DNA from: Jaminaea rosea
Taxonomy: Eukaryota > Basidiomycota > Exobasidiomycetes > Microstromatales
Assembly: GCF_003144245.1 (NCBI RefSeq)
Contig: NW_020289986.1
Location: 434,001 to 498,000 of the forward strand
Length of the DNA stretch: 64,000 nt
Direction: 5' to 3'
The notes under the pieces are model-generated. The model ran no database searches. It worked only from the letters and a program-made list of their open reading frames with translations, and was not told the DNA's origin. Made by a program: the position numbers and the translations under genes. Below are positions 1 through 64,000 of this stretch, piece after piece. Each line of letters begins with the position of its first letter. Within the stretch, counting starts at the first letter, position 1.

Positions 1-2065
1 CGGACTGGAGAAGCGTGCCGCAGGAGATGGCCCCGATAGGACCGCTGCTGCTTGCTTTGGCCATGTCGCCTAATCCGATCGGGCGCGAAGTGGCATGGAA
101 GGGCTGTGTGAGCGAGGTCGGGTTCAGGATCTTGATGCGGAGCTGTTCCTTGGTGTGCGATTGGCTACTGGAGCGATGCCCATTCGATCCGATGCCCGCG
201 ACTGCGGCGGAGGCTGAGTGTATGCCGCCTGCTAGACCGCCCCCGACTACGCCGCTGGCAGACAGAGGTGGCGATGTGACGCCAACCCCTCCTCCGCCAG
301 CGCATACCCACAGCTGATGCCCCAAAGCCAGCACGACTGCTGTTTTCTCAAGCGCAATTCTCTGCGACACCGGCTGTCTTGCCAGATCGAGGTGCCCCTT
401 CTCCTTCGCGGCCGACCAGATGCAAATCTTCCCCGACTCATCCATGGTCAACATGTCTCCTCCCATCCTCTCCATCAGCACGACAGGTGCGGTATGCACG
501 TTCTGTCGCACGTTCGTTACCAAGGCGTGTGCGATGTCCATCTCCCAAATTTGACCTTCCTTAGTCCCGCACCAGAGGAAGCGCCCCTCATTCCTCTCAT
601 CGGGCCTGAAAGCCATCGTTGTGATCTTTACCTCCTTCCCACCTTTTTCTGCCACGAGACTGCAAAGCTTTTCTGAGGTTGAGGTGGCGGTCGGACCCAC
701 GCGGTAGACGCGGACTTTGTCACCTGATGCGAGGCATATTGTGTGCCCTGCCACAGCTGAGCAAGTAACGTGCTTCGAAGTGGCGTAACGGCGTGGGCTG
801 AAGAAAGGGGGGCGACGATTTGCCCGTGAGGCATCGGGCAGGGTGTCTGCTGTTGAGTATGCGAGGGGAGGAGGTGCTGTGGTTGCTGGTAGGCGAGCGC
901 TGTTGGCAGCTGCGGAGGACGAGGCAAGACTGAGGGAGGACGAGGCGACAGGGATCTCGAGATCGTCCTCGTCGTCGGACGAGGATGAGTCGCCCACAGC
1001 TGCGGAGGAATTGGAGGCACTTCGTGTCATGGTAGAGGACCCTTGCGTCCTTAAGACCGCGGATCGCAGAGGCGGAGGGAGCGGTGAAGTTGACGGGGTG
1101 GCTCCATTGCTGCGATGGAATGAATGCGCCTCGGCAGGAAGGGAACGGGAAGGGACCGGCGGCGGCTGGAGGACAGCTCGTGGCGCTGCTGCTACACGTT
1201 GGATGTTCGGCGAGGATGAGGGCAAAGGCGGCGCAGGGATAGGGCGAGGACTTGCCGATTGAACTGTCTCCGGCGAGAGGACAGGCGGAGGAGAAAGGAT
1301 GGTGCTGGATGTAGGGTGTACTCGGCGTGGCGGGGGCGGAGGAATGGGTATTGAGTTGCTACTGATGTCGTTATTTCGGGTATCGATGGAGTCGCCGGGG
1401 TCATCAGCCCATTGCAGGGCCGCAGAGACGTCAGAGAAGCTGGAGAGGGAGACGTCCCGCGAGGGCGGCGGGGGCGGTACTCTTGCGTCTATGCGGGGTG
1501 GAGCAGAGGCAGGCTGTGCAGTCGAAGGACGGGGTGTCGATACAACAGTGTTGAGCTCCGGCTTTGTGTCAAGCTGTGACAGCCCAGCTGCAGGGGCTGT
1601 CGCTATTGCGCTCGGCGATCGACTGAACGCTGTTGGCTTCGGAGGTCGCGGAGGCGGCGGTCTGCGGGAAGACGTAGCGGCAGGCTTTGCCTCCAAAGAC
1701 CCCAACGAAGGCTCGATCGCCATTTCTTCGCCTCTCATTTGGTCGCCGTTGCCATTGGAATGGACTTGTCTCGCCCCAAATTCATTGAAGGCGTGAGGGA
1801 GGTGTAGGCTGCTATGGCTAGGGCTCGAGCGGGTGAGCAAAGATGCCGTGTTGCCGGGCTTTGATGCTGGGAGTGTCACGGACGACGACGACGCCGCTGC
1901 GGATGATGCTGCTTGGGATGGGCCCGCAAGCTTCTCGAAGCGCGAGCGCAGATCTGCGAATGCCAAGTGTACGGGCGACGAGGGGCTGGCATCGTCGTTA
2001 TCGCGAGACGCGGGGGAGGGGTCCTCGACGGTGAGAGGCGGCGCCTCCCGCCCTGGCCCACGCAT
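1..2065 (-). CDS. Inositol polyphosphate 5-phosphatase-type protein, N-terminal part (runs off the left edge)
   Basis: One frame stays open on the minus strand from the ATG at 2065 to the window edge, about 688 codons. The first ~420 residues are low complexity and rich in Ser, Pro and Ala, with proline tracts. The last ~260 residues read like the WD40-like beta-propeller that precedes the IPPc phosphatase domain in fungal inositol 5-phosphatases (for example FLWCGTKEGQIWEMDI and MLTMDESGKICIW). These enzymes remove the 5-phosphate of phosphoinositides at membranes. The catalytic domain would lie outside the window, so the enzyme call rests on the propeller part only. In-frame codons continue upstream of 2065 to a stop near 2183 without an ATG, so a short 5' exon is possible. 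It is divergent from the RasGEF gene. Confidence 0.7.
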   Translation of the reverse strand, partial: MRGPGREAPPLTVEDPSPASRDNDDASPSSPVHLAFADLRSRFEKLAGPSQAASSAAASSSSVTLPASKPGNTASLLTRSSPSHSSLHLPHAFNEFGARQVHSNGNGDQMRGEEMAIEPSLGSLEAKPAATSSRRPPPPRPPKPTAFSRSPSAIATAPAAGLSQLDTKPELNTVVSTPRPSTAQPASAPPRIDARVPPPPPSRDVSLSSFSDVSAALQWADDPGDSIDTRNNDISSNSIPIPPPPPRRVHPTSSTILSPPPVLSPETVQSASPRPIPAPPLPSSSPNIQRVAAAPRAVLQPPPVPSRSLPAEAHSFHRSNGATPSTSPLPPPLRSAVLRTQGSSTMTRSASNSSAAVGDSSSSDDEDDLEIPVASSSLSLASSSAAANSARLPATTAPPPLAYSTADTLPDASRANRRPPFFSPRRYATSKHVTCSAVAGHTICLASGDKVRVYRVGPTATSTSEKLCSLVAEKGGKEVKITTMAFRPDERNEGRFLWCGTKEGQIWEMDIAHALVTNVRQNVHTAPVVLMERMGGDMLTMDESGKICIWSAAKEKGHLDLARQPVSQRIALEKTAVVLALGHQLWVCAGGGGVGVTSPPLSASGVVGGGLAGGIHSASAAVAGIGSNGHRSSSQSHTKEQLRIKILNPTSLTQPFHATSRPIGLGDMAKASSSGPIGAISCGTLLQS

Positions 2066-3155
2066 GTCTATCAAGCGTCTATGCTGGATCGTGAGGAAGA
2101 GAAGCCCAGAGCATGAGCAGGCGCTGCCGTCTGGGCCGGCGTCTATGGAATTGTTGAATTGTGGTGATGGTCGTGCTGGTGGTCAAGATGGAAACAGGCG
2201 AGCCGCTATGTGAATTCTTGTTCCGCCCGCCGATCTCGCTCTCGCACGGCATGTCTCCGCCCTAGGCCCGCCAATCAATCGTGATAGCGAGGAAAGAGGC
2301 AGAGCAGTGGACGAATCGATTATGACGAGAAAGTGGAGAGACGGGGACAGCGAGGTTGCAAGACGAGTCAGTGTTCAGGCACACAGCCGCGATATCCCAC
2401 CGTCCACTGTAGCCCTGAGTAGGCGCGACCCTGGCAAAGTCTTTGTTCCTGAAGCCTTTCTGCTCGGCTCGTCCTTGCTTGCCCTTTGGTAAGCTCCGGC
2501 TTGTGGTCATCACACAAAAAGGGGCGGGGCGAATGTGTCAGGGTGCTCATCCATTCAGCCTCAACTTGACGACAGTGTGATGTTGCTCTGACCATGGCTC
2601 TCTCGGTCGTCGTCACCGTCGTGGCTATTTTTTGAGCTGCCCTTTAGTCTTTCTTGCGTCCCTCTCTTGCTTGTCCGCCTGCCTGCGATTTGTGCGCTTC
2701 CCACGCCCCGCCGACGCCGCCGCCTTGCTTGCTTGCTTGGCCGCGTATCCCACCCCCCTGGCCTGCCTGCTCTCGAAGGCGGAGAAGACGACGAGCCGTT
2801 GCTTCTGCTCAACAACTCAACCACCTAACATCCTCACAATCACGCAGCTTAGGCTGTCATCGCGACCCCACGACTGCTACGACAGCCAGGCTTCTTATCG
2901 TAAGGCATCGCGGGTCGTCTCCCTGCTTCATAGCCTGCCGCTCTCACTTCCCGCCGTCGATCGAGGCTAACGTCGACTTCGAGGTCAAAGCGGCAACACC
3001 TCAGCTCGACTCCTCTGCGCCCGGACCCGGCGGTGAGACCTCTCGTCGGTGGAGGGCTCGACCTTTCAGAGTTGCAATCGACAACACATATCTCTGCCAT
3101 CCTTGCCCGCTAATACTACCAGCATCGTCGTCGCGTCTGATCCTCCTTCCTCGCC
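2066..3155. other. Divergent intergenic region
   Basis: This is the shared 5' region of the phosphatase gene (minus) and the RasGEF gene (plus). It is C/T-rich toward 3155 and holds a few short open frames without recognisable protein features. A 5' exon of the phosphatase gene may be hidden here; I could not place it. Confidence 0.5.
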
Positions 3156-6100
3156 ATGTCCTACTCCCCCTCCGACGAGGAGGATCCTCCGTCCTTCTTC
3201 GTCCGCGCCCTCTACACATACACAGCAACGGACAAGTCCTCCCTCTCCTTTGAGCGAGGCGACATCATCGAGGTTCTCACCCAGCTGCCAACTGGATGGT
3301 GGGACGGAATCCTCTGCGATCAGCGCGGTTGGTTCCCCAGCAACTACGTAGAAACCATCGATGAGGAGACGGCGCAGCGCGAGCTCGATGAGCGGGAGAT
3401 GGCTCTAGGGTTGAAACCAACACTGGACTTCGATGTGGCTGACGACGAGGAGGCCGACATTCGTGCGGTCGACGCACTAGCAGCGGCAGGGGGTCATACG
3501 CAGGCCACCACAGGTCTCGAGTCCGCTCTGTCACTCTCAACAGCAACATATCCAAACGACGGCGACTTCTCTGCCGCTCTTGGTCTTGGTCAGGACTTTG
3601 CAGCATTACGAGAGCTGATGGGCACAGGAGAGGGCGGGGCAGGCCTGCCTGGCGTGGACGGCAATGCGACCGATGCCTTTGAGCAGTTGGCCGAAGCCGC
3701 TATGCTCGATGCGGGAAGAGATCCGGAGCTCGCTGCTGAAGACGGCGAAGCGCCACCAGCAATGACTGCTTCGGGTAGGAATCCGGACATCGATCTCACG
3801 GGCGCCCCTTCGCGGAGCATGGCGCAAACGGATAGCTTCGGGAGGCCGCGGGCTTCAACCGCTCTTGAGCCGCAGCGTAGTGCAAACGGATCGAATGATT
3901 GGCAGAGTAGAGGGAGAGCGGCTAGCGCTGCTGGGCCGCAGTCACGTCAGCAGCAGCAACAACCGACTCAGCAGTCTGCGAAGCCCGCTATACAGAAGAA
4001 GGCCGCGGCGGCCAAGGAGAGCGACTATTGGGTACCCAAGTTCACAGACGGCGGTGATGTAAGTCTGAACAGGAATAAAGGCTTCTGTTGGATGCGAATA
4101 CTGACATCGGACCGTGTCTCTCTCCTCAGATCGTCTATTACAACACGAGAACCGGCGCAGAGTCTGTTGATTTACCAGACGGCGCCGATGACTCTGGCGA
4201 CGAGGAACTCGACGAAGCAAGCGGCAGCCGGAGTGCCTCTGTTCCAGACATCACCGCAAGAAGGGGTCAGGCCGATACGAGGAGCAACGGCTCGCCCGCC
4301 AAGCCTGCAGCGAGTAGGCAACGCAGCTCAACCGAGCTGCGACCGCCGCGGATGCTGCGTGACGAGAAGGAGGCAAAGGAATTGCAGAAGCTCGTTCAGA
4401 CAAGGGGAGCCAAGTCGCTGCCGCTCATGATCAGCCAAGCCGGCACCGCACTCGCACGTCTTGAGCAGGAAAGCGAAAGACGGCATAGTAGCAGTCAAGA
4501 GAACGGCGATGGCCAGCCTGAAGACAGCGACGATGACGAGCGTATACGACTGGTTCAAGCAAGTCACACCGTCATCAATGCTTTGCGCGATCTTCTTTAC
4601 GCTGCGGGCGTACTCAACGTCTCGCCCGCTGATTTGGCCACAATCGCCGAGCTTGCCTCTTTACAGAACGCCGAGGGTGGCAGCAGTGGCAACGCCATGT
4701 CGATGTTCGCGGATTCGGTCGTCTTTATCCACTCGCAGTCAGACCAAGGTGGTCCACCGCAAAGCATTCGTCAGCTAGGCGCGCGCATCAATTCGTCAGC
4801 GTCCAAGCTGGCACTCTCCGTACGAGCGGTCACCGAGCAGCTTCCTCCGTCGACGAGCGAGGCGCAAGATGACGAGAAGTCTGCTATTCTTGCTCAACGC
4901 TTAACCAACTTCAGGCAGCGAGTGACGGATAATGCTCGCGAGCTGCAGGATCTTGTGGACGCCTTTGCGCAGGAGCTCGACAGCAATCGGGCTCTCTCCA
5001 CCGCGAATCAAGCGCAGCCCCTTTGGACTAAGCAGCTAGAGGCAATTTTGCGCTCCGAGGACTCGCCATCAGCTGGCATCGGTCGCGACTCACTCAGCGG
5101 GGCTGGATCGGCTGCAGCGTGGCGTGGAAGCGGCTTTGTCTCGCCTCAAGCAAGAGAGGCCGCAGCACTTCGCCTCGAGTCGATGCATCGCTTTAGTGGG
5201 GCATTCAACCTGAGCAGTGAGGCTCGTATGTTGCTCGCAAATGGCAAGGAGGTGATGAGGCGACGCCCGGGTCAACGAGTCGGGGAGGAAGTGGTCAACG
5301 AGTGCGTGAGACCGCAGCTTGACGACTTGCAACTGCAGATCATGGCACTGCTGGAGACGGTCAAGGCGGAGAATAGCGAACAGGTCGCCAGCGACGACAC
5401 ACCTGTCCTGTCGGCTCCGACCAGCGGGCGACGCAATGCGACACCTGCGCTGCCAAGTTCGGCGATCGCCGCCATTCTCAGCCACGTCAAGCTCGTCTCC
5501 GTCCGCATGGGCACCTTTCTTGCCATCATCGAGGACCTCGACTTCGCCTCCACCCTCGACGTTGACTCGTCCGGGTCGGCCGCTACGCCCGCCACCTCCA
5601 AGAGCTGGGAGTCTCTAACCGTATCGGCGCGTGAAGGCCTCCATCGCTTCATGAGTCTCAAGCAGGCAAGCTACGATGCCAGCTCAACTCTGATTATGGA
5701 TGCCCAGGATATGACCACAACCGAAGCGGCACATGGACGCAACGTCGTCGAGCCCGAAGCAACGCAGAAGTTGCTTGCGACAGCTCAATCGCTGCAAGAG
5801 CTTTCGCGTGAAATGTTGGAAGCGACGGACGATCTGTTGCAGATCGCGGAGGAGCAAGAGCGTGTCAAGTTGCCTTACATAGGTGCAAGAGCTAGAGTGT
5901 ACGGTGTCGAGGAGGCTGCCAAGTCGGTTGGAGAGCTCTTCCCTTCAATGGACCCTGTACAGCGCTCCGCACCACAAGCTGGACAGCGAACGACGTCTCT
6001 ATTTAGCGGCAGCGGCGGCAATCGCGATCGCTCTACGTCGGTGACCACGGGTGGATCGATGCAGTCTGCCAGCGTCGAAGGGAGCCGATCTCTCGGTGCC

Positions 6101-7685
6101 AGCGGTGCTCAAGTGGATGCAGACGCCGAGTCGACGAGGAATCGCTCGACGAGCAGTAAGATCAAGAAGTTCTTTGGCGATGACTCTGGTGCGGTAGCCC
6201 CTTCGCCTCCAGAAGGATCAACGGCCGGGAGCACTCTCATTGACAGAGGCGACGCCTCCTCCGCAGCATCAATAACAGCGGCCAAGAAGCGAGTGCAGGA
6301 AGAGGTCCCCTGGTTCCTTGGCCCCGACTACGCACCAGAGGACATCATTATGAGTGCTGAAGGCCAAGTCAAGGGTGCAACGCTGCCTGCCCTTCTCGAG
6401 CGCCTGACTATGCACAACACCTTCGACTCGGCATTTAATAATACCTTCCTCATGACGTACCGCTCCTTCACTACAACACACGAGCTCCTCGATATGCTCC
6501 TCGCCCGCTTCAAGATCCCGCCCCCCTCCGGCCTTACCCCTGAAGAGCACCAGCTCTGGGCGGAACGAAAGCAAATTCCCATCCGCCTACGCGTCTTCAA
6601 TGTACTCAAGTCGTGGCTGGAGGCCTTTTTCTACGAAGGAGAGGATGACGAACACCTTGACCGCGTGAAAGGCTTCGCGCAGGAGATGTCTTACCACTCA
6701 ATGGAGTTGCCATCGAAGCAGCTGATGCGCCTCGTCGAGCGCAGGCAGGGTGACGGAGAGCAGATGGTTCGCAGGATGATGATGCCCAACTCTGCTCCAC
6801 CGACCATCCTGCCCAAGTCGCTGCGCAAGATTAAGTTCCTCGACATCGACCCGATAGAGATGGCCCGCCAGCTTACGCTGCTTGATCACAAGCTTTACTG
6901 CAAGATCAAACCGGTGGAGTGCCTGGGCAAGGCGTGGAGCAAGCCGGACTCTGATCTGCATGCCAAGGGGATCAAGGATACCATTAGCACGTCGAATCGG
7001 ATTACTGGCTGGGTCGCGGAGGCTATCCTCGTGCAGGATGATCTCAAGAAGCGTGCGGCTTGGATCAAGCACTTTATTGCGATTGCAGACGCTTGTCGAT
7101 CTCTCAACAACTTTTCCACCATGACGGCTATCGTTTCCGGGCTCAACTCGGCTCCCGTCTACAGACTGAAGAGGACATGGGACTCGTGAGTAGCGGTAGG
7201 CAGCCGTGCCCTATGATGCTCATCACTGACCTCTCATCCACCCACCTTGTCTCCCGTGCAGCGTCAATCAACGCTACGTCGCTCTCCACGAGAACGTCAA
7301 TCGCATCATGCAGTCCTCCAAGAACTTCTCCGACTATCGTGAGATGATTCACAAGCTCCAACCACCCTGCGTCCCCTTCCTGGGCGTCTACCTCACCGAC
7401 CTGACCTTCATCGAGGACGGCAATTCTGACCGCCTCAAGAACGATGAACGCCTCATCAACTTTGGCAAGAGGCAGAAGACGGCCGAAGTGATCAGGGAGA
7501 TCATGATCTACCAGAGCACGCCATATAACCTCACGCCCGTTGCCGGCATTCAACGATTCATTGAGGATAATCTGGTGGAGAGTAGGGGAGACACCGAACT
7601 CTACCAGCAGAGTTTGAGTATCGAGCCCCGAGAGAGGGAGGACGAGAGGTTGGGCAGGTTGTTGGCTGAGAGCGGATTCCTGTAG
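3156..7685 (+). CDS. Ras guanine-nucleotide exchange factor, Cdc25/Sos type, with SH3 and WW domains
   Basis: Exons 3156-4058, 4130-7185 and 7262-7685 join in frame to 1460 residues; both introns are GT-AG. An SH3 domain lies at about residues 12-75 (ALYTYTATDKSSLSFERGD, then GWFPSNYV). A WW domain at about 289-320 (DYWVPKF, IVYYNTRTG) spans the first splice junction, which supports that intron. RasGEF_N begins near 1028 (FNNTFLMTYRSFTT) and the catalytic Cdc25 domain runs from about 1204 to 1440 (FLDIDPIEMARQLTLLD, FSTMTAIVSGLNSAPV, VYLTDLTFIEDGN). The family loads GTP onto Ras at the plasma membrane, upstream of cAMP and MAPK signalling. The middle 700 residues are helical or low complexity. 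Sql2 of Ustilago maydis is a plausible relative, but this is not tested. Confidence 0.93.
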
Positions 7686-8101
7686 ATTGGCGCCAAGAAG
7701 ACGAGATGACCTCGCCGTGACGGCGCATCATCGTCTTTTTCCGGTTTCACTCTCGTCTTGGCCTACTCGTCACCTCCTCAACCTCACTGGCTCAGCGACG
7801 CCTGCTCCTTGCATACGATACACAAGCACTTTTTCATGATCATGCCTCTCTCGCATTCATGATCAACCATCACGACCATCCGCGCTTTTCTTGCTTGCTC
7901 TTCTTTTCATCGCTTGCCTTTCAATGATACCGAGCACTACGATGCTCTTCCTTTCTGCTCTTCATTCGAGTTCGCACGCCCCAAAACAGACTCGCAGCAG
8001 AGTCAGATGACGAACAATGACGGTGTTGTATTGACTGTATACGAACTGATCGATGTGAAAACCCAAAATACGCTGCCCGTCTAACCGCAGACTTGGTGGC
8101 C
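7686..8101. other. Convergent 3' region
   Basis: It lies between the stops of the RasGEF gene (plus) and the Zn2Cys6 gene (minus) and presumably holds both 3' UTRs. It is T/C-rich. I see no gene in it. Confidence 0.5.
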
Positions 8102-11100
8102 TTACTGCATCAATAGCATCTTGCTCGTCTCCAAGCACAAGCTCACTTCGTCGGCCATGGGCTCGACCATCTTCCAGTAGCGACTGAGCCCGAGGAGCGT
8201 ACAGTGCGCCTCTGATACGCGCGACCAGATCTCGCGTAGCTTCTCGCGACGACGACGACGTTGAGCTGCTGAGGAGGAGGTGGAATCGCCCTGCTCGGCG
8301 GCAGAGGGTAGGGAGGAGGCTCCGGAGGGAGCGTCTTGCTGTTGCGAGGCAAGAAGCGAGGCCCAGTCAATCGAATCGGGCCTGTCTGCTTCCGCTTGCC
8401 CACTCTGTTGCGGCTGTGTTGAGCCCTGCAAAGGCGTGCCTGAGCCACTGGCCACCGCACTGCCTCCTCCACCACCGAGCGCCGCCGCTCCTTGTGCAGA
8501 TTGGAGTAGCCCACGGGAAAAGGCATCCACATCCGCTGAAGAGTGGGAGCGGCCTTGATTCGAGGGGCGACGACCGCTGCTCGCGAAGTCGTTGTCATCA
8601 GCTGCTGAGATCGAAGGCGGGCCGTCCTCGTTGTTGGTGGAGGAGAGAAACTCATCCATGTCAAAGTCGCTGTCTGGGCCCGCTTCGTTGCCGGCCGCGT
8701 CGGCGGTGTACGCAAAGCTGCCTCCTTGACCCTCGCCCTCGTCCATGTCGCTCCCCGCGTAATCTTGATCGCCTTTCCCAACCTCCTCTTCTCCACCACC
8801 TGTCGCATCCTGACTCCCGCTGCTAACCGCCAAAGCCTGCATGAGCAGCGTGAACGAGATGAGGACGAAGCTGCACGCATTGAATGGATTGGGCTCACTC
8901 AAGCCTGCAGCTGCAGCTGCCTTGGCGGCATCAGCGTCGCCTCCTGATGCTGTACCATCTTCGCGCTTGACCTCCCCCTCTTTCGAGGGCGTAGTAGGGC
9001 CGCGACGATGTCTTGCAATCTCGAGGAGCCGCTTCGACGCATGCACGCATCGATCCAATGACTCGCGAGGGAGGAAGGGGCCGCGAGCGAAGAGGTCCTG
9101 CGTGCTTGCAGTAGCCACATTCGCCTGGGCGGCATTGCTGACCGCGGTTGCGACTGCTGATTTGGCTGCCTCTTCCTCACCTCCTCCTTGCGCCGAACTG
9201 AATGCGGCAGAAAAGGAGTCGGGCATCGGTACCTGGCAAGCCGCGCTCGAGTCGTTCTCGCCAATGGTGTTGAGAAAGCACAACTTGCGCTCGAAGAGGG
9301 TGGCACCTTGGAATGCTTGGCCAAGATGCAGCGTTAGAGAACTCGTATACACCTGTATGGCAGCAGAGCGGCGCAGGTAGGCCACAAGCTGCTTCTCTAA
9401 GCGACGCGAGAGAGCCTCAGGCGAGTCGTCCCCGCCCTTGTAGTCTCCTCGCCCAACCACGCTGCTCGCTATAGCCTCTGGCTCCTCGCAGAGCTGCTTG
9501 AAGGCAGACTCGTCCGACTCGATGGCCGCGATCTGAGCTTGCAGATTGCGGTCGATGTCCATCATGCTATCAAGAATGTCTTGGCGCGTGGCATTGCTCG
9601 GAAGGGAATGGAAGGCCGGCTCCGCTGTGCTTGAGCTGTTGGTGGGCGTAGCGGCATCGCCCCCATTGGATGAGGGGGCGTACGTCGAGGACTTGGATTC
9701 GTCTCGTGTGTGCTGGCCACCACCATTGCTGCTGCCGTTGCCATTTCCACTGCCGCCTTCGTCAAGCTCCTTGCCATTGCTGAGCGCGAGCACCCTCTCC
9801 TGGATGAGTAGCAACAGCTGCAAGCTCTTGACGTTCGCAGCCCACGCCCCCGAGTCAGAAGTAGCAGGCACCTCCGTCCTGACTCTTGGATCATCGGCGC
9901 GAATCGTCGGCACGATGGCCGTGTTGTACGCGCACCAGAGCGAGGAAGACCAGCAGGTCCACCATACACGCTTCTGCATCTCGTAGAGAACGACATCAGG
10001 CATGTCCATGAAGAGGGATTGGTGACCAAAGGGATCGTTGTCCGGGGCAACGAAGCTGGATTTGGTGGCGGGAATGGAGCTCGATGAGGAGGAGGAGCTA
10101 AAGTCACCGCTCTCTGGTCGCTTGAGGCGGTGCAGACCTTTAGCCATGCAGAGGCCAAGCGCCTGATCCGCTTTGAGCCGAGCCTTGAGTGCTCGACCGC
10201 TGCCGTAGTGGTAGACACAGAGAACAGCCAACGCCTGAATGACGCCAAGCGTGGACCCCTGGCTGGTAACACTGTCCGTCTTGCCATTTGCCAAATGCCC
10301 TTCTGCCCGTTCCAGTACAGCTTCAATCGCTTCACTCGCCCTGCGCTCGTAAAAGGCGGCAACCTGCAGGAGTTGCTGCTTGCGCTGTGAAGTGTCTGTG
10401 CCTCCTGCGCTGACGTCGGCGCCGACGCTGGCACTGCTGGATGATGAAACCTGAGCGTTCTCGGCGTCCTCGTGCGCCTCGCCGTGTGAGAGGAGAGGGA
10501 GGATGGCCTGCAACGAGAGAATGAATGGCGACTCAGGGCTAAGCCGATTGGCCATGATGTGAATATACTCCGGAGGAAGGAAGACGGGCAAGAAGCGGTA
10601 GAGGTGCTTGTAGTATCCCATGAGAATCGAGTGAACATCGCCGCCTGCAACACCGCCTCCGCCGGCCAAGGTGCCGGCGAAGCTTCCAGGGACTGCGTGA
10701 GGTGGGGCAGTCACTGGAGTGGCTGCGGAGCCAGAGAGGTCTAGGCCGGTGTTGGAGTGCTGATGGCCACCCATAGACCACGGTGACATTGGCCCGCCCA
10801 TAGTGGGAGACATGACGCCATGCTGCTGCGGAACGGCAGATGAGCCCGTGGAGAAGGGCGACTGGCCAAGATTGGCAGCATAGAATGCGGCCATGGGATC
10901 CCACGAATGGCTGCTGCCGCTCGGTGACTGTGGAACCATGGGTATTGGACCTGGTTGGCCCGCAGCCAACCCCGCAAGACTGAGAGGCGAACCAGCCAAG
11001 GGCATCGCGGGTGGCGCCTGCTGCTGGTGCTGCTGCTGAGGTTGCTGCGAAGGAGAAGCGGAGCTGAACTGCTGGGCACCCTGCTCCCTCTGTGCCTCAA

Positions 11101-11866
11101 GGAGCTGGGGTATTGCGCCAGGGATGCGGACTTGGGACGGCATTTGCGAGAGGTTGAAGAGCCGCTTGAGATGTTGCTCGAGATTAGCCTCTTCCTGCGA
11201 CTGATTGGGCTTAGGCTTGGGTTTGCCTCCTCTTCTTGAGACTGTGTAGACGCAGTCGTCTTCTCTGCCGCGATTGATGCAGTTGTGGCATGGCTGTTGG
11301 CCATTGCATCTCGACTTGCGGGCTCGACAGAAGAGGCAGGCGGCACGTACGGGCGCAGACTTGCCTGACGCTCCACCTGCGCCTGCCTTGGATGAACCAG
11401 CCTTGGACGATTCGTCGCCGCCGCTCGCTCCTCCTCCTGAACCTGCTGCATCCGCCGTCGTATCCTTGGATGCCTTTTCGCTCTTGGTCTTTGAGCGTAC
11501 GGGCCCTGCCTGGCTCGCCTTCTTCGGTGGGCCAGCATTTGAAGCCGAGGGCGATGACGTCGATGATGACTCCACCTGCGTGAGCGACGTGGGCGAGGCC
11601 GAGTCCTGTTGCATGAAAGGCTCTTGCTGTTGCTGTTGCTGTTGCTGTTGCTGGAAGATGGAGGGAAAGGTGGCATACGACTGCATTGGCTGTTGCTGCG
11701 GGAAGTGGGGATTCTGCTGCTGCTGGTGCCACTGAAGCAGCTCAGGCGGAAGATCGCCTAGCTGTGATGTTGAAGCAAACGGCTGCTGGCTACCATGCTG
11801 GTATTGTTGCTGTTGCTGTTGCTGTTGGTGATCCCCGCCGCCACCAAAGAAGTTGCGAGGATCCAT
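8102..11866 (-). CDS. Zn2Cys6 fungal transcription factor
   Basis: A single uninterrupted frame of 1254 residues starts at an ATG. The zinc cluster is complete: cysteines 177, 180, 187, 193, 196 and 205 fit CX2CX6CX5CX2CX8C (CLFCRARKSRCNGQQPCHNC). It is followed by a basic linker (RRGGKPKPKP) and a short heptad-like stretch (LEQHLKRLFNLSQM) that may dimerise. A middle-homology region of the fungal_trans type begins with YYKHLYRFLPVFLPPEY and contains KRVWWTCWSSSLWCAYN. The N-terminus has several polyglutamine tracts encoded by CAG/CAA runs, and the C-terminal half is acidic and Ser-rich, as in activation regions. Such factors act in the nucleus as binuclear-cluster DNA binders. The target pathway is unknown; the gene is divergent from ADE4, 657 bases away, but nothing shows that it regulates ADE4. 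Confidence 0.9.
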   Translation of the reverse strand: MDPRNFFGGGGDHQQQQQQQQYQHGSQQPFASTSQLGDLPPELLQWHQQQQNPHFPQQQPMQSYATFPSIFQQQQQQQQQQEPFMQQDSASPTSLTQVESSSTSSPSASNAGPPKKASQAGPVRSKTKSEKASKDTTADAAGSGGGASGGDESSKAGSSKAGAGGASGKSAPVRAACLFCRARKSRCNGQQPCHNCINRGREDDCVYTVSRRGGKPKPKPNQSQEEANLEQHLKRLFNLSQMPSQVRIPGAIPQLLEAQREQGAQQFSSASPSQQPQQQHQQQAPPAMPLAGSPLSLAGLAAGQPGPIPMVPQSPSGSSHSWDPMAAFYAANLGQSPFSTGSSAVPQQHGVMSPTMGGPMSPWSMGGHQHSNTGLDLSGSAATPVTAPPHAVPGSFAGTLAGGGGVAGGDVHSILMGYYKHLYRFLPVFLPPEYIHIMANRLSPESPFILSLQAILPLLSHGEAHEDAENAQVSSSSSASVGADVSAGGTDTSQRKQQLLQVAAFYERRASEAIEAVLERAEGHLANGKTDSVTSQGSTLGVIQALAVLCVYHYGSGRALKARLKADQALGLCMAKGLHRLKRPESGDFSSSSSSSSIPATKSSFVAPDNDPFGHQSLFMDMPDVVLYEMQKRVWWTCWSSSLWCAYNTAIVPTIRADDPRVRTEVPATSDSGAWAANVKSLQLLLLIQERVLALSNGKELDEGGSGNGNGSSNGGGQHTRDESKSSTYAPSSNGGDAATPTNSSSTAEPAFHSLPSNATRQDILDSMMDIDRNLQAQIAAIESDESAFKQLCEEPEAIASSVVGRGDYKGGDDSPEALSRRLEKQLVAYLRRSAAIQVYTSSLTLHLGQAFQGATLFERKLCFLNTIGENDSSAACQVPMPDSFSAAFSSAQGGGEEEAAKSAVATAVSNAAQANVATASTQDLFARGPFLPRESLDRCVHASKRLLEIARHRRGPTTPSKEGEVKREDGTASGGDADAAKAAAAAGLSEPNPFNACSFVLISFTLLMQALAVSSGSQDATGGGEEEVGKGDQDYAGSDMDEGEGQGGSFAYTADAAGNEAGPDSDFDMDEFLSSTNNEDGPPSISAADDNDFASSGRRPSNQGRSHSSADVDAFSRGLLQSAQGAAALGGGGGSAVASGSGTPLQGSTQPQQSGQAEADRPDSIDWASLLASQQQDAPSGASSLPSAAEQGDSTSSSAAQRRRRREKLREIWSRVSEAHCTLLGLSRYWKMVEPMADEVSLCLETSKMLLMQ

Positions 11867-12523
11867 CGCGACGATGGGCGATGACGGCGACGAAGGAGGT
11901 CGCGCTTGGGATGTCGCGTTTAAGGTGGAGTCAGATGCAGAGGGGAGACGAAGAGGGCTGCAGCAATGAGGTTGGCGTTGGGTGATTGGTAGTGATAGTG
12001 ATGGTGCTTAAACAGCTGACCCGCTCGATGCAATGTTGCGCTGTGATGACTGGAAATGCGGGGGAAAAGGGTTGTGAAATGGGGATCAGGAACAGAGCAA
12101 GTGACTTTGGATCGAGGATGCGTGGTGACAACGGCCGACGGGTGCGGATGCTGGGTAGCTTCACAAGCTCGCGACCTCACCTCGCTCTCTCGCTCTCGTG
12201 GCTTGGCCGTCAAGTCAATTCAGGTGAGGGCCCCATGGCGCCTCTCTCCGTCCACCTCCATCCGGCGGGCGGCTGTGGAGCGCTAGGCAGGCACCCAAGC
12301 CTTTCTGCCACGAGGCTGGGCGAGCGAGTCGCGGCTTTAGAGTTGGCCTGCGACAAGCCGCGCTTTTCGATTTTTGCTCTGGAGAAGAGGCGCGATTTGA
12401 GGCTCAACGCCCGAAGGCGCCGAGAGTAGGCGTGTCGAGGAGCAACCAGGAGTCAGAACATCTGTCGATCCATTCTTCGCTCTTTCCTCCTCCTCTCCAT
12501 CCTCCTGCTGCTCAGTCGCTGTC
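11867..12523. other. Divergent promoter region between the Zn2Cys6 gene and ADE4
   Basis: This is non-coding as far as I can see. It contains two GAGTCA/TGACTC hexamers, at 11928-11933 and 12450-12455, the core bound by Gcn4 and Bas1 in yeasts. No other structure was recognised. Confidence 0.5.
12450..12455 (-). promoter_or_regulatory. Possible Bas1/Gcn4-type TGACTC site upstream of ADE4
   Basis: TGACTC on the minus strand lies 74 bases upstream of the ADE4 start. In Saccharomyces the purine genes, including ADE4, carry this core for Bas1 and Gcn4. A hexamer is expected by chance every ~2 kb on two strands, so this is only a suggestion. Confidence 0.2.
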
Positions 12524-14541
12524 ATGTGCGGCATCTTGGCCCTCCTGTTGTCATCTCAGTTGGCTGCGGCTGCGCCTGAGATCAACGAGGCTCTTTCCCT
12601 CCTCCAACACCGCGGCCAAGATGCAGCGGGCATCGTGACCTGTGGACCTGGTGGGCGATTCTACCAATGCAAGGCAAATGGAATGGTCCGAGATGTCTTC
12701 GATGCCAACAGTCTCGCCCGCCTGCGCGGCTCAATGGGCGTGGGTCACGTCCGCTACCCTACCGCTGGCTCGTCCAACCACGCAGAGGCTCAGCCCTTCT
12801 ACGTCAACTCGCCCTATGGTATCGTCTTCGCCCACAATGTGAGTGCGGTGGGCCCGGCCGAAGACACAGCGAGAGAAATTGTATGCTGACTGTGGGCCAC
12901 TTACGCTGCTCTCTCGTCAGGGCAATCTCATCAACACAACGGAGCTGCGAGCCTTCCTCGACGCAGAAGCTCACCGTCACATCAACACTGATTCGGACTC
13001 GGAGCTCCTCCTCAACATCTTTGCCAACAATCTGCAGGTGAGCCAGTGCGAAGGGGGTTTGCGGGATGCTATGGACTGGACTGAAGATTGACCGCCTTCT
13101 ATTCTCTCCTCCCCGCCAGGCGACCGGCAAATTCCGTATCAACGAAGAGGACATCTTCACGGCCATCCAAGGCCTCATGAAGCAGGCAAAGGGCGGCTAC
13201 ACCTGCGTGGCCATGCTCGCCGGCTTTGGCATCATTGCCTTCCGTGATCCCAATGGCATTCGTCCCCTCGGCTTGTGCTCGCGCAACTCGCCAGACGCAG
13301 GATCAGCCACTGCTAGCTCGTCGGGCACCTCAAGCCCTGCCGTCGGACACGGCAAGGACTACTGCTTCACCTCCGAATCCGTCGTTGGTGATGCGCTGGG
13401 CTTCGACGAATTCGAAGACGTCAAGCCTGGCGAGGCCATCATCATCACTCGTCACCAGGTCTCTCGCCGCGTGCTGGTAGACCAATCCGCCTACGAGTTC
13501 GCGCCAGACATCTTCGAGTACGTCTACTTCGCTCGCCCAGACTCTGTCATGGACGGTATTTCTGTCTACCGCAGCCGCATTGCCATGGGCGACCGCCTCG
13601 CCGTGACGGTTCGTAAGACGCTGCGCGCCCGCATGGAGACGATCGATGTCGTCATCCCCGTACCGGACACCTCGCGCGTTGCTGCGCTCCAAGTAGCCCA
13701 GTCACTCGGCGTACCATATCGCGAAGGCTTTGTCAAGAACCGCTACGTAGGCCGTACATTCATCATGCCCGGTCAGTCCGTACGAAGGAAGAACGTCCGT
13801 CGCAAGCTTAACGCTATGGCTATGGAGTTCAAAGGGCGCAACGTCCTCCTCGTTGACGACTCGATCGTTCGCGGTACCACTTCGCGAGAGATCATCCAGA
13901 TGGCGCGCGAAGCTGGAGCAAAGAAGGTCGTTATGGCCTCGTGTGCGCCGGCCATTCGCTACTCCAACGTCTACGGAATTGACATGCCCTCCCGACACGA
14001 GCTGGTAGCGCATGGCCGCACCGAAGAGGAGGTGGCTTCGCACATTCACGCCGACTTAGTCATTTACCAGACTCTCCCTGACTTGGTGGAGAGTGTGCAG
14101 GAGTGCATGACTACGGTGCAGATCAAGCGATTCGACACGGCAGTCTTCGATGGGGACTACGTGACCGGTGGAGTGGATGAGGCCTACCTCTCCAGCTTGG
14201 AGTCGCTGCGAAGCGACAATGCCAAGCTGAAGACGGCCGCTTCTAGGATCTCACAACCCGCGGGAGCTGCTCCTACAAGTGGGTCGGGCGGCACAGCGCT
14301 CGTTGTGGGGCCGCCAGGGGAGGGGGCGGGAGATGGGAAGATGGCTGCACCTCCCGCGATGCAGGCTAGCTATGTTGCCACGTCAGGGAGGGAGAATACC
14401 AATGGCAATGGGCTTATTTTGCCTGGTGGAGGTGAGAGGGGAGGCAAAGATGACGAGGAGGACGACGGAGCGCCTACTACATGCCAAGGGCCGATGAATG
14501 GCGCTGACGACTTGGCCCTTCACAATGGGTGGAGTCGATGA
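12524..14541 (+). CDS. ADE4: Amidophosphoribosyltransferase (first step of purine synthesis)
   Basis: Exons 12524-12838, 12921-13037 and 13120-14541 join to 617 residues. It transfers the glutamine amide to PRPP to make 5-phosphoribosylamine in the cytosol. MCGILALL puts the catalytic Cys at position 2, exposed after Met removal as in class II (Ntn) glutamine amidotransferases, so the start is certain. [14 protein letters not shown] and the spliced AHNGNLINT are glutaminase motifs; the last spans intron 1. The PRPP-binding loop [13 protein letters not shown] lies near residue 388. The last ~110 residues are a low-complexity Gly/Ala/Ser tail beyond the usual end of the family. MTD1, which supplies one-carbon units for the same pathway, follows on the same strand. 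Confidence 0.97.
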
Positions 14542-14940
14542 GAGCGGGCGTCGGAGAGCACAGAAGAAATTTCGTCGTATCGCGTCCGTAGATTCCTTGT
14601 TCTGGTCATTGGCAATATGAGCAACATCACGATGTCTGGCTATTGCGATGACCTCGCGAGTACGCCTCACGATGGCCACGGCCTTTGGTCGTCTTGGGCT
14701 CTCGAAGACCTGCCGGCGGCTGGGCTGCAACTTTTTTTGACGTCGATTGGACGGACGGAGAAAGACGAGGTCTCAAGGCCAAATTGAGCCAAGCCAATTC
14801 AAAGAACGCCGCCGCCGCCTGACGCCGCCTGTCATCCAGTCTGCTGACCTGCGTGCGACTCCAGTCCTATCCTGTCATCCTCACCATCGCTCTAATTCTT
14901 TGCTCGTCCCTCTCGATCGCTATACACGCGCTCTGTCAAT
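14542..14940. other. ADE4-MTD1 intergenic region
   Basis: It holds the ADE4 3' end and the MTD1 promoter. The last ATG on the plus strand is at 14672; from there to 15606 no ATG occurs in any frame. The minus strand shows no convincing gene. Confidence 0.5.
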
Positions 14941-15605
14941 CTGCCCAACCTGACTCGTCTTCAGAGAGCCGCCGTTGCTGCCGTTGCCGCCGCCTCGGCC
15001 TCTGCTCGCTACGTCCATCGACGACCACTCTCCTTCATCCCTAGCCTGCCAGCCAGCTCATCCTCATCCTCATCCTCATCCTCAACCCCTCGCCGACTCT
15101 TTGCTTCTGCCTCAGCTGGGCATCAACCCAACGACACCTCGCCTTCACCAGCGCCAGTCGACCTCGCCCACCTAAACGCCCTCCTCTCCTCGCTCACCCG
15201 GCCCTCGGACCTCGTTTCATCAAAGGCAGAAGACCCCAAAGCTCGTGCACAACGCAAGGCGAAGTTCAATCAACTGCTCGACGTCTTTCATTCAGCGACT
15301 GTCTGCACGCCTCACGAGCAAAAGGAGAGGTGAGTACGTGGCGAGGTAGCCACCACGAGGTTTACCGCCCTTGAATCGCGCCCATTAGCGTCTGGCCTGA
15401 ATTGAGACTGACTGACTGACTGACTGACTCCCACTCCCGTCCGCGCGCCTCAACTCTATTTTCTCCGTCACCTCTTCTTTGCCGCTCCTCATCGTCACTC
15501 AACTCTGGCAGCCTCGCCGAGCACTTTGCAGAGATCGATTACACAAGTAGCCAATACAAGTACCTCGACGCCCCCAACGTAGTTCTCCAAGGGATCGCAT
15601 CGAGC
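14941..15605 (+). other. In-frame, ATG-less N-terminal extension of MTD1, mitochondrial presequence-like
   Basis: The frame is open from 14896 and joins the MTD1 frame through a GT-AG intron (15330-15511; acceptor CTGGCAG). From the CTG at 14941 it would add 161 residues. The first ~60 are rich in Arg, Ala and Ser with no acidic residue (LTRLQRAAVAAVAAASASAR, then RRPLSF, then a run of Ser and RRLFASASAG), as in mitochondrial targeting peptides with a plausible cleavage point after RRLF. No ATG exists here in any frame. The CTG codons at 14941 and 14950 both have A at -3 and are candidate near-cognate starts. The remaining ~100 residues match nothing I know. The alternative is a distant ATG exon that I could not find, or a long 5' leader that is open by chance. 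Confidence 0.5.
15407..15430 (+). repeat. ACTG tetranucleotide microsatellite
   Basis: Five perfect ACTG units plus one variant unit (ACTC) lie inside the intron of the MTD1 leader region. Confidence 0.9.
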
Positions 15606-17055
15606 ATGACCGAGCCCGCCCTCAACACGTCTGCCTCGTCTTCAACGGCGCCGATCAGCGAGTCCAACCCGGGCAAGCTCGTATCAGCCGCTGCCCTGGC
15701 TAAGCCATTCATTGACTCGATCACGGAACAGATCACGCAGAGGGTTAAAGATGGCAAGTCTAGACCTCGCCTGGTGGGCATTTTGGCTACCCCTTCGCCG
15801 CCGAGTATCGCCTATGCCGAGTGGACTAAGAAGGCTTGCGAGAGCGTAGGCATGGAATTTGTGAGTGCGAGCGTGCGAGCGTGCCAAGGCTCTTCAAGGG
15901 TGCGACGCTGATCAAACGCTCTACTCTCCCCTCTGCTAGGACATCTGGAGGACATGGGACCAAGCGCCTGGTGAGGAGCCGCCAAGCGAGGACGACAAGA
16001 AGCCGTAAGTGCTTGACGACCCCACCGTGGTAGCCTGCACCCCAGCTCACTCGGCCATTTTTGCTTTCGCTCGCAGCGGACTCGAAGACGATGTCGAGGA
16101 CCTCATCATTGCAGCAAATGCGGATCCCTCCGTAGACGGCATCATGGTCTACTTCCCCGTCTTCGGCGGACGCCAGGACACGTACCTCTCGCAAATCATC
16201 AAGCCAAGCAAGGACGTCGAAGGTCTCTCCTTCTCCTTTGCCTGGAACCTTTACCACAATGTACGATGGATCGCTCCTAGCCAGCTCGGAGGAGCGCCGG
16301 GCAGTACGGCAGAGGGCAATGTGCTGAGCGAGGAGGAGAAGAAGGCGCTGAGCCAAAGTCAGCCTGCGAATGGTGGAGCGCACGACCACTCCCTCGGCAC
16401 CGATGACGTTGTTCCCTCGGGTATGGTCAAGGGCATCCTCCCCTGCACTCCGCTGGGTATCGTCAAGTGTCTGGAGGCGATGCAGGTGTACGATCGATCG
16501 CTGCCCTACGGTGACAGGTTGCGCGGCAAGACCATCACCGTCATCAACCGCTCCGAAGTCGTCGGCCGCCCGCTGGCTGCCCTCCTTGCGAATGACGGTG
16601 CACGCGTCTTCTCGGTAGACTTGGGGTCGACGCAAGAGTTCAGCAAGCGCGCCTACACGACGAGCTCGGAGGAGGACAAGGAGAACGAGGACGATCGCGA
16701 AGCCTCGCAAGCCGTCAAGGAAGCACGACGCCGAAATGCAGCACAGCGTCTTCGCCCGCACCACATCGTCCGTCCTCTCCCCTCCTCTAGCACCAGCCTT
16801 GAATCCTGCCTTGCCCAATCAGACGTGGTCATCTCTGGTGTCCCCTCAGCAAACTTCAAAGTGCCCACCTCGCAAATTCGTCAAGGCGCAACGTGCGTCA
16901 ACTTTTCTTCGGAGAAGAACTTCGAAAAGGACGTGAGGACCAAGGCGGGCATGTACTTGCCGAGCGTAGGGAAGATGACTTGCACCATGTTGCAGCGCAA
17001 CCTATTGAGGCTGGTTGAGGCTAAGGGAATGGTAGAGGATGGAAGTGGCAGATAG
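15606..17055 (+). CDS. MTD1: Methylenetetrahydrofolate dehydrogenase (NAD+), Mtd1 type
   Basis: Exons 15606-15860, 15940-16004 and 16077-17055 give 432 residues for the form starting at the first ATG (A at -3, strong context). Mtd1 oxidises 5,10-methylene-THF to methenyl-THF with NAD+ in the cytosol, supplying formyl units for purines. Matches to the yeast enzyme include VDGIMVYFPVFGG, NLYHNVR, ILPCTPLGIVK, INRSEVVGRPLAALLANDGA and DVVISGVPSANFK. The N-terminus GKLVSAAALAKPF aligns with the start of yeast Mtd1, so this ATG makes a complete enzyme. An insert of ~45 residues follows NLYHNVRW and another of ~35 precedes the second half; both are low complexity. The upstream exon can extend the same frame (see the 14941 entry), so a longer, mitochondrial form is possible. 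Confidence 0.95.
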
Positions 17056-17147
17056 GCGGGCGCATCGCTGACGTGGAGCGTGTGAGGCTCCTAGACTCGT
17101 ATAGACGGATTTGCTAAAATGCTTGATCAAATCCAAATCCAACTCTT

Positions 17148-17892
17148 CTATCTTACATCTGTCACTGCAGCAGCGTCGCCCCTCTCTTCCTTCTCCTGCT
17201 TCAGGCGTCGCGATACACGCCGGCGAGCCCGCGATTTGACTTTGCTAGGCACCTCGTAGCGCCATACGGCTTTTTGCTCAGAGGGCGTTAGAGGGCGAAG
17301 AGCTGTGAGGCCTGCTGCAGGGGTGCGACGATGCCGATGAAGATGGTCTGCTGGCGGTTCTGCCTTTTGACTATGTTCGTGCTTGTCGATGAGCGCACGA
17401 GCGGCGAGGGGCGAGGAGCAGCGGATGTTACACTGAACGAGGGAAAGGATGGCTTCGCGTCAACTCAACCTCGCCGCGAGAGCCTGCTGATGGCTGTGTA
17501 CTGACCTCGACTGTCATCTTCGCCGTTGAATTGTCCCCGTCTTGGCCTCTCTCGTCGATCTCTTCGCTACGGGTGAGACGCCTCACAGCGACGTAGTCAA
17601 CGCTGCGTGGGGCGATGCGTTCCAGCCTCCTCCGAACGAACCGATCGATCTGCTTTGCTAGTCGCTGTGAATCCTTTACGACTGCAGTGGGGAGATTGAG
17701 CGATAAAGTGGCATGGAGGAGGACGTGTGAGGGAAAGTCGACGTCGACATCGCCAGGAGCTGCGACTGCGGGTGGTGGTGGCCGTGATTTTGATGCGAGG
17801 CCGGTTCCTCGTCTCTTCGTCCCGGCCACTCTGCGCGGCACAAAGGAGAGCGATGATGACGAGGGCGAGGAGGACGACGTGCCAGCCTCCAT
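17148..17892 (-). CDS. Hypothetical protein, 223 residues
   Basis: Exon 1 is 17506-17892 and exon 2 is 17148-17432, joined through a 73-base intron (GTCAGT donor, TTCAG acceptor). The two exons are 387 and 285 bases, both multiples of three, and the spliced reading ends cleanly. The N-terminal ~55 residues are Ser/Pro-rich. A folded-looking core follows (LLHATLSLNLPTAVVKDSQR, then AKQIDRFVRRRLERIAP, then MTVECNIRCSSPLAARAL). The C-terminus is strongly basic (KVKSRARRRVSRRLKQEK), as in RNA-binding or nuclear proteins. I do not recognise the family. The donor is not the common GTGAGT, so the splice is the weak point. It is convergent with MTD1. Confidence 0.6.
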
Positions 17893-18779
17893 TAGAAGGA
17901 CAGCCGTCTTATCGTTGCTCCTGGGTGCTCGTCTAAATCTTGACCTTGATCGAGCTATCGAGTGCTACTGAAGCGGACGGAAAAGCCGGGTCCTGCGACC
18001 GAGAGTGAGGAGATGGCGATTGGCAATTGGCCGTCGTCGCCTTGTTCGAGAGTCAATATCTGCCAGCTGCCGTCTTATGCAAGCTGTGTGCTTCTAGAAG
18101 CAAACAAAAAAGCAGGCTCGCAGCTGCGATCCCACGACTCCGTTCTGACCGTCGTGACCGAGGTGCTCTTGTTTCCCCGACCTCTCGAGGCTGGTTATCC
18201 AGAGGCCTACTTTGAGCTTCGTCCCTCGAGATTGAGTTGTCGGGAGACGCAAGGTCTTCGAAGTCCTGGTGCGAGGAGGTTGCGCTGATTGGCGTCGCGA
18301 ATGCACTCCGTCGAGCGCGGAGTAGCAGGTGAATAGAAAGGACGGCCGCGCCACTGCAAAAGCCTTGAATTAGAGCAGGGCTTCGCTGCTGCTGCTGCTG
18401 CTGCTTGCATGCGCTTGTGCGCTGCCGCCCGCCTGCAGAGCTGGTGTTGGACTCGCCTCCGGGATCCATAATCGTTCTGGGGGGCACCGCCGTAGTGCCC
18501 TAGCAAATCGCTACGATGCCCTTGCCCCCTGTCCCGCCATCTCCTCACTCATCACCTCGGCCATACAACGGGCAGTCTTCAATCGGCAGCCGTCCGCGCT
18601 CAGGCGTCCAGGGACGAAGACGGGGAGAAGCACTGGGCCTCCCATCTATCTGCCTCACTATCCACCCGCGTCCTTGTCGCTGCGAAGGCCGCGCTTGTTT
18701 CTTTCCCTCTTTCTCGCCATCTCTATCCATATCACACTAGCAGACGCGCACGTAGCCTCTTTCGTCATCGTCTTGCAAA
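17893..18779. other. Divergent intergenic region
   Basis: It is the shared 5' side of the 223-residue gene (minus) and the Msb1-like gene (plus). A minus frame at 18053-18487 contains a Gln run from a CTG/CAG repeat near 18384 and one hydrophobic stretch, but I found no family, no splice partner and no clear end, so I do not call it a gene. Confidence 0.4.
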
Positions 18780-21700
18780 ATGGCAGCCGTCGCTGCTGCC
18801 AGCCCGACACCCTTGTCCAACGGCAACGGCGTCCATTCGCCCGCGCCGGTGCGACGTGGATCGGTGAGCTACGTATTCCACAAGATCCGTACCGCGAGCA
18901 AGGATCGCGAACGCGGCGGGTCCATCTCGTACATCAAGCCCTCGTCGTCGAGTCCGGATCTCACTACGAGGAGCTATCGGGCCAAAGCAGAGCAGGAAGA
19001 AAGCAGGTGGAACGGCATCACCAGCCCGTGCTCTTCGCCCATGAGCAAGAGTAAGAGTCGCAAGAGTATCTGGTCGAGGAAGGTGAGCCGAAGCGCAAGA
19101 GAGAAAGAGAGAGATCTTGTTCTGACCCAGCACACTCCCCTTTGTCAGCAGCATCGCGAAGCCCCTCCAGTTCCCGACCTCCCTCACTCTCTCGAGCTCG
19201 ATCTCCTTCCCTTTGAGCGTGAGCCAGCCTCGACCTCAGCAACTCCTGCCCCAGACGACAGTGTCGCTCCTCAGCGTGAGAGCGGCGCTGCTACGGAAGC
19301 GGCAGGCATAGCTCAACAAGTCACTCAACAGTACGCAGAAAAGGAGCGCAAGCTCAAAGACTCGGGCATCACTCGCGCCCAAGTCCTCTCAGAGGCGAGG
19401 CTGACCCCATCTCAAGTGGCCGAGGTCGTCAAGCTCGCAGGCGCAGAGATCAAGCAGCGTGGCCTGGCCAACGTGGGTATCTTTAGACCTTTTCGCGTTG
19501 GAGCCTCGCCAGAGGCTGTGGATCGCATGGCCGAGCTCTACTTGCTGAGCGTGGATGCGGAACGATACGAAGGGACCTTGAGCGTTGTGGACGCAAAGGG
19601 AAGCGATCTTGCTGTGGCTACTTTTGGCAAGCCGTCTGCTACGCGGGAGCTGGCAAAGCAACTGGCCTATGCCAAGGTCTGCGATGTAGCCGACTTTCTC
19701 AAATGGGTAAGTAGGTGGCCGAGAGGATACGAGGGATCATCCTCATCTGACGGCACACCCCATACACCTTGACTCTCCGCAGTCTTTCCGCCGCCTCAAA
19801 GTGTCTCGCCTCGACTTCTCATCCACTAATCACCTCACGTGGTACAACACCTTCGTCAAAGCAGAAAAGGATCAAGGCTACCCACGCAACGCATACAGCG
19901 CTCTCCTCCTGCCTCATCTTCCCACAGACACACAACGCCTGCTGAACGACACGCTCGACCTCCTCACGTCCGTCTCGGCGCACTATGTAGCCAATGCGAT
20001 GCCTGCCTGGCGTATATGCAAGACCTTTGGCTTCTGGCTGTTTGGCCGCATCGAGTCGGACAAGGTGGCCACAGATCTCTCCGCCTTCTTGGACGAGTGG
20101 GCGCGCTCCTCTTCTATAATGGAGCACCTCTACCTCGCCTACTTGCGCGACCAGAGTACCAAGGTGCACTACATGCCCACGAGGCTGACGCAGCTCATTG
20201 ACGACTATCCAAGAGTGTCGGCGCAGAGTGAGGTTGGGGCGCCGGGGCTGCATGTCAAGCGAGGGGCAGAGGTCGTCGCCAAGGCGCTCAAGGTGACGCT
20301 GAGCAGTGAGAACGTCCAGGCGCGATCGCTACGCAACCCGCGCGGGCCTTCAGACACCTTGGCCTCGGCTTTGACGGCTAAGCTGTACAATGGCGAGTCG
20401 TCAGCAGAGGCGGACGACTGGGCTGCGCTTGTTGGACTGGCGCAGAAGGCTACGAGGGAAGTGCATGCTTCGCCCGACGCCGCGGCGCAGGAGACCGAGG
20501 ACTCTGCAACGGGAGAGACCCCTGCAACTGCGGCACCCGCGGCCGCAAGCGAGGAAGAGCTCGAGCTGGCAAGAGAGTTGGCGCTCCTACGAGACGAAGA
20601 TAGTCGCATCTTTGCGATTCTCGCCGCAGAGATTGCACAGAGAAAGACTATGATGGGCAACGGGTCCACAGCACGGGACAGCGAATCCAAGACTCAAGTA
20701 GCAATGCCATCCTACGGCTCCATTGCCAGCTTGTACTCCTCAAGCGCACGACAGGGGGACGCTGCGGCCAGCCTACCAAGGATTGGATCATACGCCAATA
20801 CCAGTCGCTACAAGCTCAATGGGTCGACCACCCTCGACCCGCTGCCGGAGACCAGCGCGCCCAACACACCAACACGCGCCGAAGCAGCCTCAACGCCACC
20901 CAAGGTTGACTGGGACGTCTTCAGAGACGGCGGCTTTGCCACTTCCTCCAACGAGAAAGCGAGTGGCGTCGACCTCTCCCTCGACGAGGTGTCCGCCAAG
21001 CCCAGGCCAAGCGAGTCATTCTCCATTGCCTCTGGCTCTAGCCGCCCAGCAGCAATGCAGAACGGCTCATCCAGTAGCGCTGGTCTTCTACGTCGCGCAA
21101 CGAGCTTTGGTACTCTGCGACGAAAGGGAGGCAGGGACAGCAGCGTCAATGGCAGCGGTGACAGTCTACTCGGCCATGCGAAGCAGCAGCGCCCCCGCAC
21201 TGCCAAGCCGCGACATAGCATCACAGCTGTCACGACTATGGACCTAGACGAGGTGCTCGTTTCAGTCTGGCAAGACGCCCTGCTGGACTTCTGCCCAGCA
21301 GCTATGTTGCCTGGATTTGTAGCTGCACAGCTCAACAGGAATGCGGCGGCAAATCTCATGTCGGGTGGGGCTACGTCATCTCCGTCTTCGACGGCGGCGG
21401 CGCCAGCTGCGCCCACGGCGGGAATGAACTGGCTCGTCGTGGAGGAGAAAATTGTGCCTCGTCCCACCGCCGTCACTCGAGGGAATGGTACTCTGCCCAC
21501 GAAGGGCTCTCGCAGTGCTATTCGCCGAGCGCAAAGCTCAGGTCGCGGTGTGCCACGCATCAATGCCGGGGTTCATTTGGACGACGTAGAGGACTTTGAC
21601 GAAGAGGATGAGGAGAATACCCTGCGCTACGATAACGACGGTGCCTCCTCCACCGATGGGAGGCGCTCCCTCTTCGCCCCTTCATTCAAGAGTCTGAAGG

Positions 21701-22293
21701 CTATGAGCCTCAATCTGAGGAAGAGGGCGAGTGTGAGGAAGATGAGCTCGATTGCAGGAGGGCTGAGGAAGAGGGCCAATGCGGATGCGCAGTCTCCCCC
21801 AGCTACCGCCGATGGTACAGCTCGCGAGACGATGGCTGAAGGGACGGGGAGTCCATCAACAGACGCTGTCCCTCCTCTTCCCTCTACGTCAGCCACGCCA
21901 ACGAAGAAGGCCAAGAAGCGGCCCCTCGTGAGCCTATCCATTGGCAAGAACACAACCAACACGACCAACGCACCCCCAGTCGCAGCAGGTGGTAGTTCCT
22001 GGGACAGGACTTCGATCATCTCGTCCCCCGCCTCCTCCACGCCGGCGGTTGACGCATCTGTCCTCCACGCTGTCTCTCCTGCTGCGTTCGCTGCGTCTGG
22101 AGCGGTTGCTGCCACGCCGAAGGCGAGCGCCTTGCGTCACTCCAGCAGTGGCAGTAGGAGTGGTGAGGGCGATGGACAGCAGATGGGCTCCTCGGCGTTG
22201 TTGGGGACCAATGGGGCCACTACCACCGCCAGGTCCAGCATGCAGACCGGGAGGTCGAAGTATGAGGACGCAGCGGCCGGGGACGATGAGTAG
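18780..22293 (+). CDS. Msb1/Mug8-domain (RhoGAP-like) cell polarity protein
   Basis: Exons 18780-19082, 19149-19706 and 19783-22293 give 1123 residues. Intron 1 is 66 bases with CTGAC and TTTGTCAG; since 66 is a multiple of three, the frame stays open across it, and the splice is inferred. The conserved core (about residues 170-480) includes VGIFRPFRVGASPEAVDRM, FLKW/SFRRLKVSRLDFSS across intron 2, and TFGFWLFGRIE, the layout of the Msb1/Mug8 domain, a degenerate RhoGAP-like fold. Family members help Cdc42/Rho1 signalling at sites of polarised growth. The C-terminal ~640 residues are disordered, Ser/Ala-rich and contain basic patches (LRKRASVRKMSSIAGGLRKR) that could bind membrane. Confidence 0.8.
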
Positions 22294-22772
22294 GAGGAGC
22301 AGAGGGCAGCTCAGGATACCCAAGTGGCCACTTCAGGCCGCTTCACAGGGTGATGACGAAACAGACCGCGATTTGATATTCCGCACCTCGACAGGGCACG
22401 GCGAAGGCCCGAAGTCCTCGTATACCTCGAAAGCAGCTAGCTATTGCTATCCCACTGGTTACCTCCGACTCTCTACTCTTCCTGATCTGGTTCGAGTCAA
22501 AGGGCCGCGTACGCTTGCTATGACTGGGCTGTGAGCGCTACGAACGACGTTGCTGCCCGGTCTCGATTCCTACCTAGCACCATTTGCGCCTCCTCGTCCT
22601 TTCTTATTATCAAGGTGACTATTTTTTCCTATTTACCATAGCTATGCCCTCGTAATGCATTCCCAGTCTTCACGCCGATCCCACCTGGCCTGCGATCGCA
22701 AGTGAATGACTAGCCAGAGAGCTTTCCGCCTTGTCGCTCTGGCCGATGATGCATTGTCTCCTCTGGCTCCAC
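22294..22772. other. Convergent 3' region
   Basis: It lies between the stops of the Msb1-like gene and the UPF0538 gene. Only short open frames are present and I see no gene. Confidence 0.5.
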
Positions 22773-23407
22773 CTACCATGTAGTCGTCGGATCCTTGAGG
22801 AAAGCTTCGTAGTCTTCCCTGTTGAAGATGCTGACCTCTGCCTCATTCTCCAGACCGACCTCTTGCAACGTCTTTGACCTGTTCTCTGCATCGTCAAGCA
22901 GCCACTCAGGGTGATCCAAGTTGATGATCAAGTTCGTCGTCTTGGCCCCGTGCGCTCTTGTGTAGATCTTGAGACAGTCAAGCTTGGGGGCGTGAGTACG
23001 GAAAGCTTTGAATGCTGGAAGTGTGGAGACGTCTGTGCAGCGAGAGCGAGAGAGGGGTTAATTTCGGCGGTGGCGAGCTTGGGGGTCTGTTGGGAGAGGG
23101 ATGGCTCACCCTTCCTACATCTCTCCTCCAGCTCAAGGACAGTCATCTTTGTAAGATCGATGTGATTCAGCACCAGGTTTTTGACGCTGCGATAAGGGAA
23201 GGATTTGATGACGCGAATCGTGATCGTTGCGTCGGTGAGTGGGCGAGCAAGATTCGTCTCAGTTGACGAGAGGAAGTCGTCCGAGGAGAGGACTGGCTTG
23301 TAGGCGTGGAAGCCACCAGGTGGGGTCGGGGATCGCGTTGCATCGCTTTCGCCTGAAGGAGGAGCTGTTGATTCTGACGTTGAGGATTGCGGGGCTGGAT
23401 CGGCCAT
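22773..23407 (-). CDS. UPF0538 (C2orf76) family protein
   Basis: Exon 1 is 23110-23407 and exon 2 is 22773-23032, giving 185 residues. The split codon restores the family sequence: ITIRVIKSFPYRSVKNLVL, then RCRK/DVSTLPAFKAFRTH across the junction, then LKIYTRAHGAKTTNLIINLD, LQEVGLENEAEVSIFN and the ending LKDPTTTW. This matches the human C2orf76 pattern (DNDDFVLKD..LKDVGVENETEIAFFNQEDY) and the Schizosaccharomyces homologue. The family folds like ubiquitin by its look; its function is unknown. The first ~55 residues are a disordered extension. It is divergent from the AP endonuclease gene with only 159 bases between the two ATGs, so they probably share a promoter. Confidence 0.92.
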
Positions 23408-23566
23408 CTTGATGCTTGTGATGAGGAGGGGAGAGAGAGGGCAAAAGAAGACAGGAGCGACGAGGGCGGAAAGGGAAATCTTCGGCCAATCAACTCGTCT
23501 CCACTCGATCTGGACCTGGACCGGAGTCGAGGCGACGCAACGAAACGCGTCCTCCTTTGTTACCGC

Positions 23567-24941
23567 ATGTTCAATCGATTGGTTCAGAGGTCCACCCGCT
23601 TGCCAGCTCAACTAATCCATCAAACCATCCTCAACACAGCCTTCGCTATGCCACCAAGACGCAACGCATCCCGAGCTGCTAGTGCTGCATCCACAGCCAA
23701 GGAGAGCAATGGAGCTGGACCCTCAACCCCCTCGACTTCCAAGGCAAAGGCAGCCGCGTCACCTCATGGCCAGACGAAGCGCAAGGCAGCTGACAAGGAG
23801 CAGCCCAAGGCAGAGGAGCTCGTTAAAAATGACGAGGGCAAGGAGTCGCCCCCAGCGAAGCAAAAGAAGCCCCGTACTTCCAAGGCCAAAGCAGACGCTG
23901 CCCCCAACGCCGGCGGTCTCCCTGACTCGCCCGCCGCACCTCGGGGTAAGGACGATGATATTCTTGCCTACGAGGGATGCCCAAAGACGGTCGATATTCC
24001 CAACCCGCTATCCTTCTCTGATGCTCCGCGAAAAGAGGGGACCGTACGCGTTGCGGCATGGAATATCGTGTCACTCAAGAGTGCAGAGGGGAAGGGACTT
24101 AGCAGGTACATCGAGGCAGAGGATGCTGATGTTGTGAGTAGCAGCAAGGAGGAGACCATGACGACGGAACAGGACAGCAGCGACTGACCCTTGTGCTTCA
24201 AAACCCCACACATAGCTCATTCTCACCGAAACCAAAGTGAATGAGCCTCCCACGTTCTTCCAATCCACGCGCTACCCGCATCAGGCCTGGGGAATCGGCG
24301 CCACAAAATCCTACGCAGGCGTAGCCGTCCTCTCCAAGATCCCGCCCCTCGCCGTCCACAAGGGCCTTCCCGGTATGATCCCCGCAGACTACGAGACCAA
24401 GTCGCGCTGCCTGGTCGTCGAGTACCCCGGTTGCTTCCTTGTCGGGACGTACTGCGTGAACGCGGGGGAGGGGCTGAAGAGTATGCCTGCCAAGCAAGGC
24501 TGGAACACTGCGCTGGCCAAGAGGATCGCAGAATTGGACGCCCAAAAGCCAGTGGTGTGGACGGGAGATCTCAACGTGGTGTACGATTCGTACGACCTTG
24601 CCCGTGCGAGTCAGAAGTGGAACAAGTCTGCCGGCTACACGCAGATTGAGTGCGATGCGCATCGAGCCCTACTGGAGGGCAAGGCAACGGAGGGGGCAAA
24701 GCCGCTCGTCGACGTTTGGAGGGAGCACCACCCTGGTGCCAAGGGGCATTTCACCTACTATGGTTGGAGAGGGATGTGCAGAGCCAAGGGGATTGGCTGG
24801 CGCATCGATTCGTTCATTGTCAGTGAGAGGGCCAAGGACAGATGTACTGGGTGCGAAATTAGGCAGGAGGTGTACGGGGCCAGCGATCATGTGCCTGTGT
24901 ATGCCGACTTGGATGAGAAGTTGTTCAAGGGCGGCGAGTGA
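23567..24941 (+). CDS. Apurinic/apyrimidinic endonuclease, exonuclease III/APE1 type
   Basis: Exons 23567-24133 and 24216-24941 give 430 residues. It cuts DNA 5' of abasic sites in base-excision repair. Motifs of the endonuclease/exonuclease/phosphatase fold are present: VRVAAWNI, the metal Glu in ILTETK (just after the junction), GVAVLSK, WTGDLNVV, GWRIDSF and the catalytic SDHVPV. A Lys/Ala-rich disordered segment (KKPRTSKAKADA) precedes the domain and looks like a nuclear signal. Two in-frame starts are visible: ATG 23567 (C at -3, weak) adds 27 Arg-containing residues without acid (MFNRLVQRSTRLPAQ), while ATG 23648 (G at -3, strong) starts MPPRRNASR. Leaky scanning could thus make mitochondrial and nuclear forms. 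Confidence 0.94.
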
Positions 24942-25398
24942 GGGAGGCAGTTGGGACGGGCACAGAGTTGGGTCGAATAAGGTCTCTCATCTAGACGTCT
25001 GCACATTCTTCGCTGCAAGTATCGTGGCATTTGGCATATTCAATTGTCCGTGAGCGAAATCGAGCGCGCTGTGAAGAACGCCTGTGCAACAATGGGAGAC
25101 CGAGATGTAGAGCGCAAAGGCCGAGGCAGTCGGGAAGGCGGAGGGACATTATCGAGGAGAGGCGAGACGAGTGGCTTCCATCCATGACGCCTGCTTAGAG
25201 GATGACTGCTCGGTCCTGCGTTGGGAGCCAGCGCAGAGACGAGCCTTTGCCCAAGGGGGCAGGCGTGGTAGGGTGCGTGGGAGACTGGATGGCGTAAAGT
25301 CGACGAAGATGCCTCGCCGATGATCTATGAACAGTAGAGGCCGAGACGACAGGAGTCCCCTTGCGCCGCAAAAGGATGTTGTTGCGAGCGCTGCCCGC
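24942..25398. other. Convergent 3' region
   Basis: It lies between the AP endonuclease stop and the stop of the GPI-type protein gene. No gene or RNA is recognisable. Confidence 0.5.
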
Positions 25399-25918
25399 TT
25401 AGAAAAGGAGGTACGCAGCCCCCGCCGCGAGACCACCCAGTGCCGCAACTGCGTGCCCACCCGCCGCAGCCATACCGAAGCCCTCTGCACCAGAAGACTG
25501 GCTAGTGTTGAAGCCCGGGATCTGGTTGGTAGCCAAGATCCTGCCAGACGAGACTACGGGCGAGGGGATCTCAGTCGACTGTGGCGGAGTGTAGCCGCTG
25601 ATCGTCTGAAGGCCCGTCGCTGAGGTGAGATCATCACCTCCGCCTCCTGCTCCTCCTCCCAGACCGGCACCGTTCTGTCGCCTTTCCAGCTCGAAGGGCG
25701 TAGGGACTGCGTCACGCGCTGCTACGGGAGAGCTGTGAAGAGTACCAAAGAGGGCGTGGAGATGTGGGCGTTAGCGGATGCTGTGAAGACATGTACACAC
25801 GGGCGCGCAACACTCACGCTTCTCTTTGCTCGAACGGTGCTGCTGCGACTTCAGTGGCAACAACGGCCGATGCTGAGAGGAGAGTAGCCAGGGCTACGAC
25901 GAGGAGTGATGTGCGCAT
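25399..25918 (-). CDS. Small secreted, probably GPI-anchored surface protein
   Basis: Exon 1 is 25818-25918 and exon 2 is 25399-25732 (85-base intron, GTGAGT/TTCACAG), giving 144 residues. A signal peptide is clear (MRTSLLVVALATLLSASAVV, cleavage after ALA/ATEVAAA region). The mature part is short and contains ARDAVPTPFELERR, which may be a Kex2-type processing point, then a Gly-rich run and a Thr/Ser stretch. The C-terminus is hydrophobic with small residues before it (SSGAEG, then AALGGLAAGAAYLLF at the very end), the pattern of a GPI attachment signal. No enzymatic motif or cysteine is visible. I do not recognise a family. Expected site: cell wall or plasma membrane. Confidence 0.8.
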
Positions 25919-26557
25919 GACTGTGATGCGTGCGATTTGAGAGAGGACGGAGGGCAGAGGTGGATGCACTTGGCTTGTGTAGTCGAAAGCTAGCTCTGCC
26001 GGAGGGTATCTGGCACCAAATGAAGTGCCGTGCAGTGAGAGGCGAAGAGGAGTGGTAGTGGTGCGAGTTCAAGGTCGAAGGCGGTCGTGGTAATGAGGTC
26101 GAGACGGTTGCTTGGCTTGGCTTGGCTCACGACTCGACGTCGTTTGGGATGTTTGAAGCCGTCAAGAGGCACGCCGCCACTGTGAGAGAGGCGTGCGCCT
26201 GGCGTCCGCCCGTCGCCCGCCTCGTGCCGACTGGCCGGCCTCTCTCTGGGCCTCCCAGGGGCCAGGAGCAAGGCGTCGATCATCCATCGATGTCGATTCG
26301 CTCGCGTGGCAAGCCGCGCGCTTTTTGCCAGAAGAAGTGAGGGAGCGAGGGCGGCGACAAGCAAAGGCTCGCCAGAGGAGCGTCTTCCCTTCGTGGCCTT
26401 TGCTCAGCGCATGCTCACTTTCTGCTCGTCATCAACAGCAGTACCAACACTACTCAAACAACAACAGCCACTGCGCATCGCCGTCTTCTCTCTGCAGCCC
26501 CCTTTATACCGTTGCTTCAGTTCAACCACCCTCAACCCCACCAAGAAGCGTATCAGG
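25919..26557. other. Divergent region with the OLA1 leader
   Basis: It is shared by the GPI-type gene (minus) and OLA1 (plus). From 26411 it contains an in-frame, ATG-started extension of OLA1 of 49 residues, described with that gene. The rest shows nothing I can name. Confidence 0.5.
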
Positions 26558-28138
26558 ATGCCGCCAAAGAAGGGCGCCCCAGTCGTCGAGAAGGCTCGCC
26601 TCGGCAGGCCTTCCAATAACTTGAAGATGGGCATCGTCGGTCTTCCCAACGTAGGCAAGTCGTCTCTCTTCAACACCATTGCCAAGTGCGACCTCGGAAA
26701 GAGCGCAAACTTCCCCTACGCTACCATTGAGCCCGAAGAGGCTCGTGTTCCCGTCCCCGATGACCGTTTCCTTTGGTTGTGCGAGAAGTACAAGCCCAAG
26801 AGCGAGATCCCAGCTTTTCTGACCTGCATTGTGAGTCTTCGCAGCTGCCAGTGCCCCACGTCGATCAGAAGTGACTCATCTCCTTCACCCCTCTCATGCA
26901 GGACATTGCCGGTCTGACTGCTGGAGCCTCGACTGGTGCTGGTCTCGGCAACGCCTTCTTGTCCAACGTGCGCGCAGTAGACGGCATCTTCCAGGTAGTC
27001 CGAGCGTTCGACGATGCTGAGGTCATCCACGTCGAGGGTGATGTCGACCCGTGCAGAGACATGGAGATCATCTCAAAGGAGCTGCGTCTCAAGGACATCG
27101 AGTGGACCGAGAAGTCTCTCGAGACGGCCAGGAAGAATGCTCGAGGAGCCTCTGGTCTCGACGCAAAGAGGAAGCAGGAGGACATTGCCACCATGGAGAA
27201 GGCTCTCAAGGCGCTGACAGAGGACAACATGGATGTGCGAAAGGTCGACTGGTCGCCCAAGGAGGTGAGTAAGCGTGCGAGCGGCGCAAAGAGGCTTGTA
27301 GTGGAAGTTTGGACGTGGCATCGCAAGGCGGCAGCATGACCGCTCCTCTAAGGATGAACAAGAGGGCGCACATTGAGACCCTCGAATTCTAATAACCCAG
27401 CTCGTCGATCGGCCTCATCAGCTGAGCATGAGAAAAGAAGTTTTATTCTGAACCCAGAGCGGAGCAGCAGCACCAGCCAGGAGGGAAAGGACATCGGGGC
27501 AGGGGAAGGAGGGCGAGGAAGTCTCGGCATTCACTCGCACCCGCAGCGCGACCCGCTCACACTCCTTCTCCACGCTCACACGCTCGCAGGTCGACGTCAT
27601 CAACACCATGTCCCTCCTGACCGCCAAGCCCGTCATCTACCTCGTTAACCTCAGCGAACGCGACTACGTCCGCAAGAAGAACAAGTGGCTCCCCAAGATC
27701 AAGCAATGGATCGATGAGAACAACCCAGGAGACCAGCTCATCCCCTTCTCCGTCGCACTCGAGGAGCGTCTTGTCCAGGCCGGCTCACCAGAGAAGGAGC
27801 AGGAGGAGCTCAAGGCTCTGGGAGAGAACGTGACGGGAGCCCTGTCCAAGATTACCAAGGCAGGCTACGATGGGCTCGACCTCATTCGTTACTTCACCTG
27901 CGGACCGGACGAGGTCCGTGCCTGGTGTATCCGCTCGGGTACCAAGGCTCCGAATGCTGCTGGGGTCATCCATTCCGACTTCCAGCAGAAGTTCGTCTGC
28001 GGTGAAATCATGGCATTTAGCGATCTGCAGCAGTACGGGACTGAGGGGGAGACCAAAGCGGCGGGCAAGCTGAGGCAAGAGGGCAAGAACTACATCGTCG
28101 TGGACGGAGATGTTTGTCATTGGCAGGTGGGAAGATAA
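26558..28138 (+). CDS. OLA1: Obg-like ATPase 1 (OLA1/YchF GTPase family)
   Basis: Exons 26558-26830, 26902-27264 and 27590-28138 give 394 residues, the same length as the yeast protein. OLA1 is an ATP-preferring P-loop protein linked to ribosomes and stress responses. The G1 motif is GLPNVGKSSL, FPYATIEPEEARVPVPD follows, G3 reads DIAGLTAGAS across intron 1, and YLVNLSERDY is the G4-like region. The TGS domain ends the protein (GAKAPNAAGVIHSDF-like, KNYIVVDGDV). An in-frame upstream ATG at 26411 (C at -3, weak) would add 49 residues resembling a mitochondrial presequence (PPLYRCFSSTTLNPTKKRIR); ATG 26558 has A at -3. The second intron is 325 bases, about four times the local norm. Confidence 0.97.
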
Positions 28139-28245
28139 TGTCGAGCATGAGGAGGCAATGTCATCCATACAGCGCGATCCCATTGGTGCGATCACCTGAG
28201 CGTCGCTTGACTGCAGGCAATTCCCTCTTCATTTGTCCTCGCACC

Positions 28246-28542
28246 TCAGTAGAAGCACACCGAGCTGACCCCCTCATAGCAAGCATCGACGAGCAGCGGC
28301 TTACAGACAGCGCCGCAGTTGAGAGTCTTGCAAATCTTGGCCCTCATGGGAGGTCCGATCTTGGAGCGGAAGGAGGAGCAAGCAGTCTTCACATTGGCGA
28401 GCGTACCTCTGGCGGTTGTGTTTGAGTCGAGGGAGGAGACCTGCATGCCTTTGCAGATGAGATCTTCGAAGCAGTCCCCTAGATGCGTGGCTTGGAGGGT
28501 TGTGGTCAGGAGGAGCATGGCGAGAACGACGGAGATGGCCAT
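28246..28542 (-). CDS. Small secreted eight-cysteine protein (family member A)
   Basis: A single-exon reading of 98 residues. The chosen ATG at 28542 (G at -3) starts a textbook signal peptide (MAISVVLAMLLLTTTLQA); an upstream in-frame ATG at 28578 has weak context. The mature part begins THLGDCF and has eight cysteines: GDC-x5-C, then C-x2-F-x3-I-G-P-P, KIC, NC-x3-C, CY and a final VC two residues before the end. The same order occurs in five genes at 42.8-46.2 kb and in the neighbour at 28975. I do not recognise the family. Small, secreted, cysteine-rich and duplicated suggests a candidate effector or cell-surface factor; that role is an inference. Confidence 0.78.
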   Translation of the reverse strand: MAISVVLAMLLLTTTLQATHLGDCFEDLICKGMQVSSLDSNTTARGTLANVKTACSSFRSKIGPPMRAKICKTLNCGAVCKPLLVDACYEGVSSVCFY

Positions 28543-28974
28543 GCCATCTCGCAAGAAAGCGATGAAGCAGGCCACCATTCAATGGAAGGTCAGCAAGGTG
28601 AGAATCGGTACGCGTCGGTCGCTGACAGTGAGGAAAAGCAGAGAAGTCACCCTGGCCTGCTGCCCACTCCGGTGTCACTAAGCCACCTCGGCTTAACGAG
28701 CCGCCACGAGCGCAACAATCACGCCTTCGGAACCTCGTACAAGCACCCCCTCGCCGCACTCAGAAGCATACCGACAACTAGAGATCTCGTGATCCTGAGG
28801 CAGGTGCTCCAATCAATAGTATCACACTGACGGCAGTCAGCCATGTGGCACTTGAAAAGTGTTCGATTGCTCGGGTTCATGGATCGTGTTCCACCGTGGC
28901 ATGAGCCTTCTAGGCTGAGAGCAGGACAAGAAACATCTTTTTCTAGCTCGTGTTTGACTTCTCTCGCATTCGCT
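28543..28974. other. Spacer between two family members
   Basis: It separates the secreted genes A and B, both on the minus strand, and should hold the promoter of A. Nothing else was recognised. Confidence 0.45.
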
Positions 28975-29415
28975 CTACGAAAAGCAGACCGTCCTCAAAA
29001 GGCCGCCTGATCCCAGGATACAAGCGCCGACGCTGAGAGGGTCGCAGAGCTTGCAATCGGACGTGCGACAGATCTGAGCGTTCAAGTTTGGCGAAGGTCC
29101 CACGGCAGACTTGAAGGCCTTGCTGCGAAAGGGCGAGAGAGGGGTGCTCAGCGCTGAAGAGCGTCCCCAAGCAGGTCGAAGCGCTCACTCACCAATAGTC
29201 AGTGTTGGTACCTACGACTTGATTCTTCGCCAGATTGCCATCGACGCTATGCGCGACGGCACCGTTGCAACCTTGCCAATTATCGTAGCAATCTTATCGT
29301 AGCAATCGCCCGCATGTCCAGCAATCACGCCGTTGAAGAGCGTGAGGAGGCTGAGCAGGCCTGCGGCCAGGAGCGAGGTTCGCAAGGGAAACGTCGAAGC
29401 GATGAGCGGCATCAT
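28975..29415 (-). pseudogene. Secreted eight-cysteine family member B, apparently broken
   Basis: An ATG at 29415 starts a strong signal peptide (TSLLAAGLLSLLTLFNGVIA) followed by GDCY, as in the sister genes. A second exon (about 28975-29122, preceded by a GT-AG intron of ~70 bases) encodes the family's second half, with the C-x2-F-x3-V-G-P block, a C-x2-C pair and a cysteine two residues before the stop. The reading frame between the two halves is not continuous; it looks broken with about one break. Cysteine spacing places it closest to gene A, 400 bases away, although A lacks the intron. A recent decay or an assembly error are both possible. Confidence 0.6.
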
Positions 29416-29990
29416 GTCGCTTGTGATAGTGGTCAGGCGGGGTGAGGCGGTCGGTTGGGGAGGAGGCTGTGGGGAGACGACAGGGAGGGATCGAGCTGGG
29501 CTGACGCGCGCTTGATATACGAGAGCGCTGAGGCCGTGGTGGATGACGAAGCTGACGTGGATACCCCCTTGACCATCGGCTGATAGCGGCCGTGATATCG
29601 AGACGGCGCGGTGGGTCCGTAGCAAGCGGCCCGCGCCAAGTCAGGACAGTCCTTCACAGTACGCAGCGCTCGATGTCCATCGAGGAGCTTGAGCGCAATG
29701 CAGCAAACACGTGAACTCACGACGGCCGGAAAATCACACGTAGCCCTGTGCCCAAACCAGTGAGCTACTATTGCCGTCGTGGCGACGACAAAGACGTACC
29801 GGGGGCGAGATGTCGATAGCGAACGGAATCTCGAAGAGTGACAGGCAGGCAATGGTTAGACCAACCGAGCTCACAGCAAAGCATAATGAGGCAGAGTGAT
29901 CATCTGCGAGCTTGCCCAACGCCTCATGTTTCCGGTCAAAGTCGTGCATCGACCTGGCCCTCGTGTGTGAAGCTCAATTCTGTCCTGACC

Positions 29991-30024
29991 ATCGCGGTGG
30001 CTCTAGAATCGCGGTGGCTCTAGA
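29991..30024 (+). repeat. Perfect 17-base tandem duplication
   Basis: The unit ATCGCGGTGGCTCTAGA occurs twice without spacer or mismatch. It lies in non-coding sequence and looks recent. Confidence 0.9.
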
Positions 30025-30222
30025 CGGAAGAGCAGGTCGATTGACGAGTGAAAGCCCATTCTTGTAGGAGTCACCAGTCAGGATTTGATTCTTATTGCCA
30101 GGGGACATGTTTCCCCGGACGACGCGAAAAGCGGCACACTCTACATTCGATGAGCGGCGGCAGGGTCAATGTCGCGCTTTTCGTACGCGCCAATTGGGCG
30201 GCGTCGGCAAAAAAAGTGGAGC

Positions 30223-30226
30223 AAAA
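30223..30226 (-). terminator. RNA polymerase III terminator of the tRNA
   Basis: On the minus strand a TTTCTTTT element begins directly after the tRNA, and a run of seven T (30208-30214 on the plus strand as A) backs it up. Confidence 0.6.
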
Positions 30227-30230
30227 GAAA

Positions 30231-30320
30231 TAGCTGAAACTGGTTTCGATCCAGTGACCCTCAGGTCACCTGCGTTGCCGCAAATATGAGCCTGATGCGC
30301 TACCACTGCGCTATTCAGCT
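30231..30320 (-). tRNA. Initiator tRNA-Met (CAT) with an 18-base intron
   Basis: The 90-base gene folds fully: acceptor AGCTGAA/TTCAGCT with seven pairs, D stem GCGC/GCGC around AGTGGTA, anticodon stem TCAGG/CCTGA, T stem ACTGG/CCAGT, discriminator A. The anticodon loop is CTCATA plus A, interrupted after position 37 by an 18-base intron (TTTGCGGCAACGCAGGTG). It is the initiator and not the elongator form: the first pair is A1-U72, and the T loop is ATCGAAA with A54 and A60 in place of TTC. Pair 29-41 is A-U, where initiators normally have G-C. Start-to-finish reading was by eye. Confidence 0.93.
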
Positions 30321-30504
30321 GAATGGGAGGGTTTGGCAAAATGAACAAACTATATACAGTCACAGTCATTCATCACCCTGCACTCCCACGCTCCTGGCTG
30401 CTCAACGCGAACGCGGATGGACGAACGCGACGTGAGGTGAGCAGCCGCTTCCTCGACAGTGTTGCTCTTCCTTACCACCAATCTTCACTCTCTCGCCCCG
30501 CGTC

Positions 30505-33442
30505 ATGGCGACGCTGCAGCGATCACCGCAGCGATCACCGCAGCGATCACCGCAGCGAGCCATCAACATCGAGCCCTTGAGTTTCCTCGACGAAGACGAG
30601 GAGGGAGGACGAGACGACAGGCGCACGCCATTGCAGAACGTCTTGTCCGAGCTCAACGGCCTAGCTTCAGGCTCTTCATCGTCGCTGCGCAGAAGTCCTA
30701 CTAAGGAATCACATCGAGAGACAGCGCCCGAGTGGTCATTTGAGGACGATCTTGAGGCGGAGGAGGAGATGCAGAGGGAGACGCAGTGGGGTGCAGAGTC
30801 GCACATCGAGCAGTACGATGAGCCAGAGGAGGACGACGATGAGCTCGAGGCGCTGAGAGCAGGCGAAGGTACTTCGTCACGCCCGCGCTTTGAGGAGAAT
30901 GGCCTGCTGGGAGGCCAGGACGATAGCGGCGAGCAAGCTAATATCTCAAGCCGCACTGTCGCCCCACCAATGACTATTGTGATTGACAATGAGGAAGACG
31001 AAGGCGCATCCTCAGAGGCGGGCCCATCGACACGCCCCCTCCCGACTCGAAGCTGCGAGGCTGCGATACCAAAGTACATCCCCGCGGGCCACTTCAACGC
31101 CGTTTCCATGGACGGCCACATCCTGCGCTTCGAGAGGAGAAGAAGACTGAAAGGATGGTGAGTATTCGCGCCTCCGATGCCCGATGGCTTCAGCTGACAT
31201 CCACCTGTCTCTCCACTGCTCTGCCGCCAGGAAACCACCCCCACCCCACTTTGGCGACGAGCGCAGCACCGGCCTTCTCTCACGTCCCGTTCACCAGATC
31301 ATCGACGCTATCAAGGCGCAGGAAGCAGAGGCAATCGTATCAGCCAGCGAGGCAGCCCTAGTCGAGTCTGTCGCCCCTTCCGCCTCTACATCAGGACCAC
31401 GCCAAGGAGACGGCAAGGTCTGGGTCGAGCGCTACAGACCGAAGCGCTTCACGGAGCTACTCGGAGACGAACGGGTGCATCGCGAGGTCATGGGATGGCT
31501 CAAAGAGTGGGACTCTTGCGTCTTCAAGCGCAAGGCGAAGCGAAAATTCAAGGACATGCCGCAGACCTCTTCAGGCCTGTCTGCTCCTGCCGAGTATCGC
31601 GACCCTTACGACCGACCACAGCAGCGAGTGCTCCTCATATCAGGCGCGCCAGGTCTCGGCAAGACGACGCTCGCTCACGTCCTCGCCAAGGCGGCAGGCT
31701 ATGGCGTCTACGAGCTCAACGCCAGCGACTCTCGTACATCTGGCGCAGTGACGGATACAATCAAGATGGCCCTCGAGTCGGCCTCGCTCAAAGACTCGCG
31801 CCCAACCTGCCTCGTCGTCGACGAGATCGATGGAGCTACGGGAGGAGGTGGCGGCTTTGGCTTCGGCGGCGGAGGCAATGACGAGTCTCGAGGCTTCATC
31901 AAGGCGTTGGTGGACCTCGTCGAAGCAGGCAAGGGGAGTGCCGGACCCAAGGGTAAAGGAGGCAAAGGCAGCGGTGGAGGAAAGAAGCGCAAACACAAAC
32001 CTCTACTGCGCCCGATCATCTGCATTTGCAACGACCTCTACGCCCCTGCCCTCCGCCCTCTTCGCCCGCACTGCAGGCTCATCCGCTTCCAGAAGCCAAC
32101 GCAGAACCACCTCGTATCTCGACTCAAATCCATCTGCGAGCGCGAGGCCATCTCAGCCACGTCTCGCTCCCTCTCTCTTCTGGCCGAGCTCACGCAGGGC
32201 GATATCCGCTCATGTCTCAATGCGCTACAGATGGCAAAGCAAAAGCAGCCGCGCAAGGCTATGAATTCGCCCCTCGACTTAACCGAGAGCGATATCCGCG
32301 ACGCAGGCAAGGACGGCTCTACGAGTCTCTCTACAGTCTGGAGCGCCCTCTTTCGTACAGCCTCCCCTCGCGAGCGTGCCCGCAAGACGCAGCCACACGA
32401 GGGTCCGGCTCTGACCCGCCACCTCGTCTCCCTCGTGCAATCATCAGGCGAACACACCCGTCTCCTTCAAGGGTGCTTCGAGCACTACCCGAAGCTCAAC
32501 TTCGTCGACGACGGCTGGTGGCGTATCCGTTCCGTCCTTCACTGGGCCGACTTCGCCATGGAGCTGCAGGATAAGGCCTTCTCTGGCTCAATGTTTGAGC
32601 TCATGGGGTATGTACCCTACTCATTCGTTCGCTGGAATCACCTGTTCGCAAATACGGTCAATCCCGTCCCGGAATGGCCGCGAGCCGACTACGAAGAGCG
32701 ACTCAAGCGGCAAGCCTTCAACGAGATCGCACTCGAGCTCCACGGTACGCTGCCGCCTACTCTGCGCTCCCTCTTTGGCCGCGAGGCCGTGGTCCGCGAG
32801 CTAGGCCCCCTGCTAATGCGCATCCTGACACCGGACCTGCGTCCCGTCAACCAGCAAATCGTCAAGACTGACGAGCGAGAGACGCTTCAGCGCCTTGTGA
32901 CGGTGATGCTCGACCTCAATCTCGACTTTGTGCGAGACAAGACAGAGGAGGGACAGCTGGTGTACCGCCTAGAGCCACCTTTGGAGGTTTTTACTTCCTA
33001 CGACGGCAAGAGGAGCGGGTCCGTGAATGTGGGAAGGTACGCTGTGCGACAGATCGTACAGCGTGAGGTCGAGGCGGAGCGTGCAAAGAAGGCCCGAGGT
33101 GCGGCGGCTGTGGCATCGGGAGCAGCGGGAGGAGCAGCCGGTGCTTTGGCTGCGTACCGCAAGTCTGACGCCAATGCAGCTGGCGCAGTGGTCAAGAAGC
33201 AGAAGGTGGCTCTGGACTTCTTTGGACGACCAGTAGCCCCGAAAGCAGCCAAGCCGAGCGCTGCTGCCACTTCGCCTGCCCTTCCAGCGCCCATTCTCGC
33301 TGCTCGTCAGGCGAAGGATGCAGACACCGTCACGGTCAGGTCAGCACCGCCGGCTACAAAGCGTCTCAAGGTCCACTACCGTCACAACGAAGGCTATTCA
33401 AATGCAGTCAGGCAGCCCATCAAGATGAGCGCGCTTCTCTGA
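30505..33442 (+). CDS. CTF18: Ctf18, large subunit of the alternative replication factor C
   Basis: Exons 30505-31157 and 31231-33442 give 954 residues. Ctf18-RFC loads PCNA and supports sister-chromatid cohesion and the replication checkpoint in the nucleus. The AAA+ core has VERYRPKRFTELLGDE, Walker A GAPGLGKTTL near residue 358, ELNASDSR and Walker B LVVDEIDG near 411, followed by a Gly/Lys-rich insert. The intron sits in the first part, after FERRRRLKG. The N-terminus has a threefold in-frame 12-base repeat coding QRSP, then acidic disordered sequence; the C-terminus (about 850 on) is Ala-rich with KKQKVALDFFGRP, the Ctf18 motif that contacts Dcc1-Ctf8 in the family. Convergent with CSTF2, 130 bases apart. 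Confidence 0.95.
30517..30552 (+). repeat. Three 12-base tandem repeats in the CTF18 coding sequence
   Basis: CAGCGATCACCG occurs three times in a row and is followed by a partial copy. Each unit codes QRSP and so repeats an S-P phosphorylation-type site. Confidence 0.95.
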
Positions 33443-33572
33443 GCACGACGATGGGATAATGATAAGATGCATTGCTGGTAGTCCCTCGTCAACTCTCTCT
33501 CGTTACCTCCTCCATATCTGCTACATCTCAATATCATCCAGCATTTCTTTTCGACTGCTCTCGCGTGCGCTC

Positions 33573-35136
33573 TCACTTGCCCATCTGCCTCCTCAACATC
33601 ATGATACTTTCCCTCTGATCCGGTGGTAGCGCCGCCACCTGTGCGTCGCTCAACCCAAGAACCTGCATCAACAATTGACGCTGCGCATCTGGCAGGTTCG
33701 GATTGTTCGCAGCCGCTGCGGCTCCACCGCCTCCGGCCGCTACGGCCGCTGCCGCCGCTGCTGCTGCGTTAGCTTGCGGAGGGGCGATAGGTGGTGCAGA
33801 TGGGGGAGGCGGTGGCGGAGTGCTTTGCGCTGATGAGGCGCGACCGAGATGAGAGGGTTGGCCGAAGGGGGGACGAGAGGGAGGTGCGCCTGGAGGAGGG
33901 GTATTGCTGTATGGGTTGGCACCATACGCGCCGCCGCCGTATGGCTGCTGCTGCTGGGGCGGCGGGGGTCCTCCTCCCATACTCGGATATCGCTGTTGCT
34001 GGCCCATACCACCAGCAGCCCCGTTGACTGCAGGCCCGCCATTGGCTACCGCTGCTGCTGCTGCACCCCCATTGACGCCTCCGGCGAGGAGAATACGCTG
34101 CAGGATTGCTGGGTCGACGAGGTTCATCATGAGCATGGCTTGGAAGAGGGCGTAAGTGAGCTGTGGGTGGGAGCTGAGAAGATTTTGTGCTGATTGCGGG
34201 GAGGTGAGAATGAGGGACTGCGTGGGTGTTGGCGAGAGGAGTGATCGTTAGTCTAAATCGATGGCTCAACCTTTGAGCCAGTATGGGCGGACACTCACCT
34301 TGATTTGTCCCATGATGTCCAGCAGCTGGTCTGGCGGCAGAGTAGCCAAAGTCTGAGTAATGGCGTCAGTTGCCGTCTGTCCAGCCTGAAGGTTGACGCC
34401 CGGAGGCAGATTGTTGAGGTTGTACGGCGCGTCCATGCCCGCTGGCGCACCGCCGAAGCCGCCTTGAGGAGGTCCGCCAAAGCCACCCTGCGGGGGACCA
34501 CCGTAGCCGCCTGGCCCACCAAAGCCTCCTTGCTGCGGAGGACCACCGAATCCTCCAGGTCCTCCCTGTTGACCGAAAGGTGGTCCTGCACCTGCTCCTC
34601 CGCCGCCACGCTGTGGTCCACCGGCGCTGGGATTGCCTGGTCTTCTTCCGTCGCGTTTCGGTAGCTCGCCGTCGATTTGACCCATCTGTGTGGTTCTTCC
34701 TTGGAAGACCCTGTGCGAGGAAGAGGAGGAAGGTAGAGGAGTGAGCTGAATGCTGTCAGCTTTTGATGACTGGCGCATGGTCACTCACGGGTCCACATCT
34801 GCCCAATCGATGCGCAGACTTCTCCCTCCTACGTCGACATCGTTGAGGTTGCGTACAGCGCTGGCCGCCGTCTCTGGGTCATGGAATTCGCAGAAGCCGT
34901 AGCCCTTTGGCTTGCCAGTGTCTCGATCGAAGACGAGGCGAAATCCTGCTACGGGGCCGACCTCTGAGAAGATGGTGATGAGTTGCTCCTGCGCAGCGAG
35001 GTCGAAGGAGGGGACGTAGGATTGGGTCAGTCGATGGATGCCAAGGAGCTAGGAAAGGTGCGCTGCGCATGCTCACCTCTGACATCTCATAGGGGATGTT
35101 GCCCACAAAGACGACGCGTGATCGAGGTGTGGCCAT
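33573..35136 (-). CDS. Cleavage stimulation factor subunit 2 (CstF-64/Rna15)
   Basis: Exons (minus) 35077-35136, 34789-34988, 34299-34710 and 33573-34217 give 438 residues. The protein binds the GU-rich element in pre-mRNA 3'-end cleavage and polyadenylation. An N-terminal RRM carries RNP2 VVFVGNIPY and RNP1 KGYGFCEF, the latter after the first intron. A hinge region follows (ITIF..., then [19 protein letters not shown], and after intron 3 [20 protein letters not shown]), which binds CstF-77. A Gly/Pro/Gln-rich linker leads to the C-terminal helix bundle [19 protein letters not shown] ... [13 protein letters not shown], which binds Pcf11. All three introns are GTGAGT/CAG type. Divergent from the Cwf18 gene. 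Confidence 0.95.
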
Positions 35137-35388
35137 CTTGTCGTTGGATGCCGGGGCCTGTGTATATGCTCCTCTGCTTGGTCGTCGTCGATGGTTGCGA
35201 AGGACGGAAACGCAGCGTGTGAGCACCGTCGAGCGGCGCCTTGTTTCAAGATCGACAATTCCATCCGCGTCCCGCGTGGCTGAGATCGAGACCTCGACAC
35301 CAGTCCGCCTCCCTTCGTCCACGGCTTGCGTTCTCATCGTCACGATCAATCAATCCTTTGCAACTTCAGAAACCATACAAGGTGCAGG

Positions 35389-36128
35389 ATGGAAGCAGAG
35401 CATGCAGCACGACAGGCAAGGCTGGCCTCTTTGCGTCAGACAAAGGGAGAGCCATCGGCATCCACTTCCCTGCATCCTTTCCGCAAGGCCATCTCCAATG
35501 TCACCACGAGGAGACAACGACGTCAACAGCAGCGGCAGGAGAATGATGACAATGCAGAAGAAGAGGAGGACGACGAAGAGGAAGCTCGGCCAGCCGCAAA
35601 GAGCGAAAAGGCCATGCAACGTCTAGCAGAGTCGACAACAGAGGGCCAGCTACTGCGTCGCTTCCGCAACTGGGACCCGCGTACGGGCGAGGCTCGCAAA
35701 GGGGATTGGACGACAATCACGGGCATCGAAGAGGGTGAGCATGGCGCGCAGCTAGGCAGGCAAGCATTCAGCGGCAGGTCATGCTGATATCATCTCTACT
35801 TCACTCGCGCGCAGAGACAAAGAATCTTGAATCCCTGACCCTCGAAGCAGAAGCAGCTACCCGCGGCGCCGACCTCCAGCTGAGCAGTCTGGCCCCTCGA
35901 AAACCCAATTGGGACCTGCGACAACGCTTGGACAAAAGGCTCAAGAAGCTTGAGAGGAGGGACAAGGAGGCACGATTGATCTTGATCAGGCAGAGGGTAA
36001 AGAGCAGTGCAGCCAATAGCAAGGGTGGTGCAGGGGTGCAACAGGCAGCAGCGGCTGCTGAAGTGGCGGCTTTGGGGGGTTTGGTTGAACATGGTGCAGA
36101 CGAAAGCGACGAGGACGATGACGAGTGA
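35389..36128 (+). CDS. Spliceosome factor Cwf18/CCDC12
   Basis: Exons 35389-35734 and 35815-36128 give 219 residues. Cwf18 (human CCDC12) joins the activated spliceosome near Prp19/NTC components. The N-terminal helix MEAEHAARQARLASLRQ, the acidic middle and above all LSSLAPRKPNWDLRQRL, then KRLKKLERRDKEARLILIRQR, match the family, in which LAPRKPDWDLKRD is the hallmark. The intron splits codon Glu after TTITGIEE. The C-terminus is an Ala-rich then acidic tail (DESDEDDDE). Its neighbour CSTF2 also acts in mRNA maturation; they share a 252-base divergent promoter. Confidence 0.92.
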
Positions 36129-36358
36129 AGGGCGAGAGCTCGAGCAGCAGCGAGCTTCGCCCACGTAGGGCGGAGTCGTCAATCAATTGTAACATTAGCT
36201 TAGCATATAATCTCAGACCAGGCACTGCTCTGCCATCCTGCAGATAGTGTCGGCCGCTCCATTTGCAGACGGCAAGGTATGGACATCGTATTGGCTGCGA
36301 AGCTGACTGGGAGGGAAGCTAGAAGAGATTCAAGGAGGCAAAGTTGCTGGCGTCGCCT

Positions 36359-36745
36359 CTACTCCTCTAGTCGAAGGTCGCCTCGCTTCGGCTCTGTAGA
36401 CAGCGAAGGAGCGTAATGAGGATCAGCTCACAGCGCTGAGGACGAGAAACCTATCAGCTGCATGCTGCCGCTACTTACTGATGACGGGATGAAGCTGTGC
36501 GAGGTACATGATTGCCCACATGAGGTAGCAGCATACGAGCGTCAGGATGATGCATGAGCGGATTAGGCTGCGGGAGCGATGCGGGCGAGTAAAGGTAATG
36601 TCAGTTGAGCGATCGGGTGGCTGAGAACCATCCGCGGTGCCCCTTTCACGCACACCTGGTTCTCTCCCTTCCTGACGGCACCCCAGCTAAAGAAGGAGAT
36701 GCCCCCTACGGCTCCTCCGGCGATGACGGGCACCCAGCCTGACAT
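36359..36745 (-). CDS. VMA9: V-type proton ATPase subunit e (Vma9)
   Basis: Three exons (minus): 36654-36745, 36479-36567 and 36359-36393, giving 71 residues, the usual size. Subunit e is a two-helix membrane protein of the V0 sector, needed for vacuolar acidification. MSGWVPVIAGGAVGG starts the first helix; after intron 1 comes IRSCIILTLVCCYLMWAIMY, almost the family consensus, then LAQLHPVI and KPKRGDLRLEE. The first donor must be GTGCGT rather than the GTGTGC two bases before it, because only that keeps the frame (ENQ/V/LIRS). The last exon is only 35 bases, so automatic gene finders may miss this gene. Confidence 0.93.
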
Positions 36746-37024
36746 TGCGGCGTGGCGGATTGAGGGATCGAAGTTGGCTGCGCTTGTCTAGGCGGAGGAA
36801 TAGGTCGTGATACTTGTTACCGCTCAATTTGGTGCAGCTGATCTCTCCTGATGATGCGAGGCTGATAGCGACGTTAAAGTGGTGGTGGTGGTGGACAGGA
36901 GATGAGTTGAGTTGCGTTGCAGTCGTCGACTCCACCCCCTCAGCTCGACTGGATTCACTCCGCCCTCATCTGGTTGCCTTTCCCTTCCCGCCCTCGCGCC
37001 TCTCCGCCTTACACCTTCGCCAGA

Positions 37025-38350
37025 ATGGCGAGGCCGCTGCCGCCAACGAGCTTTCTCACGCCCATTCGCAGAGAGCCGCCGCTTCAAATCGTTCAGGCCA
37101 ACCTCGAGAGCCTCAAGAGCATCTATCTGGGGACTTTCGACGGCGATTCGGAAGATGAGGGCGATGAAGAAAGTAGGGGTACCCTTCTCCGCCTCGACGA
37201 ACAAGAGCGCGAGTACGCTCAAGCATGGCTACGTCGCCTCATCGACTCGGAGCTGGCGTGGCTGAGCGCGGGCGACGGAGGGCAATCCAGCAGCACTGCT
37301 TCCATCCTCGATGAGACCGCCATGCTCTCGCAGCGCCTCACTGACTTGGCCGCGGGAGGCGGTCAGGGATTGGAAGACGCCGAACCTATGGAGCGGGTGT
37401 TCAGCTTTCCTTTTGACTTTGACAAGCTGACGAGGAAGGCGGGCGATCAGGCGCTGGTCGGAGACGAGGACGCAAAGACGTCGGCCATCCGAGTCACACT
37501 CGTCGATGAGCCGCTGCCTCCGTCAGGAAATGATGACCATCACGACCTCGGGGACCCGAGCAACACGGCCTCATCTGCCGCCGAAGCGGTAGGCGTGCAG
37601 ACATGGGCGGCTGCCATTATCCTATCCGACTTGCTGGTACGCTCGCCAGAGGACATTCACCCTAGCCTGTGTGACAATGATGAGGGTCGCGGATTGAGTG
37701 TGGCTGAGCTGGGAGCTGGGACGGGTCTCGTGGGCATTGTCTGCGCCCAGCTGCTTGCTCAGAGGATGACGAGGGCAACACAAGGTGGGAACCGAGTTGT
37801 GCTGACCGACTACCACTCGATGGTGCTGGCAAATCTGCGTCGAAATGTCACCGCGAATCCTGTCCAGGCTACGGCGACAGCGGGAGGAGAGCCGCCCGTT
37901 CAAATGTCTGTCGAGTCTCTCGACTGGTCGCACTACTACCAGCAGGACGTAAATGCTCTCGCAGCACCGACGCCGCAACACGACCTGCTGCTGGCAGCGG
38001 ACGTCGTCTACTCCCGCTCTCATGCCCAATGGCTCTACGCAGCCATGTCGGCCCTCCTCTCCCGTCGATCACCACATTCTCGCGCCCACGTCATAAATGC
38101 CAAGCGCATGGAGGGTCGCTTTGGCGAGTGGGGGCTCATCAAGCTCACAGACGAAGCGTTCGGGCCTGTCTGGACAGGTGATGCGAATGACCCAAAGGCA
38201 GGCGAGGATGACGATCTCAAACTCGTAGTGCTCCGTCGCATTGAGATGGCGAAGCGCAAGGGGCTGGGAAGGAGCGATGAGAGTGGGCATGTGTGGTGGA
38301 CGTTGGGGTGGAAGAGAAAGCGCGAGTGCGAGTCTTCTGTACGAGTATAG
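37025..38350 (+). CDS. Protein methyltransferase, METTL21/Efm2-like (Methyltransf_16)
   Basis: A single exon of 441 residues from the first ATG in frame; the frame is open further upstream but without ATG. A Rossmann-fold methyltransferase domain begins near residue 185 (GVQTWAAAIILSDLL), with motif I LSVAELGAGTGLVGIVCAQL binding SAM, VVLTDYHSMVLANLRRNV and the post-II motif LLLAADVVYSRSHAQWLY. This order is that of Methyltransf_16 enzymes that methylate lysines of translation factors and chaperones. The extra N-terminal ~180 residues and a helical start (PPLQIVQANLESLKSIYL) resemble yeast Efm2 (YBR271W), but the substrate cannot be read from the sequence. Confidence 0.85.
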   Translation: MARPLPPTSFLTPIRREPPLQIVQANLESLKSIYLGTFDGDSEDEGDEESRGTLLRLDEQEREYAQAWLRRLIDSELAWLSAGDGGQSSSTASILDETAMLSQRLTDLAAGGGQGLEDAEPMERVFSFPFDFDKLTRKAGDQALVGDEDAKTSAIRVTLVDEPLPPSGNDDHHDLGDPSNTASSAAEAVGVQTWAAAIILSDLLVRSPEDIHPSLCDNDEGRGLSVAELGAGTGLVGIVCAQLLAQRMTRATQGGNRVVLTDYHSMVLANLRRNVTANPVQATATAGGEPPVQMSVESLDWSHYYQQDVNALAAPTPQHDLLLAADVVYSRSHAQWLYAAMSALLSRRSPHSRAHVINAKRMEGRFGEWGLIKLTDEAFGPVWTGDANDPKAGEDDDLKLVVLRRIEMAKRKGLGRSDESGHVWWTLGWKRKRECESSVRV

Positions 38351-38421
38351 AGCAGGGCAAAGAGCATTTCAATGTACAATAGCCGCACACAGGTATAGAC
38401 AATAGACGCCTTCTCATCGGA

Positions 38422-39699
38422 CTAGGCCGCCATTGCCCTCCTCCTACCACCGATACCTCCCATTCCCTTGGCCCCTCTTTGCCGCCGTCGAGCAGGCACG
38501 TCCTTTGTGCGATGGTCCCTCAGCTCATCCTTGCTCATGCTACCATGCGCCTCAACCCAGCACTGCGAGCAGTATGCGTCGCCTGCGCATCCTTCATACT
38601 CGTCATCGGGACATGAGCAGGTTAGCGAAGCATCTTCGGCGCAGAGGGAGCAAAAGGTCGTCTCATCCTCCTCGCCACCGCCACCGCCAGGTGTTGAGGG
38701 GAAACTGGGCTCGTCGTTGCGACCGAGATTGGCGAGGCGCTGTTGGATGTTCAGGTCTTTGCCCACAAGGCGGCGGAAGGGTGAGAGATCTATGTCGGCG
38801 GAGATGTCGTTGTGCTCTGGACCTAGCGTAGGGTGCGAGGGCTCGGGAAGTGAAGGTAAAGCGTCGGAGGGCGCAGAGGGAAAGATTGTGGCGGTCATAC
38901 GATCGTCGTCGTCGCCGTCGTGACCGTCATCAAGACTGCGGCCGAGACCAGAACTGGTGGCAGCAGATGGCATGCCCTGCGACAGCGATGCTGCCGAGCT
39001 CGTCGAGACGTTGCACGAAGCACTGGAGCGGAGAGCTGTGAAGCGTGCGATAAGGTCCGCAGCCTCACGCTCGACGTCGTCCTCTTTGTTATTCTCGGCG
39101 GGAGGGATACTTGTTGCCGCTCTTTTGGAGGGGCCAACATTGCTTGACTCAGTAAAAGGGGTCGTTTCCATCTCGCCCATTGCCTCTGCGAGCTCTGATG
39201 CCATGGCTCCATCATCCTGATCAGCATCAAAGCCAAGCTGACCTGAGTTGGGCCGAACCAGGTGAGGCCACTCCTTCGCTACGGGTATGAGACGTCTGTC
39301 CTTTGCAGCACCGTCAGTGCCAGCTTGCTGCTTTGCGGCTGCAGCGATGACTTTGCGATTGCCATTGAGGACAGCATTAGCGTCTGAGACGGCTTCTGAA
39401 GCGAGATTGGCAAGCGCCTTCCCCTCTATGCCGACGTCAAGCGGTGCAGGAGCCGACGATGCCCGACTCAAAGGGCTGCTGTGTCCGCTTGTGAGCTCTC
39501 CGTGTTCCCGAGCAACATCAATCTCGTCCCTTGATTGGGCCAAGAGCTTCTCCACAGCATCTCCTTCGATGTCGCGTGCCACCCTCTGGCCGACCGTCGA
39601 GGGTTTTGCTGGCTCAGCAAGGGCCGACGTGGCTACCTTTGGTGCAGCAGCCTTTGTCCTGAGGGCCCTGAGCCTCTCTGCGAGGTCATCGGTGCCCAT
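38422..39699 (-). CDS. ANCHR/ZFYVE19-like protein with C-terminal zinc module
   Basis: A single exon of 425 residues. The C-terminal ~80 residues (TFCSLCAEDASLTC, then CAGDAYCSQCWVEAHG, then ELRDHRT) match the B-box-like zinc module at the end of human ZFYVE19/ANCHR (CICNEDATLRCAGCDGDLFC). ANCHR delays abscission by retaining Vps4 at the midbody. Residues 4-14 (DDLAERLRALR) fit most of the MIM1 pattern LxxRLxxL[KR] that binds MIT domains of Vps4, and a second such stretch, NIQQRLANLGR, precedes the zinc module. No FYVE finger is present at the N-terminus, unlike the human protein. The middle is low complexity. Role by homology only. Confidence 0.8.
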   Translation of the reverse strand: MGTDDLAERLRALRTKAAAPKVATSALAEPAKPSTVGQRVARDIEGDAVEKLLAQSRDEIDVAREHGELTSGHSSPLSRASSAPAPLDVGIEGKALANLASEAVSDANAVLNGNRKVIAAAAKQQAGTDGAAKDRRLIPVAKEWPHLVRPNSGQLGFDADQDDGAMASELAEAMGEMETTPFTESSNVGPSKRAATSIPPAENNKEDDVEREAADLIARFTALRSSASCNVSTSSAASLSQGMPSAATSSGLGRSLDDGHDGDDDDRMTATIFPSAPSDALPSLPEPSHPTLGPEHNDISADIDLSPFRRLVGKDLNIQQRLANLGRNDEPSFPSTPGGGGGEEDETTFCSLCAEDASLTCSCPDDEYEGCAGDAYCSQCWVEAHGSMSKDELRDHRTKDVPARRRQRGAKGMGGIGGRRRAMAA

Positions 39700-39918
39700 T
39701 CTTTCATGGCCGTGGTCGAGCGTTTAAAGTCAGGAGAGAGGAGCTGCAATATCAAGGCGGCGCTCCACTCAAGTGACCTTGGACGGGAGTGGACGGGCCA
39801 CGACGGAACGGAAGACCGAGCGGCCAGGTCGGTCGATGCAGGCAGGCAGGCTGCTGCTTTTCGACGTCGAGGCCATCGACTACGAATTCTGGCACTCCGC
39901 CTCCTCAACCATACCATC

Positions 39919-40725
39919 ATGCTTCGCAACGTCGTGGCCTCAACATCATACGCGACGACGGCGTGGTCGTCGCTCTGGGTTTCAGCGTCTACCTCACGCG
40001 CGCCGCTGCGCCTCTTCAGCAGCTCGTCGTCAGCTGGGGCAGAGGCCAACGCAACACCGAATCCAACTCCTCCCTCATCTTCCCAATCACAAGAAGCCTC
40101 ATCAGCAGCCGGTCCATCGAGCGCGGCAACATTGCCCGGATCAGCAGCTACTGGCACACCTCTGCCAGGGTCCAGTCCCCCTACAGCATCGTCCTCCCTC
40201 TACCAGCCTTCCCAGCGATTTGGTCCCTCGTCATCTTCCTCCTTCGCTGGGAGAAGACCGACAACGATTCACAAGCTGCACGTGCAAACCACACGCAACA
40301 ACACGATCATCACCCTCACTCGCCCCAACGGCGCCACTCTTTACTCCGTCTCCTCCGGCCAAGTAGGCTTCAAAGGCGCAAATCGCTCAGGCTTCGAAGC
40401 CGGCTACCAGACGGCTCTCAACGTATTCGAGACGCTTGCGCGTCGTCGTAACGAGTGGGGAGCAAAGTTTCGCAATGAGCCTGTAGCTTGGTTGCATGTG
40501 GTGTGGAATGGTTTCGGACAGGGCAGGGATGCTGTTTACAGAGCTTTCTTGAGCTCAGAGGGCGAGAGTGCGAGGGCGATGGTGCATACCATGAGTGATG
40601 CGACTAAGATCAAGATTGGCGGGGTCAGGCCAAAGAAGAAGAGGAGTGAGTGCGCAAGGCATCAGAGTGAGGCAGAACAAGATGATGCTGACCGCCTTCT
40701 CCCTCCTGCCACTCCAGACTACTAA
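39919..40725 (+). CDS. Mitochondrial small-subunit ribosomal protein uS11m
   Basis: The ATG at 39919 starts a typical mitochondrial presequence (MLRNVVASTSYATTAW, then RAPLRLFSSSSS). A ~80-residue Ser/Pro/Ala linker follows, then the uS11 domain: HKLHVQTTRNNTIITLTRP, YSVSSGQVGFKGANRSG, VVWNGFGQGRDAVYRAF and ATKIKIGGVRPKKKR. The last intron is uncertain. Donor GTGAGT at 40646 with acceptor 40716-40717 ends the protein as RNY after 244 residues; the unspliced frame also reaches the stop at 40725 because the intron is 72 bases; a later acceptor at 40733 would give a longer tail. The protein binds 15S rRNA in the platform of the mitoribosome. Confidence 0.92.
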   Translation: MLRNVVASTSYATTAWSSLWVSASTSRAPLRLFSSSSSAGAEANATPNPTPPSSSQSQEASSAAGPSSAATLPGSAATGTPLPGSSPPTASSSLYQPSQRFGPSSSSSFAGRRPTTIHKLHVQTTRNNTIITLTRPNGATLYSVSSGQVGFKGANRSGFEAGYQTALNVFETLARRRNEWGAKFRNEPVAWLHVVWNGFGQGRDAVYRAFLSSEGESARAMVHTMSDATKIKIGGVRPKKKRSECARHQSEAEQDDADRLLPPATPDY

Positions 40726-40830
40726 TCGTCCAGCCCGATGGATACGCAGCATACAGGCCTATGGTTCTCCCGTCTCTCCTCTTGGCAACCAAGTCGAATG
40801 ACATTGCTGTCCTCTATTGCGGTCACACGC

Positions 40831-41759
40831 CTACTTTTTGAAGCCCTTGAACCACTTTGGTATCTTTTTCTCCTCCCCCTGCCCACCACTGCCACTGCCA
40901 CCTCCTAGTGTTCTCACCGCACTCGATGAAGACGGTGCTGCCGGCGTGGCTGCCCCGCTCTCATCGCCCAGTCCCATTTTGGGCGGCTCCATCCTCTCTG
41001 CCTTTTCACGCAGTCCCTCTCTGAGCGGCTGTGTCGTGTCTGATCTATTGAGCTTCTTTGCCTCTGCACTCGTCGCGCCCTCCTCAACCCATCTCACGCT
41101 GACGACAGCAGCGCCTCCCCATCCCATATCGCCAATTTTCTTGCCCTTGAGGCGGGCGTCTCTTTCTGCCAGGTCCTGTCGTGGCGGTGTAGTGTAAAGC
41201 ACGAAGGGCGGGACGGAATCGCTGAATGCCGTTGAGCGGAGCATGGGGTAGAGATCGAGGACTTGGGTGGAGGCTGAGGGAAGCGTGTACTCGAGTTGGG
41301 TGCGGTCGGGGAGGCGAAAGCGTACTCGGACCTGGCGAGGGGGGGGGCAACAAGAAGAGTATGAGATGAAGCTTAGGGAGTGACGCCACGACGACGTACC
41401 TCTTGATACGTCTTCTTCGTCTTGCCCTTGTCAAACTTGGCCTCATGCTTCTCTCTCATCGCCTTTGTCATGAGTGGAGCATCAGGCCCAATGCCTGCTC
41501 GCTGATTACGCTCCAGCGTCGATGCATATGCCGCCTTGATCTCTTCTGCCGTCGGTTTGGGGTCCTCAGTGGAGACGGGAGGTACGATGCGTGACGCTGA
41601 GGATGAAGGCGTCGACGACGTTGAGGATGAGGCTACGGCGGGTTGAGCAGATGTTGACGCTGTAGGCGGCAAGAAGACCCGAGGCGTGGGCCATGCAGGC
41701 GACGATGCGGCGGTCTGAGATGTCTCTGGAGGTATCGTAGGCTCTCCCGAGTTGGCCAT
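40831..41759 (-). CDS. UBX-domain protein, Ubx4/ASPSCR1 (TUG)-like
   Basis: Exon 1 is 41400-41759 and exon 2 is 40831-41331, giving 286 residues. LMTKAMREKHEAKFDKGK, then the UBX domain starting at the junction (VRVRFRLPDRTQLEYTLP, LYPMLR, FVLYTTPPRQDL, WGGAAVVSVRW) is the arrangement at the end of Ubx4/TUG proteins, which bind Cdc48/p97. UBX domains have a ubiquitin fold that docks on the Cdc48 N-domain. The N-terminal 100 residues are Ser/Thr/Pro-rich and there is no TUG-UBL1 domain in this model. An in-frame ATG at 41909 would add 50 residues; I prefer 41759 because the extra part has no family similarity. Confidence 0.85.
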
Positions 41760-41961
41760 GATTGTCGCGTGCGTACTTGTTTCCAATGTGGTGAAAGGTG
41801 ACGAACCAAGGTGGATTCGCGGCCTGAGCTCCACGAGTCGGCCAGAGGGGCTGACGTAAGCAACACTGAGCGGAAAGGCGAGCCATGCAGCGAGATGCAG
41901 GTTGCACATTTCTAGTCAGCTTTCAAGTACCATTCAACTCGCCCTCGACCACTCTTCGACG

Positions 41962-42497
41962 ATGAATTCGGTGAGCATAGGTGCGCCTGCTTTGAGCCAT
42001 GGCAGGGTCTGACAGACCTCTGCCATTCCTTTGCCAGTGCAATGGTATCCGCGAGGACCTAGCAGCGTGCGTCCTGGCCTCGCCGTGCGTGCAACAGGAG
42101 GGACGATCAGGCCAGGATTGTATCCAACATGACATGGACAAGCTGCCCATGGAGTGTCAGAACATCTACCGCAGCTTCGTCCACTGCAGGAAGGGACTGG
42201 TGAGTGGTGACGCTGTTTGAGTCATCGTAGTGTACCCTAGCCTCGTTCTGATCCCCAGGTCATTCTCACCACTCCTCCACCACCCTGACTCAGCTCGATA
42301 TGAGGAAGAGGTAAGCGCCGTATAGGACCGTAGCGCACGCCCTCGAGTAGCTCACTGATCGTCTGCTACTTTCCATCAATCGCGTCAATAGGTTCCGTGG
42401 CAATGCCCCTCCCACCGGAAAGTCGAACAACCCGACTGGTGGCAACACAGCCGTCGCTGCCAACTTGGCGGAGGGCGATGCGCAACAGCAGCAATAG
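41962..42497 (+). CDS. PET191: Cytochrome c oxidase assembly protein Pet191/COA5
   Basis: Four exons: 41962-41970, 42038-42199, 42294-42310 and 42392-42497, giving 97 residues. Pet191 is a twin CX9C-type protein of the intermembrane space needed to assemble complex IV. Spliced, it reads MNS/CNGIREDLAACVLASPC, then CIQHDMDKLPMECQ, FVHCRKGL/LDMRKR/FRGN, colinear with yeast Pet191 (MSSSCSPIRKDLADCL ... CKRGMLDMRQRFRGN). The first exon is only 9 bases and the third 17 bases; the protein match across all three junctions supports them. The C-terminal tail ends in four Gln. It is divergent from the UBX gene, and the secreted-protein cluster begins 286 bases downstream. Confidence 0.92.
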
Positions 42498-42783
42498 CGG
42501 CAATAGCGGGCTGTTGGAATGGAAATCGTAGCGGCTTGTCTAAAAACCACAGCTTTCTTGCGCTTCCTGCTAGCGAACCCTCTGCCCTCATTCGGCCCGC
42601 TGACCATCCATCGACGAGCAGCCTTCCTGGCCGTCATTCCGTCCTACCTTTGGTCCTTGCCTCTCCCATCGACCCATCTTCTGCCTTGACACAAGCTGAG
42701 ACTTTGAGTGAGAGAGTATGCATGATAAGTGACAGCGCTAGTCTGCTCAAAATATTCATCCGCGCGAGCAGGCTGTAAACGCC

Positions 42784-43152
42784 ATGTCCCTCACCAACAT
42801 CAAGCACGCCTTCGCCATCTCCGCCATGGCTTACATCCTCGTCGCCTTCCTTTGGCTGACGAACACGGCCAATGCCGAGCTCCTCGGCGACTGCTACTCC
42901 ACCAAAGCTTGCAATATCAAGAAGCTGAGCGGTCACGGGGTGTATGGGGACTACTCGAGTGGAAGTAAGGTCTACTTCAACCAGACCAATTGCTACGCCT
43001 ACAAAGCCTACATAGGGAAACCTTACTATCCTCAGAAGATCAGGGTCTGCGAGCGTGTCAACTTTGGCGAGTGTGCCGACTGCTCTGAGGTCCTGACGAT
43101 CGGTCAATGCTACGTACCGACTGTCATCTACACGGGGATCTGTGTTGATTAG
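42784..43152 (+). CDS. Secreted eight-cysteine protein, cluster gene 1
   Basis: A single exon of 122 residues. The signal peptide is residues 1-31 (hydrophobic MAYILVAFLWLT core, TNTANA before cleavage). The mature protein starts ELLGDCYSTKAC and has the eight-cysteine pattern: C-x5-C, then C-x2-Y-x3-I-G-x-P, VC, EC-x2-C, CY and a cysteine two residues from the end. One N-glycosylation-type site NQTN lies before Cys3. It resembles gene 2 closely (about 53 of 91 mature residues identical by my count, including IKKLSGHGV and FNQT), so they arose by a fairly recent tandem duplication. Function unknown; no known domain recognised. Confidence 0.85.
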   Translation: MSLTNIKHAFAISAMAYILVAFLWLTNTANAELLGDCYSTKACNIKKLSGHGVYGDYSSGSKVYFNQTNCYAYKAYIGKPYYPQKIRVCERVNFGECADCSEVLTIGQCYVPTVIYTGICVD

Positions 43153-43682
43153 TAGAGGCAATTGGATGTAAGGAGAGTCTGAGGGGCTGAAGCTGATACA
43201 GGCGAACAGGGCAAGAAGGCCGTCGTCAATGACACCCCTCGCTGCTTTTCAGCTATTGTTTGTCCAATGTGTTGATAAATCCCAACGAATGCTCCGTTCT
43301 CAAACGATGCTGCAATTTCTGCGTGCGGCGATGCTGAGCACGTCGATGACTATCGCACGTCCATGAAGGAGAGTGGAGACGAGTAGACGCATGACATCGA
43401 GGAGATCAGTGCTGCGCGTGATCGCTTGGCCCGGATCAATATTTCAACGCAGCACCGATTTGAACCCGTCGATGCTGCGGGCAGCATCTCAGCAATGACT
43501 GCCTTACCCACGTCCGATGCCCTCTGCCCTCTCGTAACCTATTTCTTCTCTGATCGGTAACCTCCTTCACAACTCCTAACATCACCACCACCCATCTCGA
43601 TCACCGTGAGTATCCACGCTGCCCTCAAGAGAGTTTCTGCTGACGACTTTGCCTGCCCCATTGCGAAAGGATATCCGGAATC
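43153..43682. other. Spacer between cluster genes 1 and 2
   Basis: Promoter and leader of gene 2. A GTGAGT-like donor at about 43604 suggests a possible leader intron, but no convincing acceptor follows before the ATG. Nothing else recognised. Confidence 0.4.
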
Positions 43683-44042
43683 ATGAGCAAGTACACCATC
43701 GCCTTCAACGTCGCCATCGTCTACTTGGTGGCCGTTGGCTTCTATCTTCCCGGGATGACCAAAGGTGAACTCCTGGGCGATTGCTATTCAGTCAAGGACT
43801 GCGATATCAAGAAGCTGAGTGGACACGGTGTCCACGGCGACTACTCCAATGGGACGCATGTTCTCTTCAACCAGACAGACTGTTATTCCTTCAGGACCTA
43901 CGTGGGCACTCCTACGGATCAACAGAAGATCAAAGTCTGTTCCAGAGTCAACGAAGGCGAGTGTGTGGGCTGCACTGCGCCGATGGCGGACAACAGTTGC
44001 TACACGGCCACCTCGATCTGGGTCGGCCTCTGTGTCGGTTGA
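43683..44042 (+). CDS. Secreted eight-cysteine protein, cluster gene 2
   Basis: A single exon of 119 residues. The signal peptide (FNVAIVYLVAVGFYLPG core) is cut near MTKG, and the mature part starts ELLGDCYSVKDC. All eight cysteines align with gene 1 without a gap, including ECVGC and the final GLCVG. The Gly-His-Gly segment IKKLSGHGVHGDYS is shared only with gene 1. The central block reads CYSFRTYVGTP. It lies in tandem with its relatives, all on the plus strand. Unknown function; an apoplastic effector or surface protein is an inference from size, secretion and duplication. Confidence 0.85.
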   Translation: MSKYTIAFNVAIVYLVAVGFYLPGMTKGELLGDCYSVKDCDIKKLSGHGVHGDYSNGTHVLFNQTDCYSFRTYVGTPTDQQKIKVCSRVNEGECVGCTAPMADNSCYTATSIWVGLCVG

Positions 44043-44550
44043 CCGCAGGAGCGGCCGTGAAGCCCAGACGTCATTGCTACAGTAGCGGGAGGTCACCGAT
44101 GCTTTAGTCTCATCAACCTCAAACGAGCACTCTCCATCATCGTGCTCTTCTTGCAGTACCTTACACGCGTGCTGATCAGGGGTGCGATAGCATCCACAGA
44201 CCGGCGATGATCCCGGATCTGCCTGTGCTGAGATGTCAGGCCTCGTAGGCCATGACGAAGATCCATTAAGCATGCCGCCATATGGCTCATGACGAATTTG
44301 ACAAGATCGAGAGCCTGCAGCGCTCTTGGATAGCCGATCACAATTGAGCGAACGAGCTGGTCGCTCTCTCTGGGCCAGCAAAGTGACTGGCTGGGTCGAT
44401 CGAGGGCCGCACAAGAGCGCGACATCGATGATGACATAGCCTCGTGTCAGTGTTGCTCTCCTGTCGAGACTGCAAACCCACCTGTCTTACCCACCACTGC
44501 GTCTCCAACACCAGACTGTAAGACGCGACCTCATTCAACACCCTGCCAAC
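44043..44550. other. Spacer between cluster genes 2 and 3
   Basis: No open frame here shows the family's cysteine pattern on either strand. It should hold the promoter of gene 3. Confidence 0.4.
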
Positions 44551-44915
44551 ATGCTCAGCTACTTGTACGTCGTTGTCACTACAGTATTGCCATTGCTCGT
44601 CACGCCCACCAAGCCTTGGCCGGCAATCTGGGAATCTGCTTCGACGGGTCCAAGTGCGGAGGCCGGAGTACCCAAATCCTTTCAGGCAAGGCCACGCCTG
44701 GAAGTGTCGTCACTTTCCGAGGAGGCTGCTCCGTCTACCAGTCGCTCATTGGGCAGCCATACATCCGAAATGTCTACCTTTGTAAAGACGTTGATGTCTA
44801 CCAGTGCAGGGACTGTGTCGAGGTCGATACGGATGGATGTTACACGGCCGATCCTATGCACAGCTTCGTTGCTCTCTGTATCAGCAAGTGTGCCCCAGTG
44901 GTGGACGTGCGGTGA
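44551..44915 (+). pseudogene. Secreted eight-cysteine protein, cluster gene 3, possibly broken
   Basis: The ATG at 44551 begins a hydrophobic signal-like segment (MLSYLYVVVTTVLPLLV). The mature-type sequence (NLGICFDGSKC, CSVYQSLIGQP, VYLCKDV, QCRDC, CYT, FVALCISK) has all eight cysteines in family order but is not in the same frame as the signal-like segment. It looks whole in its mature part with about one break near the start; no intron of believable length joins the two. After the last cysteine it has about ten more residues than its relatives. It belongs with genes 4 and 5 (NLGxC start, shorter C3-C4 spacing). An assembly error cannot be excluded. Confidence 0.6.
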
Positions 44916-45253
44916 GCGCGCCAATGAGCAGACCCGCTTGGACGCCCCCACTGACGATGTCATGCCAACACGCAGACAGGAGAACTGCCCCGCTCCCTCG
45001 CTGAAGATCTAGCAGGACGCTCGTTCACCTGTTACACCATTGTCTAGCCTCTTGAACGTTCATGAATGAGTTGATCTGTTTGGTGCACTCTGCGCAGACG
45101 GAACAGATGACAAAGCGGGTGAGCCCTGCGAATCGTACCTTTTCGATGTCAAGCCGCACATGCCGTGACAGCCTGTGCCGCTTGCCCTGCCTCCTCGCAA
45201 GCTGCTCACAGAACCAGAGCTCTTCACCCCTGTACACGACCGCATATCGAACC
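44916..45253. other. Spacer between cluster genes 3 and 4
   Basis: The gene 4 frame is open upstream of its ATG back to about 45062, but the sequence there has no signal peptide and I treat it as leader. Nothing else recognised. Confidence 0.4.
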
Positions 45254-45604
45254 ATGCTCATTCGCTTCCGACTGTCTCTCAACACCGCACTAGCCGGCGT
45301 CACGCTCGCTCTGCTCTTTCGATCAGTCTCGGCATCCAATCTCGGTCTGTGCTACCTTGGAATCACTTGCGAAGGCAGGCCAGCCAGCGCGATGCCCGGC
45401 AAAAGCATCGCCGGCACATTCGCATCCTTTCAGACCGGCTGCCCTACATACAGAGCCCTCATTGGCTCACCGGACACTGCGAACGTGTATCTCTGCCGAA
45501 GCGTGAATACTGAGAATTGCCACGACTGCGTTACGGTCAGTGAGGGCGGATGCTACACGAATGAGCCGGGGAGCCAGTGGGTCGGAGTGTGCATCGCTAG
45601 CTGA
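45254..45604 (+). CDS. Secreted eight-cysteine protein, cluster gene 4
   Basis: A single exon of 116 residues from ATG 45254. The signal peptide has an Arg start and a hydrophobic core (RFRLSLNTALAGVTLALLF) with cleavage near SVSA/SNLG. The mature part starts NLGLCYLGITC, then CPTYRALIGSP, VYLCRSV, NCHDC, CYTNEPGSQW and GVCIAS at the end. The eight cysteines align with all other members; C-x5-C and C-x2-C pairs are kept. Closest relatives are genes 3 and 5. Function unknown. Confidence 0.85.
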   Translation: MLIRFRLSLNTALAGVTLALLFRSVSASNLGLCYLGITCEGRPASAMPGKSIAGTFASFQTGCPTYRALIGSPDTANVYLCRSVNTENCHDCVTVSEGGCYTNEPGSQWVGVCIAS

Positions 45605-45858
45605 GTGCGCGACCATGCTCTGCTCGATGACGAGAAGGGCAATTGGTCGCAGCAGACGGGTGGCGCAGGCATGGGCCACGTTTCATAACCAGCCGAGCAA
45701 CCGCTAAGCGGCCCGTCCTCTACGCTTGACGGCAACATCTGAGCAAGAAATCTCCAGCCGCGTCAGGTGGCTCCGTCGCATTTGGTTGACTTGAGCAAGC
45801 ATTTCAGCTACTATGCTTTTCGCCTTCTGCCCCCTAACACATTATCAGAAGCCACAGC

Positions 45859-46200
45859 ATGCTTGACCACCTCAAACTCTTCAAGCTCGTAGTTGCTTCA
45901 GCCCTCGCCTGCGGCCAAGTCGCCCTGACTGCCAACTTGGGAACCTGTTTCAGCGGACCAAGCTGCTCTGGTAACATTACCGGCGTCGCGAAGGGCAAGG
46001 CCGGACCCGGAGCAGTCACCATCTTCAACTTCAATTGCCCCACCTTTCAGCCCCTCGTAGGGGAGCCCTACGCTCACAAGGTGCAAGTCTGCCACAAGAT
46101 CAACGGTCAAGAATGTACCGACTGCACCACCGTCAGTGTGAATGGCTGCTACCCAGTGCCTGCGAGCCAGCAGTGGGTGGGAATCTGCGTTGGCAAGTGA
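45859..46200 (+). CDS. Secreted eight-cysteine protein, cluster gene 5
   Basis: A single exon of 113 residues. Signal peptide core LFKLVVASALACGQVAL, cleavage near LTA/NLG. The mature part reads NLGTCFSGPSC, a Gly/Lys-rich segment (NITGVAKGKAGPG), CPTFQPLVGEP, VQVCHKI, ECTDC, CYPVPASQQW and GICVGK. The signal peptide itself contains one extra cysteine. The ending QWVGICVGK closely matches gene 4 (QWVGVCIAS). It is the last member of the cluster and ends about 210 bases before the stop of the convergent coiled-coil gene. Confidence 0.85.
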   Translation: MLDHLKLFKLVVASALACGQVALTANLGTCFSGPSCSGNITGVAKGKAGPGAVTIFNFNCPTFQPLVGEPYAHKVQVCHKINGQECTDCTTVSVNGCYPVPASQQWVGICVGK

Positions 46201-46408
46201 GGACGGGGCGAGGCCGAGGAGGAGAAGAGATAGACGTGAGCGCGGGCAGTACGACCAGAAACAGTAGACTGGGTCTGGCGCTGAACGAACCTTGATGCCT
46301 TGACGTTGACGTGGCGATCGTGGCACTTCGAGCGGGCATGCGAGTAACGGTATAGCAGTACTTGTACAAGGCATCAAAAAACAGTGCGCGCGACCCTCCT
46401 CACTGGGC

Positions 46409-49400
46409 TCAGTCAACCCCTTCCAGCCCCTCGCGCAGATGATCAACAGTACGCAGCCTCCTCTGTGCCGCCTCGACGTCAGCCTCGAGCTTTCTTCTCT
46501 GCTCCTGCTGCTCCGCAACCCTCTCCTTGGCACCCTGTCTCTCCCTCTTGACCTTCTCTTCAGCAGCCTTGCACCTCGCCTCCAGCTCCTTGATTCTTGC
46601 TAGCCACTTGCTCTCGCCCTGGTTGTATTTGGCCTTGGCTTCGGCGAGACGTTCGTCAGCTTGCGAGGCGGCTTGCTGAGCGTCTCTCAGGCGCTTTTCG
46701 GCCGTGTTGGCGCGCGAGTTGAGCGTGGTGAGCTTCGTGTTCTCTGATGACGTAGAGAGGGAGTTGCGCGTCTTGAGTGAGGAGATTTGCGATTGCAGCT
46801 CGGCGACAGTGTTCTTGGTAGCGTCAAGCTCGCTGCGCAGCGCGAAGAGGGAAGAGAGGATGTCAGCTTGGCTACACGTGGTGATGAATGCCTCCTTGAT
46901 CGTCGCGCACCTCTGCTTGGTTACCAGACGTGAGCGCCAGGCCGATTGCTTGTCCTGCGCACCCTTGAGAGCTCCCTCGATGCGATCAATCTGCTTGAAG
47001 CGCGACTCTTGCTGGCGTCGCAGATTGCCCACTGAGTCGGTCGCTTGCGCCTCGATGCGCGACGCACGGCGCTCAAACATGGACTTGATCTCGACCAGCT
47101 TGCGTACGCGGCCGAGAAGCAAGGCGTGGAAGGCGCCGAAATCGCTACTTGGACGAGGCTCATTAGAGCGCTTGCGAGCGTCATCTACGCCGCCTAGGAT
47201 CTGGATCATGTGCTGCGAAATGCTGCGAGTGCGGGTGGGGCCGATAGGGATAATCAGCATCTGTTCAACCGCAGTGGTTCTTCTGCATGCGTACTTGCAC
47301 GCGTACTTACGCTTGGAGGAGGCTATTCCTCTCGAGCACCTGCTTCCTGACTGCCGACTCGGCGCGATCGATGGACAACTCGTCGTCGTGCGACTTCTTC
47401 TCTAGGGTATCGGCACGTCCGCGAGCGTCAGCCAACGCCCGCTCGCTCTCTTGCAAAGACGTCTTGAGGGCAGCGATGCGCTCATCGAGACCCAGCCGCG
47501 TCTGAGTTTCGGTGGCCAGCTTGGCCTGGGCTTCGGCACTCTCCGAATAGAGCTTGTTGACTTGGGACGCTCGCTCTCGTAGCGCCTCATCCTTGCGGTC
47601 GACCTCGTCCCTTGCTCGCTCCAGATCCTGCTCGCAACGCTCTAGATCACGCTTGAGTCGGTCGACTTCGAGCTTGAGCGAGTGCTTGTCCGTAGCACTC
47701 GACCGTCCCATTTTCTCTGACTCATCTTCCTTGGCTTGCAGGACCTTCTGCAGGGCTTCCAGGTCGGCATCGCGGTCGCGCAACGATCTACGCGCATGAG
47801 CCAGATCGTCTTCGGCTGCGGCGAGCGCATCTTCCTTCTCCTCGATGATGCGGCGCAGATCGTCTTCATTGTCGGCCATGCGCTTCTCCCACTCGGCAGC
47901 GAGACTTTCATTGCGACGCTCCTCGTCTTGAAGGTCGGCCAGCATGTCTTGACACTTCTCCTCGAGCTTAGCCGTGTGATCTTGCGCAGCTTCGAGCTCG
48001 CTGTTGCGTTGCTTGAGCGTCTCGCGATATGTCTGCAGCTTCTCGCGCAGAGTCTCGCCATCTTCCTCTGACATTCGCAGCCGCTCTCCAGTCTCGGCCA
48101 TCTCAGCAGCGGCATCGGCGAGTCGCTGCTTCAATTGCTCCAGCTTCATCTCGTAATGCTCTCGCTGCGACTCGAGTTCTGACTCTGCTTCTGCACGGAA
48201 ATGCTCTGCCTCCTCTGCGTCGGCGATGCTGAGATCTTGCTCGTCCTCGAGGCGTCGAATGGCTTCCGACTGCTGAGCAATTTCCTTGTTGCATTCGAGG
48301 ACTTCGGCCTCCTTCTCCTCGAGCTGTCGTGCCAAGTCTTCGAAGCGTGCGCCCAGGTCAGCCAGCTCGACTTCGTCTTGCTTGCGGGCTTGGAGTAGCT
48401 CCTCCAGCTCTTCCTCGATCTGCTTGCGAGCTTCGTGAGCGCTCTCGAATTCTTCCTCGAGTTGCATAAGTTCGTTGGACTTGGCAGCAAGCTCGTCGCG
48501 GAGGCGGTCGTACTGGGTACGAGCGGGGCGGGAGCAGAATGTCAGGACGGCCCTAGCTCCACAACGATTTTCCTGCTCACCTTATTCTCGTCGGCGCTGC
48601 GCTGTGCGTCGACCTCGCCCCTGAAGACGGCAACCTCTGCTGCTGAAGCTTCCAGCTGACCGCGTACCTCCTGCAACTCTTGCTGCGTCTTTTGGTGGTC
48701 TTCAATGCGCTGCTCCAGCTCAGCCTCGAGACGATCGAGTTCTGACCGGTGTCGCTCGTGCAAGTCTCTTGTCGCTGCAGACTGGTTGGCTCGGTTCTGA
48801 GCGTGCTCCTCCAGCTCAGCGACTCTGTCCTCATGCTCTCGACAGCTCTCTTGCCAATGTCGCAGCTCTTTGTCGAGAGCCTCGCGCTTCTCCTCTGCTT
48901 CATCTCGCTGCTTCTCGAGGCGGTAGATCTCCTGGTCGAGGTCCTCCTTGTCAGCCTGAAGGTCGTTGCGCTCGTTGTCAGAACGCAGCAGCTGTTCGCG
49001 AAGTCGTTCGAGCCTGCAAGCGGAGGCGGGGAAAGAGTTAGCTATGCGCGGGGGCTAAGGACTCGAGCTGGACATTGTACCCACTCATCCTCTGCTTGCT
49101 GCCTTGCCTGCGCTTCCTCGTCCTTTTGCTGATCAAGCAGACGTAGACCTTCTTCCATCTCGTCCATTCGCCTCCGCGTCTCGCGATCCGTCGATCCTTG
49201 CTGCGAGGAAGACTGCGTCTTGACCTGCTTATTGAGGTCCTTGATCGTCTTCTTTTGAGCAGTGACGAGATTGGTGAGCGTGAGGCGATGTTGCAGGACG
49301 CGAGTATTCTCCTGACGTAGGCGAATGATCTCGGCGGCTTCTTCGCTAGGGTTGTAATGACGTCGCAGACTGTCAACTTCGATCTTGAGGTCATCGCGCT

Positions 49401-49989
49401 CTTGCAGCAGGCTGTCGATGCGATCTTGCATCTGCTTGGATGATACGCCTGCCTTGTTCTTGGATTCCTTGATGTGCCTCTCCCACTCGCTAGCATCTGC
49501 TGAGGCGACGGTCGTCTCATTTGCGTTTGTGAGATTGGGCCTCTCTGCAATCTCGTCGCTGCTATCGCCCTCGTCGTCGTCTAGAGTGACCTCGTAAGGG
49601 GCTGAGAGAGCGCCTCGCGCAGCAGCGTTGGATGATGAAGGGCGTGATGATGGACGACTGCCGCTTGGGGAGCTCGTTTGAGCGGATGAGGGAGCGAGAG
49701 GCACTCGCGAAGGTGGGACTCGAATGGATCCAGTCATCGCTGCGGGCTGCTTGCCATTGCTGACTCGTCGGTCCCTGCCATTTTCATCGCGAGCTGCTGA
49801 AGACGAGGATGATGCTGTGCGTAGGATGGGCTGGGCCACGATACCAGTGAATGCATTTGTATCGGTGTCCATTGTCGAGTCGAAGCGATTGGCTGCAGCA
49901 TTACGAGGAGGAGGCATCATGCTAGCCTCCGTCGTCTCGTCACCGCCTCCAGCGGCAAAGCCAGCCGCCCTGGCGAAATGGTCCGCCAT
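46409..49989 (-). CDS. Long coiled-coil protein, 1117 residues, function unknown
   Basis: Four exons (minus): 49085-49989, 48581-49013, 47311-48512 and 46409-47222. Frame fixes the sites: donor GTGGGT at 49084 (a GTACAA five bases on would break the frame) and acceptor CGCAG at 47223. The first ~165 residues are Ser/Pro/Ala-rich with an acidic patch (TLDDDEGDSSDE). From ASEWERHIKESKNK on, almost everything is heptad-repeat coiled coil rich in Glu, Arg, Leu and Gln, with a likely break around ISQHMIQILGGVDDAR, where non-coil sequence (FGAFHALLLGRVRKL) intervenes before a second coil. Myosin tails, SMC arms and spindle-pole-body proteins look similar; no motor head, ATPase or CM1 motif is present. 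A spindle-pole or cytoskeletal scaffold is only a guess. Confidence 0.8.
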
Positions 49990-50301
49990 CAGGGGGTCGC
50001 AAGCAGAGAAGTCGAAGTTCTTTCAGCTAAGAGTCCAAGAATGGTAGTGTGAATGAAAAGTGAAAGGAGAGATGCGAGGGCAAGCCAACCAACCCATTCG
50101 CGCTTGTTTATCCGCTCCGACCTGGCCAACACGCACGACGCGGCTGCAGCCAGAGACGCACGTCAGAGAAGGGCGAGAGGGAGAGGCCAAGAGCAACACC
50201 ACCAGCCAAACAAGAAGCAATGAGAAAGAATCAATGGCGAGCAGTAAGATGGATGCTGATGTTGCATTCCCCGAGATGCTTCTCTGACGCTGACTACGCG
50301 G
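49990..50301. other. Region between the coiled-coil gene and the GPI-type gene
   Basis: It holds the promoter of the coiled-coil gene and the 3' end of its upstream neighbour, both on the minus strand. No further gene is seen. Confidence 0.45.
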
Positions 50302-50945
50302 TTACAATAGAACCTGGAAACCGGCTGCAAAGCTCATCAATCCCACCAGGAATGCCCAAGTCGTTGCCGCATTTGCTCCTCCAAAGGTCATGCCCATCGC
50401 GCCATTCCCTGAGCCCATAGACGTAGCTGTAGCACTGCCCCCTCCCACAGTCGTCGAGACACCCATCGAAGTCGCGCTGAGAGTAGCCAATGAGCTTGAA
50501 GTTGCTGAAGAGGACGACGAAGCCGTGCCATTGGCAGAGCTTCCGCCGCTAGCAGCGCTTCCACCGGCCGTGCTGGTCTGATTGAGGAGCGTGAAGGAGC
50601 CCGAGGGGTTAATACTCGTGGTCAGCGGGCCGATAGGAGTAGCGGCAGGAGTAGATGCACCGCTGTTGGTGCATCCAGCGCCTTGAGGGACCGGTGTTGC
50701 TCGCCCGCTAGAGTCCGTCTTTGTGACGATGGTGCATTCCGCCTGGCCGCTCGTCATGATGAGTTCTGCACGCTCATCGAGCTGGATCAGATGGCGGAGA
50801 CGAAGCGTGCAGCAAGAGAATGTCAGTTGATCGGCCCGTTGACGCACTTGCGAGGAAGCCAGCTCACCTTGAAAGCCGCGACGGCGCAGGCCGTGATGGC
50901 GATTGTCAAGACGAAGAGGATGGCACGTAGATTGAGGCGAGCCAT
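50302..50945 (-). CDS. Small Ser/Thr-rich secreted protein, probably GPI-anchored
   Basis: Exon 1 is 50868-50945 and exon 2 is 50302-50781 (86-base intron), giving 185 residues. The first exon is almost exactly a signal peptide (MARLNLRAILFVLTIAITAC). The mature part has two cysteines near its start (AECTIV and GAGCTN) and then ~100 residues dominated by Ser, Thr, Gly and Ala, a target for O-mannosylation. The C-terminus has small residues (FGGANAAT) followed by a hydrophobic end (WAFLVGLMSFAAGFQVLL), the GPI signal pattern. It should be a cell-wall or plasma-membrane glycoprotein. No known domain is visible. Confidence 0.8.
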
Positions 50946-51295
50946 GATGATGGTGTGAAAGTCGAAGCAAGGATGCGTGGTGATGATGAAAGTCAAGAGG
51001 CAAGCAGCGATTGGATACCAGAGGGAGTCTGATGAGGGATATCTCTTTCTCGCCCGTGAATGTCCAAGCGAAGGGCCGACAGGCTAGGCTAGGCTAGGGT
51101 GGTGCCCTGTGTGTGCTGTGTCCTCCTGCCCTCCCCTCCTCTGCTCGGTCGGAGCGACGTCCGGCGTGCAGGTGCGAATGCCAAACACGCATGCTGCGCT
51201 GCTGCGACTCGCATTTGGGGCCTCCACCCCGCACCCAGACGAAGCCATCAGACACCCATTGAACCCTTTCTTCGAATTGCTACCATCGAGCAAGA
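50946..51295. other. Divergent promoter region
   Basis: It is shared by the GPI-type gene (minus) and the mitochondrial-type gene (plus). It contains a short AGGCT pentamer repeat at 51081-51098. Confidence 0.45.
51081..51098 (+). repeat. AGGCT pentanucleotide repeat
   Basis: Three perfect AGGCT units and a partial fourth. Confidence 0.85.
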
Positions 51296-52219
51296 ATGGC
51301 ATCGCAGCGAGTCCTCACGGGGACGACACGTAGCGCCCTTTCGAGGTCGGCGCAGACATCGCTGGCGCTTCGCGGCAGCACCAGCACGACCTTCTCACGA
51401 GCACTGCATTCTCGTCCGAGTCGACCGACGACGATCAGTCGTCCCTCGTGGGTAACGTATGGTGGAGCCTCTCTAGCCTTATCGCTGCCATTCTCGCTCT
51501 TTAGCAAGGGCGGCAAAGAGGGTAATGACGAAGCAGCAGCAGCAGCAGCAGCGAAGGGCAATTCCTCGGGATCGTCCGACAACGCCGAGTCGCAGAGCTC
51601 TGCGATCCTCCGTCAAGCCTCGCCGGCGGCTATGCGCTCGCAGCCTACGACGCTCATGTTTCTCAGCGTCAAGGGCTCGCAGCGGTACGAGTGAGTAAGC
51701 CGAGAGCCAGGAAGCGCTCGATATCACAGCGGTCTGAGTGTCTACCTCCGTTCGCAGTTGGCAGGAATGGATCGGCTACTTTCGAGAAGCAGGCTATGAC
51801 ATTCTTGACTGCAATCTAGCCGCAGCTACGAGCAGCACAGACGAGGCCAAGGTGCTCGGCGATGGTAAGTATCAGAACGAAGGGTCATCTCATTCACAGC
51901 ACGCTGGTCTCGGGTCACTCACATGTAATGCTCCTGCGCAGAGCTCGCCAGTCAGGTCCGCCTCTCGTCTCTGCAACGCCAGCCTCTCGTCTTCATCCGC
52001 GCCTCGGCTTCTCCTTTAGCGCTACCTCTCCTGGGCGAGCATCTAGCGTCCAAGCGGCCCAGCGTTGCAGGCATCGTCATCGTCACGTCGAGCGAGGGCG
52101 CCGGGCCAGAGGCGGTCGACGCACTCGCAAAGAAGCTGGGAGGCAGGGTCAAAGTAGTCAAGGATGACGAGGAGGGGTTGAGGGACAGCGAGAGGTGGTT
52201 GACGGAACAGGGCTTCTAG
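51296..52219 (+). CDS. Hypothetical protein with mitochondrial-type N-terminus
   Basis: Exons 51296-51690, 51758-51864 and 51942-52219 give 259 residues. The N-terminus is Arg/Ser/Thr-rich without acid for ~45 residues (RSALSRSAQTSLALRG, then TFSRALHSRPSRP), a strong mitochondrial presequence pattern, followed by a moderately hydrophobic stretch and an Ala run. The globular part starts MFLSVKGSQRYD/WQEWIGYF across intron 1 and continues with FREAGYDILDCNLA, PLVFIRASASPLALPLLGEH, VAGIVIVTSSEGAGPEAV and a KKLGGRVKVV strand, suggesting an alpha/beta fold. I do not recognise the family. It ends 19 bases from the stop of TIP41, so the two transcripts must overlap or abut. Confidence 0.75.
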
Positions 52220-52238
52220 ACGGGCACAGCAATGCTAT

Positions 52239-53768
52239 TCAATTAAAGACGACGACATCGACGCGCTGCCCAATGCCTTCCCACGCCTCTTCGTCGCCCA
52301 ATTCACCAACGACGGCAGCTGCGTCGGTGCCGCCAGCGACCGTTCCTGGCGCCTTGGCAGGCTGCACGCTCTGCGCGGCAGTCGTAGCTGCGAGAGCAGG
52401 GTGCTGCTGCTGCTGCTGCTGGCCAGACCTGCCGGCAAATTGCCTTGCCGTGAGGCTCTCGAGAGTCTGCGAGACCCAGCCCGGGTCGGTCAGGAGAGAC
52501 AAGTCATTGGGTCGGTAGGGAGGGAGGCGAGCTCGCACATCCTTGTATGGAGCTTCGCAGCCGCTAACTTCTCGGATCAACCGCTGCGCAGGCGGGGTAG
52601 CGGACGATGATATAGATTGCATCGTCGTCGCTGGTTCCTTGGCTGCTCCCCGCGGCTGACCGAGACGAAGAGAGGACATGTCTGGCGTAGTCGTTGATCG
52701 CGGAGCTGATGTGGCTGCCCAAGGAGCTGCTGCGGGAGGGGGAACTGCATTCGACGATGCTCCTGGTCGTGTCACTTGAGGCATTGCGGTGGCGGGCATC
52801 GCTGAGGCTTCTCCACCGAGCTCATTGAAGGCACAATACATGCGCGTGTCAAAGAGGCGAAAGACGACGTCGTCGACGCGGAGGAAGAAGCGCTGTAGGA
52901 TGAGGAAGCCAGATGGCATGACGCGTACCTTGACACCCAACATGCTAGTACCATTGTCTCCCAACTCATCCTCAAAGAGCACAAGGTCGTCGTAGAATAG
53001 GATAGGCTCCCCGCTTGAAGGGCCTAGTCTCTCGACGGGGATGCGATCTAAGGCAGGATCTGAGGCTGGTTTCCATGGAGGCAACGAAGAGGACGATGAG
53101 GATGACGGTGAAGGTGAACCCGCCCACGTCGTCGAGAAGGTCCAATCGTAATCGCGAGCCTCTGCAATCTGGGTAGCGGCTGCCGCACCAAAGGCAGTTG
53201 TTGGGGCAGGCGCATCTGGATCTGTCGTGGCTGTCATTGCTGGATTATTGGCTGGGTCGTTGCGACTCTTTCCCCACTCTTGTGCGTAGGCGACTTTGAT
53301 GCCACGCTTGGTTTGCGGCTTTGCTCCCAGCGTCTTGTGACCGCGACGCTGTGAATCTTGCGCTCTCCAGTCTTTGCTCAGATCAACGCCCTCTAGCCTC
53401 ACTTTGGCGGCGACTCCATCTACGCATCGTAATGCCTCGTCTGCGGCAAAGCGGTACTCGAAGCCCGATGGCTTGTGAGAGATGACGAGCGTATTTGAGG
53501 GGAAGACCATCTCTGGCGGGGGTAGTCCGAGTCGATCACCCAGTCCATCCATGTATGCTGAGTTGCCAATGGCGCCTCTAGAGGTTGTGATGGTCCACGA
53601 CGATATTTCGATGCATCGGTGAGCCACTCGATCTGGAGATGGCGACGCAGCATCGACGCCCTTGGGAGCGGTGTGCCATTCTCGCAGGAGGTGAGAGACA
53701 CCTCCCTTGCGAGACGTCGAAGCAGTCGGTTGCGTTGACGACGTCGATGCTGATGACGAGGTGGCCAT
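52239..53768 (-). CDS. TIP41: TIP41-like regulator of TOR/PP2A signalling
   Basis: A single exon of 509 residues from ATG 53768 (the frame is open slightly upstream but only to a TTG). Tip41 binds Tap42/alpha4 and PP2A-type phosphatases and tempers TORC1 output. The signature is unmistakable: ILFYDDLVLFEDELGDNGTS, then VKVRVMPSGFLILQRFFLRV and VFRLFDTRMYC. ISSWTITTSRGAI and PEMVFPSNTL are also family positions. At ~270 residues the usual protein is half this size: inserts of low complexity lie before ILFYDD ([14 protein letters not shown]), and a ~210-residue Ala/Pro/Gln-rich C-terminal extension follows DTRMYC, with a Gln run from CAG repeats near 52410. Confidence 0.95.
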   Translation of the reverse strand: MATSSSASTSSTQPTASTSRKGGVSHLLREWHTAPKGVDAASPSPDRVAHRCIEISSWTITTSRGAIGNSAYMDGLGDRLGLPPPEMVFPSNTLVISHKPSGFEYRFAADEALRCVDGVAAKVRLEGVDLSKDWRAQDSQRRGHKTLGAKPQTKRGIKVAYAQEWGKSRNDPANNPAMTATTDPDAPAPTTAFGAAAATQIAEARDYDWTFSTTWAGSPSPSSSSSSSLPPWKPASDPALDRIPVERLGPSSGEPILFYDDLVLFEDELGDNGTSMLGVKVRVMPSGFLILQRFFLRVDDVVFRLFDTRMYCAFNELGGEASAMPATAMPQVTRPGASSNAVPPPAAAPWAATSAPRSTTTPDMSSLRLGQPRGAAKEPATTMQSISSSATPPAQRLIREVSGCEAPYKDVRARLPPYRPNDLSLLTDPGWVSQTLESLTARQFAGRSGQQQQQQHPALAATTAAQSVQPAKAPGTVAGGTDAAAVVGELGDEEAWEGIGQRVDVVVFN

Positions 53769-54119
53769 TTTGCGAAAGCGAATGAAATCAGCTATCAAAG
53801 TGGCACGGGCCGCCTCCTCTCGTTCAACGATGCACTCGACGCCCCCCTTGCCGGGGACCTTTGCCTGTCCGCCTTCCGTTCCGTCGGCCTAGCCCTTTGG
53901 CTTCTTGCCTTGCCGTGTTGGGGCGGCTTCTGAGCGGACGACGGCAAATCTCCTCGAGGCCAACGAGCCAGGCACGGCAAGACGTCCAGTCGGCGCCCTC
54001 TCCGATGGATGGGACGATTGGGCGGGGCGGCCGTGCTTTTGGTTGGCAACTTCTAATCCTCTCTCCTCCCCTCTCCCACCACCACCACCACCTTTTACCT
54101 TACTTCCGTGCGCTCCGCG
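53769..54119. other. Divergent promoter region of TIP41 and PDB1
   Basis: Non-coding. It has a CCACCA-rich pyrimidine/purine-biased stretch just before the PDB1 start. Nothing else recognised. Confidence 0.45.
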
Positions 54120-55488
54120 ATGTCCCTCATTCGCTCGTCCCTCTTTGCCGGCGCAAGGGCATCGTCGCGCTCCCTTTCGACGTCGGCTCGTGTAGCCAGC
54201 CCAAAGGTCCTCACTCCTTCGGGAGCAGGCCGCATTACCTACGGCGCCGCTTCCTCATCCTCAGCTGGACCTTCGTCCCTCGCCTCTCCTCGCCGCAATG
54301 CTAGCTCAGACTCTCAGCCAAAGGAGATGACGGTTCGTGATGCTCTCAACAGTGCAATGGAGGAGGAGATGCTTCGCGACGACACCGTCTTCATCCTCGG
54401 TGAGGAGGTCGCCCGCTACAACGGTGCATACAAGGTCACCCGTGGTCTCCTCGACAAGTTTGGCGAGCGTCGTGTCATCGACACGCCCATCACAGAGGCA
54501 GGATTCACTGGTCTCGCCGTCGGTGCCGCCCTCAGCGGACTTCGCCCTATTTGCGAGTTCATGACCTTCAACTTTGCCATGCAGTCCATCGACCACATCA
54601 TCGTGAGCAGCAGGACAAGCATCATAGAACTTGGCAATTTACAGTGCTGGCCATGCTGACCGCCTTCCTACCCCCTCGTGCTCACTCGCGCTCAGAATTC
54701 GGGCGCCAAGACTCACTACATGTCTGGTGGTAACGTCCCTTGCCCCGTCGTCTTCCGTGGTCCCAACGGTGCCGCTGCTGGTGTCGCTGCTCAGCATTCG
54801 CAGGACTACTCGGCATGGTACGGCCAGATTCCTGGTCTCAAGGTCATCTCGCCCTGGTCTGTCGAGGACTGCCGTGGTCTCCTCAAGGCGGCCATCCGCG
54901 ACCCTAACCCCGTCGTCTTCCTCGAGAACGAGATGCTCTACGGTACCTCGTTCCCCGTCACCCCGGAGATTCTCTCCGAGGACTTTGTCCTTCCCATTGG
55001 CAAGGCCAAGATTGAACGTCAGGGCAAGGACATGACCCTCGTCTCGCACACCTTGGGCCTCACCCACTGCATGAACGCCGCCGAGCAGCTCAGCAAGGAT
55101 GAGGGCATCGAGTGCGAGGTCATCAACCTCCGCTCCATTCGTCCCCTGGACATCAAGACGTGAGTGAACTCGGCTCAAGCATCTGAGCATTTGGAGAGCT
55201 AGAGCTGATATCGTGTCTCCTCCCCTCGCGCGCCACAGCATCATCGAGTCGGTCAAGAAGACGAGCCACTGCGTGACCGTCGAGGCCGGTTTCCCCGCCT
55301 TTGGTGTTGGATCCGAGATCTTGGCTCAGCTGTGCGAGAGTGAGGCTCGCGACTACCTCGACGAGTTCCCTGAGCGAGTCACTGGCGCGGATGTGCCCAC
55401 TCCTTACGCTGCGAACCTTGAGGCTCTCAGCTTCCCGGACGCCAACATCATCAAGAAGGTCGTCAAGAGGAACCTCTACAGGTCGTAA
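54120..55488 (+). CDS. PDB1: Pyruvate dehydrogenase E1 component subunit beta
   Basis: Exons 54120-54602, 54696-55159 and 55239-55488 give 398 residues. With the alpha subunit it decarboxylates pyruvate in the mitochondrial matrix. The presequence is [20 protein letters not shown] and a further Ser/Ala linker. The enzyme part reads [52 protein letters not shown], then [16 protein letters not shown] across intron 1, [17 protein letters not shown], and the C-terminal domain [19 protein letters not shown] with [15 protein letters not shown]. Length and order are normal for the family. Confidence 0.97.
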
Positions 55489-56022
55489 GCGAGCGCGGCG
55501 CAGACAAATGTACGGGCTGAAGGCGCGAGTGAGGCGTGAAGTGTGAGACAGGGCGGGAAGAGAGCGAGAGACGGGGCGAGCAGTCTGGGCGTTGGAGGGG
55601 AGGGCTACGGAGCATGCGCAGACGGCCGGCGAACCAGCTTGGTACGTCAGCATCACGCGTACACACACACACACGCACACACACACAAAAAGGGCAGACT
55701 GGCGTCGACGCAGCACCAGCGACGACGACTGGTCACCAATGACGCTCCATCCTCACCACCCCTCGATCCGAGGCTCTTCTCTTTCGCAATAGATACGACT
55801 GGCATCGATGCGGGGAAGCGTGATAACTAGCGAGGACATATGATGACTTTTGATATTAGATGATGTGCGTGTGTGTGCTCTGGATTGTGCTGTTGTACAA
55901 TGGCTGGACCGTCGCGGTCGTCGTCGCTCTGGGTAATGTCTATTGAGTCATCCCTTTCCCTCTGCCTTCCTCTCATTGCTAGTCGCGATCCCTCCTCTCT
56001 CGTCGCTGCCTCTTCGCCTCGC
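55489..56022. other. Convergent 3' region of PDB1 and NBP35
   Basis: Non-coding; it carries a CA microsatellite at 55661-55687. Short open frames across it are by-products of the repeat. Confidence 0.5.
55661..55687 (+). repeat. CA dinucleotide microsatellite
   Basis: About thirteen AC units with one G interruption. Confidence 0.95.
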
Positions 56023-57090
56023 TCACGGCGCAATGGCTCTGATCTGCTGTATAATGTCCATGTAGGCCTTGGATGCCGGTGAATCGGGATACTCGTCGAC
56101 GAAAGATTCGCCCGTATCACAGCATCTTCCAATGCGCGGGTCGAGGGGCACGCTGCCGAAGAAGCGCAGCCCGAGCTCTTCGCAGAGGGCCTTGGCACCA
56201 CCGGTTGATGGATAGAAGATATCGCTGCGTCCATGACATGCGGGGCAGACAAAGCCAGCCATATTCTCGACGACGCCGAGGATGGGCACATCAACTTTAC
56301 GGAGGAATGAGATCTCCTTGCGGACATCCTGAAGAGACACCTCTTGCGGCGTAGTGAGGAGGATTGCGCCGTTGATGCCGCTCTCTTTGAGGTAGGAGAC
56401 AATCGACAGATGCTCGTCCGAGGTGCCAGGAGGCGTGTCGATGAGCATGTAGTCGAGCGGGTGAGAGCGAGGGACGATTCCGTCTGCCATTGCTTGGGCC
56501 TCTTCTTCGTCACCGCCACACCAGTCGACGTCGAGGAGGAACTGCTTGATCAAGCCATTCTTCTTGGGTCCTCTCCAGATGACGGCGGATGATTGCGAGG
56601 GGAGGAGGAAGCCAATGGACATGCAGCATAGATTGTCGGAGACGTAGACGGGTGACCATCCAGTCGATGATGAGTGAATGGTAGCATTGGCTAGGCCAAG
56701 GATCGTGGGCATTGATGGCCCACAGACGTCGATGTCCATAATGGCCGTTTGTACATCGGGATCAGTGGCGAATGACCATCCGAGAATGCTAGTAAACGTC
56801 GACTTGCCCACCCCTCCTTTGCCACTCATGACGAGGATTTTGTTGCGCACAGCTGCCATTCGCTGTTTGATCTTTGGCAAGTCTGGGTCAGGGCCTTTTG
56901 GCGTTGAAGAGCATACACCTTGATTAGGGCATCCATCGCACGCCGAGGCCTTGCCCGCCTGGTCGCTATCAGTCCCAGGACAGTGAGCGGGCGCATTCTC
57001 TGGCACAGTGTCGGGCAGTGCCTCTGCTATCGACTGCGGTGGTAGCGTGTGCTGCACGGGCAGAGAGGGAGGCGTTTCTACGGCCAGCAT
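56023..57090 (-). CDS. NBP35: Cytosolic iron-sulfur cluster scaffold Nbp35
   Basis: A single exon of 355 residues. Nbp35 with Cfd1 assembles 4Fe-4S clusters for cytosolic and nuclear proteins. The N-terminal ferredoxin-like motif is complete: Cys37, Cys51, Cys54 and Cys60 (CX13CX2CX5[12 protein letters not shown]), which separates Nbp35 from Cfd1. The deviant Walker A is GKGGVGKST at 90-98, followed by [10 protein letters not shown] and [11 protein letters not shown]. The C-terminal bridging motif CPAC is present in [12 protein letters not shown]. No intron and a length typical of the family. Confidence 0.97.
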
Positions 57091-57447
57091 ACTGTTGTGC
57101 GGCAGTGGTGTGGAGTAATAGGATCAAGAAAGAGTGAAAGTGGATGTCGAGTCGCGACGACAAAGGAATTCGCGGATGTCGCTGCGACTCTCGGCCCTAG
57201 GCAATTGCCGCCGCCAAGGGGCACGGCCAGGCAGGCCAAAGCACAACTTTGAGGCGTCAGATGACTGACGACAGTCGGTGTGCAATTGCGATGATCATGC
57301 AGCACCTCGCAGATCGTGCTCGCAGATTGACTGACGCCTGACGGCTCGATGCTGCTTCTCGTTCCCCGCACGAATTGGACCAGCTGTTTCTCAGCGACTC
57401 GACATGGCCTTTGACAGCTTCGCTCTCTACCAATCGAAACGTCCGCC
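57091..57447. other. Divergent promoter region of NBP35 and the aldehyde dehydrogenase
   Basis: Non-coding; nothing recognisable beyond the two 5' flanks. Confidence 0.45.
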
Positions 57448-58965
57448 ATGAGCAACGGAACATCTCCTGCCCAGTTTATCAACCTACAGCCGGTACCGGC
57501 TCTCATTGGCGGTGAGCCATTGACGTCTTCCAAGACGCTCTTCGATGTAGTCCGTCCTGAGCGCGGAGACAGCGCCAAGGTCCACTCCGTCGTCTCGTGC
57601 TCCGTCGACGACGCCAATAGAGCAGTCGACGCAGCTGCAAAGGCGCTGCCATCATGGAAGTCGACGAGCTTCCCGGAGCGTCGTGCAATCTTTCTCAAGG
57701 CTGCCGATCTCCTTCGTGGCCGCATCGATGAGTACGTCAAGCTCACCACCGACGAGACGTGCCTTGATTTGTCATTCTCCGGCTTCGAGCTGGCTCACCT
57801 CGCCGTGCCAGGTCTAGAGGAGACGGCAGCTGTCATTTCGACGGCTCTTCGAGGTGAATTCCCACGTCTCGACGGCTCTGGTCGTCGCGAGCTCATCCAG
57901 CGCGAGCCCTTTGGCGTGGTACTCGGCATTGCGCCTTGGAACGCTCCCTTCTTCCTCGCCCTTCGCGCTATCCTCAACCCGCTCGCTGCTGGCAATACTT
58001 GCATTCTGAAGACGTCGGAGAACAGCCCACGAACGCATCTGGCAGTTGCCCAGCTCCTCTACGATGCCGGATTGCCAAAGGGTGTGCTGTCCGTGGTCCA
58101 CTCGGCGCCCCAGGACGTCGTCGAGGTGACCAACGCCCTCATCCACCACCCGGCCGTTCGCAAGATCAACTTCACTGGGAGCACGCGCGTCGGCCGCCTC
58201 ATCGCCATGGAAGCTGCCAAGGCTATTAAGCCCATCGTCCTTGAGCTCGGTGGTAAAGCGCCGCAGATTGTCCTCGACGACGCTGACATCAAGGTTGCCG
58301 CCAACAATGCGGTCATTGGCGCCATGATGAATCACGGGCAAATCTGTATGTCGACGGCCATCATTCTCGTCGACGCCAAGATTGAAAAGTCCTTCCTCGA
58401 AGAGGTTCAGCGCCTGTTCTCAGAGAACAAAGAAGCCCTCGCCGAGTACCGCAAAGCTCCAGGCAAGGCTCGCGCTCTCTTCACCGCCGCCTCAGCCAAG
58501 CGTGCGAATGAGATCCTCGAGTCGACGCTCCAGGCTGGCGCTAAGATTGCTGCGGGCGATTCGAGCGCCAACGACGTCGAGCATGCCTCTGTCAAGCCAG
58601 TCGTCGTAAGCGGCGTCAAGCCAGAGATGCGTCTCTTCCAAGAGGAGGCGTTCGCGCCCATTCTCTCCGTCACTACCTTCACCTCGGACGATGAGGCTGT
58701 CCGACTGGCCAACAGCAACTCTGCCGGTCTAGCCGCGGCAGTCTACGGCAGCGAGGTGCGAGCTGTGCGTTTGGCTCAACAGATCGAAGCAGGGCAGGTT
58801 CACGTCAATGCGATCACAGTGCACGACCATCCGAGCATCCCGCACGGTGGCTGGAAGGAGAGTGGGTTTGGGCGCTTCAATGGCGTGGCGGGTCTGCACG
58901 AGTTTACGCAGACGAGGACCATCACGATGAGCGAGCCCCAGGCGATGCCTCTCGTGGTGCTGTGA
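57448..58965 (+). CDS. Aldehyde dehydrogenase, aromatic-aldehyde (vanillin/salicylaldehyde) type
   Basis: A single exon of 505 residues, complete. NAD(P)+-dependent oxidation of an aldehyde to its acid. The catalytic Glu266 lies in LELGGKAPQIVL and the nucleophile Cys300 in NHGQICMST; GIAPWNAPFFL, KTSENSPRTH and FTGSTRVGR bind the cofactor, and FQEEAFAPILSV and GGWKESGFGRF complete the family pattern. The HGQICMST active-site form and lack of a targeting peptide suggest the cytosolic salicylaldehyde/vanillin dehydrogenase branch, but the substrate cannot be read with certainty. Intronless among mostly intron-bearing neighbours, which alone is not evidence of transfer. Confidence 0.93.
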   Translation: MSNGTSPAQFINLQPVPALIGGEPLTSSKTLFDVVRPERGDSAKVHSVVSCSVDDANRAVDAAAKALPSWKSTSFPERRAIFLKAADLLRGRIDEYVKLTTDETCLDLSFSGFELAHLAVPGLEETAAVISTALRGEFPRLDGSGRRELIQREPFGVVLGIAPWNAPFFLALRAILNPLAAGNTCILKTSENSPRTHLAVAQLLYDAGLPKGVLSVVHSAPQDVVEVTNALIHHPAVRKINFTGSTRVGRLIAMEAAKAIKPIVLELGGKAPQIVLDDADIKVAANNAVIGAMMNHGQICMSTAIILVDAKIEKSFLEEVQRLFSENKEALAEYRKAPGKARALFTAASAKRANEILESTLQAGAKIAAGDSSANDVEHASVKPVVVSGVKPEMRLFQEEAFAPILSVTTFTSDDEAVRLANSNSAGLAAAVYGSEVRAVRLAQQIEAGQVHVNAITVHDHPSIPHGGWKESGFGRFNGVAGLHEFTQTRTITMSEPQAMPLVVL

Positions 58966-59176
58966 GGGGGGCGAGAACATGCAAAGGGACACTGTCAATG
59001 GATCTCGTACAAATCGCAATGCATTGCTGGTCATCGTGAGAGCGGCTCTCCCTCTTGCCCGATTCTAGTTCGACGGCTGCGCACTGACCATCTCGAATCC
59101 GCTTTCCGTGGGCCTGTGCTGAAGGTTGCGGCGACGATCATCTTGCCATTCGAACCACCACTTCGCCGCCATCATC

Positions 59177-59949
59177 ATGTCCGTACCTTCGCCGACTTAC
59201 TCCAATGCCGTCGCAACCGTCGGTTTGGCTTTGGCTGGTGTCCAAGCTGGTGAGCCAGAAGGGCGGCAGAGCACTTGAACGCTGCCTCTCTGCTCACACA
59301 ATCTGACTGACACTCTTCGTTCCTCGCCGCTCGCCGCTCGCCCATCGCTAGGTCTCGCCATCGCCTATCCTCTCATCATCAATCCGCACTATGCTATGAA
59401 GCACCAGGGTGATCTCCTCGACTCTCCCTCCCGCAGCCCGTCCCTTAATATCAACCAGCGCCTCACCCTCTGGGAGCGCTCCTACAAGATGGGCACCGTC
59501 ATCCCGGCGCTAGGCCTCGCCTGCTCCGCACTCTGGGGCAGCCTCTACGCCATGAATCGCAACAAGCTCGCCGCCCTCACGCCCAACTGGAGGCTGCTGG
59601 GCATCGGGGCGGCAGCGCAGTTCTCGATCGTGCCCTGGACTGTAAGTACCGGCGCAGCGCGTGCCGCTGCGCAGCGCCGCGCTCCTTAACGTATCATAGC
59701 AGGCGTGTGCGTGTACTTCAGCTGATCATCACAACTCCCCCGCACGCCGTACGACGCGCCTTACAGCTCATTGTCATCATGCCCGTTAACACGAAGCTCA
59801 TGGCACTCCGCAAGGAGGCCAACAAGCGTGAAAGCGTCAACGAGGCAGAGGTAGAGCAGCTCTTCCAGCAATGGCAGAAGCTACACCTTGTGCGATGTGG
59901 GTTTCTCGCTGTCGGGCTTGTCTCGGCCATTGGCGCGTTTGTGTGGTGA
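59177..59949 (+). CDS. DUF1772 (anthrone oxygenase-like) membrane protein
   Basis: Exons 59177-59249, 59352-59641 and 59767-59949 give 181 residues. The spliced protein has four hydrophobic segments: VATVGLALAGVQA/GLAIAYP across intron 1, MGTVIPALGLACSALWGSLY, GIGAAAQFSIVPWT/LIIMP-like across intron 2, and FLAVGLVSAIGAFVW at the end. PVNTKLMAL and LFQQWQKLHLVRCGF are the DUF1772 signature positions. Some members are anthrone oxygenases of polyketide pathways; most fungal ones are uncharacterised. An alternative acceptor 45 bases earlier keeps the frame and would add 15 residues. No polyketide synthase lies nearby. Confidence 0.87.
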
Positions 59950-60989
59950 TGCTGGCAGATCAATGCAGAGAGAGTCTACTGCCGTGTACCTTGTCAATGG
60001 CAGCTGCGTTACCGTGCTTGCTTCTCTGCAGAGCGGACAGACCCCGCAATGCCATCAATGACGTCTGTACCCAGCTTCTCTCGTGCATCAGCGAGCTGAG
60101 CACCTCTCTCGCCGAGTAAAACACACGAGTGACGAAGCACAGCACATTGCCACTTGGAGTAACGACAGATGACAGACGGGCTGACAGCGTCTTGCTTAGG
60201 TGTCGCGCTGAGCCGGCGACACGTGACGTCCGAGCTCGACGGCTTTCATGACATGAACGCGAACCCCTATGACAATCCACGGAGAACCTCGCAAATGATG
60301 ATCGCGCTCGTCCGAGGGAGTATTGAGGCTACATCTGCGGTCATCAGCATCACTTGCAATCCACGTCGTCGTAGCGCTTTGATAGAGAGCCTCAAATGGA
60401 TCTTGAGGATTGTGATTGATGTCACAGCGCGACGCTTCTTTGAAGAGAGCCCTGCCTTTCCGATGCTTGCGCGGCGTGTGTGACTCAGCTCTTTTACTTT
60501 GTGACGGCCGTTCCATTCATCAGCACCCACATGCCCTTGATCGCTGCGAGCCTTGCTGCGCGGCGTCACCCTCTGTCATGCTAAGCTCAATGCGATCCAC
60601 GACGTCTCAATCGTCCTCCGCTCTACTCTGCTCAATGCAATCCAGTATTCGGGCCGCTGCAAGCACACCTTGGCTATCCATTGTTCATGGCATCTGGCAT
60701 CCAGCTCAGACGCATTAGCGCTATTGAGGCTCTGGCGGGAAAGTCATTGCTGTGTTGCGGAGCCGTCGGTGCCAGAAGGAGGAGTAGTGATGAATGTCGA
60801 CTCTGTGTCGATGGCCAGAAACAGGCAAACGCTGCGCTGCGCTTCAATCAGCTCAGTTCATCTGGCGAAATGTGTTCACGACGACCTTGTATGGCGTTAA
60901 GCAGCAGGGTGAGACAGTCAAGTGCGATGACGCTTGATGGTAGCATGAAGAAGGCCTTCACATTGCAATCGTTGTGCGCTGCGCCGCGC
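59950..60989. other. Convergent region, about 1 kb, no gene recognised
   Basis: This is the longest unexplained gap, between the stops of the DUF1772 gene (plus) and AFG1 (minus). Several open frames of ~100 codons occur on both strands, but none has a signal peptide, family motif or splice partner that I can support. No tRNA fold was found. Confidence 0.4.
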
Positions 60990-62877
60990 CTACATCTCCG
61001 GCGGTGCTTCCTTGCTCCCGACTCCCGCCAGCTCTGCATACTGCGTCGTGCCCATTTCAGTCAGTCGCGAGATGACGCGGGCAAAGGCGAACAACTCCTC
61101 GTCTCCGCTGAAGATAGGATTGCCGCCGAGCTGGTCCATCGTCATGCCCAGGGCGTCCATTGCTTCGCGCATCGCGTCGCTCGTCTCGGCCTGCGGCGGG
61201 GTGAGGAGAGTGTAGAAGGGTCAGCTCGTCGCACGGCGGCCATCATTCCGTTCTCGCGCTGCGCTGCGCACCTTCTTGTTGCCGTCCGTGCCAGCGCCAA
61301 AGATTTGCAGAATGGGCACCTCGCTGCTCGCAAAGAGCTTCGTCTTGCTCTCATAGGCGGCATCGATGAAGGTGATGAAGCGCCTGGCCATCTCGCGCTG
61401 GTCGAGCCCCATCTTGGGAACCTCGTCCACAAAGACCGTCGGGAACGTCTGACAGATCTCAATGTAGTCTGCCGCAGAGCGAGGCGTGCCGCATAGGTCG
61501 TGGAAGGAGAAGCGGGCCACCTTCTTCGTCGAGAGGGGCACGGCCAGCGTGCGGCCCCAGATGGTGAGCGGGCGACCCTCGATGGCCGGATCGTGCGGGT
61601 CGCTCGTGAAGGCTTCGAACAACTTCTCAAACTCGCGCAGGTTCTTGTCGTCGAGTGGCGCGTAGTAGACTTTGCTCAGAGCTTTGGGCACCTTGCGGTA
61701 GTCTGTGCCCGAGTTGAGGTCCTGCACCTTCAGCTGCGACTGGAGGAGCTCGATGCAGGGCACGAACGAAGAGCGCTGGATGCCGTTCTTGTAGAGGTCT
61801 TTCGGCTCGCGATTCGATGTCATGACGAAGACGACGCCGTGGGCGATCATGTGCTCAAGTAGGCGCCGCAAGATCATGGCGTCGGCGATGTCGGTGACCT
61901 GGAACTCATCGAAGCAGAGCACGGTGGCCTCCTGAGCGAACTCCATGGCCACGGGAGGGATCGGGTCTACGTCTTCGCCAGCTGCCGCAGCGGCCGCTGC
62001 CCTCTCCTTTGCCCCACCAGCAGGCCCGCCCGAGATGGCATTGGCTGCGCCGCTCATGACGCGAGACGAGGCGCCGACGACGATGCCACTGGGCTTGTGA
62101 GTGAGCGTCTTGAAGGCGTGCATGCGCTTGTGAGCGTCGATCATGAACTGGTGGAAGTGTATGCGTCGTTTGTGTGTGATGTTGTCGGGAAGTGTGTCGA
62201 AGAAGAGGTCCATCAGCATGCTAAGCGGCGTGACGGCAGGAAGGTAAGGGACAGATCAACATGAGGAGTAGCACTCTACTGATTGCCCTCTCGCTCGCGC
62301 ACCTCTTACCCGTGCCTACGTCCCCGTGAAGGTAAAGCCCCTTTGGCACATCCTCTGGTACTTGCAGCTTGCCGTCGTCGTGTCCATCGCTGCCCTCGTG
62401 TGATGATGAGCCGAAAAGGCGGCCGAACTGCGCGTGGGCGAAGAAGGAAACCTCTCAGCTCGATGCAACCTTTTGAGCTCTACCGCGTCGCCATCGCCGG
62501 CGGCCACTCACGAAGCCCCTCTTTTCCACCTCCTTCTTCTGTCCCAACGGCCTCGTAGGATTCGGCGGTCGATAGAGCGTAAGCTCTTCGTGCAAGCCCT
62601 GCAAGATGGCTATAATGGAGCGCTGATGGTCGTCATCTTTCAGCAGACCCTTTTGCACCAATTCATTGTATCTTGCTGTTGGACCAGACGGAGGCGATGA
62701 GGGTGAAGCTCGAGCAGAGGGGGAATATGACGCCGCTCCCGTCGAGTGAAAGTAGCGACGACGTACGATTGAGCAGGATGCGAGCGGCGGTAGGTTTCCG
62801 CTACATCGCGGCGCTGCTGCCGCTGTTCTTCTACTGCATGCTGTGAGCGCTACCACAGACGTCGCTGGCCATGCCAT
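60990..62877 (-). CDS. AFG1: Mitochondrial AFG1-type ATPase (LACE1/AFG1L)
   Basis: Four exons (minus): 62512-62877, 62303-62451, 61272-62220 and 60990-61190, giving 554 residues. AFG1 is an AAA-like ATPase that helps turn over mitochondrially encoded oxidase subunits. The N-terminus is a mitochondrial presequence (RRTAAAAPRCSG, then IVRRRYFHSTGAA). Walker A reads GDVGTGKS across intron 2, which fixes the donor as GTGCGC and not the GTAAGA eight bases before. RIHFHQFMIDAHKRMH, Walker B VLCFDEFQVTDIADAM, VFVMTSNREPKDLYKNGIQR and LIFIDEVPKMG-like FVDEVPKM follow. The Ala-rich insert before Walker B is specific to this fungus. Intron 1 (60 bases, acceptor GAGAG) is the least certain. Confidence 0.93.
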
Positions 62878-63555
62878 GGTAAGAGGGGACAGGACGAGGT
62901 AGGTTTGCAATTCCGTGAACCCGCACACCCCGCAAAGTCATTCTCGTCGACAATCGCCCACAATCTCCAATCGCCCGCCTTCCGCCTTTCCCATGTGCCT
63001 GCCGCCTGCCTGCCGCTTCCCGCTCCCTGCCGTCGTACCCGACGTCTCCAGCGGGCACCTTTGTCTACCACCTCGCTCGACACAAGATGAGCGCCTCGCC
63101 GGAGCCAGCTGCGTACCACTCTCTTCGTTCTCGCCTCCTCCCATTTGATTACTATCAATCTCTCCCCCAAATCTTCGCGGTGCTCTCTTGCGATCCCCCG
63201 CAATTGCTGAGCTCCGGCCCCCGCCTCCGGCTCGCTCTCACGATCAGCCGAGAGAGAAAGGCGGACAGACAGAGAGAGAGGGAGCATCTGGCCTCGCCTG
63301 CCGTCCTTGCCTGCCCGCCCGCCGCCCGGGGTCGAAGCCACTTCACTCACTCGACTCGACGCTAGATCCGTCGACGCAGCCGCCTCTCGACGACTGTCTC
63401 CGCATCCTCCCATTCGTCACCACCGACGCCGCCGCCGTCGCCGTCGCGTGAGATCTATTCAGGCACGCTAGCACAGCCCGCTAAACCCCAATCAAGCGTT
63501 CCCTCCATCACATCATCCATCATCCTCGTTTGCGGGCGGACCATTGGCTTGCATT
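62878..63555. other. Divergent region with the long leader of the last gene
   Basis: It separates AFG1 (minus) from the gene at 63556 (plus). It contains an ATG-started upstream frame at 63087-63365 and pyrimidine-rich sequence; otherwise nothing recognised. Confidence 0.45.
63087..63365 (+). other. Possible upstream ORF (92 codons) before the 63556 gene
   Basis: ATG at 63087 with A at -3 (strong context), stop at 63363-63365, 190 bases before the main ATG. The peptide is Arg/Ser/Pro-rich without family features. If transcribed as leader it should reduce translation of the main frame; an intron could remove it. Confidence 0.3.
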
Positions 63556-64000
63556 ATGTCCTTTGGCGGTGGGACATCGATGGCTACTACAGATGCCCCA
63601 CTCGTTTCACCAACGCCAACGGCGACGACGGGTGCTCCGTCCTCATCCACTTCACATGCTCCCATGATGGCGACCAGTAGCTCGCATCACAGCAGTCACA
63701 ACAGCGGCCATCCTCCTCCACCCGCCCCACCAACGGACAATCCACTCTTCTCATCAGACGAGGCCCGATTCATGACCGACTCCTTTGCCTCTGCCTTCTC
63801 CTTCGATCCCTTTCAACACGGCGCACCCGGCTTCAAAGTGCCCGCTGTATTACCTCCTGGCCTAATTCAAAGCTTGACGGCACCCAACAACAGCATGGCA
63901 AATTCGATGAGATCAGGCAGCGGGGCAGGTCCCAGCTTACCGCCTTGGGACCCTTCAGTTCACTTTTCGCCTTCGTCAGGCTCGTCTGCGCTGCGCAGTG
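63556..64000 (+). CDS. Hypothetical, probably regulatory protein, N-terminal part (runs off the right edge)
   Basis: ATG at 63556 opens a frame that stays open to the window edge, 148 codons. The sequence is low complexity (Thr/Ser/Pro, several His) with a more conserved-looking block, NPLFSSDEARFMTDSFASAF, then FDPFQHGAPGF and AVLPPGLIQSL. N-termini of this kind, acidic-hydrophobic islands in disordered sequence, occur in basidiomycete transcription factors (for example bHLH or bZIP proteins), but no DNA-binding domain is within the window, so I give no family. Confidence 0.6.
   Translation, partial: MSFGGGTSMATTDAPLVSPTPTATTGAPSSSTSHAPMMATSSSHHSSHNSGHPPPPAPPTDNPLFSSDEARFMTDSFASAFSFDPFQHGAPGFKVPAVLPPGLIQSLTAPNNSMANSMRSGSGAGPSLPPWDPSVHFSPSSGSSALRS

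Follow-up and report, generated by a model that had tools for sequence, protein, structure and literature searches.

A putative mitochondrial form of Mtd1 from a non-AUG start in Jaminaea rosea

One gene, two destinations: known systems and a candidate

In yeast, ALA1 and GRS1 make the mitochondrial forms of their products from non-AUG codons. Yeast Mtd1 is cytosolic. It is said to be an NAD-dependent dehydrogenase, a description with which its name in the Protein Data Bank (PDB) agrees and from which the wording of one published account differs. Mammalian MTHFD2 is encoded by a separate gene and is bifunctional, and is not known to have an extension of the sort that concerns us here.

The differing account credits MTD1 in vitro with 'only cyclohydrolase function', places the origin of the MIS1/ADE3 duplication in the Saccharomycetales and describes MTHFD2 as a mitochondrial dehydrogenase/cyclohydrolase (PMC11064299); the long form of Mtd1 proposed below would likewise put a methylene-tetrahydrofolate (THF) dehydrogenase in mitochondria. 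Closer to our subject is Ustilago maydis Pgd1, where, by the account in PMC7214817, AGG AUU at -63 to -58 starts a peroxisomal form, at about 2%. Cryptococcus LeuRS and ArgRS are reported to be dual-localised from the near-cognate starts ACG and AUU, respectively (PMC7049704), and conserved near-cognate starts are reported for fungal cpc-1 (PMC5487733). Our literature searches covered MTD1 and basidiomycete mitochondria, non-AUG dual targeting, alternative starts in folate genes, and Jaminaea rosea itself; among the titles and abstract beginnings of the matches listed, none concerned a non-AUG or dual-localised fungal Mtd1.

The gene we describe is MTD1 of the yeast-like fungus J. rosea, which with Parajaminaea and Sympodiomycopsis belongs to the Microstromatales (Ustilaginomycotina). 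It resembles U. maydis Pgd1 in being a single gene, from the same subphylum, with a candidate targeting signal in an AUG-less in-frame leader that is conserved in relatives (PMC7214817). The signals themselves differ. That of Pgd1 is a nine-residue peroxisomal PTS2 proven with reporters (PMC7214817), whereas the putative signal of MTD1 is of mitochondrial type and belongs to an extension of some 160 residues that also includes a conserved segment and is interrupted by an intron. With the Cryptococcus and yeast synthetases MTD1 shares the arrangement, in its case proposed, of a mitochondrial presequence from a near-cognate codon and a cytosolic form from the next AUG; in those genes, as may be the case here, weak AUG and near-cognate codon change places between species. 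Unlike them, it encodes no synthetase and has a long conserved part beyond the presequence. The best account we can give is that MTD1 works like the known near-cognate dual-localised (DualNCC) genes, of which it would be a putative member.

The MTD1 locus

The window, the whole stretch of J. rosea DNA that we analysed, is 64,000 nucleotides (nt) long, and positions below are counted within it. MTD1 lies on its plus strand, downstream of a gene that we take from its sequence to encode an amidophosphoribosyltransferase (ADE4-like; 12524-14541, plus strand, with ATG at 12524 by our reading, stop at 14539-14541 and intron donors GTGAG at 12839 and 13038). The two genes stand in tandem at 12524-17055, and both are presumably tied to purine synthesis. 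The annotated short form of Mtd1, presumably cytosolic, begins at ATG 15606-15608. From there the coding region runs to 17055, with introns at 15861-15939 and 16005-16076, and yields a protein of 432 residues with both THF dehydrogenase Pfam domains above cut-off. Its best solved relative is yeast Mtd1 (PDB 1edz/1ee9, E 2.7e-78), a protein of the same enzyme family with 320 residues and without the extension.

A preliminary description of this locus, made from the DNA sequence, had a frame open from 14896 across a GT-AG intron into MTD1, and that is what we find. An in-frame TAA at 14893-14895 closes the frame upstream. Exon A, open and Met-free, occupies 14896-15329 and is followed by an intron (GTGAGT...CAG) at 15330-15511; splicing joins QKE to SLAEHF and carries the frame on to ATG 15606. 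The open frame has 176 codons, and the extension, counted from CTG 14941, has 161 residues.

The public J. rosea protein (P0001, the best database match) starts at ATG 15606 and is identical to the window protein from that ATG, except for 14 missing residues (16321-16362, VLSEEEKKALSQSQ). These 42 nt were apparently called as an intron in error; P0002-P0006 keep a similar stretch. To judge from the alignments described below, the public model also omits an extension that is conserved in relatives.

Several short elements lie in and around the leader. ATTGG at 14746 and CCAAT at 14794 (together 14746-14798) may be promoter boxes; CCAAT boxes were dropped as a promoter yardstick, there being no clear peak before the start codons of 53 open reading frames (ORFs). 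TGACTC, which we take to be a Gcn4/Bas1-type site, is found at 14951 and again at 15425. Inside the leader intron, 15406-15429 is a (GACT)6 tandem repeat.

An extension conserved as protein

Our first protein search, in which the 7991 candidates with the most words in common were scored, returned 511, of which the best 120 were examined. Among the ten nearest matches (P0001-P0010), the extension is present in five (P0002-P0006), while P0007 and P0008 begin inside it and P0001, P0009 and P0010 begin at the internal Met encoded by ATG 15606. It is also carried by P0011-P0024 and P0026, in part only by P0014; the names of these models include Ustilago, Sporisorium, Pseudozyma and Thecaphora, and we take the class to be Ustilaginomycetes. 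P0025, P0027, P0029, P0030 and other models begin at the internal Met, a point against our reading, and the extension segment was not found in the models examined from Malassezia, Tilletia, Tilletiaria and Ceraceosorus (partial).

Twenty sequences were aligned with MAFFT: the window, P0002-P0006, P0011-P0013, P0015-P0024 and P0026, leaving out P0007, P0008, P0014 and P0055. Identity over the alignment is 74% to P0002, 71% to P0003 and 70% to P0004. Residues of LN.LL..L..P, E....R..RK..F..L.D.FH..T.C and P...L.G.A.SM.EP are invariant over all 20; over 10 sequences, 23 residues upstream of the internal Met are invariant. The exon junction is matched by P0002 (QKESLAEHF) and P0003 (QKETLADHF). 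Across Microstromatales and Ustilaginomycetes, then, the extension is kept at the protein level in the MTD1 frame. Though measured blind to codons, this in-frame conservation shows that a protein in that frame is under selection, and on the alignment the extension is real protein. An LP motif (NLPNL, VLPGL, KLPSI or TLPTL), seen by eye as a conserved start, was treated as weak and not counted because MAFFT failed to reproduce the eye alignment.

These results bear on the view that J. rosea makes the short form only, the open extension being a relic or a plain leader. Such a view would suit a public model that begins at 15606 and a genome in which long ATG-free leaders exist. Yet the invariant residues, the exon junction and the 176-codon open frame have all been kept, and we regard it as very improbable.

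A candidate presequence

The candidate presequence spans 14941-15102 and ends R-L-F/A-S, an R-3-type motif, with the cut after 15102. If CUG is decoded as Met, the N-terminus from CTG 14941 reads MPNLTRLQRAAVAAVAAASASARYVHRR.... Its first 30 residues have a net charge of +5 and a moment of 0.39, compared with -1 and 0.15 for the short form. The preliminary description had called this N-terminus acid-free and Arg/Ala/Ser-rich; it is free of acidic residues for 79 residues, 10 of them Arg. Acid-free 79-codon windows with at least nine Arg/Lys number 166 among 11647 open windows, which overlap one another. It had also pointed to RRLFASASAG as a plausible cleavage region, and RLF/AS does match what we take to be the R-3-type cleavage pattern. 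A motif picked after viewing, R-x-(F/L)-x-(S/T), lies 18-35 residues before the conserved LN in six of six sequences (the window and P0002-P0006) and at most 40 residues from LN in one of 14 Ustilaginomycetes-like rows (P0026). Acid-free, Arg-rich and amphipathic, the N-terminus is plausibly a presequence, with import putative.

The conserved helical segment

Between presequence and enzyme, about 100 residues had at first been left unexplained. They turn out to be the best conserved part of the extension, clade-specific and mostly helical. The segment (VDLAHLN...PNVVLQGIASS) is encoded at 15157-15605 and interrupted by the intron. AlphaFold2, run on P0002 with 41 sequences, gave a disordered N-terminus, predicted helices of moderate confidence at residues 39-57, 62-73, 85-106 and 110-126 (pLDDT 58-71 over residues 41-120) and an enzyme of mostly high confidence. 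The window piece modelled alone gave two confident helices, with pTM 0.25.

Pfam yielded no match on the extension, and a PDB profile search with it gave nothing below E 0.2. A profile search for stand-alone homologues, over the best 7995 candidates (proteins of about 87-278 residues), found none, its only match being P0121, a 143-residue piece containing an MTD1 domain. When P0002 residues 38-150 were used in a region search, 511 candidates yielded P0002-P0006 and nothing else; this search is insensitive, since it missed the extensions of the Ustilaginomycetes. Within the limited reach of the Pfam, PDB, profile and region searches, no homologue of the extension was found outside MTD1. Our guess is that the segment might serve partner binding or oligomerisation in a mitochondrial form.

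Where the long form begins

The extension, with its targeting-type signal, has no in-frame AUG in J. rosea. A scan for the nine near-cognate codons in frame over 14896-15130 gave ACG 14926, CTG 14941, CTG 14950, ATC 15037 and CTG 15046. The candidate starts are the CTG at 14941-14943 (gtcaatCTGccc, +4 = C) and, second, that at 14950-14952 (cccaacCTGact, +4 = A). Both have A at -3, as does ATG 15606, in agreement with the preliminary description, so each is a near-cognate codon that has a purine at -3 and lies 5' of the signal. An upstream exon supplying an ATG by splicing would argue against a start of this kind, and we looked for one. All six introns that we placed have a GTRAG donor (three in MTD1, two in the ADE4-like gene and one in the SHMT gene); among the 22 GTs of 14541-14980 there is none, and hence no spliced ATG exon with a consensus donor in that interval. 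Because there is no in-frame ATG and no GTRAG donor upstream, CTG 14941 or 14950 is the likeliest candidate for the start of the long form.

The models of three near relatives (P0002, P0003 and P0005) have an upstream Met close by, and so do Ustilaginomycetes models, which counts against our reading. P0004 and P0006 reach a Met far upstream only, and in five of the ten nearest models no Met precedes the segment. This would fit an AUG missing from several Microstromatales, with the proviso that gene callers differ. In eight of the 14 Ustilaginomycetes-like rows a C-S-C-S-R motif is preceded, at a distance of 4 or 11 residues, by a Met, so the ancestral start may have been an AUG; and since Ustilaginomycetes models open the extension with Met, initiation at a non-AUG codon would be local rather than the rule.

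Could an upstream exon supply the long form with a conventional ATG after all? The simplest spliced model takes ATG 14648 (M-T-S-R) and joins 14659, with donor GTACGC, to 14965. Of such in-frame models, 33 have a donor scoring 2 or more; several of them have basic N-termini (from ATG 14525, 14538, 14617 or 14648), and the acceptor at 14964 (CTGACTCGTCTTCAG) looks good. In the Microstroma model P0005, of JGI type, NLPSIRP is preceded by MAQSI, possibly the product of a small upstream exon. However, the donors reach scores of 2-3 of 6, whereas those of the three MTD1 introns reach 4-6, and GTRAG is absent from the interval. ATG 14525 and 14538 lie in or on the stop of the ADE4-like gene, and 14648 is just 107 nt past that stop. 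Nor could the P0005 arrangement be copied, as J. rosea has no AG right before NLPNL. We consider an upstream exon unlikely.

The ATG-free stretch

From 14676 to 15605 there is no ATG in any of the three plus-strand frames, exactly as first reported. The last ATGs 5' of the gap are at 14525, 14538, 14617, 14632, 14648 and 14672, and the next is at 15606. At 933 nt, the gap between the flanking ATGs, 14672 and 15606, is the longest on the plus strand of the window (mean 64); the longest on the minus strand is shorter, at 705 nt. None of 2000 dinucleotide shuffles was ATG-free, the mean count being 6.7 ATGs.

In a larger sample of 264 kb, made up of the 64-kb window and 200 kb of contig C1 and read on both strands, the gap ranks third of 7883, behind gaps of 1297 and 993 nt. 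Both longer gaps lie within the same 100 kb (G000 C1:1500001-1600000). The 1297-nt one (minus strand, L022-L031) is a leader that precedes a 609-residue Ser-rich ORF; ahead of that ORF's ATG only 34 in-frame codons are open, so that it has little in-frame extension. Among 53 long ORFs, one has its nearest upstream ATG at least 900 nt away. These longer gaps, of which one precedes an ORF that has hardly any extension, count against a dual-start reading of MTD1. Because the genome holds longer ATG-free stretches, absence of ATG alone is weak evidence, and we dropped the gap as proof by itself; the desert is suggestive without deciding the matter. The original proposal that ATG is avoided, sparing scanning ribosomes, draws weak support from the coding part: synonymous resampling of the 483 coding nt from CTG 14941 gave a mean of 2.6 ATGs and P(0) = 0.039. 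No ATG-free window was seen among 150 coding windows of 483 nt.

The internal Met and the case for two forms

The Met of ATG 15606 is kept in 20 of 20 aligned sequences. In the same alignment Met accounts for none of 424 L/I/V/M residues in the conserved segment versus 136 of 1843 in the enzyme, a difference whose residue-count p (3e-13) is not to be taken at face value because the sequences are related. Counted by variable columns, Met occurs in 0 of 96 in the segment versus 14 of 197 in the enzyme (p = 0.006); the test weakens to p = 0.20 if the first M of P0007, P0008 and P0014, partial models that start with M inside the extension, is a true ATG.

The internal Met sits inside a conserved protein block, GIASSMTEP, as it would if it were an ordinary residue of a protein made in the long form alone. 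Against this, the Mtd1 models that we examined from Malassezia, Tilletia and other fungi start near the internal Met without the segment, and ATG 15606, with its strong context, is the first ATG past 14672. A long form alone is, to our minds, improbable.

Two forms could also come from two transcript starts: the mitochondrial form from a long mRNA, the cytosolic form from a shorter mRNA that begins in the extension or its intron. Some dual-localised Cryptococcus enzymes are reported to add alternative transcript starts (PMC7049704). The TGACTC sites at 14951 and 15425 could be read in the same sense; they mean little, since TGACTC occurs 34 times in the window over both strands. We hold two transcripts to be somewhat unlikely as an explanation, and one that overlaps with our own, because the long form may still begin at a non-AUG codon.

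Our preferred reading, which we think is probably right, is that one gene yields a dual-localised Mtd1 (methylene-THF dehydrogenase), the mitochondrial form being initiated at a near-cognate codon. Some scanning ribosomes would take such a codon as their start, with CTG 14941 (or 14950) the most likely, and so produce a long form of about 593 residues, in which a cleavable mitochondrial presequence is followed by a clade-specific, mostly helical segment of about 90 residues and the enzyme comes last. Ribosomes passing the CTGs would, by leaky scanning, meet no ATG before 15606 and make the short cytosolic enzyme. The two forms put forward in the preliminary description have thus gained a conserved extension, a plausible presequence and a conserved internal Met; that a CTG is used is something we infer.

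Other genes of the same genome

Yeast ALA1 uses ACG where J. rosea AlaRS has AUG. The J. rosea gene (L011, minus strand) has a weak-AUG presequence before a second AUG. This is not a near-cognate start, and it counts against the CTG reading of MTD1. J. rosea therefore does use weak AUGs for such presequences.

Searches of J. rosea found one SHMT gene (L037, minus strand) and one C1-THF synthase gene (L010, about 2113-2300), numbers to be read as at least one each. In both, an ATG1 in weak context (T or C at -3) opens a basic presequence, of 55 and 62 residues, with no other ATG inside, and is followed by an ATG2 with A at -3; AlaRS shares this layout. Both enzymes are likely to be dual-localised by start choice, and with the PGD1 leader described next they lend support to our reading of MTD1. 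A search with the formyltransferase family PF00551 matched at three loci.

PGD1 lies just outside the window (G000 C12, about 430-431 kb). Its leader has 70 open in-frame codons and no ATG, and encodes a PTS2-like RLTSIAKHL (L034, minus strand, 2190-2216), and tandem near-cognates, AAG CTG, stand 60 and 57 nt upstream of its ATG. From the likeness of this leader to the proven U. maydis case, we infer that non-AUG dual targeting would operate in J. rosea.

What a dual-start Mtd1 would mean

Taken together, these genes allow a wider proposal, which we make tentatively. In this lineage the folate one-carbon route (SHMT, C1-THF synthase and Mtd1) may run in cytosol and mitochondria alike through the choice of start codon in single-copy genes, rather than through duplicated genes. 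In Mtd1 the upstream AUG would have been swapped for CUG, with a new, Met-free helical segment letting scanning ribosomes reach the cytosolic start.

If our reading of MTD1 is true, a core folate enzyme would join the fungal proteins that non-AUG initiation directs to two compartments, and a public gene model would be corrected by about 160 residues that relatives conserve. It would also suggest that, in these fungi, mitochondrial one-carbon metabolism is run from single-copy, dual-start genes.
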